The notes beneath the pieces are model-generated. The model ran no database searches. It was not told the origin of the DNA and saw only the letters and a program-made list of their open reading frames with translations. This document shows positions 1 through 64,000 of a DNA stretch of 64,000 nt, in pieces. The DNA comes from Janthinobacterium lividum (GTDB lineage Bacteria > Pseudomonadota > Gammaproteobacteria > Burkholderiales > Burkholderiaceae_D): contig NZ_CP139976.1 in the NCBI RefSeq assembly GCF_034424625.1, positions 5,146,001 through 5,210,000 of the forward strand, written 5' to 3'. Position numbers and translations under genes: made by a program. Every line of letters starts with the position of its first letter. Position 1 is the stretch's first letter.

Positions 1-1200
1 GGCATCCGTGCCGGGCACGCGGTAGAAGCGGCTGAAGACGCGCTCGCGCTCTTCGGGCGGGATGCCGGGGCCGCTGTCTTCCACGGACAAGGTCACGCCG
101 ACGGGGCTGGCGCGCAGGTCGATGTCGACCGTGCCGCCCTGCGGCGTGTACTTGATGGCGTTGTCGACCAGGTTGCGCAGCATGATGTTGAGCGCATCGG
201 CCTGCCCCGCCACCTTGGCCGCATCCATGTGATGCAGGCCCAGGTCGATCTTGCGCGCCTGCGCGATGCCGGCCATGTCGCCCAGCGCGCGCTTGACGAC
301 ATCGTTCAAGTCCACAGCCTGCAGCTGGTCGCCGCTGGCGGCGCTCGCTTCCTGGCGCGCCAGCACCAGCAGCTGCTCGACCAGGCGCGTTGCCCGCTCG
401 ATGCCGGCGCTCACGCGGGAAATGGCCAGGCTGCGCTTTTCTTCCGATTCGGCCCGCTCCAGGCTCAATACCTGCAGCTTCAGGGCCGCCAGCGGCGTGC
501 GCAATTCATGCGCGGCGTCGGCAACGAAATGCTGCTGCGCGTCGAACGCCGTCTTCACGCGACCGAACAGCAAATTCAGTTCATGCACGAGGGGACGCAC
601 TTCGTCGGGCAAGCCCGCTTCCGAGACGGGCGACAGATCGTCCGCCTGGCGCGCCGCCACCTGCTTGCGCACGCGCGAGACGGGGGCCAGCGAGCCGCTG
701 ACAACCCACCAGACCACCAGCATCAATATCGGCGCCATCAGCGCGATCGGGCCCACCGTGCGCAAGGCCAGGCTGCCGGCCATGCGCTTGCGCACGGCCA
801 TGTCCTGGGCAATCTGCACGGTCTGGGAACTGGTTTGCACGGAGAAGATGCGGTAGGTCGTGCCGTTGGCCTTCACATTCGAAAAGCCCAGCACGGCGCG
901 CTGCGGCAGTTCCGCGCGCGTGATCGAGCGGAACACCTGCACGCCGTCCGGCGTCCATACCTGCACCACCATGTCGTTGTTGACGGGGTCGGCCGGCAAG
1001 GCTTGCGCATGGTTGGCCAGCGGCGCGCCGGAGCGCAGCGACAGGGCCATTTGCTGCATGTGATAGTCAAAAATCTGGTCGGCGTCGTACAGGGCGCTGC
1101 GGTAGGCGATCGACGCCTGCGCCAGGGCCGCCATGATGATGGCCGCCAGCAAAAACCACAGCAGGCGGCCGCGCAGCGAGTGCGTCACCGTGACCTTCAT
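1..1200 (-). CDS. Sensor histidine kinase, QseC-like (3' end beyond window)
   Basis: Membrane sensor kinase that should phosphorylate the response regulator encoded 2 bp upstream. The frame stays open from an ATG at 1200 to the window edge (400 residues seen). It has a first membrane segment near residues 13-33, a periplasmic stretch, a second membrane segment near 150-168, then an H-box AAHELRTPLAALKLQ with His231, an N-box NLVDNAIKYTP and a G-box DSGPGIPPEERERVFSRFYR. These are the standard HisKA and HATPase_c elements of the QseC/PmrB type. Only the last few dozen residues are missing. The signal sensed cannot be read from the sequence. Confidence 0.9.
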   Translation of the reverse strand, partial: MKVTVTHSLRGRLLWFLLAAIIMAALAQASIAYRSALYDADQIFDYHMQQMALSLRSGAPLANHAQALPADPVNNDMVVQVWTPDGVQVFRSITRAELPQRAVLGFSNVKANGTTYRIFSVQTSSQTVQIAQDMAVRKRMAGSLALRTVGPIALMAPILMLVVWWVVSGSLAPVSRVRKQVAARQADDLSPVSEAGLPDEVRPLVHELNLLFGRVKTAFDAQQHFVADAAHELRTPLAALKLQVLSLERAESEEKRSLAISRVSAGIERATRLVEQLLVLARQEASAASGDQLQAVDLNDVVKRALGDMAGIAQARKIDLGLHHMDAAKVAGQADALNIMLRNLVDNAIKYTPQGGTVDIDLRASPVGVTLSVEDSGPGIPPEERERVFSRFYRVPGTDA

Positions 1201-1202
1201 CC

Positions 1203-1862
1203 TCATGCCTTGGGCACCATGTAACCGAGGCCGCGCACATTCTGGATCAAGTCGCTGCCCAGCTTCTTGCGCAAGCCGTGGATATACACTTCCACGGCAT
1301 TGCTGTTGACTTCATCCTTCCAGCTGTACAGCTTTTCTTCCAGCTGCGCGCGCGACAGCACGATGCCGGGACGCGCGATCAGCGCTTCCAGCACGGCCCA
1401 TTCGCGCGCCGACAGGTTGACGGGATGGCCCTCGGCGATCACTTCGCGCGTCAGCGGATTGATACTCACGCCCTGGTGCTCGAAGATCGGTTCCGGCCGC
1501 CCCGAGGCGCGCCGCAGCAGGGCGCGTATGCGCGCCAGCAATTCGTCGAGGTCATATGGCTTGAGCACGTAATCGTCGGCGCCCGCGTCGAGGCCGGCGA
1601 TGCGCTGCTCGATGGCATCGCGCGCCGTGGCGACCAGCACCGGCGTATCGAGCTTGCGCAAGCGCATCGAGCGCAGCACGTCGAGGCCATCCTTGCGGGG
1701 CAGGCCCAGGTCCAGCAGCACCAGGTCATAGGTCTGCGTCTGCAGGGCCGTATCGGCCATGTCGCCATCCTTGACCCAGTCCACCGCGTAATGCTCGGCG
1801 CGCAGCAGATCGAGCACCACCTCGCCGATCATCGTATCGTCTTCTACCAGCAATAAGCGCAT
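1203..1862 (-). CDS. OmpR-family response regulator, QseB-like
   Basis: DNA-binding response regulator of 219 residues, the usual length for the family. The N-terminal receiver domain starts MRLLLVEDD, has phospho-acceptor Asp51 in LLDLGLP and the conserved Lys in VLKPYD. The C-terminal winged helix (about residues 125-219) ends with HGLRKKLGSDLIQNVRGLGY, typical of OmpR/PhoB members. It lies 29 bp after the DegP-type protease gene and 2 bp before the kinase gene on the same strand, so the three genes are probably one operon. This order suggests an envelope-stress role; that is inference from context only. Confidence 0.93.
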   Translation of the reverse strand: MRLLLVEDDTMIGEVVLDLLRAEHYAVDWVKDGDMADTALQTQTYDLVLLDLGLPRKDGLDVLRSMRLRKLDTPVLVATARDAIEQRIAGLDAGADDYVLKPYDLDELLARIRALLRRASGRPEPIFEHQGVSINPLTREVIAEGHPVNLSAREWAVLEALIARPGIVLSRAQLEEKLYSWKDEVNSNAVEVYIHGLRKKLGSDLIQNVRGLGYMVPKA

Positions 1863-1891
1863 GGCTTGCCTCTCTCTAGTTACTCTTGTTT

Positions 1892-3406
1892 TCAGCCCAA
1901 ACGCACGGGAATGAAGATCTTGTCCGGTCCCCGCTGGATCAGCAAGGCCACCGACTTGGCGGATTTTTCCACCACGTCGCGCACCTGCTCGACCGTGTTG
2001 ACGGGACGGCCATTCACCGACAATAGCACGTCGCCCGGCTGCACTCCGGCATTCGCGGCGGCGCCGCCCGCGTCTTCCACCAGCAGGCCGGCACTGATGC
2101 CCGCCTCGCGTTTTTCATCCGATTGTAACGGACGCAGGGCCAGGCCCAGCTTTACCTTGCCGGCGGCGCTGTCGCTCTTCGCCACTTCGGCCACCTTGTC
2201 GGCCGCATTGCCCAGGGTCGCCGTCAGGCTGACGATCTTGCCGTCACGCCAGACATCCATGCTGATCTTGTCACCTGGCAAAGAGGTGCCCACGAGCGCC
2301 GGCAAGTCGGCCGAACCGATGATGCGCTGGCCATTCACCTTGCGCACCACGTCGCCCGATTTCAGGCCCGCCTTGTCGGCCGGGCTGCCCCGCTCCACGT
2401 TGGCCACCAGGGCGCCTTCCGGCGTGGCCAGCTTGAACGAGTCGGCAAAGCCCTGGTTGACTTCCTGCACCGTCACGCCCAGCTTGGCATGACTGGCCTT
2501 GCCGGTGGCGACGATCTGGTCCTTGATGCGGCCCGCCAGGTCGATGGGGATGGCGAACGACAGGCCCTGGAAGCCGCCCGTCTGGCTGTATATCTGCGAA
2601 TTGATGCCGACCACTTCGCCGCGCGTATTGAACAGCGGGCCGCCCGAGTTGCCTGGATTCACTGCCACGTCCGTCTGGATGAACGGCACATTGCTATCGT
2701 CCGGCAAGGAACGGCCCTTGGCGCTGACCACGCCGGCCGTCACCGTGCTGTCGAAGCCGTATGGCGAACCGATGGCCAGCACCCACTCGCCCACCTTCAA
2801 GTCGCTGGAATGGCCGAGCGGCACGATGGGGAGGTTGTTGGCGTCGATCTTCAGCACGGCGATATCGGTCTTCGGATCCGTGCCGAGCACCTTGGCGCGG
2901 AATTCGCGGCGGTCGTTCAGCTTGACGGTCACTTCGCGCGCATCGCGCACCACGTGGGCATTCGTCATGATGATGCCGTCCGGACTGACGATGAAGCCGG
3001 AACCGAGGCCATGCGTGGGCACGTCGCGGCCACCGCGCTGCCCGCCTTGCGGACCCTGGAAGCGGCGGAAGAACTCGAAGAAGGGGTCGTTGCCGAAATC
3101 GTCGTTGCCGGCCTGGGCCGAGGGGTCGTATGCTACCTTGGTGCTGCCCGTGACACTGATATTGACGACGGCCGGGCTGTTGCGCGCGGCGATCTGGCTA
3201 AAGTCGGGCAAGGCCACCAGCGGCGCGGCGGCGGCGGGCGCCACGGCGGCAGCCACGGGAGCGGCAGGTACGCCAGCGGCGGCATTCGCGCCAGCATTGT
3301 TCTGATGCACCACCATGGCGCCACCGGCGCCCAGCACACCGATCGCGGCCAGCGCGGCTACGGTGCGTTTGATTTTCAGGGATGCGATATTCGTTTGCTG
3401 TTCCAT
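1892..3406 (-). CDS. Do-family serine endopeptidase (DegP/MucD-like)
   Basis: Periplasmic trypsin-like protease and chaperone for misfolded envelope proteins, 504 residues. The N-terminus has a hydrophobic signal or anchor segment near 14-34. The triad is visible as His151 in MTNAHVV, Asp181 in KTDIAVLK and Ser254 in NPGNSGGP. Two PDZ domains follow (about 290-380 and 410-500). An in-frame TTG lies 18 bp further upstream, but the ATG at 3406 has GAGGAG at ideal distance, so I chose it. It is first in a likely operon with the regulator and kinase. A 278-bp gap separates it from the Hsp20 gene. Confidence 0.93.
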   Translation of the reverse strand: MEQQTNIASLKIKRTVAALAAIGVLGAGGAMVVHQNNAGANAAAGVPAAPVAAAVAPAAAAPLVALPDFSQIAARNSPAVVNISVTGSTKVAYDPSAQAGNDDFGNDPFFEFFRRFQGPQGGQRGGRDVPTHGLGSGFIVSPDGIIMTNAHVVRDAREVTVKLNDRREFRAKVLGTDPKTDIAVLKIDANNLPIVPLGHSSDLKVGEWVLAIGSPYGFDSTVTAGVVSAKGRSLPDDSNVPFIQTDVAVNPGNSGGPLFNTRGEVVGINSQIYSQTGGFQGLSFAIPIDLAGRIKDQIVATGKASHAKLGVTVQEVNQGFADSFKLATPEGALVANVERGSPADKAGLKSGDVVRKVNGQRIIGSADLPALVGTSLPGDKISMDVWRDGKIVSLTATLGNAADKVAEVAKSDSAAGKVKLGLALRPLQSDEKREAGISAGLLVEDAGGAAANAGVQPGDVLLSVNGRPVNTVEQVRDVVEKSAKSVALLIQRGPDKIFIPVRLG

Positions 3407-3587
3407 GAATTGCTCCTCATTCAATGAGATTTTGATGTATGCAATATTGGGCCACGAGTCTTAGGCGGTGCTTAACATTTTTCTATTTGGAAACAGGCAT
3501 TTGCGCCTTTAAGCATGGTTTAATCTTGCGTGGCATGGGCAACCAATGGAAGCCCTCAATGCGGCCCGAACGGACTCCAGACGTGAC

Positions 3588-3610
3588 ACTGGCCGGATCA
3601 ACCGGCCAGT
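3588..3610. other. Perfect 9-bp stem hairpin between hsp20 and the protease gene
   Basis: ACTGGCCGG and CCGGCCAGT flank the loop ATCAA. On the plus strand it is followed by ATTTTAC; on the minus strand, the direction of both neighbouring genes, there is no T-run. It may attenuate transcription or protect the end of the hsp20 message rather than act as a classical terminator. The rest of the 3407-3684 gap shows nothing I can name; it is AT-rich near 3425-3530, where the protease promoter should lie. Confidence 0.4.
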
Positions 3611-3684
3611 ATTTTACTGCATGGGGAAGCGCTGTTCCCTCCCGCCGATGCCAGCGCGTGGCGCCGGGATCAGCTCAGATCACA

Positions 3685-4146
3685 TCAGGCTGCCTGACGC
3701 TGTTCCAAAGTGCTGACGGTGGCGCCAGTGGTGGTGCCGATCTCGATCTTGCGCGGTTTCAGCGCTTCCGGTACTTCACGCACCAGGTCGATGGTCAGCA
3801 TGCCGTTTTCAAACGTGGCGCCCGTGACCTTCACATGGTTGGCCAGCTGGAAGCGCTGTTCGAAATCGCGGGCAGCGATGCCGCGGTGCAAGAACGTGCG
3901 CTCGACGCCATCTTTCTGCTTGCGGCCCGTGACGTGCAGGGAATCGCGTTCGGTGATGATGTCGATCTCTTCACGCGAGAAGCCGGCCAATGCCATCACG
4001 ATGCGGTACTTATCTTCCGACACCAGTTCGATGTTGTACGGCGGATAGCTCGGTTGCGCATCGGCGCGCTGTTCGTTGAGCAGCTGTGCCAGGCGGTCAA
4101 AGCCAATGGCGGAACGGTACAGGGGAGCAAGGTCAAAAGTACGCAT
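3685..4146 (-). CDS. hsp20: Small heat shock protein, Hsp20/alpha-crystallin family
   Basis: ATP-independent holdase chaperone of 153 residues, similar in layout to IbpA/IbpB. The alpha-crystallin domain spans about residues 35-130, with YRIVMALAGFSREEI, the ERTFLHRGIAARDFEQRFQLANHV block and the hallmark ENGMLTIDLVREVPEALKPRKI strand with the short C-terminal IEI anchor. An in-frame TTG occurs at 4164, but the ATG at 4146 has AAAGGAT about 8 bp upstream and starts the normal MRTFDLAPLYRS N-terminus. A sigma-32-like promoter lies about 70 bp upstream of the start. Confidence 0.95.
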   Translation of the reverse strand: MRTFDLAPLYRSAIGFDRLAQLLNEQRADAQPSYPPYNIELVSEDKYRIVMALAGFSREEIDIITERDSLHVTGRKQKDGVERTFLHRGIAARDFEQRFQLANHVKVTGATFENGMLTIDLVREVPEALKPRKIEIGTTTGATVSTLEQRQAA

Positions 4147-4214
4147 GATAAATATCCTTTTCAAATGAAGCGATAAGAGGGGCGGACCTCACCATGAGCA
4201 TCCGCTTGTTACCG

Positions 4215-4242
4215 ATATACGGCCTCTCCAGCCCCTTTCAAG
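4215..4242 (-). promoter_or_regulatory. Sigma-32-type heat shock promoter of hsp20
   Basis: Read on the minus strand: CTTGAAA (4236-4242), a 13-bp spacer and CCGTATAT (4215-4222). This matches the sigma-32 consensus CTTGAAA-N12-16-CCCCATNT well. Transcription would start near 4208 and give a 5' leader of about 60 nt. Confidence 0.7.
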
Positions 4243-4244
4243 GC

Positions 4245-4272
4245 CTTGAAATTGGCGAAAAGCGCCCCAGAC
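4245..4272 (+). promoter_or_regulatory. Possible divergent sigma-32-type promoter
   Basis: The -35 of the hsp20 promoter is half of the perfect palindrome TTTCAAGGCCTTGAAA (4236-4251). Its plus-strand half gives CTTGAAA at 4245-4251, then 13 bp, then CCCCAGAC at 4265-4272 (CCCCA matches, the rest does not). It points toward the small hypothetical gene at 4369. Confidence 0.35.
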
Positions 4273-4368
4273 GCCGCCAAATTTGTAAGAAATTTTTACA
4301 TGGCCAGCCCAAGAGGATTTTGCATGGCGTCCCCCATGCGGCACCGGCTTTTGGTGTATGCTGGCGGC

Positions 4369-4719
4369 ATGAACAATGACACCGACATCCAGCTCAGCGG
4401 CCCCTTCAAGGCCACCGACGGCTCCGGCCGTGCCCACGACATCAAGGCCATCCGCATCTTCGACGAAGGTTACGGCATCATCGACGTCTACGTCGATTTC
4501 GCCGCCCCGCTCGAAGCGGGCGCCTATAAGGACAAGACCCTGGTCGGCCACATCCTGGCGCGCCTGCGCAGCCTCGGCTACGTAGGCCCCGACTTCGGCC
4601 ACGGCGACCTTGGCTTGCAAGACAAGAAACTGATCGTTCTGGAAGCACCCGAGGAATTTTCGGCCTTTGCCATCAGCAAGGGCTGGAAGGATCTATCCGC
4701 CGAATTTGACGAAGACTGA
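4369..4719 (+). CDS. Conserved hypothetical protein, 116 residues
   Basis: I do not recognise the family. The product starts MNNDTDIQLSGPFKATDG, is acidic and soluble, and has no signal peptide or membrane segment. A motif with YGIIDVYVDFAAPLEAGAYKDK and a Leu/Arg-rich helix (HILARLRSLGYVG) suggests a small globular fold. The frame is open further upstream, but the region before 4369 reads like a promoter and leader and the ATG at 4369 starts the well-behaved codon usage. The gene is divergent from hsp20 and could share its heat-shock control region. A 120-bp palindromic element follows its stop codon by 1 bp. Confidence 0.75.
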   Translation: MNNDTDIQLSGPFKATDGSGRAHDIKAIRIFDEGYGIIDVYVDFAAPLEAGAYKDKTLVGHILARLRSLGYVGPDFGHGDLGLQDKKLIVLEAPEEFSAFAISKGWKDLSAEFDED

Positions 4720-4720
4720 G

Positions 4721-4840
4721 AACACCTGACCAAATCTACTGCGCGTCGCGCTTTGCGGCCGGCGATGCTCACCGTGCTTTAGCACGGCTGCGCTTCTCGG
4801 CCACAAATCACTGCCGCTCGCTACGATTTTGTCAGGTGTT
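4721..4840. repeat. 120-bp palindromic intergenic element with 10-bp inverted ends
   Basis: The element begins AACACCTGAC and ends GTCAGGTGTT, a perfect 10-bp inverted pair. The inner arms also match imperfectly (CAAATCTACTGCGCG against CGCTCGCTACGATTTTG; TTTGCGGCCG against CGGCCACAAA), and the centre is CACCGTGCTTTAGCACGG. Such long imperfect palindromes directly behind stop codons are typical of REP/MITE-like repeats. I found no second copy in the window. The remaining bases to 4917 hold nothing recognisable. Confidence 0.65.
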
Positions 4841-4917
4841 GTAAAGTACCAATAGTATCCGCGCCGCGCCAGCTTCTGCTGCCGCGGCGTTTTTCATGGG
4901 CGACAGATTAGTTCAGC

Positions 4918-5676
4918 TTAGTTCAAATAACGCGCACTCCACGCAGCGATGACGTTGGCGACATAGGCGGCATCATCGCGTCCCGTCAACAGATGGTCGG
5001 CATCGTCGAGCGAAACGAAACTTTTCGGGTGCTTGGCGGCCGTAAAGATCTCCATCGCGTTCGACAGGCTCACCGTCGTGTCGTTCGGCGCGTGCATCAC
5101 CAGCAGGGCACGGCGCAGGCCGGTGATGTGGGTCTTGAGGCTGTGGCTGCCCGCGTCGTCGACGAATTGCTGGCGGATGCGGAAAGGCCGCCCTTCCAGC
5201 TGCACCAGCGCTTCGCCTTCGGCGGCGATTTGCTCCAGGTGGTCGCTGAACATGCGCGTCACGTAGGCGGGCGTGCTGGGTGCGGCCAGGGTGGCGATGG
5301 CGGTCGCTTCCGGCACTTGCGCGGCAGCGGCCAGCACGGCCGCGCCGCCCAGGCTATGGCCGATCAGCAATTGCGGCGCGGCGTGTTTTGCCCGCAGAAA
5401 ATCCGCGGCGGCGACCAGGTCGTCGACGTTCGACGAGAAATTGGTGGCGGCAAACTCGCCCTCGCTGGCGCCCAGTCCCGTGAAGTCGAAGCGCAGCACG
5501 GCGATGCCGTGTTCCGTGAGACCTTGCGCGATGCGCCGCGCGGCCAGCACATCCTTGCCGCAGGTAAAACAGTGGGCGAACAGCGCATACGCGCGGATGG
5601 CGCCGTCGGGCGCATCGAGGCGCGCCGCCAGCACATGGCCGTGCGCGCCGGGAAAATCTTGCCGGGTGGATTTCAT
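4918..5676 (-). CDS. Alpha/beta hydrolase
   Basis: Serine hydrolase of 252 residues with the usual alpha/beta fold order. The nucleophile is Ser108 in LIGHSLGG; likely acid Asp199 lies in MHAPNDTTV and likely base His228 in DDADHLL. The N-terminal HCFTCGKD and the [11 protein letters not shown] loop match the subgroup often linked or fused to OsmC-like proteins in proteobacteria; no OsmC domain is present here. No signal peptide, so cytoplasmic. The substrate cannot be deduced. It stands alone, about 70 bp upstream of the glutathione transferase gene stop side on the same strand. Confidence 0.87.
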
Positions 5677-5746
5677 TGTCTCAGATCAAAGCTGCCGCGC
5701 AGGGCGGCCGATGGCGCATTGTAGCGCCGCCCGGCCACTTCCTGCT

Positions 5747-6451
5747 TTAATCCCGCTTGGGAATATTGACTCCTTTGGCAACGGCTGGCCTGGCCAGAAA
5801 CGCGTCCAGCGCGCGCTGCACATGCGGGAAATTGCCAAAGCCGACGAGGTCGCCCGCACCATAGAAACCCACCAGGCAGCGCACCCACGGGAAGATGGCG
5901 ATGTCGGCAATCGTGTACTGGCTACCCATGATCCAGTCGCGGCCCTGCAGGCGCTGCTCGAGCACGCCCAGCAGGCGCTTGGCCTCGCCGATATAGCGTT
6001 CCAGCGGCCGCTTGTCCTCGTAATCCTTGCCGGCGAATTTATGGAAGAAGCCCACCTGGCCAAACATGGGGCCGATACCGCCCATCTGGAACATCAGCCA
6101 CTGTATCGTTTCATAGCGCAGGCCTGCGTCCTGGGGGATGAACTTGCCCGTCTTTTCGGCCAGGTACAGCAGGATGGCGCCCGACTCGAACAGGGCCAGC
6201 GGCTTGCCATCGGGACCGTCCGGGTCGAGGATGGCGGGAATCTTGTTGTTCGGATTGAGGGACAGGAAGGCGGGCGACAGCTGGTCATTCTGCTCAAAGC
6301 TGACCAGGTGCGGCTCGTACGCCAGGCCCAGTTCTTCCAGCAGGATCGAAACCTTGATGCCGTTCGGCGTCGGCAGCGAGTACAGTTGCAGGCGCTCGGG
6401 ATGCCGGGCAGGCCATTTTTGGGTGATGGGGAAGTCGGAAAGCTGTGTCAT
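5747..6451 (-). CDS. Glutathione S-transferase family protein (YfcG/YghU-like)
   Basis: Protein of 234 residues with an N-terminal thioredoxin-like domain and C-terminal helical domain. LYSLPTPNGIKVSILLEELGL, the NPNNKIPAILD loop with its cis-Pro and the FESGAILLYLAEK glutathione-binding segment are the family signature. The TPNGIK start is typical of the nu-class YfcG/YghU group, which reduce disulfides with glutathione rather than conjugating xenobiotics. AGGATATCC precedes the ATG at 6451. It begins 82 bp after the end of imuB on the same strand, where some relatives would carry dnaE2. Confidence 0.9.
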   Translation of the reverse strand: MTQLSDFPITQKWPARHPERLQLYSLPTPNGIKVSILLEELGLAYEPHLVSFEQNDQLSPAFLSLNPNNKIPAILDPDGPDGKPLALFESGAILLYLAEKTGKFIPQDAGLRYETIQWLMFQMGGIGPMFGQVGFFHKFAGKDYEDKRPLERYIGEAKRLLGVLEQRLQGRDWIMGSQYTIADIAIFPWVRCLVGFYGAGDLVGFGNFPHVQRALDAFLARPAVAKGVNIPKRD

Positions 6452-6532
6452 GGATATCCTTCATTTCAATTAAAGATGCGGCGCCGGGCAGCCAGTATAG
6501 CCAAGCATGGCAGTTTCAGCAGGACAGCGCAT

Positions 6533-8020
6533 TCAGCCAAACAAGCCATGCAAGAACCAGCGCGGCGCGGCATCTTCTCCGCTGCCGGCGATGCGTTCAC
6601 GGTAGACCCAGTAGTGGGCATGGTCGAGGCCTTCGGCGATGAAGTAATCGCGCGCCTGTGACTGGCCCCACCAGCCCGCTTCGATGCGCTCGGCGACAGA
6701 GACCATTTTCAGGGGCGAGCCATAGAAGGGCCGGTGCTCGCGCATCAGGAGGGTGATGGGCTGGGCCAGCAGCCAGCCGGGACGGGGCATGCCGGGCAAG
6801 CCCGGCGGCAAGTCCGGCACCGCGTTCTTGGCGCCAGGCTTGACGGACAGCGGCAGCCACTGGTTGGCCGCCTCGGGACGGTAATCGGCGCGCGGCGCGG
6901 CTTGCAAGACATTGTCCGTGCCCAGGCGCGCCACCAGCAATTCCATCAAGCGCTGGCGCTCTTGCGGCGTGCCGCCCGGCTCGGGGAACAGGGTGTCGCT
7001 GGGCGGCGCCATCGGCTGCACCTGCAGCGCTTCCAGCGTGAGGCCGATCACGGGCGCGTCCAGCACCAGCTGCGCCAGGCGTTCCTTGAGCAGGCGCACC
7101 AGGTGCTCGTCGCGCCAGACGGCCTCGCCCAGCGCCAGGTCGATGACGGTGGGCGCACGCGCCACCCGGCCCCGCTCGTGCGCCAGCAACAATTGGATGC
7201 GCTCGACGGCAAATTGCCGCGCGCACAGCCAGCCCGTCATTTGCTGCAGCAGCCGGCGCGCTCCGAACAGCAGCGCGTCGGCGTGCTCCACGCGGTCGAA
7301 CAATTCCAGGCTGGCGCGGAACGTGGGCGGCGCTTCGAGCCACAGGTACAGTTCCGTGCCGTGGCCATGCGCATCGTCGAGCATGTCGAGCAAGGCCCCG
7401 CCGCAGCGGCGCTGCAAGCCGGGCCGGGGCAAGTGGCGCAGCTGCCCCAGGGTGCGGCAGCCGATGCCGTCCAGCCATTCCAGATAGGGGCGCGCCGGCG
7501 GCAGCAAGGCGCACGGCAGGCGGTCGAGGCGGCGCACCAGGCTGGCCATGCTCAATGTGCGGCCCCGGCGCGTAGCGGCGCGCGCCATCAGCCAGGCGCC
7601 GCGCGCCGTGGGGGCGCACGACAGCCGGGCCGTGTAGCCGAGCGCGCGCAAGCTGGCCGCGATGTGCCGGCACAGGGCGCGCACGCCGCCGAACAGGCGC
7701 AGGCTGGCGCCCGCATCGACGAGCAGGGTCGCTTCCTCGCCCTGCGCCACCAGCGGCGAATATTGCAGCAGCGCCAGCGCCACCGCCTGCAGCGCCTGCG
7801 CTTCCAGCTCGGGCGAGCGCTCGTGCAGGCGCGCCTGCGGCGCCAGCATCAGCGCACCGGCGCGGCGCATGCCCGGCCGGATGCCGGCCGCCCGCGCCAG
7901 CGGCGACACGGCCATCACTTGCTCCTGCTCCAGCACCACGCCGAGGCTGTCAACCGACCAGCGCGGGCAAAACACTTCGAGCGGGAGCCGGGGCAGGCAC
8001 AGGCCGATCCAGAGTCGCAT
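6533..8020 (-). CDS. imuB: ImuB, Y-family DNA polymerase-like translesion protein
   Basis: Catalytically degenerate Y-family polymerase homologue of 495 residues that links the DnaE2 mutasome to the sliding clamp during damage-induced mutagenesis. The product starts MRLWIGLCLPRLPLEVFCPRW, and has the palm segment AREQ-like region around PLARAAGIRPGMRR and LLVDAGASLRLFGG, and the GIGCRTLGQLRHLPRPGLQRR helix-hairpin region. The ATG at 8020 overlaps imuA by 71 bp; the open frame continues upstream but is then antiparallel noise of imuA coding in another frame. Control is through the SOS box ahead of imuA. Confidence 0.9.
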   Translation of the reverse strand: MRLWIGLCLPRLPLEVFCPRWSVDSLGVVLEQEQVMAVSPLARAAGIRPGMRRAGALMLAPQARLHERSPELEAQALQAVALALLQYSPLVAQGEEATLLVDAGASLRLFGGVRALCRHIAASLRALGYTARLSCAPTARGAWLMARAATRRGRTLSMASLVRRLDRLPCALLPPARPYLEWLDGIGCRTLGQLRHLPRPGLQRRCGGALLDMLDDAHGHGTELYLWLEAPPTFRASLELFDRVEHADALLFGARRLLQQMTGWLCARQFAVERIQLLLAHERGRVARAPTVIDLALGEAVWRDEHLVRLLKERLAQLVLDAPVIGLTLEALQVQPMAPPSDTLFPEPGGTPQERQRLMELLVARLGTDNVLQAAPRADYRPEAANQWLPLSVKPGAKNAVPDLPPGLPGMPRPGWLLAQPITLLMREHRPFYGSPLKMVSVAERIEAGWWGQSQARDYFIAEGLDHAHYWVYRERIAGSGEDAAPRWFLHGLFG

Positions 8021-8660
8021 GGCGTAGCAGTAATGAAGGAGGTTGCAGGGGCAGGAACAGGGGCGCGTCGCGCTGCGGTCCCCGGCGCTTGATGAAGCCA
8101 ATCTCGATGCCGCCGGCGGCCGGGCGCACGGACAGGCGCAGCGGCGCCGGCGACGCATCCTGCGCGCCGTGCAGCGGGCGCAGCATGCAAAACAGGGTGT
8201 TGCCGGACTGCGCGGCCAGGTGCAGCCGGCGCAGGCTGTCGGCGCGCACATGCGGCTGCCAGAACAGCAAGGCGCCGCAACTACCGCTGCGCAAGATGTT
8301 TTCCGCCGCCCACAAGGCATCCTTGCTGCTGGCGCTCTTTAACCACAGCAATTGCGACGGCGCCAGCCCCTGCGCGGCCAAGGCCAGCGCCTGCGGCGGA
8401 TGGGGCGGTTGCAGCAGCACGATGGGCAAGCCCGGCAGTTGCGCCAGCGCGGGCGCCAGCAGCCGCAATTCGCCGCTGCCCGGCTGCTGCACCAGCAGAT
8501 CGATGAGGTTGCCGCTGGGCCAGCCGCCGCCGGGCAACTGCGCGGACAGGGCGGCAAAGCCCGTATCCAGGCAGCGCGTGGCGCCCTGCCCCAGCTGCGA
8601 TGCGCGCCACAGGGACGGGTGCAAGGCTTCCGGCGAGGCCATCAATTGGTAATGTTGCAT
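7950..8660 (-). CDS. imuA: ImuA, translesion synthesis-associated RecA-like protein
   Basis: RecA-like partner of ImuB, 236 residues. FAALSAQLPGGGWPSGNLIDLLVQQPGSGELRLLAPAL is the family's N-terminal core (a degenerate P-loop region); LLWLKSASSKDALWAAENILRSGSCGALLFW follows. The start at 8660 lies 22 bp from a perfect LexA-type operator; ATG at 8642 is an alternative. The long 71-bp overlap with imuB implies translational coupling. No dnaE2 follows in this window, although imuA-imuB-dnaE2 is the common arrangement. Confidence 0.88.
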   Translation of the reverse strand: MQHYQLMASPEALHPSLWRASQLGQGATRCLDTGFAALSAQLPGGGWPSGNLIDLLVQQPGSGELRLLAPALAQLPGLPIVLLQPPHPPQALALAAQGLAPSQLLWLKSASSKDALWAAENILRSGSCGALLFWQPHVRADSLRRLHLAAQSGNTLFCMLRPLHGAQDASPAPLRLSVRPAAGGIEIGFIKRRGPQRDAPLFLPLQPPSLLLRHATLDRPVPAPAPARSVLPALVG

Positions 8661-8681
8661 AATTGTATATAAAGATAAATA

Positions 8682-8697
8682 CTGTATGCATATACAG
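8682..8697 (-). promoter_or_regulatory. LexA (SOS) box upstream of imuA
   Basis: CTGTATGCATATACAG fits the CTGT-N8-ACAG operator exactly. On the minus strand TTGCCA near 8716-8721 followed after about 17 bp by TACTGT would place a promoter whose -10 overlaps the box, consistent with LexA repression of imuA-imuB. Confidence 0.88.
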
Positions 8698-8866
8698 TAC
8701 TATCCAGCCCCGCATTTGGCAAGGCTTATCTGCGCCGCAGCTCCCCGGGGGACGTCCCGCCACGTCCGAAAAACACCGTTTTTCACATCGATTGCTGTAC
8801 CATAAGCACTCTCCTTACCGTCTGGCAACGTACCAGTCGGCCTCCTCCGTCCATAAGGAAACGCAT

Positions 8867-10132
8867 TTGACCACCATCCAAATCATCAGCGCCATCGTCT
8901 TCGGGCTTGCGCTCATCCACACCTTTGCCGCCAAGTCGTTTGAAACCTTGTCGCGGCGCCACCCCCGCCATGCGGGCCTGCTGCACTTGCTGGGCGAAGT
9001 GGAAGTCGTGTTCGGCTTCTGGGCCTTCATCTTGATCATCATCATGGCCTTTGTCTCGGGCGGCGATGCTGCCATCGAGTATGCCGAGTCGCGCCATTAC
9101 ACGGAGCCGCTGTTCGTCTTTGTCGTCATGGTCGTGGCTGCCTCGCGCCCCGTGCTCGACGCCGTGCAGCGCCTGTTGAAAGGCGTGGCGCGCGTGATGC
9201 CGCTGCGCACGGAACTGGCCCTCGTCTGGCTGGGCCTGGCGCTTGTGCCCCTGACGGGTTCGTTGATCACGGAACCGGCCGCCATGACCCTGGCCGCGCT
9301 GATGCTGGCACCGCAAATCTTCCGCCCGGGCATCCCTGAATGGCTGAAATACGGCGCGCTGGGCGTGCTGTTCGTCAACGTTTCCATCGGCGGCACGCTC
9401 ACCTCGTACGCGGCGCCGCCCGTGCTGATGGTGGCCACCACGTGGAACTGGGATAGCGCCTACATGGCTAGCCATTTCGGCTGGAAGGCGGCCATCGCCG
9501 TCCTCGTCAACGCCACGGGCGTGAGCATTTTGCTGCGCAAATACCTGCACAGCAACACCTCCGACATCAAGCCGAAGGCCGGTGAAGTCGAAGCGCCAAA
9601 AGTGCCGCTGGCCGTCAGCCTGGTGCACATGATCGTGCTGGCCGGCGTCGTCGCCCTGGCGCACCATCCCGTGCTGTTCATCGGCCTGTTCCTGTTCTTC
9701 CTCGGCTTCGTGCAGGCGTATGAGCGCTATCAAAGCCCGCTGATCCTGAAAGAGGGTTTATTGGTCGGCTTCTTCCTCGGCGGCCTGGTGGTACTGGGCG
9801 GCATGCAGCAATGGTGGCTGCAGCCCATCGTTTCCAGCCTGAAACCGCTGGCCCTGTTCTTCGGCGCCCTGGGCTTGACAGCCATTACCGACAATGCGGC
9901 CCTCACTTACCTCGGTTCGCTGATCGTCGGCATGACGGACGAAGCGAAATACATGCTGATGGCCGGCGCCGTGGCCGGCGGCGGCCTGACCGTCATCGCC
10001 AATGCGCCGAACCCGGCCGGCGTGGCCCTGCTGCGCCGCGGCTTCAAGGATGAATCGATCGGCGCCGTCGGTTTGCTGGCCGGCGCCCTGCTGCCGACGG
10101 CCGTGGCGGGCCTGGCCTTCCTGGCCCTGTAA
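8867..10132 (+). CDS. Putative Na+/H+ antiporter family membrane protein
   Basis: Polytopic inner-membrane protein of 421 residues with about 11-12 hydrophobic segments. Sequences such as VVFGFWAFILIIIMAFVSGG, GSLITEPAAMTLAALMLAPQ and the glycine-rich GGLTVIANAPNPAG motif near the C-terminus match the putative Na+/H+ antiporter family (Pfam Na_H_antiport_3). The ALTYLGS/TDNAAL segment carries conserved polar residues within the membrane, as expected for ion translocation. I chose TTG at 8867 as start because AAGGAA sits 7 bp before it and no ATG is available near; the frame is open upstream through the SOS region but has no ribosome site there. Confidence 0.8.
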   Translation: MTTIQIISAIVFGLALIHTFAAKSFETLSRRHPRHAGLLHLLGEVEVVFGFWAFILIIIMAFVSGGDAAIEYAESRHYTEPLFVFVVMVVAASRPVLDAVQRLLKGVARVMPLRTELALVWLGLALVPLTGSLITEPAAMTLAALMLAPQIFRPGIPEWLKYGALGVLFVNVSIGGTLTSYAAPPVLMVATTWNWDSAYMASHFGWKAAIAVLVNATGVSILLRKYLHSNTSDIKPKAGEVEAPKVPLAVSLVHMIVLAGVVALAHHPVLFIGLFLFFLGFVQAYERYQSPLILKEGLLVGFFLGGLVVLGGMQQWWLQPIVSSLKPLALFFGALGLTAITDNAALTYLGSLIVGMTDEAKYMLMAGAVAGGGLTVIANAPNPAGVALLRRGFKDESIGAVGLLAGALLPTAVAGLAFLAL

Positions 10133-10141
10133 GCCTCATCA

Positions 10142-10166
10142 CGGGGCGGCTGCCGGCCGCCCCTGC
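10142..10166. other. GC-rich hairpin between convergent genes
   Basis: GGGGCGGC and GGCCGCCCC are inverted around TGCC, between the antiporter stop and the convergent glycosyltransferase stop. No T-run follows on either strand, so it is at best a Rho-assisted or processing signal. Confidence 0.4.
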
Positions 10167-10184
10167 TGCCTGCAATTTCCCTCT

Positions 10185-12218
10185 TCAGTTTCCTTCATAC
10201 ACGAGGAAATGCAGCCGGTCATAGAACAGGCTGTAGGCATAGTCGAACGTGCCCACGCTGCGAAAACCCTTGTGCAGATACACTTGCAGCGCTTCGCTTT
10301 TTTCCCATACCGTCAAGGTGATGCGCGCACAGCCCTTGCGGCTGGCCAGGTCGCGGATTTCATGGAACATCTGCCGGAACAGGCCCTGCCCCCGGTATTT
10401 CTCGTCGATGGCCAGGCTGCTGACGAAACAGTCGTCGGTGCGCGCATGCGCGAGCACGAATGCGTCATACGCATCGTCGAGCGCCTTCATGTCGTCCCGG
10501 TAATACGAGACGGCGCCGCAAGCCTGGAACTCGGCCATCGTGGCGGCCGTGAAGAAGCCGATGAAACGCCCGTCTTCGTCATGCAGGCCGTGGATGTGCT
10601 GCAGATACGGGTCGATATTCTGCCGCCGCTGCAATTCGACGAACTGCAGATTGAGTTTATTGCCGAACGAGCAGTATTCGAGATAGCTGGTGGCAAACAG
10701 CAGTTTCGCCATGCGGTTCCTCGTCTCATCGCCCAGCAGTTCACCCGGCACCAGCTTGAGCGGCGCATGCGACAGCAGGCCCGCCTGCGTCTCGTCGCCG
10801 GACGGGACGGCATCGCTGGCGACCGGCATGCGACTGCCGTGGCGGCCCACGGTCGGGCGCCAGAAATCGCCAGCGGCAATATGCCGCGAACGGTGGGCCA
10901 GCAGGTAGCGGCAAAAGACGCCATTCACGCGATCGAGCTGCGGGTCGTCCGACAGCACCGAGTAATAGTGAAAGTGGTCGATGTCCGCCCGCAGCTGGGC
11001 CGCATACGCCATGCGCGGCACTTCCTCGATATCGAACACATCGACGATGTCGGGCAGGCTCAAAGGATCGTCGAGCTGCCAGCCGATTTCGTCGAGCCTG
11101 GCGACGCAGCGCGCATACGCGCGCCGTTCCTCGTCACTGAGGGGAATGTGCACGTCGGTAATGATATCGTCCAGCAAGCGCATGCCCCGGATGCCGCCCG
11201 CCACCGCTTCCCGCGCACCGTCATACAGCACGCAATAGCGCTGGTAGAACTCGGCATGGCTGAGCAGGGTCACGCCCAGGTTTTTCTTCCATTCGGCATA
11301 GAACTGGCCAAACAGCTGCGCCTCGAATTGCGGGCAGGAACGAGGAATCCGCGCATCGATACCCGCATAGGCGATGTTCACATTGCGCTGGATCACACGC
11401 AGCGCGGCATCGTTCTTCTTGGCGATCAGCATGCCCGTTTCATCGAGAAACAGATTCATCCAGCTGACATGCTGGCGCTCTTCGCTGTCGCCATCCTTGC
11501 GCTGGAAATAATCGGGCACTTCCGGCTTCATCAGGAAAATCGTCGCCGGATTGTGCGGGATCGTATCGACATCCATATACATGCCGCCGTATTCGCACAT
11601 GATGAGGATGCGGAAATAATCGGACAAGGTGGCGAAGTAGCGCTGCATATGCAGGGTATCGAGTACGCCGAAGCGGGCCGGCGCGAAATCCAGCGCCAGC
11701 GCGCGCAGCGAATTGATATGCAGGGTCGTGCCGCCTATGGCGTAGCGGCCTATCGTGTAGCGCCCGGCGCCGCCCGTGGGGCTGAAGCGCTCGTCATTGC
11801 GCAGCTGCTGCGCATCCCACACCCACAGGATGGAGACGTACGGCGCGCCGCCGTTGTGCCGCACCGCTTCCAGCGCCGCGCCCCACTGCTGGATCGCTTC
11901 GGCTGCGATGGCCGGCAACGGTCCGCCCATCCAGATGCGGTGCAGGTAGCGCTCGTCGTCGCCGAGCGCGCGCGTGGGGATGCAGCTCAGCGACGAGCAG
12001 CTTGCTGCATTGAAATGGTTGAAGTTCAGGGCGACGAAGCTGCGCAGGGCCGCGATGCCCGCCTGGTGCTCCACGGCCAGTTGTTCCAGGTCGCTGCCGG
12101 CCGGCCGGACATCGGCCAGGGTGATGTAATCGAGTTTCAGCCGGTTGATGCGGAACTCGTATTCCAGGTTGAAAATCTTTGCTTGATCGTGTTTCGAGGC
12201 CAGGTCATCTATTTTCAT
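10185..12218 (-). CDS. Glycosyltransferase (TcdA/TcdB-like, DXD) fused to GNAT acetyltransferase
   Basis: Two-domain protein of 677 residues. The N-terminal part has HRIWMGG at 93-99 and GGMYMDVD at 211-218, the sugar-nucleotide binding and DXD metal motifs of the Gly_transf_sug / large-clostridial-toxin glycosyltransferase group. The C-terminal part (about 500-677) is a GNAT fold with YRGQGLFRQM at 608-617 as acetyl-CoA loop and YLHKGFRSVG. No signal peptide or membrane segment, so it acts in the cytoplasm unless exported by another system. It lies 83 bp behind an MFS exporter gene on the same strand, so the pair may make and export a glycosylated and acylated small molecule. An effector role is the alternative. 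Confidence 0.8.
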   Translation of the reverse strand: MKIDDLASKHDQAKIFNLEYEFRINRLKLDYITLADVRPAGSDLEQLAVEHQAGIAALRSFVALNFNHFNAASCSSLSCIPTRALGDDERYLHRIWMGGPLPAIAAEAIQQWGAALEAVRHNGGAPYVSILWVWDAQQLRNDERFSPTGGAGRYTIGRYAIGGTTLHINSLRALALDFAPARFGVLDTLHMQRYFATLSDYFRILIMCEYGGMYMDVDTIPHNPATIFLMKPEVPDYFQRKDGDSEERQHVSWMNLFLDETGMLIAKKNDAALRVIQRNVNIAYAGIDARIPRSCPQFEAQLFGQFYAEWKKNLGVTLLSHAEFYQRYCVLYDGAREAVAGGIRGMRLLDDIITDVHIPLSDEERRAYARCVARLDEIGWQLDDPLSLPDIVDVFDIEEVPRMAYAAQLRADIDHFHYYSVLSDDPQLDRVNGVFCRYLLAHRSRHIAAGDFWRPTVGRHGSRMPVASDAVPSGDETQAGLLSHAPLKLVPGELLGDETRNRMAKLLFATSYLEYCSFGNKLNLQFVELQRRQNIDPYLQHIHGLHDEDGRFIGFFTAATMAEFQACGAVSYYRDDMKALDDAYDAFVLAHARTDDCFVSSLAIDEKYRGQGLFRQMFHEIRDLASRKGCARITLTVWEKSEALQVYLHKGFRSVGTFDYAYSLFYDRLHFLVYEGN

Positions 12219-12301
12219 GGGCGCACCATTTTCCGCAGGAGAGTGTCAATAAACTTCGCAGGAGGTAAAACAAGGTCGACAACATGCGCATCGCTGCGCC
12301 A

Positions 12302-13516
12302 TCAGTGCCGGGCGAGCAGCACCTCGCTTTCCCGGCGCCCCGCCATGCCCCGCGTAAACAGCAGCAGGCAGGCGGCGATGACCACGATGACGGGGATATT
12401 GAGCAGCGCATACGTTTCCAGCGCATAGCCGAAACGCTGGCACAGCACGTTATAGAGCTGCAGCCAGGCGGACAGATAAATGCAGTACAACAAGCTCATG
12501 GCAGCCGTCGTCAAGGTCACCGATTCCTTGCTGGCCGTAATCGCGCTGCGTATCAGGGCGCCATTGAACAGGCCGAAGCCGATGGAATAGACAAACATGC
12601 AGGCGGCGAACACGTCGACGTGATGGCGGCCCGCGCCGGCGCCCAGCATGCCGGCGGCCGCGACCAGCCCGCCCAAGCGCAGCAGATGCACGAGGGGGAA
12701 ATCCTGGCGCAGGCGCTGGATGGCGATGCTGCTGAGGACAAAGCCCGACAAAATCACGCATTGCAGGGCGATATACGTGGCGTAGGAGGCGCCCATTTCC
12801 TGCAGCACGAAGATGGGCGAAAAGCCGATCCAGGCCGTCAGGGGCACGGTGGCCAGCCCGGCCGTAAACATGCCGAACATGAAGCGCTTGTTGCTGAAAA
12901 TGGCCGCGTAGCTGCGCACGATGGCGGCAAGGTCCAGGCGCGTGACCCTGGGGGCCGCGCGCGGCATGGTCTTGAACAGGCCCAGCAAGGACAGCAGCGC
13001 CAGCAGGCCGGAGAGGAAAAAGACGTAGCGCCAGTCCAGCCGGCTGATGATGGCGCTGCCGAGGATGGGGCCGGCCAGGGGCGCGAGGATGGTGGTGCTC
13101 GACAGGATGCTGCTCAGCTTGACGGCAGCCATGTCATCGAACAGTTCATGGATCATGGCATAGCCGACGAAGATGAAGCAGCAGCCCATGCCCTGGATGA
13201 AACGCGCGGCGAGAAATTGCTCGATCGACGCGGCAAATGGCACGGCCAAGGTGGCCAGCAGGAACAAGGCATTACCCGTGAGCACCAGCTTGCGCTTGCC
13301 GATGCAGTCGGCCAATGGCCCCAGGAAAATCTGCAGGGAACTGCCGCCCAGCAGATACAGGCTCAGGGACAGGGGGACGAACTTTTTCTCCGCCTGGAAC
13401 TCCTCGACGATGCCCAGCATCGCCGGCATGATCATGTCATTGGACAGATAAATATTCAGTTCAAAGACGAGAAAAAACGCAAAAAACCACAGCAACTGCT
13501 TGGACTTGATGGACAT
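12302..13516 (-). CDS. MFS transporter, Bcr/CflA-like drug efflux type
   Basis: Twelve-helix inner-membrane exporter of 404 residues. LQIFLGPLADCIGKRKLVLTG is the motif A loop between helices 2 and 3, and STTILAPLAGPILGSAII is the motif C antiporter signature in helix 5. Both are typical of proton-driven drug exporters such as Bcr/CflA and MdtL. The ATG at 13516 begins MSIKSKQLLWFF; upstream in-frame codons run into the AT-rich control region and lack a ribosome site. It precedes the glycosyltransferase-GNAT gene, suggesting joint transcription. Substrate unknown. Confidence 0.87.
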   Translation of the reverse strand: MSIKSKQLLWFFAFFLVFELNIYLSNDMIMPAMLGIVEEFQAEKKFVPLSLSLYLLGGSSLQIFLGPLADCIGKRKLVLTGNALFLLATLAVPFAASIEQFLAARFIQGMGCCFIFVGYAMIHELFDDMAAVKLSSILSSTTILAPLAGPILGSAIISRLDWRYVFFLSGLLALLSLLGLFKTMPRAAPRVTRLDLAAIVRSYAAIFSNKRFMFGMFTAGLATVPLTAWIGFSPIFVLQEMGASYATYIALQCVILSGFVLSSIAIQRLRQDFPLVHLLRLGGLVAAAGMLGAGAGRHHVDVFAACMFVYSIGFGLFNGALIRSAITASKESVTLTTAAMSLLYCIYLSAWLQLYNVLCQRFGYALETYALLNIPVIVVIAACLLLFTRGMAGRRESEVLLARH

Positions 13517-13605
13517 GGCGCGTTCCGTAACGTGGGTGGCTGCCGTCAGTGCGTGCCCGCCGTCGGGGCATGGGACGGTGGACACGGTTTCACACTGAAA
13601 ACGTG

Positions 13606-13677
13606 TACCAATTGTATACCAGTTCGTATTTTTAGCGCCTGTTTTTGTGATTTTTAAATACCGCAGCAATACCAATT
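13606..13677. promoter_or_regulatory. Three TACCARTT repeats upstream of the MFS gene
   Basis: TACCAATT (13606-13613), TACCAGTT (13617-13624) and TACCAATT (13670-13677) lie in the AT-rich stretch about 100-160 bp before the MFS start codon. The first two start 11 bp apart, one helix turn, as in tandem operator sites. The regulator is unknown. The remainder of 13517-13825 has a further hairpin (next entry) and no gene. Confidence 0.35.
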
Positions 13678-13788
13678 AAATAAACTCGATGGTGCTGCGG
13701 CATGTGGAATCTGTGCTGAAATGGGCGCGGCCAGCGCCCCGGCGCGCGGCAGCGGCCCTGAGGGGGAATGGAAGAACGATGCGTACCA

Positions 13789-13819
13789 GTGCCTGCGCGC
13801 CGTTGCGGCGCGCAGGCAC
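13789..13819 (-). terminator. Perfect 13-bp stem hairpin after the esterase gene
   Basis: GTGCCTGCGCGCC and GGCGCGCAGGCAC surround the loop GTTGC, just past the stop of the PHB-depolymerase-like gene. The T-run of a classical Rho-independent terminator is absent, so its terminating strength is uncertain. Confidence 0.45.
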
Positions 13820-13825
13820 GCTGGC

Positions 13826-15121
13826 TTACCGGCGGCGGTGGCTGGCGAAGAAATCGAGCAGCATCCTGCTGGCGTCGGGCTTGGCCTTGTCGTTGAACGG
13901 CAAGCTGGCATCGCCGCCGCTCCACGCGTGCTCGAGGTGCTCGACCTGCGCCACGCGCAGCAGCACATCCTTGCCCACCTGATAGTCGTGCAGCGCATAC
14001 GCATGGGCCGGATTGCGTCCGCCCGCCGCGCCGCCAGGCAGACGCTGCGCCGTCACCACGGTATCAAACGGCAAGCGGTTCACGCGCACGCTCTGGCGGA
14101 CCAGCTGCGTCTGGTTGATGGGCCGCACCACCTTGTCGGCCAGTCCTTGCAGCAGGATGGTGGGCAGGCCGGGAAACGCGGGCTGGCGCGCCAGCACTTC
14201 ATCGATGGCCGCGTCGGCACGGGCGGCAGCGCCATGCTGCATCACGCCCAGCGCGCCGATCAGGTTATGCCCGGCGCCAAACACGGGCCCGGAATGCAGG
14301 CCCAGCGCGGCGAACAGATGGGGATGGTTCAAGGCCACGATATGCGCCATGCCGGCGCCGGCGGAAATGCCGCAGATATAGATGCGCACGCGGTCGATCG
14401 CATAGCGGGCCGCCACCTGCTCGATGGCGCCGACGATCAGGCGCACGTCGCCGCCGCCCTCCTGCGTCAGCTTGTCGTACCACTTCCAGCAGCGGCGCGC
14501 ATGCGAGCGCAGCGATTGCTGCGGATACAGCACGGCATAACCCTTGCGTTCGGCCAGGCGGTTCATGCGCGTGCCTTCGGCAAACTGCGTGGCGCTCTGC
14601 TCGCAGCCGTGCAGCATCACCAGCAGCGGCCGGCCACGGCTGCGCATGGCGGCGCTGGGCGCCTTCTCGGGCAAGTACAGGAAATAGGGCAGGCGCCGGC
14701 CCGGCAACTGTCCCAGTTCCGGCAATGGCGCATAGTGGGCGGCCAGCCACTTGCCTGGCGGGGGCGGCGTTCGCTTGCGCACGCGCGGGGGCGACAGGGG
14801 CGTGGCAAAGGGCGCCAGCGAGGGCACGGCGTCGCTGGCGGGCCTGGCGCGCGGCGTCGGCCTGGTCTTGGCCACGGGTTTGCTGCGGGGCTTAGGTTTA
14901 GATTTAGGCGTGGGCTTGGCCGGCACGGGCCCGAACAGCACCTTGGCCAGCTTGGTCGCCGTGCGCTGCTGCGCCTTACCGGCGCGCAATAACCCGCGCA
15001 GCCATTTGGTGGCGGGCTTTACCATGGCAAGCGGCGCCCATGTCGTGGTGGAGCGTACCGCAAGTTCATCCCACTGCATCGTTGCATCGTCAGCATGTGC
15101 GGCCTCCTCTTTAGAACGCAT
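13826..15121 (-). CDS. PHB depolymerase family esterase
   Basis: Alpha/beta hydrolase of the poly(3-hydroxybutyrate) depolymerase / feruloyl esterase group. Key segments are PLLVMLHGCEQSATQFAEG (oxyanion region), YPQQSLRSHARRCWKWY, the nucleophile in YICGISAGAGMAHIVAL, LADKVV with the likely Asp and a C-terminal EHLEHAWSGG with the likely His. The N-terminal 100 residues are basic and rich in Lys, Pro and Arg (KPTPKSKPKPRSKP), giving no clear signal peptide; a similar extension occurs in many family members from related bacteria. Start choice is uncertain: ATG at 15121, 15079 or 15025 are possible. Activity on PHB or another polyester is family knowledge. Confidence 0.85.
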   Translation of the reverse strand: MRSKEEAAHADDATMQWDELAVRSTTTWAPLAMVKPATKWLRGLLRAGKAQQRTATKLAKVLFGPVPAKPTPKSKPKPRSKPVAKTRPTPRARPASDAVPSLAPFATPLSPPRVRKRTPPPPGKWLAAHYAPLPELGQLPGRRLPYFLYLPEKAPSAAMRSRGRPLLVMLHGCEQSATQFAEGTRMNRLAERKGYAVLYPQQSLRSHARRCWKWYDKLTQEGGGDVRLIVGAIEQVAARYAIDRVRIYICGISAGAGMAHIVALNHPHLFAALGLHSGPVFGAGHNLIGALGVMQHGAAARADAAIDEVLARQPAFPGLPTILLQGLADKVVRPINQTQLVRQSVRVNRLPFDTVVTAQRLPGGAAGGRNPAHAYALHDYQVGKDVLLRVAQVEHLEHAWSGGDASLPFNDKAKPDASRMLLDFFASHRRR

Positions 15122-15262
15122 AGAGTACCGCAATTGGCTGACCACACCGTACGCTTGCACACCGATAAAAGTGCCGCTGGCACCATTGAGGCAGATCAAG
15201 CGCGACTTGGTGCGCATGCGTAATCTGGATGTTCGATCAGCACTTCACGAGGAGAAAACACC

Positions 15263-15868
15263 ATGAGCTATCTGGACCGCGACATCCTGGGCATGTACCG
15301 CAACCACGACGGCCCGGGGCCGGCCCTGATGGGAGCTGACACCCTGCTCGGCGACGATGTCTACAATCACAACGACGAGGAACTGGGCGACATCAAGGAA
15401 ATCATGCTCGACATGCGCACCGGCCAGATCGCCTATGCCGTGCTGTCCTTCGGCGGCATGCTGGGCATGGGCGACAAGCTGTTTGCCGTGCCCTGGGAAC
15501 GCCTGACCCTGGACACCGTCAACAAGCGCTTTCTGCTCAACGTGGACAAAGACTTGCTGAAAGAGGCTCCCGGTTTCGACAAGAACAACTGGCCCGACAT
15601 GGGCAGCGATGCCTGGAACCAGCAGATGGAAGCGTTCTATGGCAGCGGCATGCGCTACGGCAGCAGCGCCATGGCAGGCAGCCGCACGCCATCCGGCAGC
15701 GACCTGCGCAGCGGCGCCAGTCTGCAATCGGGCAGCGAAGGCAGCCTGACCGGCACCTCCATGAGCGGCAGCCGCGCTGGCACGGCCAGCAGCCAGGGCG
15801 ACCTGGGCTCGCGTTCGGCGCTCGGCGATGATGAGTTCGATAAACATAGGTCGGGTAGGTCGGATTAG
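15263..15868 (+). CDS. PRC-barrel domain protein
   Basis: Protein of 201 residues with a PRC-barrel domain in the first half: LLGDDVYNHNDEELGDIKEIMLDMRTGQIAYAVLSFGG followed by LFAVPWERLTLD. These small beta-barrels bind partner proteins or act in stress and RNA processing. The second half is a low-complexity tail rich in Gly, Ser and Thr. GAGGAG lies 7 bp before the ATG at 15263. The last residues (HRSGRSD) and the stop codon are encoded by a REP-like palindrome that begins here, so the natural C-terminus may once have been different. Confidence 0.9.
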   Translation: MSYLDRDILGMYRNHDGPGPALMGADTLLGDDVYNHNDEELGDIKEIMLDMRTGQIAYAVLSFGGMLGMGDKLFAVPWERLTLDTVNKRFLLNVDKDLLKEAPGFDKNNWPDMGSDAWNQQMEAFYGSGMRYGSSAMAGSRTPSGSDLRSGASLQSGSEGSLTGTSMSGSRAGTASSQGDLGSRSALGDDEFDKHRSGRSD

Positions 15869-15988
15869 CGGCTAGCCGCGTAATCCGACACCACCAGCGA
15901 CACCGTTAACACCGTTGACACGGCACCACCGGTCGCGCCAACGATGTTGTCGGATTACGCGTGGCTTTGCCCCGCTAATCCGACCTAC
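15855..15988. repeat. REP-like palindrome pair (GTCGGATTAG family), copy 1
   Basis: Two inverted hairpins face each other: 15859-15889 (GTCGGATTAGCGG ... CCGCGTAATCCGAC) and 15949-15984 (GTCGGATTACGCG ... CGCTAATCCGAC), bordered by GTAGG and CCTAC. The middle holds about 60 bp of unrelated sequence. The same family recurs at 50566-50664. The left half supplies the TAG of the PRC-barrel gene and the right half supplies the TAG of hrpA. Confidence 0.85.
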
Positions 15989-18900
15989 CGCTGCATCGAC
16001 TCCCACACTTTCTGCAAACGCTTGGCAGAAACAGGCATCGGCGTGCGCAACTCCTGCGCAAACAGCGACACGCGCAGCTCTTCCAGCATCCAGCGGAAGT
16101 CGACCAGTTTCGGGTCCGTATTCTTGCCGGCCTGGCGGTCCTTGGCCTGACGCAGATACGGCGCGGCGGCCGATTGCCATTCGGCCATCAACTTGGTGTC
16201 GCGCGCGGGGTCGGCGCGCAGCTTTTCCAGGCGCACGTTGATCGCCTTCAGATAGCGGGGGAAATGCGCCAGCTGCGTGTACTCGTTTTCCGTCAGGAAA
16301 CGCTTATGCACGAGGCCTTGCAGCTGCGACTGGATATCGGCGGCTGCCGCTGCGGGAATATTCTGCAGGCGCTTGGGCAAGCCGTGGAATTCCGTCAGCA
16401 CTTGCGACAGCAAACGGGCGATTTCATTGACCAGCAAGACGAGGCGCGACTTGCCCTCCGCCTGGCGCTTGGCAAACGAGGCGGCGTCCAGCGGCAGCGG
16501 ATCTTGCAGGCAAGCGATGTCGAGCGCCTTGTTGATGATTTGCTCGCGCAACTCTTCCTGCGAACCGAGGGCCATGAATTGCATGCCCATCTGCTGAAGA
16601 CCGGGGATGCTTTTCTCGACGTACTTGATCTGTTCCTTCATTTGCAGCGCGAACAATCGGCGCAAACCCACCTTGTGCGTGCGGGCGGCTACGGTCGGAT
16701 CATCGAACACTTCCAGGTCGCAATGCGTACCCTTGTCGACCAGGGCGGGGAAGCCGATCAGGGTCAGCTTGCCCTGCACGATTTCGAGCAACTCCGGCAA
16801 CTCGCCAAAAGTCCAGCCCGTCAAGCCCATGTGCTGCGAGACGGTGGCATTCGGGGACGCCGGCGCTGCAGCGGCAGCCACTCCCTTTGCCGGCGCGCCG
16901 CCCTTGCCTGCTGCCGCGTTGGCGGCGGCGCCCTGGGCTTGCGCCTGCAGCCGCGATGCCACTTGCGCGCCCGCCACCTTGGCACCGGGCGTGCCCGTGC
17001 CGGCAACGCCCGACACTTCGGCCAGCTTCTGGAAACTCTGGCGCGCCTGGCCGCCGAATTCCGCCTGCAAAGTGGCCAGGTTGCGGCCCATGTCGAGCTG
17101 GCGGCCATGCTCGTCGATCACCTTGAAATTCATGAAGTGATGGGCCGGCAGGGTTTCCGGCTTGAAGTCCGTCGTCAGCACATTGATCGTGATCTGCGTG
17201 CGGATATCCAAGATGATGGCGTCGATCAAATCACCGCGGCCAAACACGCCCGCCTCATGCACGCGCTCGCAGAATTTGGCCGCGTAATCGGGCAGCGGCA
17301 CGCAGTGGCGGCGCAGCTTTTGCGGCAGGGATTTGAGCAGCAGATGCACTTTTTCCTTCAGCATGCCCGGCACCAGCCATTCGCAGCGCTCGCGCGGCAA
17401 CTGGTTCAAGGCATACAGCGGCACGCTCAAGGTCACGCCATCGCGCACGCTGCCCGGCTCGAAGTGGTACGTCAGACCCATTTCCAGGCCCGTCACGGAC
17501 ATGGTCTTGGGGAACAGGTCCGTCGTCACGCCGGCCGCCTCGTGGCGCATCAGCTCTTCGCGGTTCAAATACAGCAGCTTCGGGTTTTCGCGCGTGGCTT
17601 CCTTGTGCCATTTCTCGAAACCGGCGCCATTGCACACGTCCGCCGGCAGCAGCTTGTCGTAGAAGGCGGCGATCAGTTCATCGTCGACCAGCACGTCCAG
17701 GCGGCGCGATTTGTGTTCCAGGTTTTCGATATCCTTGATCAGCTTGTGGTTGTGCGCAAAGAACGGCGCGCGCGTGTCGAAGTCGCCGCCCACGAGGGCG
17801 TCGCGGATGAAGATTTCGCGCGCTTCCGGCAAGTTGAAATTGCCGTAATTGATGCGCCGCTGGCTGTACACCACCAGGCCATAAAGAGTAGCCCGTTCGG
17901 ACGCCGTCACTTGCGCCGAGCGTTTTTCCCAGCGCGGCTCACCCCAGGATTTCTTCAGCAAGTGTACGCCGACTTTTTCCAGCCATTCGGGCTGGATCTG
18001 CGCCACGCAGCGCGCGTACAAACGCGTCGTGTCGACCAGTTCGGCCGCCATGATCCACTTGCCCGGCTTTTTCAACAGCGAGGAACCGGGCCAGATGTGG
18101 AACTTGATGCCGCGCGCCCCCAGGTAGCCGGCGCCCGGTTCGTCTTCGCCCTTGAAGCCGATATTGCCCAGCAAGCCGGTCAGCAAGGCCATATGCAGGT
18201 TGTCATAGGTGGCCGGCGCTTCGTTCAATCGCCAGCCCTGCTCCTTGACGATGGTCAGCAGCTGCGAATGCACGTCGCGCCATTCGCGCAAGCGCATCTG
18301 CGACAGGAAATTCGTGCGGCAATTATCCTGCAACTGGCGGTTGGTTTTCTTGTGCTCGATGGCGGACTCGAACCAGCGCCAGATTTTCAGGTAGCTGAGG
18401 AATTCCGACTTTTCATCGGCGAATTTCTTGTGCGCCTCGTCGGCCGCCTGCTGGTGTTCCATCGGACGGTCGCGCGGGTCTTGCACGGACAGGGCCGAGG
18501 CGACGATCAGCACTTCCGTCAGGCACGCGTTATCGAGCGCGGCCAGAATCATGCGGCCCACGCGCGGGTCCAGCGGCAGCTTGGCCAGCTTGTTGCCCAA
18601 GGGCGTGAGTTTATTGACTTCATCGACGGCGCCGAGTTCCTGCAGCAACTGATAACCGTCGGCCACCGCGCGCGCCAGCGGCGGCTCGATGAAGGGGAAG
18701 GTTTCCACGTCCGTCAGGTGCAACGATTTCATGCGCAGGATGACGGCCGCCAAGGAGGAGCGCAGGATTTCCGGCTCCGTGAATTTGGGCCGCAGCAGAT
18801 AATCCTGCTCTTCGTACAGGCGGATGCAGACGCCGTCGGCGACGCGGCCGCAACGCCCGGCGCGCTGGTTGGCGGCCGACTGGGCGATCGGCTCGACCTG

Positions 18901-20208
18901 CAGCTGCTCGACCTTGTTGCGATAGCTGTAGCGTTTCACGCGGGCCAGGCCCGCATCGACCACGTAACGGATGCCGGGCACCGTCAGCGAGGTTTCCGCC
19001 ACGTTGGTGGCCAGCACGATGCGGCGTGCGTTGCTGGTTTTAAAGACGCGTTCCTGCTCTTCAGCCGACAAACGGGCGAACAGGGGCAAAATCTCCACGT
19101 GCGGCGGATGGTGCTTGCGCAGCGCCTCGGCGCAGTCGCGGATTTCGCGCTCGCCCGGCAAGAACACCAGCACGTCGCCCGAACCGATGCGGCACAGTTC
19201 TTCCACGCCATCGACGACGGCGTCCATCAGGTCGCGCTTTTCGCGCGCGGCGGCCGTGCGCTGGCCCGGCTTGTCGGTGTTCGCGCCCGAACCAGGCATG
19301 GCCACCTGCTCGCGCTCCACGGGACGGTAGCGCACTTCGACCTGGTACAGACGGCCCGACACTTCGATCACGGGCGCCGGTTTTTCCGGCGTGCCGAAAT
19401 GGCGCGAGAAGCGTTCCGCATCGATGGTGGCCGACGTGATGATGATTTTCAGGTCCGGCCTGCGCGGCAACAGCTGTTTCAGATAACCGAGCAGGAAATC
19501 GATGTTCAGGCTGCGTTCGTGCGCCTCATCGATGATGATGGTGTCGTAATTTTTCAACAACGGATCGGTCTGCGTCTCGGCCAGCAAGATACCGTCCGTC
19601 ATCAGCTTGACGGACGCGCCACGGCTCAGGGTATCGGTAAAGCGGACCTTGAAACCCACCGTTTCGCCCAGCGGCGTACCAAGCTCCTGCGCAATGCGCT
19701 TGGCCGTCGAGGAAGCGGCGATACGCCGCGGCTGCGTGTGGCCGATCATGCCCTTCTGGCCGCGTCCCAGTTCCAGGCAAATCTTCGGCAACTGGGTCGT
19801 CTTGCCGGAACCCGTCTCGCCCGAGACGATGATCACCTGGTTTTCCATCAGGGCCTTGGCGATTTCCGCGCGCCGGCCCGAGACGGGCAAGTCTTCCGGA
19901 TACGTAATCGGCGGCAGCGGATTGCGGAAAGCCTTTTCCGCCTCGCGCGCGGCGCGGGCCGCATCGCGGGCTTCGCGGCTTTCCTGCCCCTCGCGCGGCG
20001 GGCGCGCGGCCTGGGGCTTGCCCTCTCCCGATCGCTGCTGCTGTTGCTGTTTCTGCTGCTCCGCGCGCGGCGGCTGCTGCCTTTGCTGGCTCACGGGCGG
20101 GCGCTGGCGGCCCTGCGCAGGCGTGGCGGCAGGCGCGGAAACATCCCCGCTGGCGGGCACATTTGCAACGTTGGAAGGAGGGGAAGACTTATTGCTGGCT
20201 GAAGACAT
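15985..20208 (-). CDS. hrpA: ATP-dependent RNA helicase HrpA
   Basis: DEAH-box 3'-5' RNA helicase of 1407 residues, a little longer than the E. coli protein (about 1300). Walker A is GETGSGKTTQ at 130-138, DEAH at 227-230, SAT motif in IIITSATID, and motif VI QRAGRCGR. The C-terminal HrpA-specific region with an OB-like fold follows. It differs from the enterobacterial protein by an N-terminal Gln/Arg/Ala/Pro-rich extension of about 90 residues and an Ala/Gly-rich linker near residue 1100. HrpA resolves stalled or collided ribosomes and takes part in mRNA processing (family knowledge). It is divergent from argA with only 56 bp between start codons. Confidence 0.95.
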   Translation of the reverse strand: MSSASNKSSPPSNVANVPASGDVSAPAATPAQGRQRPPVSQQRQQPPRAEQQKQQQQQRSGEGKPQAARPPREGQESREARDAARAAREAEKAFRNPLPPITYPEDLPVSGRRAEIAKALMENQVIIVSGETGSGKTTQLPKICLELGRGQKGMIGHTQPRRIAASSTAKRIAQELGTPLGETVGFKVRFTDTLSRGASVKLMTDGILLAETQTDPLLKNYDTIIIDEAHERSLNIDFLLGYLKQLLPRRPDLKIIITSATIDAERFSRHFGTPEKPAPVIEVSGRLYQVEVRYRPVEREQVAMPGSGANTDKPGQRTAAAREKRDLMDAVVDGVEELCRIGSGDVLVFLPGEREIRDCAEALRKHHPPHVEILPLFARLSAEEQERVFKTSNARRIVLATNVAETSLTVPGIRYVVDAGLARVKRYSYRNKVEQLQVEPIAQSAANQRAGRCGRVADGVCIRLYEEQDYLLRPKFTEPEILRSSLAAVILRMKSLHLTDVETFPFIEPPLARAVADGYQLLQELGAVDEVNKLTPLGNKLAKLPLDPRVGRMILAALDNACLTEVLIVASALSVQDPRDRPMEHQQAADEAHKKFADEKSEFLSYLKIWRWFESAIEHKKTNRQLQDNCRTNFLSQMRLREWRDVHSQLLTIVKEQGWRLNEAPATYDNLHMALLTGLLGNIGFKGEDEPGAGYLGARGIKFHIWPGSSLLKKPGKWIMAAELVDTTRLYARCVAQIQPEWLEKVGVHLLKKSWGEPRWEKRSAQVTASERATLYGLVVYSQRRINYGNFNLPEAREIFIRDALVGGDFDTRAPFFAHNHKLIKDIENLEHKSRRLDVLVDDELIAAFYDKLLPADVCNGAGFEKWHKEATRENPKLLYLNREELMRHEAAGVTTDLFPKTMSVTGLEMGLTYHFEPGSVRDGVTLSVPLYALNQLPRERCEWLVPGMLKEKVHLLLKSLPQKLRRHCVPLPDYAAKFCERVHEAGVFGRGDLIDAIILDIRTQITINVLTTDFKPETLPAHHFMNFKVIDEHGRQLDMGRNLATLQAEFGGQARQSFQKLAEVSGVAGTGTPGAKVAGAQVASRLQAQAQGAAANAAAGKGGAPAKGVAAAAAPASPNATVSQHMGLTGWTFGELPELLEIVQGKLTLIGFPALVDKGTHCDLEVFDDPTVAARTHKVGLRRLFALQMKEQIKYVEKSIPGLQQMGMQFMALGSQEELREQIINKALDIACLQDPLPLDAASFAKRQAEGKSRLVLLVNEIARLLSQVLTEFHGLPKRLQNIPAAAAADIQSQLQGLVHKRFLTENEYTQLAHFPRYLKAINVRLEKLRADPARDTKLMAEWQSAAAPYLRQAKDRQAGKNTDPKLVDFRWMLEELRVSLFAQELRTPMPVSAKRLQKVWESMQR

Positions 20209-20251
20209 TGTTTTTTACAGGTATTTTAAGCGCGCACATCGCGCAGCGAAT

Positions 20252-20257
20252 TATAAT
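20252..20257 (+). promoter_or_regulatory. TATAAT box immediately before argA
   Basis: A perfect -10 hexamer ends 7 bp before the ATG at 20265. Transcription would then start at or next to the start codon, giving a leaderless or near-leaderless message. I see no good -35 at the normal distance. Confidence 0.4.
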
Positions 20258-20264
20258 GCGCTTA

Positions 20265-21575
20265 ATGGAAAACCCTACCCAATTCGTCCAATGGCTGCGC
20301 TCAGTCGCGCCCTACATCCACGCCTTTCGCGGCAAGACCTTCGTGGTCGCCTTCCCCGGTGAACTCGTCAGCGCCGGGGCGCTGCAGGTGCTGGCCCATG
20401 ATTTGTCCCTGCTGCATGCGCTGGACATCAATGTCACCGTCGTCTACGGCTCGCGGCCGCAGGTGGCGGAACAACTGGCCCTGCGTAACGTCGAAGGCCG
20501 CTTCCACAATGGCGTGCGCATCACGGATATCGCCGCGCTGGAATGCGCGAAGGAAGCCGCCGGCGAGCTGCGCCTCGATATCGAGGCCGCGTTCAGCCAG
20601 GGCTTGCCGAACACACCCATGTCGCATGCGGCCATCCGTATCATTTCCGGCAACTTCATCACGGCGCGCCCGCTGGGCGTGATCGATGGCGTGGACCTGG
20701 AACTGACGGGCATCACGCGCAAGGTCGACGCCGAAACCATCCATTCCATCCTCGGTTCGGACGGCCTGGTGCTGCTGTCGCCGCTGGGTTTCTCGCCGAC
20801 GGGCGAAGCATTCAACCTCACCATGGAAGACGTGGCGTGCAGCGCCGCCATCGCCCTACACGCGGACAAGCTGATTTTCATCACCGAAACGCCGATGATG
20901 GAAGACGCCACGGGCGTGGAAATCCGCGAACTGTCGTCGCACCAGGCCGAAGCCGTGCTGATGGCGGGCTTCCTGCCCGACGCGACGGCGTTTTACCTGA
21001 AACATTGCGTCAAGGCATGCCATAACGGCGTCGAGCGCTCGCACATCGTGCCGTTCTCGATGGATGGTTCTGCCCTGCTGGAATTGTTTACCCACGATGG
21101 CGTGGGCACCATGATCAGCCATGAAAACCTGGAAAGCCTGCGCCAGGCCACCATCGAAGACGTGGGCGGCATCATCAAACTGATCGAGCCGCTGGAAGCG
21201 GACGGTACTTTGGTGAAGCGGGGCCGCGAGCTGATCGAACGCGAAATCGATTATTTCTCCGTCATCGAGCATGATGGCGTGATCTTCGGCTGCGCCGCCC
21301 TGTACCCGTTCCCCGCGCAAAAAATGGCGGAAATGGCATGTTTGACGGTCAACCCGGAAGTACAAGCCCAGGGCGACGGCGAGCGCATCCTGAAACACAT
21401 GGAAAACCGCGCGCGCGCCGCCGGCCTGAACAAGTTGTTCGTGCTGACCACGCGCACCTCGCACTGGTTCAAGAAACGCGGCTTCGTGCCGGCCACCGTC
21501 GACGATTTGCCGAAGGATCGCCAGCATATGTATAACTGGCAACGTAAATCCCAAGTGCTCATCAAGACACTGTAA
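20265..21575 (+). CDS. argA: Amino-acid N-acetyltransferase (N-acetylglutamate synthase)
   Basis: First enzyme of arginine biosynthesis, transferring acetyl from acetyl-CoA to glutamate; 436 residues. The N-terminal amino-acid-kinase-like domain (about 1-280) has FVVAFPGELV and VTVVYGSRPQVAEQL and provides arginine feedback control in ArgA. The C-terminal GNAT domain has IFGCAALYPFPAQKMAEMACLTVNPEVQAQGDGERIL and THWFKKRGFVP-like end (SHWFKKRGF). Length and order match classical ArgA. ATG at 20265 starts MENPTQFVQWLRSVAPYIHAF; ATG at 20256 is an alternative. No other arg gene lies nearby. Confidence 0.94.
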   Translation: MENPTQFVQWLRSVAPYIHAFRGKTFVVAFPGELVSAGALQVLAHDLSLLHALDINVTVVYGSRPQVAEQLALRNVEGRFHNGVRITDIAALECAKEAAGELRLDIEAAFSQGLPNTPMSHAAIRIISGNFITARPLGVIDGVDLELTGITRKVDAETIHSILGSDGLVLLSPLGFSPTGEAFNLTMEDVACSAAIALHADKLIFITETPMMEDATGVEIRELSSHQAEAVLMAGFLPDATAFYLKHCVKACHNGVERSHIVPFSMDGSALLELFTHDGVGTMISHENLESLRQATIEDVGGIIKLIEPLEADGTLVKRGRELIEREIDYFSVIEHDGVIFGCAALYPFPAQKMAEMACLTVNPEVQAQGDGERILKHMENRARAAGLNKLFVLTTRTSHWFKKRGFVPATVDDLPKDRQHMYNWQRKSQVLIKTL

Positions 21576-21580
21576 AACTG

Positions 21581-21608
21581 AAAAAGCCCGGCATGCCGGG
21601 CTTTTTTT
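21581..21608. terminator. Bidirectional Rho-independent terminator, argA / kdsA
   Basis: AAAAAGCCCGGC and GCCGGGCTTTTTTT form a GC-rich stem with A- and T-runs on both sides, placed between the convergent argA and kdsA stop codons. Confidence 0.92.
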
Positions 21609-21620
21609 ACATTCAGATCG

Positions 21621-22547
<927 letters not shown>

Positions 22548-22685
22548 CTAGGGCGGCGCAGATCAAATTTGATCCAGCGCAAGGGCGCGGCAAACGGCGT
22601 GTCGCCAGGCCGCGACGGCCCCGCGAGGGCTGGCGCAAAGTGCCTTATAATCACGCTTTATCTCTACACTGATTCAGGAGCACAG

Positions 22686-22958
22686 ATGGCCCGCACGATC
22701 CACTGCATCAAACTCAACAAGGAAGCCGAAGGACTGGATTTCCCGCCGTACCCGGGCGAACTGGGCAAGAAGATTTACGAATCCGTGTCGAAAGAAGCCT
22801 GGGCAGCCTGGCTCAAGCACCAGACCATGCTGGTCAATGAAAACCGGCTGAACCTGGCCGACGCGCGCGCCCGCAAATACCTGGCCACGCAGATGGAAAA
22901 ACATTTCTTCGGCGATGGCGCCGATGCGGCCATGGGCTATGTCCCGCCGACCGAGTAA
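22686..22958 (+). CDS. yggX: Probable Fe(2+)-trafficking protein / oxidative damage protection protein
   Basis: Small cytoplasmic protein of 90 residues, standard length for YggX. It starts [27 protein letters not shown], with the conserved Cys7, and continues [29 protein letters not shown] and the C-terminal [15 protein letters not shown]. YggX helps protect and repair iron-sulfur clusters under oxidative stress (family knowledge). AGGAG lies 6 bp before the ATG. A TATAAT-like hexamer at 22646-22651 could be its -10. Confidence 0.95.
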
Positions 22959-23146
22959 GTTTTTCCGTATTCCCGCCCGTGGCCACCGCGCCGCGGGCAG
23001 TTTCCCCTTGATTCTCCCCTTTCCCTTTCACGCCGCCTGACGCTGTTTCACGGCTGCCCTTTCCCGTTTCGTCGCACACGGCTCGCCGCCCCCGCCGCCG
23101 GCTGGCACAGTACGTCCATCGACAACCTCACACCAAGGCGGACACC

Positions 23147-23671
23147 ATGTTGCAGCAAATCTTCAGCCACACTCCCCTCTACGTCTGGGCCATCCTGGGC
23201 TTTCTCGTCTACCGCGGCGTGCTGGCCAGCCGGGCACGCGAAGTGAGCTTGCGCAAGCTGTGCATCATTCCCCTGGTCATGCTGGCCCTGTCCCTGAGCG
23301 GCGTGTACGGCAGTTTCGGCCTGGCCGGCGTGGCGCCGTTCGCCTGGGGCGCCGGCGCGCTGGCTGGCGCGGCGCTGGCATGGTCGCTGACCAGGACAGC
23401 CACCATCGTGGCCATTCCCCAGCGCGGCAGCGTGCAGCGTCCCGGCAGCTGGGTGCCGTTGATCTTGATGATGAGCATTTTCTGCATGAAATATGCGGTC
23501 GCCGTGACCCTGGCCATCGCGCCGACCTATGCCCATGCGACCAGCTTCATGGTGCCTGTCTGCCTCGCCTATGGCTGCTTCAGCGGCATCTTCCTCGGCG
23601 GCTTGCTGCGCACCGTGGCCGTGTACCGCGAAGCGCAAATGACAAGCGGCCCGCAAGGGGCCGCCGTTTAA
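23147..23671 (+). CDS. Integral membrane protein, DUF6622-like
   Basis: Hydrophobic protein of 174 residues with about five membrane segments, starting MLQQIFSHTPLYVWAILGFLVYRG. The HTPLYVW start, the short basic loop SRAREVSLRKLCIIP and the SLSGVYG segment resemble a family of small uncharacterised membrane proteins of proteobacteria (DUF6622 as I remember it). No catalytic motif is visible and no function can be given. It lies alone between yggX and the convergent rpiA. Confidence 0.75.
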   Translation: MLQQIFSHTPLYVWAILGFLVYRGVLASRAREVSLRKLCIIPLVMLALSLSGVYGSFGLAGVAPFAWGAGALAGAALAWSLTRTATIVAIPQRGSVQRPGSWVPLILMMSIFCMKYAVAVTLAIAPTYAHATSFMVPVCLAYGCFSGIFLGGLLRTVAVYREAQMTSGPQGAAV

Positions 23672-23703
23672 AACATCTATGCCGGCGAACGCCGGCTATC
23701 ATC

Positions 23704-24381
23704 TTAGTACGCCAGGGTACGCACGCCTTCCGGCATGCCCAGCAGGCAGACATTCGCGCCGCGCACGGCGAACAGGCCAACGGCAATGACGCCGACGATC
23801 TGATTGATCTGCTGTTCCAGCGCCACCGGGTCGGCAATTTTCAAGCCCAGCACGTCGATGATTTCGCCGCCGTTATCCGTAATGAACGCTTCGGTAGTAC
23901 CTGCCTTCAGGCGCAGGCGGGGCGTGCCGCCCAGCGCAGCCAGCTGGCGCGATACGGCAGCGCGGGCCATCGGCACCACTTCCACCGGCAGCGGGAAGGC
24001 GCCCAGGGTTTCCACCAGCTTGGAGCCGTCGGCGATGCAGACGAACTGTTTCGCGACAGAAGCAACGATCTTTTCACGCGTCAATGCCGCGCCGCCACCC
24101 TTGATCATGGCGCCGCTGGCCGTGATTTCATCGGCGCCGTCGATGTAGACGGCGATCGACTCGACATCGTTCAGGTCGAAGACGGGAATGCCATGGCCAG
24201 CCAGGCGCGCGGCCGTCGCTTCGGACGAGGCGACCGTGCCCTTGATGGTGTCCTTGATCTTGGCCAGTTCATCGATGAAAAAATTGGCGGTGGAACCGGT
24301 GCCGACGCCGATGATTTCACCTTTTACTACGTAGTCGATGGCGGCGCGGGCTACGGCTTGCTTCAATTCGTCTTGGGTCAT
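23704..24381 (-). CDS. rpiA: Ribose-5-phosphate isomerase A
   Basis: Interconverts ribulose-5-phosphate and ribose-5-phosphate in the non-oxidative pentose phosphate pathway; 225 residues. [13 protein letters not shown] is the phosphate-binding loop, [14 protein letters not shown] and YIDGADEI contain the conserved substrate-binding residues, and [16 protein letters not shown] carries the catalytic Glu/Lys region. The start at 24381 begins [18 protein letters not shown]. It shares a metabolic theme with tal, zwf, edd and pgi further on but has no visible HexR box. Confidence 0.96.
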
Positions 24382-24491
24382 GGCATTCAGGCTAAAGTGA
24401 GGAATGGCGCTATTTTAACGGATTGCCAGCCTGGCCAGCCGGCCAGCATGCCCGGCGATGCGACTCAATACAACAGGCAAGCGGGAAAACT

Positions 24492-24505
24492 TTGCCCTAG
24501 GGCAA
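24492..24505. promoter_or_regulatory. 14-bp perfect palindrome between rpiA and the cheY-like gene
   Basis: TTGCCCTAGGGCAA is self-complementary over all 14 bases and lies about 80-95 bp ahead of the response regulator gene. Its regulator is unknown. Downstream, TAAA at 24535-24538 and CACGATAG at 24553-24560 weakly resemble a sigma-28 flagellar promoter with one base less than ideal spacing. Confidence 0.4.
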
Positions 24506-24587
24506 TCGCGCACCCAAATACACTCTATGCCCTCTAAAATATGCGAAAATGGCACGATAGTCCGATATGACGTTTCAGGAATAGCAC

Positions 24588-24956
24588 ATGAATCACAGTA
24601 AACAGGTACTTGTTGTCGATGACAGCCGGGTTTCACGTTTGATGTCGCATCAATTCATCCTCAGCAAACATGCCGACTGGCAAGTGATTGAGGCGGCGAC
24701 GGGTGAGGAAGCCCTGGAAAAAGTCAAGACCGTCAACCCTGTGCTGATACTACTGGATGTCAACATGCCCGGCATGGGCGGCATGGCGGCGGCAGAACAA
24801 TTGCGCGTGCTGTGCCCGCAGACGCACATCATTCTCGTCACGGCCAATGTGCAGAACGCCACCCGCAACCGCGCCAGCGAAATGAAAGTCGGCTTCATGG
24901 AAAAACCGATCACGGAAACGCGCATCCACCAGTTGATCGAATCACTGGGACTGTGA
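24588..24956 (+). CDS. CheY-like response regulator
   Basis: Single-domain receiver of 122 residues without an output domain. VLVVDDSRVSRL has the acidic pair, LILLDVNMPGMGG has the phospho-acceptor Asp, and HIILVTANVQ and FMEKPITETRI carry the conserved Thr and Lys. ATG at 24588 follows CAGGAATAGC. It is 2 bp before the CheX-like phosphatase gene, and the third gene is a diguanylate cyclase, so phospho-relay control of c-di-GMP production or motility is likely. The cognate kinase is not in this window. Confidence 0.92.
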   Translation: MNHSKQVLVVDDSRVSRLMSHQFILSKHADWQVIEAATGEEALEKVKTVNPVLILLDVNMPGMGGMAAAEQLRVLCPQTHIILVTANVQNATRNRASEMKVGFMEKPITETRIHQLIESLGL

Positions 24957-24958
24957 GC

Positions 24959-25585
24959 ATGGTCAATCTTTCCGAACTCGAGAACGACGCCCTGGTAGAG
25001 ATATTCAACATCGGGGTGGGCCATGCGGCGGCGGCCATGAGCGAGATCGTGAATGAAGAAGTCACCATGTCGGTGCCGTCGATCACCTTCCTGAACCGTG
25101 CCGACGCGGCAGCCTTGCTCGGCAGCAAGAAGGATGGCGAACGCATCTGCGGCGTCAGCCAGCATTACGATGGCGCTTTCGCCACCGAAGCCATCCTGAT
25201 GTTTCCCGAGGACAAAAGCCTGGAAATCGTGCGCCTGATGGTGGGCGACGCCATGCCGCTGCAGGAACTGACGGAGATGGAACAGGAAGCGATGAGTGAG
25301 ATCGGCAACATCATCCTCAATTCCTGCGTCGGGACGTTGGCCAACCTGTTCGACAGCGAACTGCATGGCTCGCTGCCCCTGTACCACGTGGGCACCAGCG
25401 CGGAAATCCTCTCCTCGTTCGGCGGCCAGGATGACGAAGCCGTCGTGCTGATGCTGCATATCGACTTCGTGCTGTCCAAGCACCAGATCCACGGTTATGT
25501 AGCATTCGTGCTCGACCTGTCCGCCTTGCACGACCTGAAACAGCAAGTCAGCCGCTACCTGGCCAAGGTGCTGGGACAGGCGTGA
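24959..25585 (+). CDS. CheC/CheX-family chemotaxis phosphatase
   Basis: Protein of 208 residues with the tandem CheC-type motif: first copy ELENDALVEIFNIGVGHAAAAMSEIV (20 residues plus the Asn in FNIGVG), second copy EMEQEAMSEIGNIILNSCVGTLA. E-x3-N pairs in these helices are the phosphatase active sites of CheC, CheX and FliY, which remove phosphate from CheY. Both copies keep E and N, so a functional phosphatase is likely. The ATG is 2 bp after the cheY-like stop, and its stop overlaps the next start by 4 bp. Confidence 0.88.
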   Translation: MVNLSELENDALVEIFNIGVGHAAAAMSEIVNEEVTMSVPSITFLNRADAAALLGSKKDGERICGVSQHYDGAFATEAILMFPEDKSLEIVRLMVGDAMPLQELTEMEQEAMSEIGNIILNSCVGTLANLFDSELHGSLPLYHVGTSAEILSSFGGQDDEAVVLMLHIDFVLSKHQIHGYVAFVLDLSALHDLKQQVSRYLAKVLGQA

Positions 25586-26562
25586 CGATCATGCCGGATG
25601 CCTTGCACCGACTCGCCCTGCTCGAGAGCATACTCGGCGCCGTCAACCTGGGCGCCATCGTGCTCGATGAGCAGCATCGCATCGTGCTGTGGAATAAGTG
25701 GATGGCGCGCCACTCGGCCTGCCAGGCCGACGCCGTGCTGGGCCAGGATTTCTTCGCCGTCTTTCCGGAACTGCGGCACAAGCGCATGGATTCGGCCATC
25801 ACCCAGGCACTGCGCGACAATTTCCAGTCGCTGCTGTCGCAAACCCTGCACAAGGCGCCGTTTGCGCTGTACACGCATGGCTCGGCCACGGGCGGCAGCG
25901 ACGGCGAGGAACGCATGCAGCAAGCCATCGCCGTCACGCCGATCAACCTGCCCGGCTCGCCACGCCATTGCCTGATCCAGATCAATGATGTCACCATCGC
26001 CGTGGGGCGCGAAAAGCTGCTGCGCGAACAGACCATGGTCTTGCGCTCGCAAACCTTTTCCGACGGCTTGACGGGCATCGCCAACCGCCGCCATTTCGAC
26101 GTGGCGATCGAGAAGGAAATGCGGCGCGCCATGCGCACCAGCAGCCCGCTGTCGCTGCTGATGATCGATATCGACCATTTCAAGGATTACAACGACCATT
26201 ACGGCCACCAGCAGGGAGACGATTGCCTGATCCGCGTGGCAGCCGAACTGGCCGCCATGCTGCAGCGCCCCACCGACCTGCTGGCCCGCTATGGCGGCGA
26301 AGAGTTTGCCGCCATCCTGCCCGACACGGACGCGGCGCAGGCGCTGCGCATGGCCGAGGCGATCCGCCAGCACGCGGCCGAGCTGCGCATTCCGCATGCC
26401 AAGACGGGCAATGACGTCAAGCACATCACAGTGAGTATCGGCATCGCCACGCAGCAGCCGCAGCAGCCGCTGGCCATCCCTGCCCTGATCGGCGCGGCCG
26501 ACCGCGCCCTGTACCTGGCCAAGGGCGCCGGGCGCAACCGCGTGATGGTGCAGTCGCTATAA
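25582..26562 (+). CDS. PAS domain-containing diguanylate cyclase
   Basis: Soluble protein of 326 residues with a PAS-like sensor (about 10-140) and a GGDEF domain (about 155-320). The active site is GGEEF at 238-242, a catalytically competent variant. RPTD at 229-232 lies exactly five residues before it and is the RxxD inhibitory site for product feedback. GTG at 25582 overlaps the CheX-like stop (GTGA); ATG at 25591 is an alternative. Output is c-di-GMP, and position in the operon suggests control by the cheY/cheX pair. Confidence 0.92.
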   Translation: MTIMPDALHRLALLESILGAVNLGAIVLDEQHRIVLWNKWMARHSACQADAVLGQDFFAVFPELRHKRMDSAITQALRDNFQSLLSQTLHKAPFALYTHGSATGGSDGEERMQQAIAVTPINLPGSPRHCLIQINDVTIAVGREKLLREQTMVLRSQTFSDGLTGIANRRHFDVAIEKEMRRAMRTSSPLSLLMIDIDHFKDYNDHYGHQQGDDCLIRVAAELAAMLQRPTDLLARYGGEEFAAILPDTDAAQALRMAEAIRQHAAELRIPHAKTGNDVKHITVSIGIATQQPQQPLAIPALIGAADRALYLAKGAGRNRVMVQSL

Positions 26563-26712
26563 AAAAAGCAACGCAGGACAAAGGATTCCTGTAGACATCT
26601 TTACGGCGTGTGCGTAGACTCGTCATTGCTTGCAGCAACAATAACAAGAATTTATCTGTGGTATCTATCCCTGCGCATGGCCCCACCATGCGGGACATGG
26701 CCAGGAGCGCTT

Positions 26713-28380
26713 GTGAATCTCGATCCTCCCCTCAGATCAGGCTTGCCGGGTGCCGGCATGGATACGACCATGGTGAACGGCATGCGCCTGCTGCTATCGA
26801 GCGCCACCTTGCTGACCCTGTTCATCGACCCCGAAAGCGCCGGCAAAATGAGCAAGATCACCTGGCTGATCTTTTCCGCCTACACCGTGCACAGCCTGCT
26901 GCTCTACGTGCTGGCACTGCTGGGCTTCAGCCTGCCCCAGGACATCTTGTTGTACTGGCTGGACGTGGCCTGGTATGGGCTGATCGTATTTTCCAGCAGC
27001 AGCCACAACAACCTGTTCTTCCTGTTTTTCTTCTTTGCCATCCTGACCTCGTCGTTCCAACGGGGCTTCGAGGAAGGCGCGCGCATCACCCTGGCCTCGG
27101 CCGGCCTGTTCGCCGCCACCGCCCTGTTCGGCGAAACGGATGCTGAACTGTCGCGCCTGCTGCTGCGCACCACCTTCCTGCTGGCACTCGGCTACATGAT
27201 CGCCTACTGGGGCGGCTCGGCCATCACGCAGCGCAGCCACCTGGCCCTGCTGCGCGATGTCAGCCAGCTGTCGAATCCCCGCTTCGGCGTCGACCAGACC
27301 ATCACCTCGGTGCTGGAAAAAACGCGCAGCTATTTCCATGCCCGCAGCTGCCTGCTGGCGATGCAGGACAAGGGGGCACCGCACTGGTCACTGCGCAGTG
27401 CCGTGCATACGGGCACGGAGTTGGTCACGACCAGCGCCATCCTCAGCGATGAGGCGGCCAGCCCCCTGCTGGCCTTCCCGCCCGAAAAGATCGTGCTCTA
27501 CAACCGTCCCCTGGCCAGCTGGCTGCCGTGGACAGGCGGCGTGCGTACGCTGGACGCGGACAGCGGGCGCTGGCCGCGACATGACGATACGGCCGGCGCC
27601 AGCCTGGCCGAGCTGCTCGAAGCGCACTCCTTCATCAGCGCCCCCTTGCCTTTGCGCAATGGAACAGGGCGCCTCTACATCGTTTCCACTTCCAGCCTGA
27701 GCAAGACCGACGCCCTTTTCCTCAGTCATATCGGCGCGCAGGCGTTTCCCGTCATTGAAAACATCAACCTGCTCGACCGCCTGGCGTCGCAGGCGGCCTC
27801 GCGCGAACGCGAAAAGATCGCGCGCGACCTGCATGACACGGCCGTGCAGCCGTATATCGGCTTGCGCCACGGCCTGGCCGCCCTGCGCAACGAAGCCACG
27901 CCGGGCAACCCGCTGCTGCCGGAACTGGAAAAGCTGATCATCATGTCGGGCCAGGTGATCACCGACCTGCGCAGCTACGCGCGCACGTTCAAGAATGGCC
28001 AGGTACAAAGCGAGCCGGAACTGCTGGTCGCGCTGCGCCGCCAGGCCACGCAGATCCGCGAATTCTATGGCATCGACATCGCCCTGCATATCGAAGGCGA
28101 CCTGCACATCAACGACCGCCTGGCGGCCGAGGTGTTCCAGATCGTCAACGAAGGCATGAGCAATATCCGCAAGCATACGTCGGCGCGCCATGGCGCCGTC
28201 AAGCTGACCTGCGTGCAGGGCGCGCTGCACATCAGCATCGAGAATGAATGCGCGGCCGCGCACGTGCCTGATTTCCTGCCCGACTCACTGACCGAACGCG
28301 CCGCCGCGCTGGGTGGCAGCGCCAGGGTCACGCACAACACCTTGGGCAACACCTCCGTGCAGATCGAGATTCCGATATGA
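26713..28380 (+). CDS. Membrane sensor histidine kinase, HisKA_3 (NarX/DegS type)
   Basis: Sensor kinase of 555 residues. The first 170 residues contain six or so hydrophobic segments (for example LFFLFFFFAILTSSF), then a GAF-like region (about 190-350). The dimerisation helix has RDLHDTAVQPYIGL with phospho-acceptor His374, and the N-box is NEGMSNIRKH at 479-488. The usual DNGxG and GxGLxxMxER G-boxes are replaced by ISIENECAAAHVPDFLPDSLTERAAALGG, so the ATP lid is degenerate. GTG at 26713 has AGGAG 6 bp upstream and was chosen over more distant codons. It overlaps the regulator gene by 4 bp and precedes the Tad locus. Confidence 0.88.
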   Translation: MNLDPPLRSGLPGAGMDTTMVNGMRLLLSSATLLTLFIDPESAGKMSKITWLIFSAYTVHSLLLYVLALLGFSLPQDILLYWLDVAWYGLIVFSSSSHNNLFFLFFFFAILTSSFQRGFEEGARITLASAGLFAATALFGETDAELSRLLLRTTFLLALGYMIAYWGGSAITQRSHLALLRDVSQLSNPRFGVDQTITSVLEKTRSYFHARSCLLAMQDKGAPHWSLRSAVHTGTELVTTSAILSDEAASPLLAFPPEKIVLYNRPLASWLPWTGGVRTLDADSGRWPRHDDTAGASLAELLEAHSFISAPLPLRNGTGRLYIVSTSSLSKTDALFLSHIGAQAFPVIENINLLDRLASQAASREREKIARDLHDTAVQPYIGLRHGLAALRNEATPGNPLLPELEKLIIMSGQVITDLRSYARTFKNGQVQSEPELLVALRRQATQIREFYGIDIALHIEGDLHINDRLAAEVFQIVNEGMSNIRKHTSARHGAVKLTCVQGALHISIENECAAAHVPDFLPDSLTERAAALGGSARVTHNTLGNTSVQIEIPI

Positions 28381-29072
28381 ATGACCGCCAACCCCCATCC
28401 CATACCGCCATCCGCGTCATGCTGGTAGATGACCACAAGACCATGCTGTGGGGCCTGGAACGGCTGATCGGCGGCGAACATTCCGGCATGCAGGTGGTCG
28501 CCACGGCCTGCGACAGCGCCGGCACGCTGGCGCAGGCGACCATCACCTGCCCCGACGTGATCGTGCTGGACCTGGACCTGGGCGGCGTCAGCTCGCTGGC
28601 CATCATTCCGCAGTTGCTACAAAACGGCAATACGCGCATCCTCGTGCTGACAGGCAGCCACGACCAGGCCGTCATGGAGCAAGCCATGCTCCATGGCGCG
28701 CGCGGCATCATCAGCAAGGATGCACCACCGGAACTGGTGCTCAAAGCCATCGAAAAGGTCAGCCATGGCGAACTATGGCTGGAGCAAGCCATGCTAGGCC
28801 GCATGATGACGCAGCTGACCCAGCCCGGCGGTAGCTCGGCGCAAGCGATCGCCGTCGCCAGCCTGACTCTCAAGGAAAGAAAAATCATTGCCGCCCTGGT
28901 GCACGGCAGCGGCACGCCGGCCAAGCTGCTGGCAGACCAATTGTTCATCTCCGAACACACCTTGCGCAACCACCTGACCTCGATCTACCGCAAGCTGGGC
29001 GTCTACAACCGCCTGGAACTGTACGCCTACGCCACCAAGCACCGCCTGGGCGAACTGCCGCCCGCCGCCTGA
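28377..29072 (+). CDS. NarL/FixJ-type response regulator
   Basis: Regulator of 231 residues. Receiver domain: MLVDDHKTMLWGLERL, phospho-Asp in IVLDLDLGG, Lys in IISKDAPPE. A LuxR-type helix-turn-helix lies at the C-terminus: LTLKERKIIAALVHGSGTPAKLLADQLFISEHTLRNHLTSIYRKLGVYNRLELYAYA. The ATG overlaps the kinase stop (ATGA), so the pair is coupled. It is the last gene before the Tad pilus operon and is the best candidate to regulate it. Confidence 0.93.
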   Translation: MNDRQPPSHTAIRVMLVDDHKTMLWGLERLIGGEHSGMQVVATACDSAGTLAQATITCPDVIVLDLDLGGVSSLAIIPQLLQNGNTRILVLTGSHDQAVMEQAMLHGARGIISKDAPPELVLKAIEKVSHGELWLEQAMLGRMMTQLTQPGGSSAQAIAVASLTLKERKIIAALVHGSGTPAKLLADQLFISEHTLRNHLTSIYRKLGVYNRLELYAYATKHRLGELPPAA

Positions 29073-29236
29073 CCTCTCCTGCCTGAGCGCCAGCCGCTCG
29101 CGCATTTTCCTGCCATTCCCGCGGCTCGTCTCCCCTGCCGCCGGTGGCTGGCCACGCCCTGCGCGTGGCAGCCTCGGGCATGACAATTGTCACGAAAAAA
29201 TCGAGCAAATCCTCCTGCCATAAACGGGAGGTTCTT

Positions 29237-29250
29237 CTGATGTAGATCAA
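29237..29250 (+). promoter_or_regulatory. FNR/Anr-like box before the Tad operon
   Basis: CTGATGTAGATCAA matches TTGAT-N4-ATCAA in 9 of 10 defined bases. TATAGT at 29263-29268 could be a -10. The spacing (about -31 to that start) is not the classical -41.5, so activation is doubtful and repression possible. The rest of the 29073-29324 gap holds no gene that I can see. Confidence 0.35.
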
Positions 29251-29324
29251 TACGTCGACTTCTATAGTGAACGTACCAGTGTCCATTCCGCCACCAGTCG
29301 CAGTCCACCGAGACGGAGTACAAC

Positions 29325-29471
29325 ATGCGTTTTGACAAGTACCTCCCCTCGCGCCTGGCCACGTATCTGCAAGGCAAGGAAAAAGCGGCGTTTTACCGCT
29401 ATGCGCTGACGGCGGCGCTGGTGGTGGTGGTCTGCATCATCGGACTGCTGGCATTGGGGCAAAGTCCATGA
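29325..29471 (+). CDS. Small single-pass membrane protein, 48 residues
   Basis: Short frame starting MRFDKYLPSRLATYLQGKEK with one strong membrane segment (YALTAALVVVVCIIGLLALG) near the C-terminus. GGAG lies 8 bp before the ATG. It is the first gene of the apparent Tad operon, 74 bp ahead of the Flp pilin. The basic, positive N-terminus predicts an N-in orientation. I do not recognise the family. It could be a pilus accessory peptide; it lacks the GxxxxEY pilin motif. Confidence 0.65.
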   Translation: MRFDKYLPSRLATYLQGKEKAAFYRYALTAALVVVVCIIGLLALGQSP

Positions 29472-29545
29472 TGCCACCGTTCACGGCAACCATGTTGTTC
29501 AACCTTTGTCGTTCCCTGCAGTTCTCTTTTACTCTAGGAGTCATC

Positions 29546-29719
29546 ATGAATTTCATCAAAAATTTCATCCGCGAAGAAGATGGCGTGACCGCGATTGAAT
29601 ATGGCCTGATCGCCGCCTTGATCGCCGTCGTCATCATCGCCTCGGTCACCATCGTCGGCACGCAACTGAGAACGACGTTCACGAAGATCGGTACGGCCCT
29701 GACCACTGCCAATGCCTAA
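29546..29719 (+). CDS. flp: Flp family type IVb pilin
   Basis: Major pilin precursor of 57 residues. Short basic leader MNFIKNFIREEDG, processing site after Gly, then VTAIEYGLIAALIAVVIIASV: the Flp motif G-x4-EY and hydrophobic helix. TAGGAG precedes the ATG at 29546. Processed by the A24 peptidase at 31079 and assembled by the CpaF/TadB/TadC machine encoded downstream into adhesive Tad pili (family knowledge). Confidence 0.95.
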   Translation: MNFIKNFIREEDGVTAIEYGLIAALIAVVIIASVTIVGTQLRTTFTKIGTALTTANA

Positions 29720-29832
29720 GCGCTGCACTCCGGGCAAGGCAGCCGCCTTGTCCGGAGTGCAGCAGGCGGCACAGCCGGCACGCCGCCTTGACCGCCCACC
29801 CGCATTGCCATCCATCGACTGCGAGGCCCATC

Positions 29833-30006
29833 GTGAATTCTCTGCTGTCCTGCCTGTACGAGGAAACTGCCGTCACGGCGCTGGAATACGCGCTTCTGGC
29901 AGGACTGCTGGCCGTGGTCATCGTCGCTGCCGTGAGCCTGGCCGGCGACAGTCTGGCCCTGCTGTTTACCACCATCAAGGACCAGGTCATCCTGGCGCTG
30001 TCATGA
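29833..30006 (+). CDS. Second Flp-like pilin with GTG start
   Basis: A 57-residue product, the same length as the first Flp: leader VNSLLSCLYEETA, then VTALEYALLAGLLAVVIVAAVSL. Alanine replaces glycine at the cleavage site. GAGG lies 7 bp before the GTG at 29833. Its stop overlaps the PAP2 gene start by 4 bp. It could be a minor or alternative pilin; whether the peptidase cuts after Ala is open. Confidence 0.8.
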   Translation: MNSLLSCLYEETAVTALEYALLAGLLAVVIVAAVSLAGDSLALLFTTIKDQVILALS

Positions 30007-31082
30007 CTATCCCATCGAGCCTGCGCGCATCCCTGCACAGCCACCGCGCGCTGCTGCTGCTGGTGCTGGCCTACACGGCCGTGGTCCTGCTGCTGGCCGG
30101 CAGCAAGCCGACACGCCACGATATCGCCCCCCTGCTGGCCAGCTTTGCCCTGGCCGCGCTGACCGGCCCCGTCTTCCTGCTGTGCGCCTGGACAGGCTAC
30201 GTCATGTGCGCGCTGCGCCCCGCGCGCCTGTGCCATTTCCTGTACCAGGCACTGCGCCGCTACCTGCGCCGCGAGCGCCTGCTGCATGCGCTGCCTGCGC
30301 TGCTGCTCGTGCCGCTGTTCGCTCTCAGCTTTACCACGTTCAAGGCCGCCATTCCCCGCCTGCATCCATATGACTGGGACGCCCGCCTGTCGACCATCGA
30401 CGTCGCCCTGCATGGCGGCACGGCTCCGTGGGTCTGGCTGCAGCCGCTGCTGGGCCATCCCCTGCTGACGGGCCTGTTGAACGCGGCTTACCATTTCTGG
30501 TTCCTGCTGTTTTACGCCCTGCTGTACTGGCTCATCCTCGATACCCGGCGCCCCCTGCTGCGCATGCAGTTCTTGCTCAGCTTTACCATTTCCTGGATCG
30601 TCCTGGGCAGCGTGGTGGCCGTCCTGTTTTCCTCCGCCGGACCCTGCTATTACGGCCACTTCCATGCCAGCGATCCGTATGCACCGCTGATGGCTTACCT
30701 GCAGGAAAGCAACCACCGCGTTCCCGTCTGGGCCCTGCAGGTACAGGACATGCTATGGCAGGGCTACCAGAGCGGCGGCAGCGTTGGCGAACTGGGCATT
30801 TCTGCCATGCCCAGCATGCACGTGGCCACCTCCGTACTGATGGCCCTGGTCGCCTGGCCCATCCGCCGTATCGCCGGCATCGCCCTGGCCGCCTTTACCG
30901 TGCTGATCATGCTCGGCTCGGTCCACCTGGGCTGGCATTACGCGCTGGACGGCTACGTGGGAGCGGCCGGCGCCGTCGTGATCTGGCAAGCGGTGGGCCT
31001 GGTCCTGCGCAGGCGCGGCGCGCCAGCCAGCCTGTCGCTGGGCATCGCCCCCTGCCTCAACAAGGAAGGGCTGACGCCATGA
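30003..31082 (+). CDS. PAP2-superfamily membrane enzyme (inositolphosphotransferase Aur1/Ipt1-like)
   Basis: Polytopic membrane protein of 359 residues with about eight membrane segments. The C-terminal half has AMPSMHVATSVLMALV, equivalent to the PAP2 PSGH block, and GSVHLGWHYALDGYVGA, equivalent to the SRx5Hx3D block; both catalytic His and the Asp are kept. This layout fits the PAP2_3 group, which includes phosphatidate phosphatases and inositolphosphorylceramide synthases. Start and stop codons overlap its neighbours (flp-like and cpaA) by 4 bp on each side, so it is an integral part of the Tad operon. It may modify a lipid or lipid-linked glycan for the pilus; the substrate is unknown. 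Confidence 0.85.
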   Translation: MTIPSSLRASLHSHRALLLLVLAYTAVVLLLAGSKPTRHDIAPLLASFALAALTGPVFLLCAWTGYVMCALRPARLCHFLYQALRRYLRRERLLHALPALLLVPLFALSFTTFKAAIPRLHPYDWDARLSTIDVALHGGTAPWVWLQPLLGHPLLTGLLNAAYHFWFLLFYALLYWLILDTRRPLLRMQFLLSFTISWIVLGSVVAVLFSSAGPCYYGHFHASDPYAPLMAYLQESNHRVPVWALQVQDMLWQGYQSGGSVGELGISAMPSMHVATSVLMALVAWPIRRIAGIALAAFTVLIMLGSVHLGWHYALDGYVGAAGAVVIWQAVGLVLRRRGAPASLSLGIAPCLNKEGLTP

Positions 31083-31666
31083 ACGCCCATCCTGCCATGC
31101 TGCTGTGCCTGTTCACCCTGGCCGGCCTGCTGGCCGCCGCCCTGTGGCACGACCTGCGCAGCCGCCGCATCCCCAACCGCCTGGTGCTGTGCGGCACGCT
31201 GGCAGGGCTGCTGCTGAACACTGCCGTGCCAGCTGGCAGCGGCCTGTTCGACCCCGCATTCGGCGGCCTGGGCCTGTTGCAGGCGCTGGCCGGCGCCGGC
31301 GCCGGACTGGCCCTGCTGCTACCCATGTATCTGCTGCGCGCTCTGGGCGCCGGCGACGTCAAGCTGATGGCCATGTGCGGCGCCTTCCTGGGGCCACTCG
31401 GCATACTCGAAGCCGTGCTGCTGACCTGCCTGGCCGGCGGCGTGCTGGCGCTGGCCGCCGCGCTGGCAGGGCGGCGCCTGCGGCAGGTCCTGAAAAACAC
31501 CTGCGACATGCTGCTGGGCGCCCTGCTGCACAGCCTTGCCGGCGGCGTTGCCAGCATCGCCGAACCGCCGGCCGCCAGCGGCAGGCTGGCGTATGCCTTC
31601 GCCATCGCCAGCGGTACGGGATTGCAACTCTTCCTCCATTACACGCAACTGTGGAGCTTGCGCTGA
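31079..31666 (+). CDS. cpaA: A24 prepilin peptidase (TadV/CpaA)
   Basis: Membrane aspartic protease of 195 residues which cleaves Flp-type prepilins. The two catalytic aspartates are in WHDLRSRRIPN and in GAGDVKLMAMCGAFLG (GxGD motif). The N-terminal methylase domain of PilD is absent, as usual for Tad peptidases. C-terminal 50 residues form an extra tail after the last membrane segments. The ATG overlaps the PAP2 stop. Confidence 0.92.
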   Translation: MNAHPAMLLCLFTLAGLLAAALWHDLRSRRIPNRLVLCGTLAGLLLNTAVPAGSGLFDPAFGGLGLLQALAGAGAGLALLLPMYLLRALGAGDVKLMAMCGAFLGPLGILEAVLLTCLAGGVLALAAALAGRRLRQVLKNTCDMLLGALLHSLAGGVASIAEPPAASGRLAYAFAIASGTGLQLFLHYTQLWSLR

Positions 31667-31696
31667 ACGGCGCGCCACCCAACCGGGACTACGACC

Positions 31697-32317
31697 ATGG
31701 AAAACATCGCCACTCTGTTCAGTTCACGCCGCGTCAGCCACGCCTGCAGCATCTTCATGGCTTGCCTGTGGAGCGTGTTTGCCTGGGTCCATGTGCTGGC
31801 CTATCAGCACAGCGGCGACTGGAGCTATCTGCTGTTCTGCGGCGCCGAAACCATCTCGGCCCTGCTGTTCATCGTGCGCACTGCGCCCGTCAGCGTCTCG
31901 ACCGATGCGGGCGACTGGCTGCTGGCCGTCGGCGCCACCTTCGCGCCGTTCTTTTTCTCGCCATCCGAGATGACCATCTGGCCCGCTGCGCGCTACCTGC
32001 TGGCCTTCGGCTGCGCCCTGCAGATCGCCGGCCTGCTGTCGCTGAACCGCAGCTTCGGCCTGGTGGCGGCGCAGCGCAACATCAAGACGCACGGCATGTA
32101 CCGCTTCGTGCGCCATCCCGTGTACTCCAGCTATGTGGTGTCGTCGACCGCCTATCTGCTCAGCAATGCATCGCCCGGCAACACGGCCGTGTATGCGGTC
32201 GCCATGCTGCTGCTGGTGCTGCGCCTGCTGCGCGAAGAGCGCTTCCTGTCCACCGACGTGCGCTACCGCGTGTACATGCGGCAAGTGAAATACCGGCTGC
32301 TGCCCTTCATCTTCTGA
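31697..32317 (+). CDS. Isoprenylcysteine carboxyl methyltransferase-like membrane protein
   Basis: Protein of 206 residues with five or six membrane segments and the C-terminal block KTHGMYRFVRHPVYSSYVVSS followed by EERFLSTDVRYRVYMRQVKYRLLP. The RHPxY and EE pairs are the SAM-binding signature of the ICMT/PEMT superfamily. In bacteria such proteins methylate lipids or unknown substrates. It sits inside the Tad operon, 30 bp after cpaA, which is unusual. A role in membrane lipid or pilus modification is inference. Confidence 0.82.
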   Translation: MENIATLFSSRRVSHACSIFMACLWSVFAWVHVLAYQHSGDWSYLLFCGAETISALLFIVRTAPVSVSTDAGDWLLAVGATFAPFFFSPSEMTIWPAARYLLAFGCALQIAGLLSLNRSFGLVAAQRNIKTHGMYRFVRHPVYSSYVVSSTAYLLSNASPGNTAVYAVAMLLLVLRLLREERFLSTDVRYRVYMRQVKYRLLPFIF

Positions 32318-32347
32318 CCTCGCCACCCGGCAAAAGGAGCGATCATC

Positions 32348-33694
32348 ATGCCCGATACCTACCCAGAAGCGCCTGCCGACGGCAGCATCATGCCGGCCAT
32401 GCAGCGCGCACCGCGCAACGTGGCCGAAACGGGCCTGCCCTTCCTGTTCCTGGTGGAACTGCTGGTGAAAGTGATGTTCCTGCGCGGCCAGATCGGCTTG
32501 CCGGCCCTGTCGTCGCATGTCAAACTGGGCGCCGGCGTGCTCGAACCGCTGCTGACCTTCATGCGCGCCGAAAAACTGTGCGAAGTGCAGCGCAACGGCT
32601 ACAGCGGCACGGACGCCGACCAGCACTACCACCTGGTCGACCAGGGCCGCCTGCGCGCCGCCGACTATTTGCGGCGCAATGCCTACAGCGGCCCCGCCCC
32701 CGTCACCCTGGCCCACTACAGCGCGCAGGTGCTGGCGCAAAGCGTGGCGCACATGCAGGTCACGCGCGAAAGCATGATGCAGCAGTTCCACGACGTGGTG
32801 GCCTGCACCTCGGTGCTCGACCAGCTGGGCGCGGCCATGAATTCGGGCCGCGCCCTGTTCCTGCACGGCCCCGCCGGCAGCGGCAAGACCTACCTGGCCG
32901 AGCGCCTGCACGGTTTACTCAGCGGCTCCATCGCCCTGCCGCACGCCGTGATGGTCGATGGCGAAGTGCTGCCCTTCCTCGACCCCATGCTGCACACGCT
33001 GGCTGCCGACGTGGCCCCGCCGGCCGACCCGCGCTGGGTGCGCGCATCGCGTCCCACGGTGCTGACGGGCGGCGAACTGACGCTCGACATGCTCGACCTG
33101 CAATTCGATCCCGGTGCCCGCCTGTACCAGGCGCCGCCGCACCTGAAGGCGAACAACGGCATCTTCATCATCGATGACCTGGGCCGCCAGCGCTGCTCGC
33201 CCGTGGAACTGATGAACCGCTGGATCGTGCCGATGGCGCGCCGCGTCGATTACCTGTCGCTGCACACGGGCTACAAGTTTCCCGTGCCCTTCGACGTCAT
33301 CGTGGTCTTCTCCTCGAACCTGGCGCCGCAGCAGCTGGCCGACGACTCCTTCCTGCGCCGCATCGGCTACAAGATCCATGTCGGCGAATTGAGCGGCTAC
33401 CACTACGAAGCCGTGTTCCGCCACGTCTGCGAACAATTCGGCATGACTTTCAACCATGCCGCCTACCACTACCTGCTGCAGCTGCACGGCCAGCACGCGC
33501 GGCCCCTGCTGGCCTGCTATCCACGCGACATCCTGGCCCAGCTATGCGACGTGGCCCGCTATGAAGGCCGCCCGCCCCGGCTCGAGGCCGACGCGCTGCA
33601 CTGGGCCTGGAACAATTATTTCGGCGCCGCCGACGGCTCCGCCGGCATCCAGAACGGACCGGCTGCGGTCCTGCATAAAGGAGTATCAAAATGA
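32348..33694 (+). CDS. AAA+ ATPase in the Tad locus
   Basis: Protein of 448 residues. The N-terminal 130 residues look like a winged-helix or adaptor region (VKVMFLRGQIGLPALSSHVKLG, HYHLVDQGRLRAADYLRR). The ATPase core has Walker A GPAGSGKT at 174-181, Walker B IFIIDDLG at 272-279 and sensor-1-like VIVVFSSNLAP. It differs from CpaF and from CpaE. Similar genes occur in some Tad-like loci of betaproteobacteria, but I know of no assigned role. KGAG GAG-like AAAGGAG precedes the ATG. The stop overlaps cpaB by 4 bp. Confidence 0.8.
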   Translation: MPDTYPEAPADGSIMPAMQRAPRNVAETGLPFLFLVELLVKVMFLRGQIGLPALSSHVKLGAGVLEPLLTFMRAEKLCEVQRNGYSGTDADQHYHLVDQGRLRAADYLRRNAYSGPAPVTLAHYSAQVLAQSVAHMQVTRESMMQQFHDVVACTSVLDQLGAAMNSGRALFLHGPAGSGKTYLAERLHGLLSGSIALPHAVMVDGEVLPFLDPMLHTLAADVAPPADPRWVRASRPTVLTGGELTLDMLDLQFDPGARLYQAPPHLKANNGIFIIDDLGRQRCSPVELMNRWIVPMARRVDYLSLHTGYKFPVPFDVIVVFSSNLAPQQLADDSFLRRIGYKIHVGELSGYHYEAVFRHVCEQFGMTFNHAAYHYLLQLHGQHARPLLACYPRDILAQLCDVARYEGRPPRLEADALHWAWNNYFGAADGSAGIQNGPAAVLHKGVSK

Positions 33695-34524
33695 GAAACG
33701 CACGCGCTCTGACGATGATGGCCTTTGCGGTCATCCTGGCGTTCGTGGCGGTCATCGTGGCCGCGCGCTGGATCAATGCCCAGGCTTCGGGCAATACCAA
33801 CAAGGTCGCTGTCGCCCTGGTCGACATCAGCCTGGGCGCGCGCATCGCGCCGGAAATGGTGCGCATGGTCGACTGGCCCAGCAGCGCGCTGCCGCCGGGC
33901 GCCATCAACGACCCGAAACTGCTCGATGCGCGCGTCACGCGCACCAGCATCCAGCACGGCGAACCGATCATGGAGAGCAAGCTGGCGCCCCCCGGCACCC
34001 AGGGCGGCCTGTCGGCCGTGGTGGGCGAAGGCAAGCGCGCCATGACGGTGCGTGTCAATGACGTGGTCGGCGTGGCCGGCTTCGCCCTGCCCGGCAATTA
34101 TGTCGATATCCTCGTCAACACGCAAGACGACGCAGCCAAGACGGGCACCGGGCGCGACCCCAGCATCTCCAAAATCGTGCTCGAACGCATACTCGTGCTG
34201 GCCATCGCGCAGGAATCGAACCGCGACGACACCAAGCCCAAGGTGGTCAATGCCGTGACCCTGGAGCTGACGCCCGACCAGACGGAAAAACTCGACCTGG
34301 CGCGCAGCGTGGGCACCCTCTCGCTGGTGCTGCGCAACCAGATTGAAGACAAACCCGTCAACACGGACGGCGCCACCAAGACCAGCCTGCTTGACGCCAA
34401 GGTCGCCGCCCAGGTGGCCGCACCCGCTCCCCGGCCAGTCGTGCGCCGCCGCGTGGTGCAAGGACCCGCCGGGCCGCAAGTCGATGTCATCAAGGGGCTG
34501 GAACGCAGCTCCCAACAATTCTGA
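33691..34524 (+). CDS. cpaB: Flp pilus assembly protein CpaB (RcpC)
   Basis: Periplasmic protein of 277 residues anchored by an N-terminal segment (MMAFAVILAFVAVIVAARWI). The SAF domain follows: VALVDISLGARIAPEMVRMVDWPSSALPPGAI and the RcpC part NYVDILVNTQDD. CpaB associates with the secretin CpaC in the outer-membrane part of the Tad system. Start overlaps the ATPase stop. Length matches the family. Confidence 0.93.
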   Translation: MRNARALTMMAFAVILAFVAVIVAARWINAQASGNTNKVAVALVDISLGARIAPEMVRMVDWPSSALPPGAINDPKLLDARVTRTSIQHGEPIMESKLAPPGTQGGLSAVVGEGKRAMTVRVNDVVGVAGFALPGNYVDILVNTQDDAAKTGTGRDPSISKIVLERILVLAIAQESNRDDTKPKVVNAVTLELTPDQTEKLDLARSVGTLSLVLRNQIEDKPVNTDGATKTSLLDAKVAAQVAAPAPRPVVRRRVVQGPAGPQVDVIKGLERSSQQF

Positions 34525-34572
34525 ACAACGCCACGCCGATCATCATCCGATCCGCACCACGAGGAGCATGCC

Positions 34573-36375
34573 ATGAGCACCATGAGCAAACTGAGCACAG
34601 CAAACGGGAGCCGCATCCTGCGCATGGCACTCGCCATCGCCGCCATCGGCGCCCTGATCCCGGCCGCCCATGGCGAAGCGGGCGCACCGGCCACGTCGCC
34701 GGGCCTGTCGGCCACGCCGCCCGGCGCAACGGCGGCCCCCGCGGCAGCGGCAACTGTCAGCACGCCGCCGCCGAAGGTCGTGCGCCGTGCGCCGCGCATG
34801 AAGCCCGTGGCGCAGCAAGCCATGCTGGACCAGGTGGGTGGACGCGCCGAACTGTCGCGCAACATGGCCCTGGCCGAAGGCAAGTCCACCCTGATGCACC
34901 TGCCGTTTCCTGTCGCCCGCGTCTCGGTGGGCGATCCGCGCATCGCCGACGTGATCCTGCTCAATACCACCGATGTCTACCTGCTGGGCAAATCCGTGGG
35001 CACGACCAACCTGATCGTGTGGAACCGCAATAATGAAGCGAGCATCATCGACCTGTCCGTCAGCATCGACGCCAGCCTGCTGCAGGCGCGCCTGGCCGAA
35101 CTGCTGCCGAATGAAAAAGATCTGCGCGTGACGGTGGCCGGCGATACCCTGATCCTGTCGGGCGTCGTCAGCGACACCGTCAAGGCCGACCAGGCGATGT
35201 CGCTGGCCAACGCGTATGCGCAGCGCGGTTCGAGGCCGGCTGCCGGCGCCGCTGCCGGCGGTGCGGCGCCCATGGCCGCGGCCGGCGCAGCGCCCGACCC
35301 TTCGGGCGGGCCATCGGCCTCGCCGCGCGTGATCAACCTGATGGCGATCGCCGCGCCACAACAGGTGATGCTGGAAGTGAAGGTGGCGGAAGTGTCGAAA
35401 ACCCTGGTCGACCAACTGGGCGCCAACCTGGGCTTGAGCAAGACCATCGGCGGCTGGACCTATTCGCTGCTGTCGAACTTGCTCAGCAACAACCCCAGCG
35501 GCTTCGGCGCCAACAACAGCCGCAATGGCAATTTCCTGGGCCTCGATGCGCAGAAGCGCGATGGCTTGATCAAGGTGCTGGCCGAACCGAACATCATGGC
35601 CATCAGCGGCCAGGAAGCCAGTTTCCTCGCCGGCGGCAAGATCTTCATCCCCGTCAGCCAGACCAACAACGGCGGTACGCCCACCATCACGCTGGAAGAA
35701 AAAGAGTTTGGCGTGGCCGTCAAATTCACCCCCACCGTGCTCGAAGGGGGACGCATCAACCTGAAGGTGTCGCCGGAAGTGTCAGACCTGAACAAGGAAG
35801 GCATCGGCATCACGGCCACCGGCATCTCGACCACCGCCATCCTGCCCTCGTTTACCACGCGGCGCGCCACCACCACGGTGCAGCTGTTCGACGGCCAGAG
35901 CTTCGCCATCGGCGGCTTGATCAAAAACAATGTGACCAGCAATATCAAGGCCTTGCCGGGCCTGGGTGAAGTGCCCGTGCTGGGCGCCCTGTTCCGCAGC
36001 ACGGACTTCCAGACGGACCGCTCGGAACTGGTCTTCATCATCACGCCGCACCTGGTCAAGCCGCTGCCGCCCGACTACAAGCTGCCCACCGATCCGTATG
36101 TGCAGCCCACGCGCGGCGACATGTTCATGCAAGGCAAGATGGAAGGCACGGCGCCAGCGCCAGCGCCACAGCCAGCGCCAGCACCGATGCCGATGCCGGC
36201 ACCAGCGTCCGCTCCGCCGCCGGCAGCCCTGGCAGCCCCCGTACCGCCTGCCCTGCCGGCAGCCATGCCCGTCACCACGCCGACGGCGGGTAACAACGAC
36301 GTGCCGCAATATCGCGCCGTGCCGAAAGCCGATGCGGGCACGCCGTCGGCCAGCGTCATCGATGATCTCAAATAG
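34573..36375 (+). CDS. cpaC: Tad pilus secretin CpaC (RcpA)
   Basis: Outer-membrane pore protein of 600 residues. N-terminal signal peptide, then the pilus N-domain (ALAEGKSTLMHLPFPVARVSVGDPRIADVILL), a BON/KH-like region and the secretin core with VLAEPNIMAISGQEASFLAGG and the terminal block LPSFTTRRATTTVQLFDGQSFAIGGLI and PVLGALFRS. A proline/alanine-rich tail of about 80 residues follows. It forms the exit channel for Flp pili. Confidence 0.94.
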   Translation: MSTMSKLSTANGSRILRMALAIAAIGALIPAAHGEAGAPATSPGLSATPPGATAAPAAAATVSTPPPKVVRRAPRMKPVAQQAMLDQVGGRAELSRNMALAEGKSTLMHLPFPVARVSVGDPRIADVILLNTTDVYLLGKSVGTTNLIVWNRNNEASIIDLSVSIDASLLQARLAELLPNEKDLRVTVAGDTLILSGVVSDTVKADQAMSLANAYAQRGSRPAAGAAAGGAAPMAAAGAAPDPSGGPSASPRVINLMAIAAPQQVMLEVKVAEVSKTLVDQLGANLGLSKTIGGWTYSLLSNLLSNNPSGFGANNSRNGNFLGLDAQKRDGLIKVLAEPNIMAISGQEASFLAGGKIFIPVSQTNNGGTPTITLEEKEFGVAVKFTPTVLEGGRINLKVSPEVSDLNKEGIGITATGISTTAILPSFTTRRATTTVQLFDGQSFAIGGLIKNNVTSNIKALPGLGEVPVLGALFRSTDFQTDRSELVFIITPHLVKPLPPDYKLPTDPYVQPTRGDMFMQGKMEGTAPAPAPQPAPAPMPMPAPASAPPPAALAAPVPPALPAAMPVTTPTAGNNDVPQYRAVPKADAGTPSASVIDDLK

Positions 36376-36385
36376 GAGCATCCCC

Positions 36386-36676
36386 ATGAAAACCTTCGCA
36401 ACCACCCTGCCCCGCTGCCTGTTGTGCGCTGCGGCGATCGGCGCGCTGGCCGGCTGTGCCGCCACCACCACCCCGGTGCTCGACAGCCATTTCGGCGAGT
36501 CGGTGACCTTGCTCAAGCAGCAGCAGATCCTGTATCCGAACGCCGTCTACAACAACAATCCCGTGCTGGGCCTCGATGGCAAGGCGGCCGTCAGCGGCTA
36601 CAAGCTGTACCAGAAATCGTACAGCGCCCCCGACCCGATTCCCGACGTGCTGACCATCGGCGTCAGCAAACGCTGA
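36386..36676 (+). CDS. Small lipoprotein of the Tad locus
   Basis: Product of 96 residues with a signal sequence ending in the lipobox LAGC, so the mature protein begins at about Cys24 and is membrane-anchored. The rest (GESVTLLKQQQILYPNAVYNNNPVLGLDGKAAVSGYKLYQKSY) matches a family of short Tad-associated lipoproteins seen between cpaC and cpaE; it takes the position of CpaD or TadD. TAGGAG precedes the ATG. Likely a pilotin or outer-membrane helper of the secretin (inference). Confidence 0.85.
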   Translation: MKTFATTLPRCLLCAAAIGALAGCAATTTPVLDSHFGESVTLLKQQQILYPNAVYNNNPVLGLDGKAAVSGYKLYQKSYSAPDPIPDVLTIGVSKR

Positions 36677-36715
36677 GCCGCGTCGCATCCACCCCAGCCA
36701 CTGCCGGAGCTTGCC

Positions 36716-37906
36716 GTGAAAATCTTCATTATCTCCAGTAACGAAAAACAACTGGCCGCGATGACGGCGCTGTTGCGCGAGCGCCACCCGGGCGACGATA
36801 TCGACAGCGCCGTCGGCAGCCTGGAACGGCTGGCCGGCACGGCTGAAATGGCTGCGCCAGACGTGCTGCTGCTGGCGCAGCCAGTCATCGACGAAACCGA
36901 CCTGGTGCGCATCGAACGCCTGGCCAGCCGCCAGCCCGCCATGGCCATCATCCTGCAGTGCCAGCAGCAGGGCAGCGACTTCCTGCTGCAAGCCATGCGC
37001 GCGGGCGTGCGCGAAGTGCTGCCGCAAGCCGACAACGGCGTCGCCCTGAATACGGCGCTGCAACGCATCGAGGACAAGAGCACGCGCCACGTGCGGCGCG
37101 ATGGCAAGATCATCGCCTTCGTCTCGTGCAAGGGCGGCAGCGGCGCTACCTTCCTCGCCGCCAACCTGGCATATGCGCTGGCGCAGGACAAGCAGCGCGT
37201 GGCGCTGTTCGACCTGAACCTGCAGTTTGGCGATGCGGCGCTGTTTGTCTCGGATCAGAAGCCGGCCGCCACGCTGTCGCACGTGGCACAGCAGATCCAC
37301 CGCCTCGACCCCTCCTTCCTCACCGCCAGCATGGTGCAGGTGACGCCGAATTTCAGCATCCTGGCCGCTCCCGAAGATCCGGGCCACGCGAGCGACATCA
37401 AGCCCGAGCACATCGACCAGCTGCTGCATCTGGCGCGCCACGAATATGACTTCATCGTGCTCGACACGGGCCGCGGCCTCGATGCCGTCAGCGTGCGCGC
37501 GCTCGATCACGCCGACATGATCTGCCCCGTGGTACAGGCAACCCTGCCCTACATCCGCGATGGCAAGCGGCTGCTGCAGGTGTTCCAGTCGCTGGAATAC
37601 CCGGCCAGCAAGATTCACCTGATCCTGAACCGCCATGCGGGCGCCGATGAAATCCGCGGGCGCGACCTGGAAACAGCCTATGGCCAGCACATCTTCCACG
37701 CCATGCCAAATCACTACGCGGTGGCGGCAGCCTCGGTCAACCAGGGCGTGCCCGTACTGAAGCTGGCGCCCGGCAGCCCGCTGGCCAAATCACTGCAGGA
37801 GTGTGCGCGCAAGCTGGGCGGCACGCGCGCGGCCAGCGCGCCTGGCCTGTTTTCACGCCTGTTCCAGCGTAACAGGCCCATCCATCTTCGAGGGGAAACA
37901 GCATGA
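36716..37906 (+). CDS. cpaE: Tad pilus ParA/MinD-like protein CpaE (TadZ)
   Basis: Protein of 396 residues with a receiver-like N-terminal domain (about 1-125, [15 protein letters not shown]) and a MinD/ParA ATPase domain. The deviant Walker A is [18 protein letters not shown]; the ATPase motif [18 protein letters not shown] follows. CpaE/TadZ sets the polar place of the Tad machine. GTG at 36716 has GGAG 7 bp upstream. Stop overlaps cpaF by 4 bp. Confidence 0.92.
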
Positions 37907-39288
37907 GCATCGACATCAATGGCGCCGGCCCCAGCCTGCGCGAACGCCTCGGCAGCGCCCCGGCCGCGAACGGCAATACGGCCTTCGGCACCGTGCGCGG
38001 CGGCAGCATCGACAATCCCGCCTACCAGGAACTCAAGCAGCACGTGCACCAGTCCCTGCTCGACCGCATCGACCTGGAAGGCATGCAACGCCTGTCCCAG
38101 GAACAGATACGCGACGACCTGAAGGTCCTGGTGGGGCGCCTGCTGGAAGAAGACAGCGTCGTCATCAACGACCTGGAGCGGCGCACCCTGGTGCGCGACA
38201 TCCAGGACGAAGTGCTGGGCTTTGGCCCGCTTGAACCGCTGCTCAACGACCCCACCGTCTCGGACATCCTCGTCAACACGCACCGCCAGGTATATGTCGA
38301 ACGCCATGGCCAGCTCGAGCTGAGCGACATCCGCTTCACCGACGATGCGCACCTGATGAAGATCATCGACAAGATCGTCTCGCGCGTGGGGCGGCGCATC
38401 GATGAGTCGAGCCCCATGGTCGATGCGCGCCTGCCGGACGGTTCGCGCGTGAACGCCATCATCCCGCCGCTGGCCATCGACGGGCCCGTGATGTCGATAC
38501 GGCGCTTTTCGGCCCAGCCGCTGCGGCTTTCCGACCTGGTCGAGCATCACAGCCTGACGGCCGAAATGGCGCAAATCCTGCAGGGCCTGGGCAAGGCCAA
38601 GATCAATATCCTGATCTCGGGCGGCACGGGTAGCGGCAAGACCACCATGCTCAATGCGATATCGGGCTTCATCAGCGGCACCGAACGCATCGTCACCATC
38701 GAGGATGCGGCGGAGCTGCAAATGCAGCAGCCGCACGTAATACGCCTGGAAACCCGGCCAGCGAACATCGAAGGCAAGGGCGAAGTGACGCAGCGCGCGC
38801 TGGTGCGCAATGCCCTGCGCATGCGGCCCGACCGCATCATCCTGGGCGAGGTGCGCGGTGCCGAGGCGCTCGACATGCTGCAGGCGATGAATACGGGTCA
38901 TGAGGGATCGATGGCCACCATCCACGCCAACACCCCGCGCGATGCACTGACGCGGCTGGAAAACATGATCAGCATGGCCGCCTCCATGTTGCCGGGCAAG
39001 GCCATGCGCCAGCAGATCAGCGCAGCCATCGGCGTGGTGGTGCAGGTGGCGCGCCTGACGGACGGCAAGCGCAAGGTGGTGTCGATCCAGGAGATCACGG
39101 GCATGGAAGGCGAGATGATCACCATGCAGGAAATCTTCACGTTCCGCCAGACGGGTGTGGCCCAGGACGGTGCCGTCAGCGGCCACTTCCAGGCCAGCGG
39201 CGTGCGTCCCCGCTTCCTCGACCGTCTGCGCGCCTTTGGCGTGGTCGTGCCGGAAAGCCTGTTCGATCCCAACCGCCAATACCATTGA
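37903..39288 (+). CDS. cpaF: Tad pilus assembly ATPase CpaF (TadA)
   Basis: Cytoplasmic secretion ATPase of 461 residues of the VirB11/GspE superfamily. Walker A is [13 protein letters not shown]; Walker B lies in [33 protein letters not shown], with the Asp box [20 protein letters not shown] before it. It powers both extension and retraction of Tad pili in the system where this was tested (Caulobacter CpaF). Followed by tadB after 11 bp. Confidence 0.95.
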
Positions 39289-39299
39289 GGAGCCACGCC

Positions 39300-40277
39300 A
39301 TGGACACCAGTTATTACGTCTTCGGGGCCCTCATCTTCATCGCCGTGCTGCTGCTCGTCACGGGCCTGTACCAGAGCTGGAACAATGTGCGCGGGCCGGA
39401 ATCGGAACGGGTGGCGCGGCGCCTGCGCGTGATGTCGGCCGGGGCCCACGCGGGCGAGCAGAACACGTCGATGATCAAGCAGCGCCTGCTCAGCGACACA
39501 CCGGCGCTGCAGAAGCTGCTGCTGGAAGTACCGCGCGTGCATGCACTCGACCGCCTGCTGGAACAGTCAGGGCTGACGTGGAGCGTGGCACAGTGGGCCA
39601 TGCTGGTGCTGCTGGCCTTCCTCGTCGGCCTGGTCGGCGCCAGCCTGATCGACTTGCCCTGGCTGCTGCGCCTGCTGGTAGCGGCCGCCTGTGCGCTGCT
39701 GCCCCTGTACTACATCGAGCGCGCCAAGGCGCACCGCCTGCAGCGCATCGGCCAGCAGTTGCCAGACGCGCTGGAACTCATGAGCCGCGCCCTGCGCGCC
39801 GGCCATGCCTTTCCCACGGCCCTGAAAATGGTCGGCGAGGAAATGAACGCGCCGCTGGCCGACGAATTTCGCATCGCCTTCGACGAAGTCAACTTCGGCA
39901 TCGCCATGCCGGACGCGCTGATGAACCTGGCCACGCGCGTGCCCAGCACGGATGTGCGCTATTTCGTCATCGCCGTGCTGATCCAGCGCGAGACGGGTGG
40001 CAATCTGTCGGAATTGCTCGATAGCATCAGTCACATCATCCGCGAACGCATCAAGCTGCTGGGGCAGGTACGCGTGCTGTCGGCCGAGGCGCGGCTGTCG
40101 GCCTGGATCCTGGCGCTGCTGCCATTCGGCGCGGCAGCCATGATCCAGCTGACCAACCCCACCTTCCTGGAGCTGCTGTATCGCGATCCCGGCGGACAGA
40201 AGATGCTGGTCGGCGCCCTGCTGCTGATGCTGGTCGGCGTCATCGTCATGCGCAAGGTGATCCATATCCGGGTGTGA
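39300..40277 (+). CDS. tadB: Type II secretion F-family protein TadB
   Basis: Inner-membrane platform protein of 325 residues with a first segment near residues 6-26, two central segments (AMLVLLAFLVGLVGASLI; LLVAAACALLPLYYI) and a C-terminal pair. The GspF domain is at LPDALELMSRALRAGHAFPTALKMVGEEMNAPLADEF and ETGGNLSELLDSISHIIRER. ATG at 39300 has GAGGAG at 7 bp. Forms the platform with TadC. Confidence 0.93.
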   Translation: MDTSYYVFGALIFIAVLLLVTGLYQSWNNVRGPESERVARRLRVMSAGAHAGEQNTSMIKQRLLSDTPALQKLLLEVPRVHALDRLLEQSGLTWSVAQWAMLVLLAFLVGLVGASLIDLPWLLRLLVAAACALLPLYYIERAKAHRLQRIGQQLPDALELMSRALRAGHAFPTALKMVGEEMNAPLADEFRIAFDEVNFGIAMPDALMNLATRVPSTDVRYFVIAVLIQRETGGNLSELLDSISHIIRERIKLLGQVRVLSAEARLSAWILALLPFGAAAMIQLTNPTFLELLYRDPGGQKMLVGALLLMLVGVIVMRKVIHIRV

Positions 40278-40298
40278 TTTTTTGAAGGGAATGACATC

Positions 40299-41231
40299 AT
40301 GACTACCTTGCAAATGGGCTTTCTCGGCTTGCTGTTTGTCGCCGTCTTCGCTGGTGCCATGTTCGTGCTGCTGCTGGCCGTGCCCGACCCGCTGCGCCAG
40401 CGCCTCGACAGCGTGGGTGCTGCAGCGCCGGGCGGCGCCCGCCACTGGCTGGTGCACTTCGTCAAGCTGAGCGGACCACTGGCGCGCCTGTCCCTGCCCG
40501 AAGACGGCTGGGAGACATCGAAAATACGCTTGCGTTTCATGCATGCGGGACTGCGTCACCCATCGGCGCCGCTGCTGTATTTTGGCGCCAAGACGGCCCT
40601 CGCCGTGGGCCTGCCCGTGCTGCTGTTCCTGGGCCTGAGCGTGGCAGGCGTGCATTACAGCGGCACTGCCTTGCTGCTGTGGCTGCTACTAGCGGCCGCG
40701 TTCGGCTACTACCTGCCGAACGCCTGGCTGAACCGCCGCATCCGCCTGCGCCAGCGCGACATCTTTGAAAGTTTCCCCGATGCGCTGGACCTGATGACGG
40801 TGTGCGTGGAAGCGGGCCTGGCCATGGACGCGGCACTGGCGCGGGTGGCATCCGAAATCACGCTGAAAAGCGCCGTGCTGGCCGAAGAACTGCACCTGCT
40901 GACCCTGGAGCTGCGCGCCGGCAACTCGAAGGAACGGGCCTTGCGCAACTTGGCCCTGCGCACGGGCGTGGAAGATGTCGATGCCCTCGTCGCCATGCTG
41001 ATCCAGGCCGAACGCTTCGGCACCAGCATCGCCGCCTCGCTGCGCGTGCAATCGGATCAGCTGCGCACCAAGCGGCGCCAGCTGGCCGAAGAGCAGGCCG
41101 CCAAAATTGCCCTGAAGCTGCTGTTCCCGCTGATCTTCTTCATTTTCCCGTCGCTGCTGGTGGTCCTCATGGGGCCCGCTTTCCTGCAAATCTACCGCGT
41201 GCTGCTGCCTGGCATGGCCGGGGGCAATTAG
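40299..41231 (+). CDS. tadC: Type II secretion F-family protein TadC
   Basis: Second platform protein, 310 residues. FPDALDLMTVCVEAGLAMDAALARVASEI is the GspF core; FGTSIAASLRVQSDQLRTKRRQLAEEQAAKIALKLLFPLIFFIFPSLLVVLMGPAFL is the conserved C-terminal block. It closes the plus-strand Tad operon. A separate TadD TPR protein was not found. Confidence 0.93.
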   Translation: MTTLQMGFLGLLFVAVFAGAMFVLLLAVPDPLRQRLDSVGAAAPGGARHWLVHFVKLSGPLARLSLPEDGWETSKIRLRFMHAGLRHPSAPLLYFGAKTALAVGLPVLLFLGLSVAGVHYSGTALLLWLLLAAAFGYYLPNAWLNRRIRLRQRDIFESFPDALDLMTVCVEAGLAMDAALARVASEITLKSAVLAEELHLLTLELRAGNSKERALRNLALRTGVEDVDALVAMLIQAERFGTSIAASLRVQSDQLRTKRRQLAEEQAAKIALKLLFPLIFFIFPSLLVVLMGPAFLQIYRVLLPGMAGGN

Positions 41232-41765
41232 GACAGCAGCCTCCTCCCCGCCTGCCCCCGCCAGCCAGCGCTGGCGGGGCCAAAGGTCTGCCCCACGACT
41301 CTCCCCGCCGTTTGCCTGTTCTCCTACCTCCCTGCATTGCCCTTGCCACTGAAACACGAGTTCCTGCAACGCTGCCGGGCGCCTCAGGCACTGCGCATGG
41401 CACCGGGCCGCTGGGCCGCACGGGCACGGTAAGCGATTCCAGCCTTTGCCTCCGCGTTACGGATGGCGTCGGGATGTACCCGGGCCAAGCCCCTGTGGGC
41501 AATCAGCGGCCAACCGACCGATCATGGATGGCCAAGAGCAGAAAACAGGCCGGATTTGGCTGACCAAAACCTTCAGGACCAAGGTCTGCCTATCGCCACG
41601 GGGTGCTCCGCCATACGGCACGACTATCCCGCTGCATGCGCCATCGATTCCTCGGCGAGTGAGGTTCAGCGGCACAGCGGCATGGTGTGCGGGCGGCAGC
41701 CGAAATGCACAGGCATAAAAAAGGGCCGGAGGGGATATCCGGCCCTGGCCATCTGTTTTGCGTAT
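41232..41765. other. Non-coding gap between convergent Tad operons
   Basis: About 530 bp without a supportable gene. It has a perfect 10-bp stem hairpin (CCCCGCCAGC with GCTGGCGGGG, 41256-41279) shortly after tadC, probably an end signal although no T-run follows, and the tadG terminator at the right side. The middle (41300-41710) reads as ordinary GC-rich sequence; frames in it lack ribosome sites and family features. Confidence 0.6.
41717..41746 (-). terminator. Rho-independent terminator of the tadE-tadF-tadG operon
   Basis: On the minus strand GGGCCGGA, a 7-base loop and TCCGGCCC are followed by six T. It lies about 20 bp after the tadG stop. Confidence 0.85.
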
Positions 41766-41785
41766 CTACATGCTGATACGCAAAA
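41756..41785. repeat. 11-bp perfect inverted repeat over the tadG stop codon
   Basis: TTTTGCGTATC and GATACGCAAAA flank the 8 bases TACATGCT. The stop codon of tadG lies inside it. It may form a second hairpin on the mRNA end or bind a protein. Confidence 0.5.
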
Positions 41786-43148
41786 TGGCAGAAGCAAGTT
41801 TCTCGAAGCAAGGTTTCAACTCATCCGAGTTTGCCGCGTGACAATAGATGCCCACTGGCTGGCCGGCGCCGGCTTTCACGCAGCGCGACAAGGCGTCCGG
41901 TGTGTTGGCCATGCATTTCAGGATATCTTCGCCCTTGTCACTGGGAGCGGGTCCATTCGCTTTCGTCAGCTCGCTTCCGAGTCCGAGGGTAAATACGTAC
42001 ATACCTTCAGCACGGGCCTTGGCGGCCATCGCCTCGAGCAGGTTGCGCGAAGCCCGGTTGATATTGATCCAGGTAGCCGCGTTGCTGCTGGTATCGTTGG
42101 TGACGGAGCGAGGCGTGGCCGTGATGACGGGGAACTCCTGCAAGGCCGGCAAGTTCGTGGGATTGTGCGCGTTATACCATTGCGGCAAGGCGGCCGCATC
42201 AAGGTTCTTGACGATGTTCGAACCCTGGTTGCACTTGCCGGCCGCCGTCGTGCCCTGTTTGTTGATCAGCCACAGGCCAGCCGGCGTGCCGGTGCTGGTG
42301 CCGTCGCCCGTCACCAGCGAGCCTGCCGTGGTGCAGTCGGCCGGCGTCTTGAACTTGAAGACGGAGGAAATGGTATTGGGCGAACCGTCGGAAAAAAACA
42401 CGATCACGCGCAGGCTGGAGCGGTTGGCCAGGGCGATGCTGTTGAGCTGATCGCGCCCGTTCCATACGCCTTCTGCCGAATTCGTCAAGCCGTCAAACGA
42501 ATACTTGCCAATGGTGGTCTTCATGCCCGCCTGGTCGAAACCGCGCGCCACCTTGCTGATCGGTGCATCGACTTCAGCGCCGTAGGAAAAATGGATCAGG
42601 GCCATGCGGTCCAGCGCGGGGTTGAACTTGCTGAGAAACAGCTGCGCACTGCTGATGACGGTGGCGCCGACGGGCGCCAGCGACCCCGAGGTATCCATCA
42701 CGAAGGCCAGGTCCAGGTCCTTGCGGATGGTCTGCGCCGAGGCGCTGACCGTCAGCAAATTGAAGCCCAGCACGCGCATCAGTGTCACGGGCACGACGGC
42801 CGTGGCCGCCGCATCGATCGTCACCTTGCCAGCGTCAAAGGTCACGCTGGGATCGTTGAAGGTGGGCGTGGCACCCAGGTAGCCGGTGGGAAAATTCGCG
42901 GCAAAAAACTTCTGCGCCGCCGCCTGGGCGCTGGCCCGCTGCGCCGCCTCGCCGACGCCTTGCGTGACGGCGCGCGCGGCGGCGATGCTGGCCGCATCAA
43001 CGGCCGCATTGAGCTTGGAGCGGATGATGAAACCCAGGCCGGAATCGATGGCCAGGCCCACCGCGCCGATCAGCACCACCATCGACAGGCCGATGACGAT
43101 CAGAACTTGTCCCTTTTGTTTTCCAGTCCGCCTGCGTATGCTTTTCAT
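41766..43148 (-). CDS. tadG: TadG-like pilus protein with von Willebrand factor A domain
   Basis: Protein of 460 residues. The N-terminus (KQKGQVLIVIGLSMVVLIGAVGLAIDSGLGFIIRSKLNAAVDAA) is the TadE/TadG-like membrane segment (Flp_N). A VWA domain follows, with the MIDAS motif in FVMDTSGSLAPVG and VIVFFSDGSPN. VWA-type TadG proteins are thought to be surface-exposed minor components that promote adhesion. ATG at 43148 has GGGAG 7 bp upstream; the frame continues further but overlaps tadF. Confidence 0.88.
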   Translation of the reverse strand: MKSIRRRTGKQKGQVLIVIGLSMVVLIGAVGLAIDSGLGFIIRSKLNAAVDAASIAAARAVTQGVGEAAQRASAQAAAQKFFAANFPTGYLGATPTFNDPSVTFDAGKVTIDAAATAVVPVTLMRVLGFNLLTVSASAQTIRKDLDLAFVMDTSGSLAPVGATVISSAQLFLSKFNPALDRMALIHFSYGAEVDAPISKVARGFDQAGMKTTIGKYSFDGLTNSAEGVWNGRDQLNSIALANRSSLRVIVFFSDGSPNTISSVFKFKTPADCTTAGSLVTGDGTSTGTPAGLWLINKQGTTAAGKCNQGSNIVKNLDAAALPQWYNAHNPTNLPALQEFPVITATPRSVTNDTSSNAATWININRASRNLLEAMAAKARAEGMYVFTLGLGSELTKANGPAPSDKGEDILKCMANTPDALSRCVKAGAGQPVGIYCHAANSDELKPCFEKLASAILRISM

Positions 43149-43198
43149 GATGTTCTCCCGGCGCCTGCACGGCCGCCTGCGCAATGATGACAGCGTGT

Positions 43199-43786
43199 CT
43201 AAAAAATGGTCTTGGCATACAGATTGCCGCTCAGCTGGGGTGTTTGCGCACCAAAGCCCAGGTTCATGCCAGCAAACAGGATGTTGGCGCGATACAGTCC
43301 CTCGACGACATAAATGACTTCGCCATTGGCCAGCTGGTTGCTCATGGCATCGTTGATGGGCGAACCCGCGCTGGGGATGCTGGTGCACTTGCCCGTGCCG
43401 TCGCTGGCCCAGCTGCCGCAGCTCCACACCTTGCTGGCCTGCTGCGGTCCGTTGGTCCAGCGATAATGTTCGAGAATGACGTTCTGCTTGCCGGGGCCAT
43501 TACCCATGATCTTGCTGATGTACATGCTGCCATTTCTGGCCATGTCCAGCGGCGGCGTCGTCATCGCCAGCGCCGTCATGATGGTTTGCGGATCCTGCGA
43601 CGAGCGCGACGCCAGGTTCGCGCCTTCGCGGCTCAGGTTGGTCAATATCATGTCACCCTGTACGATGCGCGCCAGGTCGAAGACGGGCACGGCCATCATC
43701 AGCAGGAAGGGCAGCACCAGGGCGAACTCCACGGCGGCCACGCCCTGCTGACGCCGCACGCGCCGGGAAAGTGTAGGAGGTAGCAT
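43199..43786 (-). CDS. TadE/TadF-family pseudopilin
   Basis: Protein of 195 residues. Leader RRVRRQQG, then VAAVEFALVLPFLLMMAVPVFDLARIV: the pseudopilin G-x4-EF motif. The rest is secreted, with two cysteines (WSCGSW, GKCTSI) that may form a disulfide. TadE and TadF are processed by the A24 peptidase and needed for pilus assembly (family knowledge). Start overlaps the upstream gene stop by 1 bp. Confidence 0.87.
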   Translation of the reverse strand: MLPPTLSRRVRRQQGVAAVEFALVLPFLLMMAVPVFDLARIVQGDMILTNLSREGANLASRSSQDPQTIMTALAMTTPPLDMARNGSMYISKIMGNGPGKQNVILEHYRWTNGPQQASKVWSCGSWASDGTGKCTSIPSAGSPINDAMSNQLANGEVIYVVEGLYRANILFAGMNLGFGAQTPQLSGNLYAKTIF

Positions 43787-44304
43787 CAGAAGGCCTCGTT
43801 ACGCATGGTGGCAGCGACGCTGAACGAGTACTGGCCGGGCGCGCTGGTGGAGGTTTTAGGATTGAGCAGGGCCATCAGACGCCAGGCGGGCGTGATGACG
43901 GGCCAGGTACAGTTCACCTGCAAGACGACGATATCGCCGGCCGCGCCAAACATATTGTTGTTGTACGAGGAAGGCGCTTGCGATACGCCATTGACCACTA
44001 CCACTGGGCTGACCATCGCATACAGGCCCAGCGAGCTGTCGTTGATCTTTCTCAGCACCGCTTCATAACGCTGCTTGTTGGCGCTGGCGGGATCGAGGTT
44101 GTTTTGTCCCGTAATCGAGTAGCGGGCCCCTTCGCGCACGGCATACTGCATCGTCAGGTTGACCCAGAACATGACCCCCAGTTCCATGATCATGGCGATG
44201 AGGAAAAACAGGATGGGGGCGATCAAGGCAAATTCCACCATCGCAGCGCCACGTGGGCGATTTTTCAGGCACAACTTTCTCCTACAGCTGTTTCTAGTCT
44301 GCAT
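43786..44304 (-). CDS. tadE: TadE-family pseudopilin
   Basis: Protein of 172 residues, first gene of the minus-strand Tad operon. Leader ends KNRPRG, followed by AAMVEFALIAPILFFLIAMIMELGVMFWV with the G-x4-EF pseudopilin motif. TMQYAVREGARYSITG is the conserved TadE region after the membrane segment. Translation of the next gene is coupled (TGATG). The 174 bp upstream, AT-rich near 44340-44400, should contain the promoter. Confidence 0.9.
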   Translation of the reverse strand: MQTRNSCRRKLCLKNRPRGAAMVEFALIAPILFFLIAMIMELGVMFWVNLTMQYAVREGARYSITGQNNLDPASANKQRYEAVLRKINDSSLGLYAMVSPVVVVNGVSQAPSSYNNNMFGAAGDIVVLQVNCTWPVITPAWRLMALLNPKTSTSAPGQYSFSVAATMRNEAF

Positions 44305-44478
44305 GATTTACTCGCTTGGACAGGTTGCTCTCGGTCTTCCGCCGAAGTTGCAATAAAACCAAATAAATTGTTCTTTGAATAATTTAATTTAGGTAATGCA
44401 AAGCCGAAAGTCAAGGTCTGAATACATGCAAATTACATACAAATTCACGCGTACACAAAATAACGATCGGAAACGAAA

Positions 44479-45000
44479 TTAGCGCGGAAGCAAGCGGCGG
44501 TCGGCAGGGTTGATCAGGAAGCCTTGCAGGATATCCTGCAGCTGCGGCAGTTTCGCCACGTAGGCGGGTATGCCCAGCTGGCGCGCGCCGAAGTAGTGGG
44601 CGATGATGTCGCCCTGCTGCTCCATGTTGAAGTCGGACAGGACGCCGCCAGCCTGCGCATCGTAGCGGTAGGCGCGTTGCCCGATGTAGCCGCCGCGCAG
44701 CGCCAGCAGCACGCCATGCAGCAGCACGCCGTAGCCGAGCTGGTACTGCCACACGTGCACCATCTCATGGATGAAGAACAGCTTGCCGCTGTTGCCTTCG
44801 CGGGAAAAATCGTCGCGGTACTGGGCCGGCATGAAGTGCAGGCTGCCACGCGGCGTCATGGCCGTGTTCTGGTCCTGCAAGCCAAACGGAAGAAAGGAGC
44901 CGCGCACGACGCGCACGCGCGCGTAGTCGATGGCGCCCTGGAAGACGCTGCGGGCCATGGCGGTTTCGCCGATGGTGAGGGGACGGCGCAAGACTCGCAT
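44479..45000 (-). CDS. Putative metallopeptidase (Rhs/Vgr-related HExxH protein)
   Basis: Protein of 173 residues with the zinc motif HEMVHVWQ (His78, Glu79, His82) and a helix YGVLLHGVLLALRGGYIG after it. FNMEQQGDIIAHYFGAR provides the likely third ligand region. Such proteins are annotated as vgr-related or zinc-protease-like in many proteobacteria and are not proven proteases. No signal peptide is visible. It is not linked to the T6SS cassette, which is 10 kb away. Confidence 0.72.
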   Translation of the reverse strand: MRVLRRPLTIGETAMARSVFQGAIDYARVRVVRGSFLPFGLQDQNTAMTPRGSLHFMPAQYRDDFSREGNSGKLFFIHEMVHVWQYQLGYGVLLHGVLLALRGGYIGQRAYRYDAQAGGVLSDFNMEQQGDIIAHYFGARQLGIPAYVAKLPQLQDILQGFLINPADRRLLPR

Positions 45001-45052
45001 GAGAGAAAGAAATAAAGCGCGGCAAGCGGGAAGCCTGCCGCGCCGGAGCTGC

Positions 45053-45682
45053 TTACGCTGAACGCAGGCCGCTGGCTGCTTTCGCGATTTCCGTGATGCG
45101 GTCCCAGTTGCCGGCCGCGATCGCGTCTTTCGGCGTCAGCCACGAACCGCCCACGCAGGCGACGTTCTTGCACGCCAGGAACTGCGACGCCGTCTCTTGC
45201 GAGATGCCGCCCGTCGGGCAGAACGTGATGTCCGGCAGCGGGCCGTAAATCGCGTTGAGCATGCCGATGCCGCCCGCCGGCACGGCCGGGAACAGTTTCA
45301 GCTGCTGGAAGCCATTTTCACGCGCCGCCATCACTTCGCCTGGCGTCATCACGCCTGGAAGCAACGGCAGGCCGCTGCTTTTCGCCGCCGCCACCAGGGC
45401 GGAAGTCAGGCCTGGCGAGACGCCGAAGACGGCACCCGCATCGCGCGCCTGCGCGAATTCCTCGGGACGGGTCAAGGTACCGACGCCGACGATGGCGCCC
45501 GGCACTGCCGACATGGCGCGGATCGCCTCGAGGCCGTGCTTGGTGCGCAGGGTCACTTCCAGCACGCGGATGCCGCCCGCCACCAGCGCGCGCGCCAGCG
45601 GTACGGCGTGTTCAGGATCGTCGATCGCAATCACGGGGATCACGCTCGAAGTGCGCATAATTTCCAGTAGTGTCATGGTCAT
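45053..45682 (-). CDS. eda: KDPG aldolase (2-dehydro-3-deoxy-6-phosphogluconate aldolase)
   Basis: Second Entner-Doudoroff enzyme, splitting KDPG into pyruvate and glyceraldehyde-3-phosphate; 209 residues. VIPVIAIDDPEHAVPLARALVAGGIRVLEVTLRT has the catalytic Glu, GVGTLTRPEEFAQARDAGAVFGVSPG follows and QLKLFPAVPAGG carries the Schiff-base Lys. It lies 3 bp after edd on the same strand, so it shares the edd promoter and HexR box. ATG at 45682 or 45676. Confidence 0.95.
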   Translation of the reverse strand: MTMTLLEIMRTSSVIPVIAIDDPEHAVPLARALVAGGIRVLEVTLRTKHGLEAIRAMSAVPGAIVGVGTLTRPEEFAQARDAGAVFGVSPGLTSALVAAAKSSGLPLLPGVMTPGEVMAARENGFQQLKLFPAVPAGGIGMLNAIYGPLPDITFCPTGGISQETASQFLACKNVACVGGSWLTPKDAIAAGNWDRITEIAKAASGLRSA

Positions 45683-45685
45683 CTC

Positions 45686-47599
45686 TTATTTCCTAGCCAA
45701 AAAGTCTTCATCGGAACCCGGTACGGTATCACCGACATTGTCGGCGTCGTGCAAGGCGACGGTGGTGGGAATCGGCGACGGCAGGCCGAAGGTGGTGGCA
45801 CCCTCTTCCGCCGCGCTGACGGTGGAACGGAACATGGAAAACAGCTCGCGGCCCATGCCGACGTGGTTCGGCGACAAGTCGGCCGTGACCAGCGAACGGG
45901 CGTGCCAGACATCGGCCGGCACCAGCGCTTCCAATACGCCGGTAAAGGCGTCGAGACGGATGATGTCGCCGTCGCGCACCAGGCCCAGCGGGCCGCCGGC
46001 GAGAATCTCCGGCGAGACGTGGATGGCGGCCGGCACCTTGCCCGATGCGCCCGACATGCGGCCATCGGTGACCAGCGCCACGTGGCGGCCCGCATCCTGC
46101 AGGTTGGCCAGCGCCGGGGTCAGCGCATGCAGTTCCGGCATGCCGTTGGCGCGCGGGCCCTGGAAGCGCAGCACGGCAACGAAATCGCGGTCCAGGGTGC
46201 CCGCCTTGTAGGCGGCCATGAAATCTTCCTGCGAATTGAACACCAGCGCCGGCGCTTCCACCGTGCGGTGCTGCGGCTTGACGGCCGAGACCTTCATCAC
46301 GGCGCGGCCCAGGTTACCCGCGACCAGGACCATGCCGCCGTCCGGCGCGAACGGGTTCGAGGCGGGGCGCAGCACGTTTTCGTCGGCGCTGGCAGCCGGT
46401 GCATCTTTCCAGAAAACCTTGCCGTCTTCGCCGAGGAACGGCTCCATGCAGTGGGCGCGCAAGCCGTGGCCCAGGATGGTGTTGACGTCGTCGTGCAGCA
46501 AGCCCGCGTCCAGCAGTTCGCGGATCAGATAGCCCGTGCCGCCGGCCGCGTGGAAATGGTTCACATCGGCGTCGCCGTTCGGGTAGATGCGCGTGAGCAT
46601 CGGCACGATGGCCGACAGTTCATTGAAATCGTTCCAGTCGATGACGATGCCGGCCGCCTTGGCGATGGCCACCAGGTGCAGGGTGTGGTTGGTCGAACCG
46701 CCCGTGGCCAGCAAGCCCACGACGGCGTTGACGATACATTTCTCGTCAACGATATGGCCGACCGGCAAGTAGCTGGCGCTTTGCGCCGTGATGACGGCGG
46801 CGCGCTGGGCGGCCGCTCTTGTGAGCGCATCGCGCAGCGGGGTATTCGGCGTGATGAAGGCGGCGCCCGGCAAGTGCAGGCCCATCACTTCCATCAGCAT
46901 CTGGTTGCTGTTCGCGGTACCGTAGAAGGTACAGGTGCCGGCGCCGTGGTAGGCTTTCGATTCGCCTTCGAGCAAGTCTTCACGCGTGGCCTTGCCTTGC
47001 GCATACAGCTGGCGCACCTTGGCTTTTTCCTGATTCGACAGGCCCGACGTCATCGGACCGGCCGGCACGAAAACGGCCGGCAAATGGCCGAAGTGCAGCG
47101 CGCCGATCAACAGGCCCGGCACGATCTTGTCGCACACGCCCAGGTACAGGGCCGAATCGAACATATTGTGCGACAGCGCCACGGCCGTCGACATGGCGAT
47201 GGTGTCGCGCGAGAACAGCGACAGTTCCATGCCCGGCTGGCCTTGCGTCACGCCATCACACATGGCGGGCACGCCGCCGGCGAACTGGGCCACGGCGCCT
47301 ACTTCGCGCACGGCTTGCTTGATGATCTGCGGGAAGCCTTCAAACGGCTGGTGCGCCGACAGCATGTCGTTGTACGAGGAAACGATGGCCACGGAAGGCT
47401 TCTTGTATTCCTTCAGCGACAGCTTGTCGTTGGCGGGAAAGGCGGCAAAGCCGTGCGCCAGGTTGGTGCACGACAGGGCGCCGCGCTGCACGCCCTGGAT
47501 GCGGGCAGCATCCAGATGCGCCAGGTAGGCGCCGCGCGATGGCCGGCTGCGCGCGATGATGCGCGCTGTTACGGATTCGACTACTGGATGCAGCGCCAT
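45686..47599 (-). CDS. edd: Phosphogluconate dehydratase
   Basis: First specific Entner-Doudoroff enzyme, converting 6-phosphogluconate to KDPG with a [4Fe-4S] cluster; 637 residues. The start [89 protein letters not shown] and [20 protein letters not shown] are IlvD/Edd signatures, with cluster cysteines in MCDGVTQG and GTCTFYG. AAGGAAATCCAT precedes the ATG at 47599. A HexR-like box lies about 30 bp upstream. Confidence 0.95.
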
Positions 47600-47627
47600 A
47601 TGGATTTCCTTAAAAATGAGTATTTCG

Positions 47628-47642
47628 TGAAATTTTACTACA
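47628..47642 (-). promoter_or_regulatory. HexR-like operator of edd-eda
   Basis: Minus strand TGTAGTAAAATTTCA agrees with the HexR palindrome TGTAATTAAATTACA in 12 of 15 bases. A TAAAAT hexamer inside it can serve as -10 for edd, so binding would block RNA polymerase. Confidence 0.72.
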
Positions 47643-47816
47643 AAATGGTCGTGCAGAAGCACTCTTGCAGTGGCCAGTGGCAGAAATAATCCATTTTTCC
47701 ACGACCTTTCAAGGCAAAACAACAGCGTGCCACGCCCACTCGTCTTGCGTGCCTATCTATTGCAGCACGGATAAAACGCTGAAAAAACGCTGAAAATGCC
47801 AGGCGCCTGCACAAAC

Positions 47817-47831
47817 TGTAGTGAAATTACG
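47817..47831 (+). promoter_or_regulatory. HexR-like operator of pgi
   Basis: TGTAGTGAAATTACG matches the HexR palindrome in 12 of 15 bases. TATTAT at 47843-47848 is a plausible -10, so the box would cover the -35 of pgi. The 47600-47933 gap thus holds control elements for both divergent operons. Confidence 0.72.
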
Positions 47832-47933
47832 TTTTTCTGATGTATTATTCTCATACCAATGCCGGATCCGCTGTTCGCCATCAAGAACGCGCCGCGCCCC
47901 TTTCAACCGAGACAAGCACCCAAGCCGACCGCC

Positions 47934-49598
47934 ATGCGCCAGCCAGCACCTACTCCTGCCATCACCGCCACCGCCAGTTTCCAGTCCCTGCAAGCACATG
48001 GCGCCAGCCTGCGCGACGTGCATCTGCGCCAGCTGTTCGCGGCCGACCCCGCGCGTTTCTCGACGATGACGGTCGATGCGGCCGGCCTGCTGCTCGATTA
48101 CTCGAAGAACCGTGTCGACGCCACCGCCATGCGTCTGCTGATGGACCTGGCCCGCGAGCGCGGCGTGGAAGCGCAGCGCGAAGCCATGTTCACTGGCGAG
48201 AAAATCAATCTTACCGAACATCGGGCCGTTCTGCATACCGCCTTGCGCGCGCCACGCGGCACCAAGCTGGTGGTCGACGGCCAGGATATCGATACCGACG
48301 TGCAAGATGTGCTGCAACGCGTCAAGGCGTTTACGGACAAGGTGCGCAATGGCAGCTGGCTCGGCTACACGGGCAAGCCGATTTGCGACATCGTCAACAT
48401 CGGCATCGGCGGCTCGGACCTGGGCCCGAAAATGGCTTGCCTGGCCCTGCGCTCGTATGCCAACCCGGGCCTGGAAATGCACTTTGTTTCCAACGTCGAC
48501 GGCCACGACATGGAAGCGACCCTGTCGAAAGTCGATCCGGAAACGACCCTGTTCATCGTGGCCTCGAAAACCTTCGTTACGGCCGAAACCATGCTCAACG
48601 CCAACACGGCGCGCGCCTGGTTCCTGCTCGAAGGCGAAGAAAAGGATCTGGCCCAACATTTTGTGGCCGTTTCGACCAACACGCAAGCCATCGTCGACTT
48701 CGGCATTTCGCCGGACAACATGTTCCCTTTCTGGGACTGGGTCGGCGGCCGTTACTCCGTCTGGTCGTCGATCGGCCTGGCCGTGGCCCTGTCCATCGGC
48801 TTTGAATACTTCAGCGATTTCCTCGCCGGCGCGCATGCGATGGACCAGCACTTCCGCCAGGCGCCGCTGGAACAGAACATGCCCGTCGTGCTGGCCATGG
48901 TGGGCTTCTGGAACCGCCAGTTCCTCGATTGCGGCTCCGTTTCCATCGCGCCATACCACCAGGACTTGAGCCGCTTTGCCGCCTATTTGCAACAGCTGGA
49001 CATGGAAAGCAACGGCAAGCGCGTCACCAAGGATGGCGTGCCCGTCGACGGGCCGACCGGCCCCGTCATCTGGGGCGACTGCGGCACGAATGCGCAGCAT
49101 GCGTACTTCCAGCTGCTGCACCAGGGCACGGACATCACGCCCATCGATTTCATCGCCGCCCTGCGCGCCACGCACGATTTACCGGGCCACCACGACGCCC
49201 TGCTGGCGAACTGCTTTGCCCAGTCGGAAGCCTTCATGACGGGCAAGACGGGCGATGAGGTGCGTCTTGATCTGCAGGCGCAAGGCTTGCCGGACAGCGA
49301 GATCGAGGCGCTGGTGCCGCACAAGACCTTCCCCGGCAACCGCCCCAGCAACACCATTTTGATGGACCAGCTGACCCCGACCACCCTGGGCGCCCTGATC
49401 GCGCTGTACGAACACAAGACCTTCGTGCAGGGCGTCTTGTGGAACGTCAACAGTTTCGACCAGTGGGGCGTGGAACTGGGCAAGGTACTGGCCAAGAAAA
49501 TCCAGGCCGAACTGACGGGCGAAGCCCGTCCCGACCACCACGACAGCTCGACCAATGGCTTGATTGCGCTGGCTAAAGCTGCAAAAGCCGCATACTAA
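47934..49598 (+). CDS. pgi: Glucose-6-phosphate isomerase
   Basis: Interconverts glucose-6-phosphate and fructose-6-phosphate; 554 residues. Signatures: GSDLGPKMACLAL, VSNVDGHDMEATLS, SKTFVTAETMLNA and the C-terminal KTFVQGVLWNVNSFDQWGVELGK. The start is uncertain: ATG at 47934 (MRQPAPTPAITATASF) fits relatives, ATG at 47859 would add 25 residues. In organisms with an Entner-Doudoroff cycle Pgi runs toward glucose-6-phosphate, fitting its HexR control. The lactonase gene follows after 9 bp. Confidence 0.95.
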   Translation: MRQPAPTPAITATASFQSLQAHGASLRDVHLRQLFAADPARFSTMTVDAAGLLLDYSKNRVDATAMRLLMDLARERGVEAQREAMFTGEKINLTEHRAVLHTALRAPRGTKLVVDGQDIDTDVQDVLQRVKAFTDKVRNGSWLGYTGKPICDIVNIGIGGSDLGPKMACLALRSYANPGLEMHFVSNVDGHDMEATLSKVDPETTLFIVASKTFVTAETMLNANTARAWFLLEGEEKDLAQHFVAVSTNTQAIVDFGISPDNMFPFWDWVGGRYSVWSSIGLAVALSIGFEYFSDFLAGAHAMDQHFRQAPLEQNMPVVLAMVGFWNRQFLDCGSVSIAPYHQDLSRFAAYLQQLDMESNGKRVTKDGVPVDGPTGPVIWGDCGTNAQHAYFQLLHQGTDITPIDFIAALRATHDLPGHHDALLANCFAQSEAFMTGKTGDEVRLDLQAQGLPDSEIEALVPHKTFPGNRPSNTILMDQLTPTTLGALIALYEHKTFVQGVLWNVNSFDQWGVELGKVLAKKIQAELTGEARPDHHDSSTNGLIALAKAAKAAY

Positions 49599-49607
49599 AA
49601 GAGATAG

Positions 49608-50504
49608 ATGAATATTTACGAAATTAAAGTAGTGAGCGACAAACCCATGCAAGTGGGCGAATGCCCGCTATGGCATGGCAAGGAAGCGGCCCTGTACTGG
49701 GTCGACATCGATGGCCGCGCCGTGCACCGCCTGCACCCCGCCAGCGGCAAGCATGACCAGTGGAGCATGCCGACGGAACCGTCGGCGCTGGCGATCAACG
49801 CGGGCGGCGGCCTGATCGTGGCCTTGCGCAGCGGTTTTGCCCACCTCGACACGAAGACGGGCAGCCTGGCGGAAATCGCCCCGGCGCCGTTCGACATGGC
49901 CACCACGCGCTTCAACGATGGCAAGGTCGACCCGGCAGGCCGTTTCTGGGTCGGCACGATTTTCGAGCCGCGCAACGCCGATGCGGCGGAAATGTTCGTG
50001 CTGGAAAAGGGACAAGTGCGCAAGGTCTGGTCGGGCGGCATGACCGTCTCGAACGGCCTGGGCTTTTCCCCCGACAAGCGCACCATGTACCACTCGGATA
50101 CCACCACGCACCGCATCGACCGCTACCATTTCGATGCGGCCAGCGGAGCCATTTCCGCGCCGCAGCCGTTCCAGCGTTTTTCCATGGACAAGAAAGCTGC
50201 GGACTACGGCGGGCGCCCCGATGGCGCGGCCGTCGACAGCGAAGGCAATTACTGGTCGGCCATGTTTGAAGGCGGCAAGATCTTGCGCTTCGCCCCCGAT
50301 GGCCAACTGCTGGGCGAAATTACCGTGCCCGTGCGCTGCCCCACCATGGTGACGTTTGGCGGCCCCGACCTGCGCACCCTGTACATCACCAGCGCCAGCC
50401 ATAACCGCTCGGCCGAGGAAATTGCCAACTACCCTTTGACCGGCCACGTGCTGTCCGTGCGCGTGGACGTGGCGGGCCAGCCGGAGACGGCTTACCAGGC
50501 GTAA
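49608..50504 (+). CDS. SMP-30/gluconolactonase/LRE family protein
   Basis: Six-bladed beta-propeller hydrolase of 298 residues. VGECPLWHGKEAALYWVDIDGRAVHRL, the metal ligand Asn/Asp in RFNDGKVDPAGRFWVGT, VSNGLGFSPDKRTMYHSDT and RPDGAAVDSEGNYWSAMFEGG are the SMP-30 metal-binding and substrate segments. Likely reaction: opening of a sugar lactone, possibly gluconolactone or 6-phosphogluconolactone, between Zwf and Edd. Coupling to pgi (9 bp) supports this. AGAGATAG precedes the ATG. Confidence 0.92.
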   Translation: MNIYEIKVVSDKPMQVGECPLWHGKEAALYWVDIDGRAVHRLHPASGKHDQWSMPTEPSALAINAGGGLIVALRSGFAHLDTKTGSLAEIAPAPFDMATTRFNDGKVDPAGRFWVGTIFEPRNADAAEMFVLEKGQVRKVWSGGMTVSNGLGFSPDKRTMYHSDTTTHRIDRYHFDAASGAISAPQPFQRFSMDKKAADYGGRPDGAAVDSEGNYWSAMFEGGKILRFAPDGQLLGEITVPVRCPTMVTFGGPDLRTLYITSASHNRSAEEIANYPLTGHVLSVRVDVAGQPETAYQA

Positions 50505-50518
50505 TCGTTTCAAACATG

Positions 50519-50557
50519 AAAAAGCGCCGGTACCTGCGAGGGTCCGGCGCTTTTTTT
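50519..50557 (+). terminator. Rho-independent terminator after pgi-lactonase
   Basis: AGCGCCGG and CCGGCGCT enclose a 13-base loop and are followed by seven T. It begins about 15 bp after the lactonase stop. Confidence 0.92.
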
Positions 50558-50565
50558 ACGATCAC

Positions 50566-50664
50566 GTAAGTCGGATTAGCGGGGCAAGGTCCCGCGTAAT
50601 CCGACAACAGTGTTGGCCATGGTGGCGTCGGATGACGCGGCGTACGCCGCTAATCCGACCTACG
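50566..50664. repeat. REP-like palindrome pair (GTCGGATTAG family), copy 2
   Basis: Two hairpins: 50570-50605 (GTCGGATTAGCGGG ... CCCGCGTAATCCGAC) and 50627-50659 (GTCGGATGACGCGG ... CCGCTAATCCGAC), bordered by GTAAG and CCTAC. Same family as 15855-15988. Lies between the lactonase terminator and the cheV stop, about 10 bp before the latter. Confidence 0.85.
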
Positions 50665-50675
50665 GTTGCTTCAGC

Positions 50676-51629
50676 TTACCGCGCCAGCACCTTGCGGATG
50701 GTTTCAGCCAATTCAGCCGCCACGAATTTCGCCACATAACCATCGGCACCCACGCCCTTGACGTGGTCTTCGTTGGTCGAGCCCGTCAGCGACGAGTGGA
50801 TCACCACGGGGATGTTGGCGAAGCGGCCATCGTTCTTGATGTTGCGCGTCAGGGTAAAGCCATCCATTTCCGGCATTTCCAGGTCGGTCAGCACCAGCGC
50901 CACCTTGTCTTTCGCCCTCTTGCCTTCCGTGGCCGCCTGGGCCGAGATGGCCTGCAGGCGTTCCCATGCTTCCTTGCCCGTCTTGGTCATGATGAAAGGC
51001 ACGCCCATCGCTTCGAGGCCCTTTTCGATCAGCGAACGGGCCAGCGAGGAATCGTCGGCCGCGAGGATCACGGCGCCGGCAGGCAAGCGCACTTGCGGGC
51101 CGATGCTGTTCTCGTCCACGTCCGGGTCGCCCGACGGCAGCACGTTGCGCAGGATTTGTTCCACGTCCAGCACTTGCGCCAGGCGCGTCTTGTCCGTGTC
51201 GCCATCGAGGCGCGCGATGCTGGTGACGAGGCCGCCACCGACACTCGATTCGGCCGACAGCACCTGGTTCCATTCCAGGCGCACGATTTCATCGACCTCC
51301 TCCACGGCAAACGCCTGTGTCGAGCGGGCAAATTCGGTCACCATCAGTATCTTCAAGCCATTGCTCTTGCAGCCGACCGCCATCGGCAAGTCGATCACGG
51401 GCACGATCTGGCCACGGATATTGACCACGCCCAGCATGTGCGGGTGCGAACCGGCCACGGCCGTGATGGCCGGCATTTCCATGATTTCACGGACTTTGAA
51501 CACATTGATGCCGAATAGTTCGCGGCTGGTCGAGTGATCACTGGTACCCAGCTTGAACAGGAACAGTTCGAATTTGTTATTGCCTGTCAGGCTCGTGCGT
51601 TCATCGACATCTTGCTGCATTGAATTCAT
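50676..51629 (-). CDS. cheV: Chemotaxis protein CheV (CheW-receiver)
   Basis: Adaptor of 317 residues with a CheW-like domain (about 20-165; INVFKVREIMEMPAITAVAGSHPHMLGVVNIRGQIVPVIDLP) and a receiver domain (about 185-315). The receiver has LAADDSSLARSL, phospho-Asp in LVLTDLEMPEMDGF, Ser/Thr in VIHSSLTG and Lys in VAKFVAAEL. CheV couples chemoreceptors to CheA and adapts by phosphorylation. It stands alone. A TATAAT on the minus strand at 51805-51810 could be its promoter with a long leader. Confidence 0.94.
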   Translation of the reverse strand: MNSMQQDVDERTSLTGNNKFELFLFKLGTSDHSTSRELFGINVFKVREIMEMPAITAVAGSHPHMLGVVNIRGQIVPVIDLPMAVGCKSNGLKILMVTEFARSTQAFAVEEVDEIVRLEWNQVLSAESSVGGGLVTSIARLDGDTDKTRLAQVLDVEQILRNVLPSGDPDVDENSIGPQVRLPAGAVILAADDSSLARSLIEKGLEAMGVPFIMTKTGKEAWERLQAISAQAATEGKRAKDKVALVLTDLEMPEMDGFTLTRNIKNDGRFANIPVVIHSSLTGSTNEDHVKGVGADGYVAKFVAAELAETIRKVLAR

Positions 51630-52057
51630 TGTGTCCCCTTGAGCCGTCTTGTAAAGTTAAGTCGCCTGCCCTGATGCTGCGGACAGTGCGGACTGCACGT
51701 CGCATGGACGTCGGATGGCGGGTTCGGGGCATGGCCGGCGCTAGCGGTGCAGTGTATATCGTACAATTTCTTACAACCAATAGTTGCTATCGATTCGAGC
51801 TTGAATTATACGGTTTTTTACTTTCTTCAAAGCTACTTTACGCTGCCAACAGCGATCCTGACAGCATTTCTTGATTTGCTTGTTGCTACAGCGCAAATGA
51901 TGACGGAGAGAACTAGAAATTTCCCTGGTAACCATGGTTGCTTTGAAAAGGCTATGAAAAGCAGGACACCGCGCCGGCACCGGCGAACGGCATATAATGG
52001 CCATGCCGGCGCCGCTGGCGGGCATACCGGGCAAAATGGCGACGGCAGGGGCTGGAA
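51630..52057. other. Long AT-rich control region between cheV and zwf
   Basis: Over 420 bp without gene evidence; the whole start-to-start distance is 560 bp. The part 51750-51960 is clearly AT-richer than the surroundings. It carries TATAAT on the plus strand at 51993-51998 and on the minus strand at 51805-51810 (with TTTGAA 15 bp before the latter). Short frames here have no good ribosome sites. I see no repeat or RNA gene signature. Confidence 0.5.
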
Positions 52058-52072
52058 TGTAGTAAAATTTCT
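52058..52072 (+). promoter_or_regulatory. HexR-like operator 1 of zwf
   Basis: TGTAGTAAAATTTCT is almost identical to the edd box and matches the HexR palindrome in 11 of 15 bases. It ends on the first base of the -35 element of the zwf promoter. Confidence 0.7.
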
Positions 52073-52100
52073 TGCAATTGCCTGTTCTACGTAGTAAATT
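52072..52100 (+). promoter_or_regulatory. Predicted sigma-70 promoter of zwf
   Basis: TTGCAA (52072-52077), exactly 17 bp spacer and TAAATT (52095-52100). Transcription would start near 52107, about 84 bp before the ATG. The promoter lies between two HexR-like boxes. Confidence 0.65.
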
Positions 52101-52104
52101 TACA
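52090..52104 (+). promoter_or_regulatory. HexR-like operator 2 of zwf
   Basis: CGTAGTAAATTTACA covers the -10 hexamer and matches the HexR palindrome in 11 of 15 bases. Centre-to-centre distance to operator 1 is 32 bp, three helix turns, so two dimers could bind on one face. Confidence 0.65.
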
Positions 52105-52190
52105 CCACCGATTATAGTAGCGACAGACTGGCACTTCCGGTCGGCTTCCTCCCCGCTCCGGCCCTTTTACTTTTGCGACGACACTCACTT

Positions 52191-53663
52191 ATGGCACTTA
52201 CCGATTTTGACCTGGTCCTGTTTGGCGGCAGCGGCGATTTAGCAATGCGCAAATTGTTGCCTGCAATGTATGCGCGCGACGTCGCGAACGATTTGCCGCC
52301 GACGGCGCGCATCATCTGCGTGGGCCGCCAGGACAGCGGCCAGGATGCCTTCCTGAAAATGGTGGAAAGCAACTCGCGTCCCCACATCAAGGCCAGCACC
52401 CTGAATGCCGCCACCTGGAGCAAATTCTGCGCGCGCATCGTGTATGTGTCGCTCAACGCCAGCGATGCGGCCACGTATGCACCGCTGGTCGAAGCGCTGC
52501 GCGGCGATGCCGACCTGACGCGCGTGTATTACCTGGCGACGCCGCCGCATCTGTTCGCCCTCATCTGCGACAACCTGGAAGACAACGGCCTGGTGACGCC
52601 GAACTCGCGCGTGGTGCTGGAAAAGCCGCTGGGCCGCGACCTGGCCAGCGCCAAGCAGATCAATGCCGAAGTGGGCAAGGTTTTCCAGGAATCGCAGATC
52701 TACCGTATCGACCATTACCTGGGCAAGGAAACCGTGCAGAACTTGCTGGCCCTGCGCTTCGGCAATATCCTGTTCGAACCGCTGTGGCGCCGCGAATGGA
52801 TTTCCGACGTGCAGATCACCATCGCCGAGAAACTGGGCGTGGGCAACCGCATGGGTTACTACGACACGTCGGGCGCGCTGCGCGACATGCTGCAAAACCA
52901 CTTGCTGCAACTGCTGTGCATCGTCGCCATGGAACCGCCGACCTCGATCGCGCCGGACGCCGTGCGCGATGAAAAGCTGCAAGTGCTGCGCTCGCTGAAA
53001 AAATTCACGCCCACCACCCTGGCGCAAAACATCGTGCGCGGCCAGTACCGCGCCGGCCACGTCGATGGCGCCACCGTGCCGAGCTACCGCGACGAGCCGG
53101 ATGCGCCGGAACATTCGCGCACCGAAACCTTCGTGGCGCTGAAGGCGGAAATCGACACCTGGCGCTGGGCCGGCGTGCCGTTCTACCTGCGCACGGGCAA
53201 GCGCATGGCCGACAGTCTGGCCGAGATCGTCGTGCGCTTCAAGCAGATTCCGCACTCGATCTTCAACCAGCCGACGTCCAGCTTCCAGCCGAACTGCCTG
53301 GTGATCCGTTTGCAGCCGGACGAAGGCTTGCGCATGAACCTGATGGCGAAAACCCCGGGCGACGGCATGCGCTTGAAACCGGCGGAACTGGAACTCGATT
53401 TCCGCGAATCGTTCAAGACCCCGCGCATGGACGCCTACGAGCGTTTGCTGCTCGACGTCCTGCGCGGCCAGCTGACCCTGTTCATGCGCGGCGACGAACT
53501 GGAAGCGGCCTGGGAATGGGTCGAGCCGATTCTCGACAACTGGGAACAGAACGACAGCGCGCCGATTCCGTACACGGCCGGCACCTGGGGCCCTGCGGCC
53601 GCCAGCGCCCTGATCGGCCGCGATGGCTTGCAGTGGCGTGAAGAAGCGCTTCCTGAAGACTAG
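52191..53663 (+). CDS. zwf: Glucose-6-phosphate 1-dehydrogenase
   Basis: Oxidises glucose-6-phosphate to 6-phosphogluconolactone with NAD(P)+; 490 residues. DLVLFGGSGDLAMRKLLPAMY is the Rossmann fingerprint (GxxGDLA), RIDHYLGKETVQNL is the signature with catalytic His, and EKPLGRDLASA is the EKPxG motif. ATG at 52191 chosen; an in-frame codon at 52173 lacks a ribosome site. The last codons (PED stop) form the start of a 100-bp tandem repeat that fills the gap to hexR. Two HexR-like boxes flank the promoter. Confidence 0.96.
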   Translation: MALTDFDLVLFGGSGDLAMRKLLPAMYARDVANDLPPTARIICVGRQDSGQDAFLKMVESNSRPHIKASTLNAATWSKFCARIVYVSLNASDAATYAPLVEALRGDADLTRVYYLATPPHLFALICDNLEDNGLVTPNSRVVLEKPLGRDLASAKQINAEVGKVFQESQIYRIDHYLGKETVQNLLALRFGNILFEPLWRREWISDVQITIAEKLGVGNRMGYYDTSGALRDMLQNHLLQLLCIVAMEPPTSIAPDAVRDEKLQVLRSLKKFTPTTLAQNIVRGQYRAGHVDGATVPSYRDEPDAPEHSRTETFVALKAEIDTWRWAGVPFYLRTGKRMADSLAEIVVRFKQIPHSIFNQPTSSFQPNCLVIRLQPDEGLRMNLMAKTPGDGMRLKPAELELDFRESFKTPRMDAYERLLLDVLRGQLTLFMRGDELEAAWEWVEPILDNWEQNDSAPIPYTAGTWGPAAASALIGRDGLQWREEALPED

Positions 53664-53751
53664 TTTGGAAGCGCAAGGAGTCTGGCCTTGCAAGGCCAGA
53701 CCGTTACGCAGGCGTGGAGCGGTGCTCCACGAAACCCCTGCTTCACCCCTG
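53652..53751 (+). ncRNA. Structured 100-bp repeat in zwf 3' UTR, unit 1 (candidate sRNA)
   Basis: Starts CCTGAAGACTAG, i.e. the last codons of zwf, and contains hairpin A (53680-53701: 9-bp stem, loop TGCA), spacer CGTTACGCA, hairpin B (53713-53731: CGTGGAGC-GGT-GCTCCACG) and an unpaired C-rich tail with CCCCTG twice. No T-run ends it, so it would be a processed product of the zwf-hexR transcript or act within it. Assignment as RNA rests on covariation with unit 2, not on a known family. Confidence 0.65.
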
Positions 53752-53851
53752 CCTGAAGACTAGTTTGGCAGCGCAAGGAGCCTGCCCATACATGGGCAGG
53801 CCGTTACGCAGACGCGGAGTGGTGCTCTGCGAAACCCCTGCTTCACCGCTT
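53752..53851 (+). ncRNA. Structured 100-bp repeat in zwf-hexR spacer, unit 2 (candidate sRNA)
   Basis: Exact 100-bp period to unit 1 with 15 differences. Hairpin A2 is 53780-53801 (stem GCCTGCCCA / TGGGCAGGC, loop TACA) and hairpin B2 is 53813-53831 (CGCGGAGT-GGT-GCTCTGCG). Eight of the differences form four compensatory base-pair changes and two others leave G-U pairs, so both folds are kept. A degenerate third unit start (CCCGAAAAC) follows at 53852 just before hexR. Confidence 0.65.
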
Positions 53852-53874
53852 CCCGAAAACAGAAGACAAATTTA

Positions 53875-54729
53875 ATGCTGCTTGACTCCATCCGCACACA
53901 GCTCGATTCGCTCTCCAAGTCGGAGAAGAAGGTCGCGCTAGCCGTGCTTGACCAGCCTAACCAGACGGTTAGCCAGAACATCACGGCGCTGGCGAAAAGC
54001 GCGCAGGTATCGGAACCGACCGTGGTGCGCTTTTGCCGCACCCTGGGTTATGACGGCTGGCATGAATTCAAGCTGAAGCTGGCGCAGGGCCTGGCCCTGG
54101 CCATGCCGGGCGCAAACGAGCAGCCGGCGCAGGACGACCTGGCGGCCGACCTGGTAAATAAAATCTGCAGCCGTTCGATCAACACCCTGCTCGACCTGCG
54201 CAACAACCTGAACCCGGAAGCGATCCAGCGCGCGCTCGACATCCTGTCGCGCGCCAGCAAGATCGAATTCTATGGCCAGGGCACGTCGGGCATCGTGGCG
54301 GCCGACGCGCAGCACAAGTTCTTCCGCTCGGGCGTGCCGACGGTGGCCTACAGCGACCCGAACATCCACAGTATCGCGGCGGCCCTGCTGCGCGGCGGCG
54401 ACTGCCTGGTGGCCATCTCGCAGCGCGGCAACAGCCCCGCCCTGGTCCGCTCCGTGAAACTGGCGCGCCGCGGCGGCGCCGACGTCGTCGTGCTGGCCCC
54501 ATCGGGCACGCCGCTGGCCGACCTGGCGACCGTGCTGATCCCGATCGACCTGGTCTTCAACACCGACCCCTACACCCCGATTTCCGCCCGCCTGGCCTAC
54601 CTGGTCGTGATCGACGTGCTGGCCGTGGGCCTGGCCCTGCAACGGGGTCCGGAGTTCCGCAAGAAGATGCAGAATGCGCAGAAGGCGCTGCAGGAATTCG
54701 ACATGCAGTTCGATTCCTTCATCGGCTGA
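53875..54729 (+). CDS. hexR: HexR, RpiR-family transcriptional regulator of sugar metabolism
   Basis: Regulator of 284 residues. The N-terminal RpiR helix-turn-helix (LSKSEKKVALAVLDQPNQTVSQNITALAKSAQVSEPTVVRFCRTLGYDGWHEFKLKLA) binds DNA; the C-terminal SIS domain (KIEFYGQGTSGIVAADAQHKFFRSGVP, AISQRGNSPALVRSVK) binds a phosphosugar, KDPG in characterised HexR. HexR represses zwf, edd-eda and related genes; boxes for it are seen at zwf, edd and pgi here. Location after zwf makes it autoregulated. The message leader contains the structured repeats. Confidence 0.94.
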   Translation: MLLDSIRTQLDSLSKSEKKVALAVLDQPNQTVSQNITALAKSAQVSEPTVVRFCRTLGYDGWHEFKLKLAQGLALAMPGANEQPAQDDLAADLVNKICSRSINTLLDLRNNLNPEAIQRALDILSRASKIEFYGQGTSGIVAADAQHKFFRSGVPTVAYSDPNIHSIAAALLRGGDCLVAISQRGNSPALVRSVKLARRGGADVVVLAPSGTPLADLATVLIPIDLVFNTDPYTPISARLAYLVVIDVLAVGLALQRGPEFRKKMQNAQKALQEFDMQFDSFIG

Positions 54730-54909
54730 TTCCATGCCGGCGCCAGCCGGTTGCCCATCCGTCATTCCCTGTGAGGCTTGCGGGGAATGCCATAGAAGGG
54801 ATTTTCAATTTCTTGTCTGCAAAACTGCCCCCGGCGAAGGCGGTGTCACTTAGGGGAAATTTGCCAAACTCCGCCGGGCCGCACGGGTAGCTCAATGACT
54901 TAGCTTGAC

Positions 54910-57012
54910 TTACACCGTCTTCGCTTGCTCCATCGCATCGGCAGATCTGTGATGGGCCACCGCGATACCGCGCTGTTCCTTGTGCAAAACAGGTAGCATG
55001 CCCGCATACTGAGCGCCCGACGGCTTGAAGGTATCCGATCCCATGTAAATTGACCGAAAACGCAAGTAGCCACCTCCCAGGAGTCTGTTCTCGCGTCCGC
55101 CCTTGTCCGGCTCGATCGCATCCATTTCATTTTCAGTGCCTTTGACAGCTTTGTATCGCAGCAATTGCTCCTTTTCCTTATTGCTCAAGCTATAGGGATT
55201 GGGTTTACCAGGGTCGGCATTCGGTCCGTTCTCCCAGTCACGGGCTCGCTCTTCCTGAGCCACAAGCAATTCCAGCGCGTACCACAAGTCGGGAATGTCT
55301 TTCCCCAACGGCTTGAACCACGCGCGCGAGTCATGCACGAATTGTTCAAAAAAATTGTTTACTTCCGCGGGTGGTACTGGCTTGTCCCAAAATTCGGCGA
55401 TAGGTTCCCATTCAGGATTACGGGGCCGCCCTCTACTGCTGGTCGTGCGCTGATTGGCGCGCCATTTTTCAAAGCTCGCAACCTCTTCTTCCAGCTCCTT
55501 GTCCGCCATAGTGAGATCAGTAAAATCGAATTTCCCGCTTTTATAGCTTGTTGCCAGATTCTTGACATTCGGTAAATCTCCCATCTTGCCTAGCATTTTC
55601 TTGCGCCACTGTATGTACAGCATGTGCTGGAATTCCATGACCCTATGTAGCCGCAATGATGGCTCGGCGCCTTGCTGCGCATGGCAAAAGCCGATATACG
55701 CATTGAAAGTGGCTATTGTGCGCGGATCGATGCGAAAGGCCCGCTTCGTCGCTTCACTGGCCTCTTCCAGCTTCAGCGGCACCCCGGCTAGGCGGGCAGC
55801 CCGATACATCGTGGCCAACGTAATGCGCGACATCAAGTCGCCCCCGCTTGGATCTGTGCCGCGCCCTTGTTCTCGCGGCAAATAGCCGCCCCCGATGTCC
55901 GAATGAACGCCAGGAAAAACAATTTCCGTGCAATTAGGGGGAATATTGCCCAGGTGAGCAACGGAGTCCAAGGGAAAAGACCGGCGTACTTCATGCGCCG
56001 ACACCAGATGCAGGCACTTGCTTGGCCCCGGTGATGTGGGTATTCTGAGCGACACTTCGGCGTCGGCCCAGCCGCCATGTCCATCCACCATCCTGTTCGG
56101 GAGGGGCACTGAAGCCGCCAAGCCAACCGAAGCGACGGTATCGAACAGGCCCATAAAGTCGAAGGTCACCTCGATAGTGCCAATACTTAACTGGCGAGCC
56201 TTGACGCCCTTGCTAGCGGTCAGTTGCGCATCGAGCTTGCATAACCAGATGAACCAGTTGGCAAACGAGCGCGCTTCGGCCGCGCCACGCGAGAAACCGA
56301 ACATCGACACGAAGATATTGAGCACCTTGCCTTTATTGACGCTTTTCGCCGGCGCATCGGTTGGCACAAATGGCCGCAAATTGCCGTGCAACTTTTGCAG
56401 AGCCTGCGTGAAAGCGTTCACCAGCGCCTCTGAAGGCTGCACTTTGCTGGGCAAACTGAGCGTATTGAAGTCCTTTTTAAAGGACTTATCGTCCACCAGT
56501 GGAGCATCGGTATAATATCTGTGCACATTATTGAGTGCTTCCACCAATGCCCAGATGATGCGATTTTCTCCCTTGTAGGCAAAGGCCAGGCCACGCGCCC
56601 GGTCGCTGGTGAGAGCGCTAAATCCCTCTCCCGTATCACCAACCTCGTCGAAACGTGTTCCCACTCCGGGAACGTAGGTACGAAAGTAACTCTTGTGGTA
56701 TTTTGCATCCAAGTCCGGCCACGCCTCGCTGCCATGCGTATCTTTATCACCTGGAAATGCATGATACAGGCGCGCCACATTACTATGCGAATGAAAAGCC
56801 AGATCCCGTTTCATATTATTATTGGTGCCATCGAAGAAGAAACCGAAAAATAGATTCGCATCGCATGATGGGGGGAATCCTGGGGTGGGGCATTCCCTTT
56901 TCCTGACTAAATCACCTAATATTTTTAGTTCTGTCTCATCATCAAAAAACTTAGCTGAATCTGCTGGTTCATTTTTCTCAGCAGAATAAATAGTGGCCAA
57001 AAATGCAGTCAT
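54910..57012 (-). CDS. T6SS phospholipase effector, Tle1-type (DUF2235)
   Basis: Protein of 700 residues with an alpha/beta hydrolase of the DUF2235/Tle1 group: FFFDGTNNN near 58-66, nucleophile Ser241 in MFGFSRGAAEARSFANW, Asp291 in DFMGLFDTVAS and His370 in FPGVHSDIGGGY. Tle1 lipases (phospholipase A activity) are delivered by VgrG into the periplasm of rival cells. No signal peptide, as expected for a T6SS cargo. The first third is AT-richer than the surrounding chromosome, a sign of transfer. Its ATG overlaps the DUF3304 gene by 4 bp. A stretch of about 180 bp upstream of the terminus side (54730-54909) holds no gene. Confidence 0.87.
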   Translation of the reverse strand: MTAFLATIYSAEKNEPADSAKFFDDETELKILGDLVRKRECPTPGFPPSCDANLFFGFFFDGTNNNMKRDLAFHSHSNVARLYHAFPGDKDTHGSEAWPDLDAKYHKSYFRTYVPGVGTRFDEVGDTGEGFSALTSDRARGLAFAYKGENRIIWALVEALNNVHRYYTDAPLVDDKSFKKDFNTLSLPSKVQPSEALVNAFTQALQKLHGNLRPFVPTDAPAKSVNKGKVLNIFVSMFGFSRGAAEARSFANWFIWLCKLDAQLTASKGVKARQLSIGTIEVTFDFMGLFDTVASVGLAASVPLPNRMVDGHGGWADAEVSLRIPTSPGPSKCLHLVSAHEVRRSFPLDSVAHLGNIPPNCTEIVFPGVHSDIGGGYLPREQGRGTDPSGGDLMSRITLATMYRAARLAGVPLKLEEASEATKRAFRIDPRTIATFNAYIGFCHAQQGAEPSLRLHRVMEFQHMLYIQWRKKMLGKMGDLPNVKNLATSYKSGKFDFTDLTMADKELEEEVASFEKWRANQRTTSSRGRPRNPEWEPIAEFWDKPVPPAEVNNFFEQFVHDSRAWFKPLGKDIPDLWYALELLVAQEERARDWENGPNADPGKPNPYSLSNKEKEQLLRYKAVKGTENEMDAIEPDKGGRENRLLGGGYLRFRSIYMGSDTFKPSGAQYAGMLPVLHKEQRGIAVAHHRSADAMEQAKTV

Positions 57013-57632
57013 GGATGCATTCCCTCAAGGCTCTGGATGAGTTTCTTCTTATACTCAATTACATCCTTTAATTCATCAACTTCAGCAGCCGTCATCTTAT
57101 GACTATTACGCTCCAATCCTTTTTCCATTGTATCTAACCATTTTTTTTCCAATTCTATTTTTGCCTTACGACGCTCGTCCCGATACTCCTTCGTCGGCAC
57201 CGGATATCCCTTGATTTTCCCCGGCCACTCCGGCCGGCTCGGTCCGTAATGCGACGCCACAGCTCCCACGCTGCCATCTTCATAGACGATCAGCCAGATA
57301 TCACCGCCCCTCCCATCCGGATAAGGCGGAATGCTGACCGTCTCGCGATGAAAGGTCGGGTCCGGGGACAACTGATAGACCACCACCACCTTCAAATCCG
57401 CATGCCACTTTTCCGGCACGCTGAAACAGCATATCGATCCGCCCTGCCCATATGGACGGATCGAATCGCCACCGCCGCCGCTGTTGGTATTGCCCGGATT
57501 TTCAACCGCAATATAATTGACCTCGCGCGAAGAATAATTCAATGCCTGAATACTCGCGGCCATGGCGACGCCGGGTAAACATGCGGCCAGCAAGACACCT
57601 CGCCACAGCCACTGCCTGAACAAGATAATCAT
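57009..57632 (-). CDS. DUF3304-like periplasmic protein, candidate Tle1 immunity protein
   Basis: Protein of 207 residues. N-terminal signal peptide (LWRGVLLAACLPGVAMA, cut before ASIQALNYSS), a beta-rich domain with GQGGSICCFSVPEKWHADLKVVVVYQLSPDP and GGDIWLIVYEDGSVGAVASHYGPSRPEWPG, and a C-terminal coiled coil rich in Lys and Glu. This matches the DUF3304 family found next to Tle lipase effectors. Periplasmic location is where a delivered phospholipase must be blocked. ATG at 57632 has GGAG 8 bp upstream. Start and stop overlap both neighbours by 4 bp. Confidence 0.8.
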   Translation of the reverse strand: MIILFRQWLWRGVLLAACLPGVAMAASIQALNYSSREVNYIAVENPGNTNSGGGGDSIRPYGQGGSICCFSVPEKWHADLKVVVVYQLSPDPTFHRETVSIPPYPDGRGGDIWLIVYEDGSVGAVASHYGPSRPEWPGKIKGYPVPTKEYRDERRKAKIELEKKWLDTMEKGLERNSHKMTAAEVDELKDVIEYKKKLIQSLEGMHP

Positions 57633-58540
57633 GACTTTGTCTCCACTGATAAGGTCGGCACATCGACAGAGGATTGCTCTGCCATCCATCGTTCAAACAA
57701 TGAATCTGGCGTTTGTGCCCGGGCAGGTTCTGCGAGCCAGGACGCAAGTTGCGGCCGCGCTTGCAGACCTGGGTTTTCGAGGCCAAATATGCATACGTCC
57801 AATCGATCTGGCGGTGTTTCGAGCCGCGCATGATCGGCACAACCCAGCCAATATTCGACCAGGGCATGGGCCTGTTCTGCAGCATGGGGCTCTAACAAGC
57901 GAGGGCTGGTCGCGCGCACCTGGAACAGGATAGCGTCGCCTTCCGCCGCGCGCATCAGTTGAGCGCATTGCTGCTCGCTTAACGATATGCCAACCGCCGC
58001 CGGAAGCGCTTCTGCAGGCAAGATCAAATCACCCCAGTCACCGTTGCGCGTGACATATTGCCAATGGTGTGCCGGCCCGCAAAACTGGCCCAGTTGCTGC
58101 ACCGTCAAGGTCTTGAAAAGTTGCGGCAAAATGCGGGTATCGGCAAACGACAATGCCACCGTATGGTCTGCCGCATCGACGATGCACCATGGCGCCAAGC
58201 GGGCTGCCAGTTGATGCAGCGGCTCCGGCGTGACGATTAAGCTGAGCGCCGGATGACCATTGGTTTTCTCAAGCAGCCGTTCCCAAGTAAAGCGACCTGC
58301 ATCGCAAAACTCAACCAGCAGCGGAGAAACTGTCAACGTTTCTTCATCAGCACATGGCGTACCTGCAAACAACGCCTCATATCGCAGGTGCCGGGCACGC
58401 TTAAGCAATGGATAACACGACTCGTCAAAAACGCCATCGATCAGCGCATAAATATGCGCCTCGGGAAACTGACGTCGAAACGCCTGCAATCGCGTGTGCA
58501 ATGACACCTTCCAGTCAGAGGGAAACATATTGATACCCAC
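57629..58540 (-). CDS. DUF4123 domain protein, T6SS effector adaptor
   Basis: Adaptor/chaperone of 303 residues which loads an effector on its VgrG tip. IYALIDGVFDESCYPLLKRARHLRYEALFAGTPCADEETLTVSPLLVEF is the DUF4123 start, with the PLHQLAARLAPWCIVDAADHTVALSFADTRILPQL centre typical of the family. GTG at 58540 has GAGGAG about 10 bp upstream; ATG at 58528 is the alternative. It lies 33 bp after vgrG and overlaps the immunity candidate gene. Confidence 0.88.
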   Translation of the reverse strand: MGINMFPSDWKVSLHTRLQAFRRQFPEAHIYALIDGVFDESCYPLLKRARHLRYEALFAGTPCADEETLTVSPLLVEFCDAGRFTWERLLEKTNGHPALSLIVTPEPLHQLAARLAPWCIVDAADHTVALSFADTRILPQLFKTLTVQQLGQFCGPAHHWQYVTRNGDWGDLILPAEALPAAVGISLSEQQCAQLMRAAEGDAILFQVRATSPRLLEPHAAEQAHALVEYWLGCADHARLETPPDRLDVCIFGLENPGLQARPQLASWLAEPARAQTPDSLFERWMAEQSSVDVPTLSVETKS

Positions 58541-58573
58541 TTAGTCATGCTCCTCTAACGTTGTTTTGGCTAT

Positions 58574-61372
58574 TCACTCTTCCACCATGGAAAAAGGAGA
58601 ACCTGATTCGGCGGCGTTAAGCCTGCATCGTTTGCATATGGAACGAGAAAATCTGGGCAATGGATAAGCCAGCCGTGTCGGCCCGACAAAACTCTTCTTG
58701 CCTGCAAACACGGTGATCTTGCCAGGACACTGGATGGTGATGTTCCCGCCCTCGATGGTGATGTTGGCCCCGCCCGCCGTCGACAGGCGGATGCTTTTCG
58801 CCGCCGCCCAGTCGACATGCGCGTTGGCGCTAACGATATTGACCTCTTCGCGCGCCTGGACTTGGAGCAGGTCGGCCTGCGCCTGCGCGTCGATGATGCC
58901 CTGGGCGGCGATCAGCTGCACCCCGGCATCCCCCTCCCCGGCCTTGACGGCGCCGCCCAACATGCCGATGGCCTGGCCCGTGTGCAGGCGCCACTGGCCG
59001 CCGCTGCTCCATTGCGTGTCCTGCCCGCTCATCAGGACGACGCTCTCGCCATTGGCCAGTTGCAGGTCCTGCCCGGCGATCAGGCCCAGGTCAGCCTTGG
59101 CGGCAATCGCGATCAGCGAGTCCTTGGTGTGCGGCAATTGTTCGTGCATGCCCGCCACGCTGGCCTGCACGGCTTTCAGGGGCGCCGCCTGCTCGTCGAG
59201 TTCGCTGGCATTCGGTGCGGTGACGCCCACATGGCTGGCGTAGGCGACCGTTTCGTGCGTTTTGGCGGCAGCGCTGAAGGTGTCGCCCAGCATCACTGCC
59301 TGCTTCAATAGCGCGATGCCGCCGGCATTGTCGCCGGCAGGATCGCGCTGCGACGCGTCGTGCCCGAGCAGATAGCTGGTCACCAGCAAGCCTGCCTTGG
59401 CGCGCACCACGCCATACGCATCGGTGCGCAGCTCGGCGCCGGCGCCGCGCAGGCTGCCACGGTAATTGTCGGCACCGTGGATCAGATGCCCCAGGCTCAG
59501 CTCGCTGGCCGCATGGCTGCTTTTCAGCTGGATGCGTCCCTGCTGGTCGGTGTCGTCGAACAGCAGCTGGTTGTAACCGGCCATGCCGCCCGCCTTGCCG
59601 AACTCCTTGCTGCGGATGCCCCATTGCGCTGCTCCATTGCGGTGCGCCGCGCTGGCGCCTGCGGCGCCATGCCACAAGGGACTGTTGCCGCCCGCCAGAT
59701 TGCCCTGGCCCGCTACGGCGTGATCGTGGGCCGGCTGGAAAATACCAGCGTCGTTTTGATCGCGCGCAATACCGCCCGGCGTGGGTACGGTGCCGCCCTC
59801 ACCCTGTCCGTTGTACAGCGCGCCGATGATGACGGGCCGGTCGATATCGTTTTCCAGGAATTGCACCAGCACTTCCTGGCCGATGCGCGGCAGGAACTGG
59901 CTGCCCATGCCGCCGCCGGCCGCGCGCTGCGCCACGCGCACCCAGCAAGTCGCGCCAGTCTCCTGTTGCCAGTGGAAGCGGATGCGCACCCGGCCCAGCC
60001 TGTCGCAATAAATTTCATCGGCGCCGCTGGCCACGTCATTGCCATCGGCGCCGACGACGATGGCGCTCTGGCTGCCCAGGGCGGTCGGCGTGGCGTGCTG
60101 GCGCGCATCGTTGCTGTCATGCACCGGACGCCACGGGGTGCTTGCGGTGATCATCTCGATGCAGTTGGCGTAACCGCTGGTTTGCGCCTGGGCGATCGCG
60201 GCGGCGACATCGGGAAATCCTGCGCCCCACTCTGCCACGGTTTCTTCCAGCAATTCCGGTATCGGGCCGAACAGTTCCGCCAACCCCTCCAGGGCAGGCG
60301 CCGGCAGGTTGTTGACACCGATGCTGGCCACGCGCAGCACGACATATTCGGACGCGGCACCATCGGCCTGCGGTAACGGTCCCTGCGTCAGGGTAAAGCG
60401 CGTGCCGGCGCGCAGGGTGCGCACGGTCGAACGGGCCTGCCACAGCTGGGCGCGCGCCTCGTGGGCCTGCATCTGCAACTGGGCGTAGCGCTGCGCCTGG
60501 GCGGCGCTGGCGTACCAGTACTGGCCCGGTGTGTCGTAGCTTTCCAGCACCGGCGCGTTCTTGCCGCCAAGCGCGATGTTGGCCGGCACGCTGGCGGCCA
60601 CGGCCTTTTTCGCCTTGTAGTCATAGCTGAGCACGCTGCTCAGGCCCACCGGCAGGCTGCGCCGCGCGCTCAAGGCCTGCACGCTGTCGCCCGGCTCGCC
60701 GACGCGCGCGCCATGAAAGCGCAGCCCGCCCGCCTGCGCGCTGCTGGCGTCCTCGGGCGTGGCGCAGGGCTGGCTGCTATCGGCGAACAGGACCAGAGTG
60801 TGCGCCTCGAAGCGCCAGGCGATGCCCTCTTCCGTCAGCAGCCGGCGCACGAAATCGAAATCCGATTCGCGGTACTGGCAGCAATAGCTGCGTTCGCCCG
60901 CGTCCTGCATGAAAGATGCGACCTCGTCGCTCCAGCGCCACAGCGCATACGGCGCATACGCCTGCAATACCTCGTCGATGATGGCCGTCACGCTCCGATC
61001 TTGCCAGACGCGGCTGTTACGCACTTGCGTCAGCAGAAACAACCAAGGCGTGATGCGCAGCCGGTAGCGCGCCAGGCCGCCATTGCTGCCTAGCATGGCC
61101 GCTTCGCTGACATAGCCGGAAAAGTGCGTGCGCGTGCCGTCCGCCAGGCTGATATGCAGGCTGGCCGGCTGGCCCAGCAGGGACGCCAGCGCAACATGGG
61201 CGCTGGTGGACAAGGCGATGATGTCGCGCGCGCCGACCTCCTGCAGCCGTTCGTCAGCGGCAAAGGCTTCGACCAGCAAGCCGCTGTCCTGGCCATCGTC
61301 GCCGATAGCCAATGCATACAGGCGTGCCACGCCGTTGAAGGCGGCCACTGCGCTAACGATATCTTGTGTCAA
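58574..61372 (-). CDS. vgrG: T6SS tip protein VgrG with DUF2345 extension
   Basis: Spike protein of about 932 residues. The gp27-like part is at the N-terminus ([37 protein letters not shown]), the gp5-like OB fold and needle start at [23 protein letters not shown] and [31 protein letters not shown], and a DUF2345 helix follows ([22 protein letters not shown] to [19 protein letters not shown]). The short Cys-containing tail ([15 protein letters not shown]) likely binds the adaptor or PAAR. TTG at 61372 with GAAGAG upstream is my start choice; no ATG is close. No T6SS sheath or baseplate gene is in the window, so this is an orphan effector island. Confidence 0.9.
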
Positions 61373-61579
61373 AAGATGCTCTTCATCTGGAGTGTGGCAT
61401 CGCACATTGCTTATCAAAACACTGTGCAAAATATACAAGTTCAGGTAATTATGCGCGAGTTCTCAAAAAAGCAAGATTCAATTGAGCAAGTAGTGCGCGG
61501 GGAAGACAATAGTCGATGCTTCATGCAAGGGATTCGGTACAATACCCCGGCAAGCCCATTCACTCTTTCCCGTGCAGCC

Positions 61580-62515
61580 ATGAACCAACTCGAACAACTG
61601 AAGCAATTTACTACCGTGGTGGCCGACACCGGCGACTTCCAATCGATCCAGGCTTACACGCCGCGCGATGCGACGACGAATCCGTCGCTGATCCTGAAGG
61701 CCGTGCAAAAGGATGAATACAAGCCGCTGCTGGAAAAGGCCGTGCGCGACCATCCGAACGCCTCCACCGCCGAAATCATCGACCGCCTGCTGATCGCGTT
61801 TGGCGTGGAAATCCTGCAAACCATCCCCGGCCGCGTCTCCACCGAAGTCGATGCGCGCCTGTCGTTCGACACGGAAGGTACTGTCGCCAAGGGCCGCGAC
61901 CTGATCGCCCTGTATTCGAACGCCGGCATTCCACGCGAGCGCGTGCTGATCAAGATCGCTTCCACCTGGGAAGGCATCCGCGCCGCCGCCACCCTGGAAA
62001 AGGAAGGCATCCGCTGCAACATGACCCTGCTGTTCTCGCTGGCCCAGGCCATCGCCTGCGCCGAAGCGGGCGCGCAGCTCATTTCTCCGTTCGTCGGCCG
62101 CATCTACGACTGGTACAAGAAATCGACGGGTATCGACTATGTGGGCGCGGAAGATCCGGGCGTGCAATCGGTCCGCCGCATCTACAACTACTACCGCAAG
62201 TTCGGCTACAAGACCGAGGTGATGGGCGCGAGCTTCCGCAACACGTCGCAAATCCTCGAACTGGCCGGCTGCGACCTGCTCACCATCAGCCCCGACCTGC
62301 TGCAAAAGCTGGCCGACAGCGATGCGCCGGTGGAGCGCAAGCTGAGCGCCGAAGCGGCGCCGTCGACCAACATCGTACAAATGTCGCTGAACGAGGAAGC
62401 CTTCCGCTTCATGATGAATGAGGACGCGATGGCGACGGAAAAACTGGCTGAAGGCATCCGCGCCTTCTGCGTCGATTCCGGCAAGCTGAAACAGATGATC
62501 TCGGCACTGCGCTAA
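61580..62515 (+). CDS. tal: Transaldolase
   Basis: Non-oxidative pentose phosphate enzyme, 311 residues, TalB type. [27 protein letters not shown] has the conserved Asp, [44 protein letters not shown] has the Schiff-base Lys in IKIASTW, and [16 protein letters not shown] and [12 protein letters not shown] follow. ATG at 61580 starts [20 protein letters not shown] (61482-61487) and GACAAT (61505-61510), 17 bp apart, may be its promoter. No HexR box was seen. Confidence 0.96.
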
Positions 62516-62674
62516 GAGCCTATCCCGGTAGGGAGCGTCTTCTGCTGGCAGCACATCAGGAGCGCGGACAAGGCGTGAGGAGGACGCGTGGCGAGCCACG
62601 CGACGACGATCAACGCAGTCCCCGCTTCTGAGGCGCGCCAGCGGGGGATGTATTCATCTACCGGGATAGGCTCT
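62515..62674. mobile_element. MITE-like 160-bp element with 17-bp terminal inverted repeats
   Basis: Left end AGAGCCTATCCCGGTAG (62515-62531) is a perfect inverted copy of the right end CTACCGGGATAGGCTCT (62658-62674). The inside includes a second palindrome (CGTGGCGAGCCACG) and no frame with gene features. Flanks carry TA, compatible with a TA/CTA target duplication like IS5-type elements. It begins at the tal stop codon. Only one copy was seen. Confidence 0.7.
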
Positions 62675-62689
62675 AGGCACGACGTACAT

Positions 62690-62731
62690 AAAAAAAGCGG
62701 CGCCCGTGCAATGCACGGCGCCGCTTTTTTC
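62690..62731. terminator. Bidirectional Rho-independent terminator, tal / lipoprotein
   Basis: A-run, GCGGCGCC, a small bulge and loop around GTGCAATGCAC, GGCGCCGC and six T. It can terminate both the plus-strand tal message and the convergent lipoprotein gene. Confidence 0.9.
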
Positions 62732-62743
62732 ATGCCCGCGTGA

Positions 62744-63601
62744 TCAGGAACAGCGGAAGGTGGCCACGCCCTGGTAATTGGCGCCATTCGCCATGACCAC
62801 CTTGTAGCCGCCCGTGACGAGATAGGTTCCCGTGCCGCCGTCACCCAGCGCCAGCAGCATGCCCGAGCTGCCGCCCAGGAAGCCACCGCTGATGACCGTC
62901 ATGTCCGGCGTATTGATCGTGCCGGTGCCGCTGGCCTTGCCGGTGCTGCCGCCAGCCGTGGCATCGACCGTCATGGCCAGTGCGGCGCCCGCCGCGCCGA
63001 AGGACAAGGTGGCGCTGCCGCTGGCCGTGCCGAAATAGCCATCCTGCTGCACACTGCTGCCGCCCGTATAGCTGGGCGCCGTGAACTTGCCCGCATCGCA
63101 TTGGAAGGCGCCGGTGAAGGGCAAGGCCGCCACCGTGTTGTAGACGCTGTAATGGGCGCTGGCATTGTTGCCGCTCATGACCGTGCTGCCGCTGCTGCGC
63201 GTGATGGTGCCGGTGAACCAGCGCCCCTGCGCAAATGCTGCGTCGCCGCTGATGTCGCGCGTGATGGCGGGTGTGCCGCCGAAGCTGGCGCCCGATATCT
63301 CGCTCAGGGCGCCGGAACTGTCTTGCGCCACGCTGCCCAAGGTACCGTAGGCCTGATTGGCAACGGCCAGCAGCAGGTAGCGCGGGCTCAGTCCCTTCGC
63401 AAACGGCGCGCTGATGCTGCCCGTGTCGCTGCCGGAGGGCTGCGGGGTGACCGGTGTCACCGGGGCGACTGGATTGACTGGCTGGGCCGGATTCACGGCA
63501 ACCTGGGCATCGGAGGAGGAAGAGCCGCCGCCGCAGGCACTGAGGGTGGCAGCCAGCAAGACTGGCAGAACAAGGAAGGAAGCGCAGATTGGTTTTTTCA
63601 T
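62744..63601 (-). CDS. Lipoprotein of unknown function, Ser/Gly/Thr-rich
   Basis: Protein of 285 residues with a lipoprotein signal MKKPICASFLVLPVLLAATLSAC (cut before Cys23), so membrane-anchored. A low-complexity linker (VNPAQPVNPVAPVTPVTPQP) leads to a beta-rich domain with many Gly, Ser and Thr (GRWFTGTITRSSGSTVMSGN; GYFGTASGSATLSFGAAG), ending YQGVATFRC, with possibly one disulfide. It resembles lipid-binding or slipam-type beta barrels, but I do not recognise a family. Start at 63601 with AAGAGAT upstream. Confidence 0.8.
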   Translation of the reverse strand: MKKPICASFLVLPVLLAATLSACGGGSSSSDAQVAVNPAQPVNPVAPVTPVTPQPSGSDTGSISAPFAKGLSPRYLLLAVANQAYGTLGSVAQDSSGALSEISGASFGGTPAITRDISGDAAFAQGRWFTGTITRSSGSTVMSGNNASAHYSVYNTVAALPFTGAFQCDAGKFTAPSYTGGSSVQQDGYFGTASGSATLSFGAAGAALAMTVDATAGGSTGKASGTGTINTPDMTVISGGFLGGSSGMLLALGDGGTGTYLVTGGYKVVMANGANYQGVATFRCS

Positions 63602-63761
63602 GTATCTCTTATCAGTCAAAAAAAGGCAAGGACGGCACGCTTGCAAAGCATCTTTAGTTTTCAAATAATATTGCTTTTTCCTCTCAACTGTCGCACGCCT
63701 GCCACCTTCCTTTGGCGCGGCATGACGCTACAATAGGCAATCGCCACCAGCCGCCACGCGC

Positions 63762-64000
63762 ATGTCCTTCCCCCTGCCTGCTTCGTCCGCCATCACCATC
63801 CGCCTGGGCCGCCGCGCCTGGGCCGCCGCGCCCGGGCGCGCATCGCCGACAACGGCTTGCGCGCGCTTGACGTCGCCATCGTCCCTGCTGCCGCAGGCGG
63901 GCCAAAAGGCTTGATCCTGCACCAGCTCGATTGCTGGCTGTTCGGCGACTTCCTGGCCCAGGCGCCGCGCCCGCGCTATTTCGTCGGCGCCTCGATCGGC
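63762..64000 (+). pseudogene. Patatin-like phospholipase gene, frameshifted and cut by window end
   Basis: ATG at 63762 reads MSFPLPASSAITIRLGRRA and then, in another frame, ARIADNGLRALDVAIVPAAAGGPKGLILHQLDCWLFGDFLAQAPRPRYFVGASIG, which is the start of patatin-like lipases ending in the GASxG nucleophile motif. The two parts are out of frame because the unit CTGGGCCGCCGCGC occurs twice (63804-63831). Removing one copy gives a continuous, normal N-terminus. In the present frame a stop occurs at 63912 after 50 residues. A natural mutation, phase-variable tract or assembly error are all possible. Confidence 0.7.
63801..63832 (+). repeat. 14-bp tandem duplication inside the patatin-like gene
   Basis: Two perfect adjacent copies of CTGGGCCGCCGCGC with partial flanking repeat, 32 bp in total. 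The unit is not a multiple of three, so the copy number sets the reading frame. Confidence 0.9.

Follow-up and report, generated by a model that had tools for sequence, protein, structure and literature searches.

Integrative elements that restore the 3′ ends of tRNAs or other genes carry a gene end with them; they keep the gene whole and displace its native end. The two arms of a REPIN are inverted copies of one sequence, and the core boxes of integron attC sites read RYYYAAC/GTTRRRY. IS608, as far as the accessible text of three papers describes it, inserts 3′ of a target tetranucleotide, and guides lying 5′ of each of its hairpins pick the cleavage sites (PMC5934647, PMC6006769, PMC8266576). 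Our literature search, which was limited and does not establish absence from print, returned no paper on REP elements in Herminiimonas or Oxalobacteraceae. To our knowledge, as far as that search goes, the replacement of a gene end by an element of the kind considered here is undescribed.

We analyzed a 64,000-nt stretch of the Janthinobacterium lividum genome (NZ_CP139976.1, positions 5,146,001 to 5,210,000 of the forward strand; hereafter the window), in which two tandem repeats lie between zwf and a hexR-like gene. With a probability of roughly 0.6, these are two tandem copies of a protein-free, non-autonomous mobile element of about 100 nt that replaces gene ends. Each unit would be ordered as T′ (the 3′ end of the target gene with its stop), a left guide, hairpin A, a right guide, hairpin B, and the tail CACC. 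The 3′ part of the unit, 74 nt long at this locus, is called core E below.

Results

Two tandem units between zwf and a hexR-like gene

The putative target gene, zwf, occupies 52191..53663 on the + strand (TIGR00871, 593 bits), where 53663 is the end of the ORF and 52191 a putative 5′ bound. The next gene, 53875..54729 on the same strand, encodes a hexR-like regulator of the RpiR family; its best match is NF008451 HexR at 261.8 bits, below the cut-off of 296 for that model. A first-pass annotation, made from the sequence of the window, had described two units in an exact 100-bp period in the gap between these genes, and the period was recovered as a direct repeat (53649-53748 / 53749-53848) with 85% identity and 15 differences. 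The repeat itself stood, while the junction analysis shifted the bounds of the units to 53648-53747 and 53748-53847 and added an extra hairpin, H0, to their layout.

All features of the units lie on the + strand. The proposed insertion point, GAAGAAGC|GCTTCC, falls between 53647 and 53648, and the zwf frame reads ALP.. from there and from every CACC| junction. Unit 1 (53648..53747, 100 nt) comprises the T′ copy of the zwf end, the guide, hairpins A and B, and the tail CACC, and it would supply the zwf coding end now in use, ALPED*, which ends at 53663. Hairpin H0 pairs GCGCTTCC (53646-53653) with GGAAGCGC (53667-53674), so that it spans the insertion point and holds the zwf stop codon (53661-53663) in its loop. 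Core E of this unit (53674..53747, 74 nt) scored 104.3 bits with R1, a covariance model built from the three cores of this genome, this copy among them. It contains hairpin A (53680..53701, the palindrome GTCTGGCCTTGCAAGGCCAGAC), a putative right guide (53703..53704, G53703 and T53704) in which the column of T53704 covaries with that of A53745, hairpin B (53708..53741, with the foot GCAGG/CCTGC and a 3′ bulge AAACC), and the right end TTCACC (53742..53747), which was placed by the conserved tail and the junction analysis.

Unit 2 (53748..53847, 100 nt) repeats this layout with a T′ that reads ALPED* and is now untranslated. Its core (53774..53847, 74 nt) scored 98.1 bits with R1, of whose input it too was part, and its hairpins lie at 53780-53801 (A) and 53808-53841 (B with its foot). 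Downstream, 53848..53870 reads ALPEN.. and would be the displaced and decayed native end of zwf. The repeated zwf end in unit 2 and the degenerate third start (53847-53860), both pointed out in the first-pass annotation, are thereby explained as the result of inserting units that carry gene ends and as the displaced native end, still in frame as ALPEN..., respectively. The two hairpins per unit and their compensatory stem changes were likewise seen again, by eye, in the sequence and in the aligned cores. Both 74-nt cores folded better than shuffled sequences (unit 1, z −5.3, 0/200 as good; unit 2, z −3.6, 1/200); for unit 2 the minimum-energy fold differs from the shared fold, which comes from the alignment.

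Core E is dispersed in the genus and family

Searching the whole genome at the DNA level located a third copy directly after hprK, flanked by a perfect 26-bp direct repeat that holds the last hprK codons and the stop. The cores of the two zwf units and of the hprK copy are each 74 nt long and align without gaps. R1 added a fourth, divergent copy beside ssrA. At E ≤ 0.01, R1 found the core in 35 of 61 genomes, namely 34 of 37 in the genus (this genome included) and one of 24 others, the last a weak match. A second model built from 54 hits, R2, was run with 25 candidates scored per genome across 195 genomes of the family and detected E in 129 of them, from 32 of 44 genera; it also matched five of 276 genomes at the level of the class, again with this genome included and with 17 candidates scored per genome. 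At least 25 copies were present in nine genomes of the family-wide R2 search; when 150 candidates were scored per genome, eight genomes of eight genera held 25 to 55 copies. Genome G163 held 17.

A pattern scan of named genomes had E among the matches listed for Janthinobacterium, Massilia, Duganella, Pseudoduganella, Herminiimonas, Collimonas, Undibacterium, Herbaspirillum, Thauera, Aromatoleum, Methylophilus, and others. The plasmid collection contained no match to the units of the window; with another E copy as the query it gave two records, both from Cupriavidus metallidurans, and the same kind of query gave no match in the phage collection. In five related loci, a single Rfam match overlapped E, to che1 (RF02935), and it was weak, with 28.4 bits (E 0.99) where the gathering score is 54.1; in L040 it lay on the strand opposite to E. 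The element is not tied to zwf and hexR, the core being found also at hprK, proA, and rho, beside ssrA, within palindromes, and inside MITE-like elements.

These other settings are diverse. The MITE-like elements that contain E differ in their outer inverted repeats (G009, G185, and G152/G164), and many of their copies have no clear left boundary. Eight of them in G009 (L040-L042, L046-L050) are 230-244 bp long and 91-99% alike, carry an identical E core, and have the ends TAAGYAAGT..ACTTACTTA. In G188, E stands at the tip of palindromes, a position judged by eye, and the same palindromes occur without E at six places. Among 121 copies sampled from the named genomes, 15 had a direct flank repeat of at least 14 (control, 2/400) and 28 an inverted flank repeat of at least 9 (control, 8/400).

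Beside ssrA (tmRNA), E adjoins the 3′ end of the gene and faces it (L038 8764-8837; L045 6500-7200). In G013 (L045), it is part of tandem 225-bp units that include the last ssrA bases and the terminator, next to variable genes. An integron or cassette array near ssrA, which the spacing of the copies had brought into consideration, was set aside; the G013 units are tandem repeats that include the ssrA terminator. Genome G136 has five E copies at a spacing of 186 bp (L056 1656-2475) and one more 6.6 kb away (9029-9104), with flanks resembling the ssrA type.

Other repeats were encountered along the way. Palindromes resembling GGGGTCGGACCCT/AGGGTCCGACCCC occur in the zwf-hexR and hprK-rapZ gaps of other strains, and in G000 (L172 1193-1219) the palindrome GGGGTCGGACCCT/AGGGTCCGACCCC itself accompanies a Y1/RAYT gene with an internal stop. 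Four hprK-rapZ gaps (L107, L115, L125, L129) carry a second repeat family, GTAGGTCGGATTAGCG..CCGACCTAC, within which an E copy apparently lies in G010 and G019. At five loci (L061, L063, L222, L256, L282), E adjoins other recurring palindromes, CTTTCTTTGCTTACTTTCTTTGGCGAAGC.. and GCCCCCACGCTC..CCCCCGAGGGGGC. The hprK-rapZ gaps of G030 and G019 (L120, L126) have more than 1 kb of extra DNA after the hprK stop. HprK matches reached just residues 236-245 of 311 in three genomes (G245:C1:484478-485185, G008:C32, G034:C167); G245 is a single-contig genome, and its hprK is perhaps interrupted or frameshifted.

Units at four genes carry an in-frame gene end

At zwf, hprK, proA, and rho, a unit of ~95-124 nt sits inside the last codons, with E as its 3′ portion. 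Insertion follows GC| in zwf, mostly GGC| in hprK, GGGC| or GGCC| in proA, and TGC| in rho, and the in-frame peptides after the insertion point are ALPED*, QR[LQ]AM[ST][GS]D*, HGE[IV]RE*, and RRGG*. Arrays range from one to six cores and are laid out as n cores with n+1 gene ends, each CACC usually being followed by an identical or similar C-terminus. In 50/50 arrays, the first copy of the gene end read a peptide typical of the gene and stopped where expected; arrays of related strains are not independent in this count, and from it, as from the counts of last copies and of codon differences, two loci of one hprK site (L012, L123) were left out for their short flank. In 25 of the 50, the last copy retained this peptide together with its stop, and in 18 of those 25 its DNA differed.

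First and last copies could be aligned in 40 arrays, in which they differed by 75 synonymous and 25 nonsynonymous codon changes. The 37 distinct first/last pairs gave 72 and 21, or 62 and 21 with stop codons left out, where 22% of random single changes are expected to be synonymous. The last copy was shifted, decayed, or absent in the ten arrays outside this codon count; with those ten counted position by position, the figures were 82 synonymous and 93 nonsynonymous. The predominance of synonymous differences in the alignable arrays suggests that both ends diverged mostly while coding, and so that the unit brought in its own gene end, T′. A local duplication of the target would instead begin identical and then drift without coding constraint.

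E-free relatives define the junctions at hprK

We surveyed the genus with loci from 30 of the 40 genomes searched. The model found E in 20 of 30 hprK-rapZ gaps and in 11 of 30 zwf-hexR gaps, and several other zwf gaps retain, by eye, just an A-like hairpin. From each of 16 hprK arrays with enough flank, the DNA between the cut and the last CACC was removed computationally, and the joined sequence was compared with E-free relatives. Six arrays then fitted an E-free relative without gaps over 52-59 of the 60 bases past the junction (filled/E-free pairs G025/G007, 59; G002/G015, 58; G033/G015, 58; G149/G035, 57; G010/G036, 54; G004/G024, 52). The 12 hprK gaps taken as E-free include those of G029 and G019, in which the model finds E, and neither belongs to the six matching pairs. 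For the other ten arrays, which have no close E-free relative in this set, the best E-free match was 39/60 or fewer.

Insertion at these six sites left no target duplication, as is the case for IS200/IS605. A target-site duplication of ~25 bp had been considered in view of the 26-bp direct repeat at hprK; it was rejected because the differences between the ends are mostly synonymous and the six E-free relatives fit without a duplication.

Guide-like pairings flank the hairpins

Outside the helices, the top covarying pair of columns joins column 35, in CCG[T]T immediately 5′ to hairpin B, with column 76, in C[A]CC at the right end. It is T-A in 70 copies, C-G in 14, and G-C in 8, about 90% Watson-Crick. 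In a separate scan, C-G was present in G008, G136, G157, G163, and G188, which represent four genera; eight of nine G-C cases belonged to ssrA-type copies, where the pair lies within a longer stem, and the ninth was L057; 4 of 71 copies were mismatched. The pattern scan of named genomes fixed CCGTT and is uninformative on these columns. A pairing of right guide with right cleavage site, as in IS200/IS605, is thus suggested by covariation alone.

On the left, H0 joins the last codons, which hold its 5′ arm, to the bases immediately preceding the core, which hold its 3′ arm. A stem of at least 7 was found in 18 of 131 contexts, compared with 5 of 655 shuffles. In gene-end contexts, the best stem (at least 5) reached both sides of the insertion point in 33 of 56 cases, compared with 102 of 2800 shuffles, and did not lie across the cut in the other 23. 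The arms vary by gene and covary within a gene; at zwf they read GCGCTTCC/GGAAGCGC, GCCCTGC/GCAGGGC, or GCGCTCC/GGAGCGC. Where a unit lies downstream and so follows CACC, pairing across the cut is often missing, as is expected if such units were inserted earlier, at the gene itself. The bases before the cut were GGC, AGC, GCC, TGC, GAC, or ACC, with no fixed tetranucleotide of the IS200/IS605 kind, and their final C is partly set by the search expressions.

The stems show no wobble preference

Hairpins A and B were present in 102 distinct copies. Pairing held in 97.4% of 2234 pair cells, and changes on both sides of a pair numbered 547, compared with a mean of 146 in shuffles. These values confirm the selection for structure proposed earlier, and the covariance-model search suggested at that time did yield further post-zwf copies in relatives and more covariation. 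The proposal that RNA is what is selected fared differently. G-U and A-C were about equally frequent in the E stems (29 and 31 of 2234 cells), whereas 6S RNA of 27 genomes in this family had 229 G-U and 6 A-C in 1244 cells; this control used 27 of 30 loci, leaving out three incomplete ones, and an RNAalifold structure derived from the same sequences, which favors G-U. RNA on either strand would favor one of the two classes, and G-U is not above A-C, so selection looks to be at the level of DNA. The stems look to be maintained as DNA hairpins or by a process that preserves palindromes.

Discussion

Comparison among genomes shows precise boundaries in six hprK cases, a kept reading frame, new and displaced gene ends whose differences are mostly synonymous, no wobble preference, and dispersal. 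The element is real and dispersed, and it is very probably mobile. The mechanism we propose is the following. Insertion would be precise and inside the last codons of one specific gene, T′ would take over the end of the gene in frame, and the native end would be displaced downstream. Insertion recurring at one point would build the arrays, each with n+1 gene ends for its n cores. The unit would move as folded single-stranded DNA that is cut and joined in trans by an HUH/Y1 transposase of the TnpA or TnpAREP type. Of the two guides, the left one (the 3′ arm of H0) would pair across the cut in the target; the right one would pair with the last bases of the element.

The IS608-like layout of E is what suggests that a Y1 enzyme transposes it in trans as a single strand. 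No E lay within 1.5 kb of 30 Y1/HUH loci (32 Y1 matches in 12 genomes), and a lenient threshold gave one hit of 8.5 bits (E 4.3). With no E near these Y1 genes, the enzyme is one that we infer, and we regard E as akin to the IS200/IS605 and REP elements but not as a member, a linked transposase having been looked for and not found. The possibility that E is the REP of a RAYT was rejected on the same 30 Y1/RAYT loci. A weak bias toward the lagging-strand template (35/56 copies in G185 and 20/30 on G157 contig 2; combined p 0.013) derives from strand counts made by eye and from an origin and terminus placed by sampled GC skew, and gene-orientation bias could contribute to it; we do not count it in favor of the mechanism.

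The reading with which the locus entered this study, a structured 3′ UTR RNA that yields sibling sRNAs or controls hexR under RNA-level selection, would account for the strong structure and for the fact that E points the same way as the gene before it at zwf, hprK, proA, and rho. We now consider it improbable. The G-U preference that is clear in 6S RNA is missing here, no Rfam family reached its gathering score in the window, no promoter-like site and, on the + strand, no terminator-like site was found between 53400 and 54100, and the core recurs at unrelated genes, in palindromes, and in MITE-like repeats. On the G-U test and the Rfam result, sRNA or hexR control was set aside as the main reading; the units may still be transcribed, or may affect hexR as a by-product. 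If the DNA reading is right, it cautions against taking strong covariation near genes as a sign of RNA, and the count of G-U against A-C tells the two apart.

Two other explanations are each unlikely in our judgment, if somewhat less so than the RNA one. A tyrosine recombinase acting in trans could integrate small circles with a gene-end att site into gene 3′ ends, in the manner of tRNA-targeted integrative elements. Gene-end restoration, tandem accretion, and n+1 ends would all follow, and T of one hprK allele contains an inverted repeat, TCGCCA-TGAG-TGGCGA. By eye, however, this repeat is missing from the other hprK alleles; in G149 compared with G035, the new and displaced ends diverge soon past the cut, which leaves little shared overlap for a crossover, and hairpins A and B, the guide-like pairings, and insertion at palindrome tips stay unexplained. 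Alternatively, an old 3′ UTR could have spread without transposing, through ordinary homologous recombination and through duplication in tandem. This would fit the variation of arrays between one and six cores and the mosaic look of the Janthinobacterium hprK alleles, and exchange between strains could also import a differing gene end. It does not account for the same core and architecture at four unrelated genes or for eight dispersed copies with an identical core in G009, and simple tandem duplication does not give n+1 gene ends along with a preserved native junction. Insertion of a mobile unit that carries a gene end is the reading we prefer.

A broader proposal, which we put forward tentatively and rate at slightly less than even odds, is that E represents a naturally occurring family of single-strand mobile elements that are guided by DNA and replace gene ends, in which a guide across the cut of one conserved gene in each lineage, together with a synonymous gene end, makes insertion harmless and allows arrays to form. 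If this is true, the family is a natural counterpart of the extended-guide retargeting of IS608 engineered in vitro. Gene-less elements of ~100 nt would then use DNA-DNA pairing to target single sites in conserved genes (zwf, hprK, proA, rho) and would mend the damage with a built-in gene end. They would offer a natural model of guide-directed DNA insertion and account for a large class of the palindromic repeats found among Burkholderiales and their relatives.

Among known systems, the ends of IS200/IS605 elements (IS608, ISDra2) and their non-autonomous derivatives are alike in having two hairpins, one near each end, in guide bases 5′ of the hairpin foot that pair with the end to be cut, and in the absence of a target duplication. 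E differs in that it has no transposase gene, its left guide is longer and would pair across the cut, its unit carries the end of the target gene, and just C or GC before the cut is common to its sites rather than a fixed tetranucleotide. The REP, BIME, and REPIN sequences served by TnpAREP (RAYT) are similarly short intergenic palindromes that occur in many copies and in tandem clusters with flanking DNA; unlike them, E has a head (columns 4-7) that is mostly GGAG and not GTAG, and its hairpins A and B are dissimilar to each other. The CGTC-tagged REPs form hairpin pairs, lie within palindromes in some species, and have no linked transposase, as E does, whereas E lacks the CGTC tag and the AT-start stem, and copies of gene ends are not described in the accessible text of that report (Di Nocera 2013, PMC3733652). 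With the integrative elements of tRNA and other gene ends, finally, E shares a gene that is kept whole and a native end that is displaced, and it differs from them in a unit of about 100 nt that has no genes and in which no recombinase core was seen.
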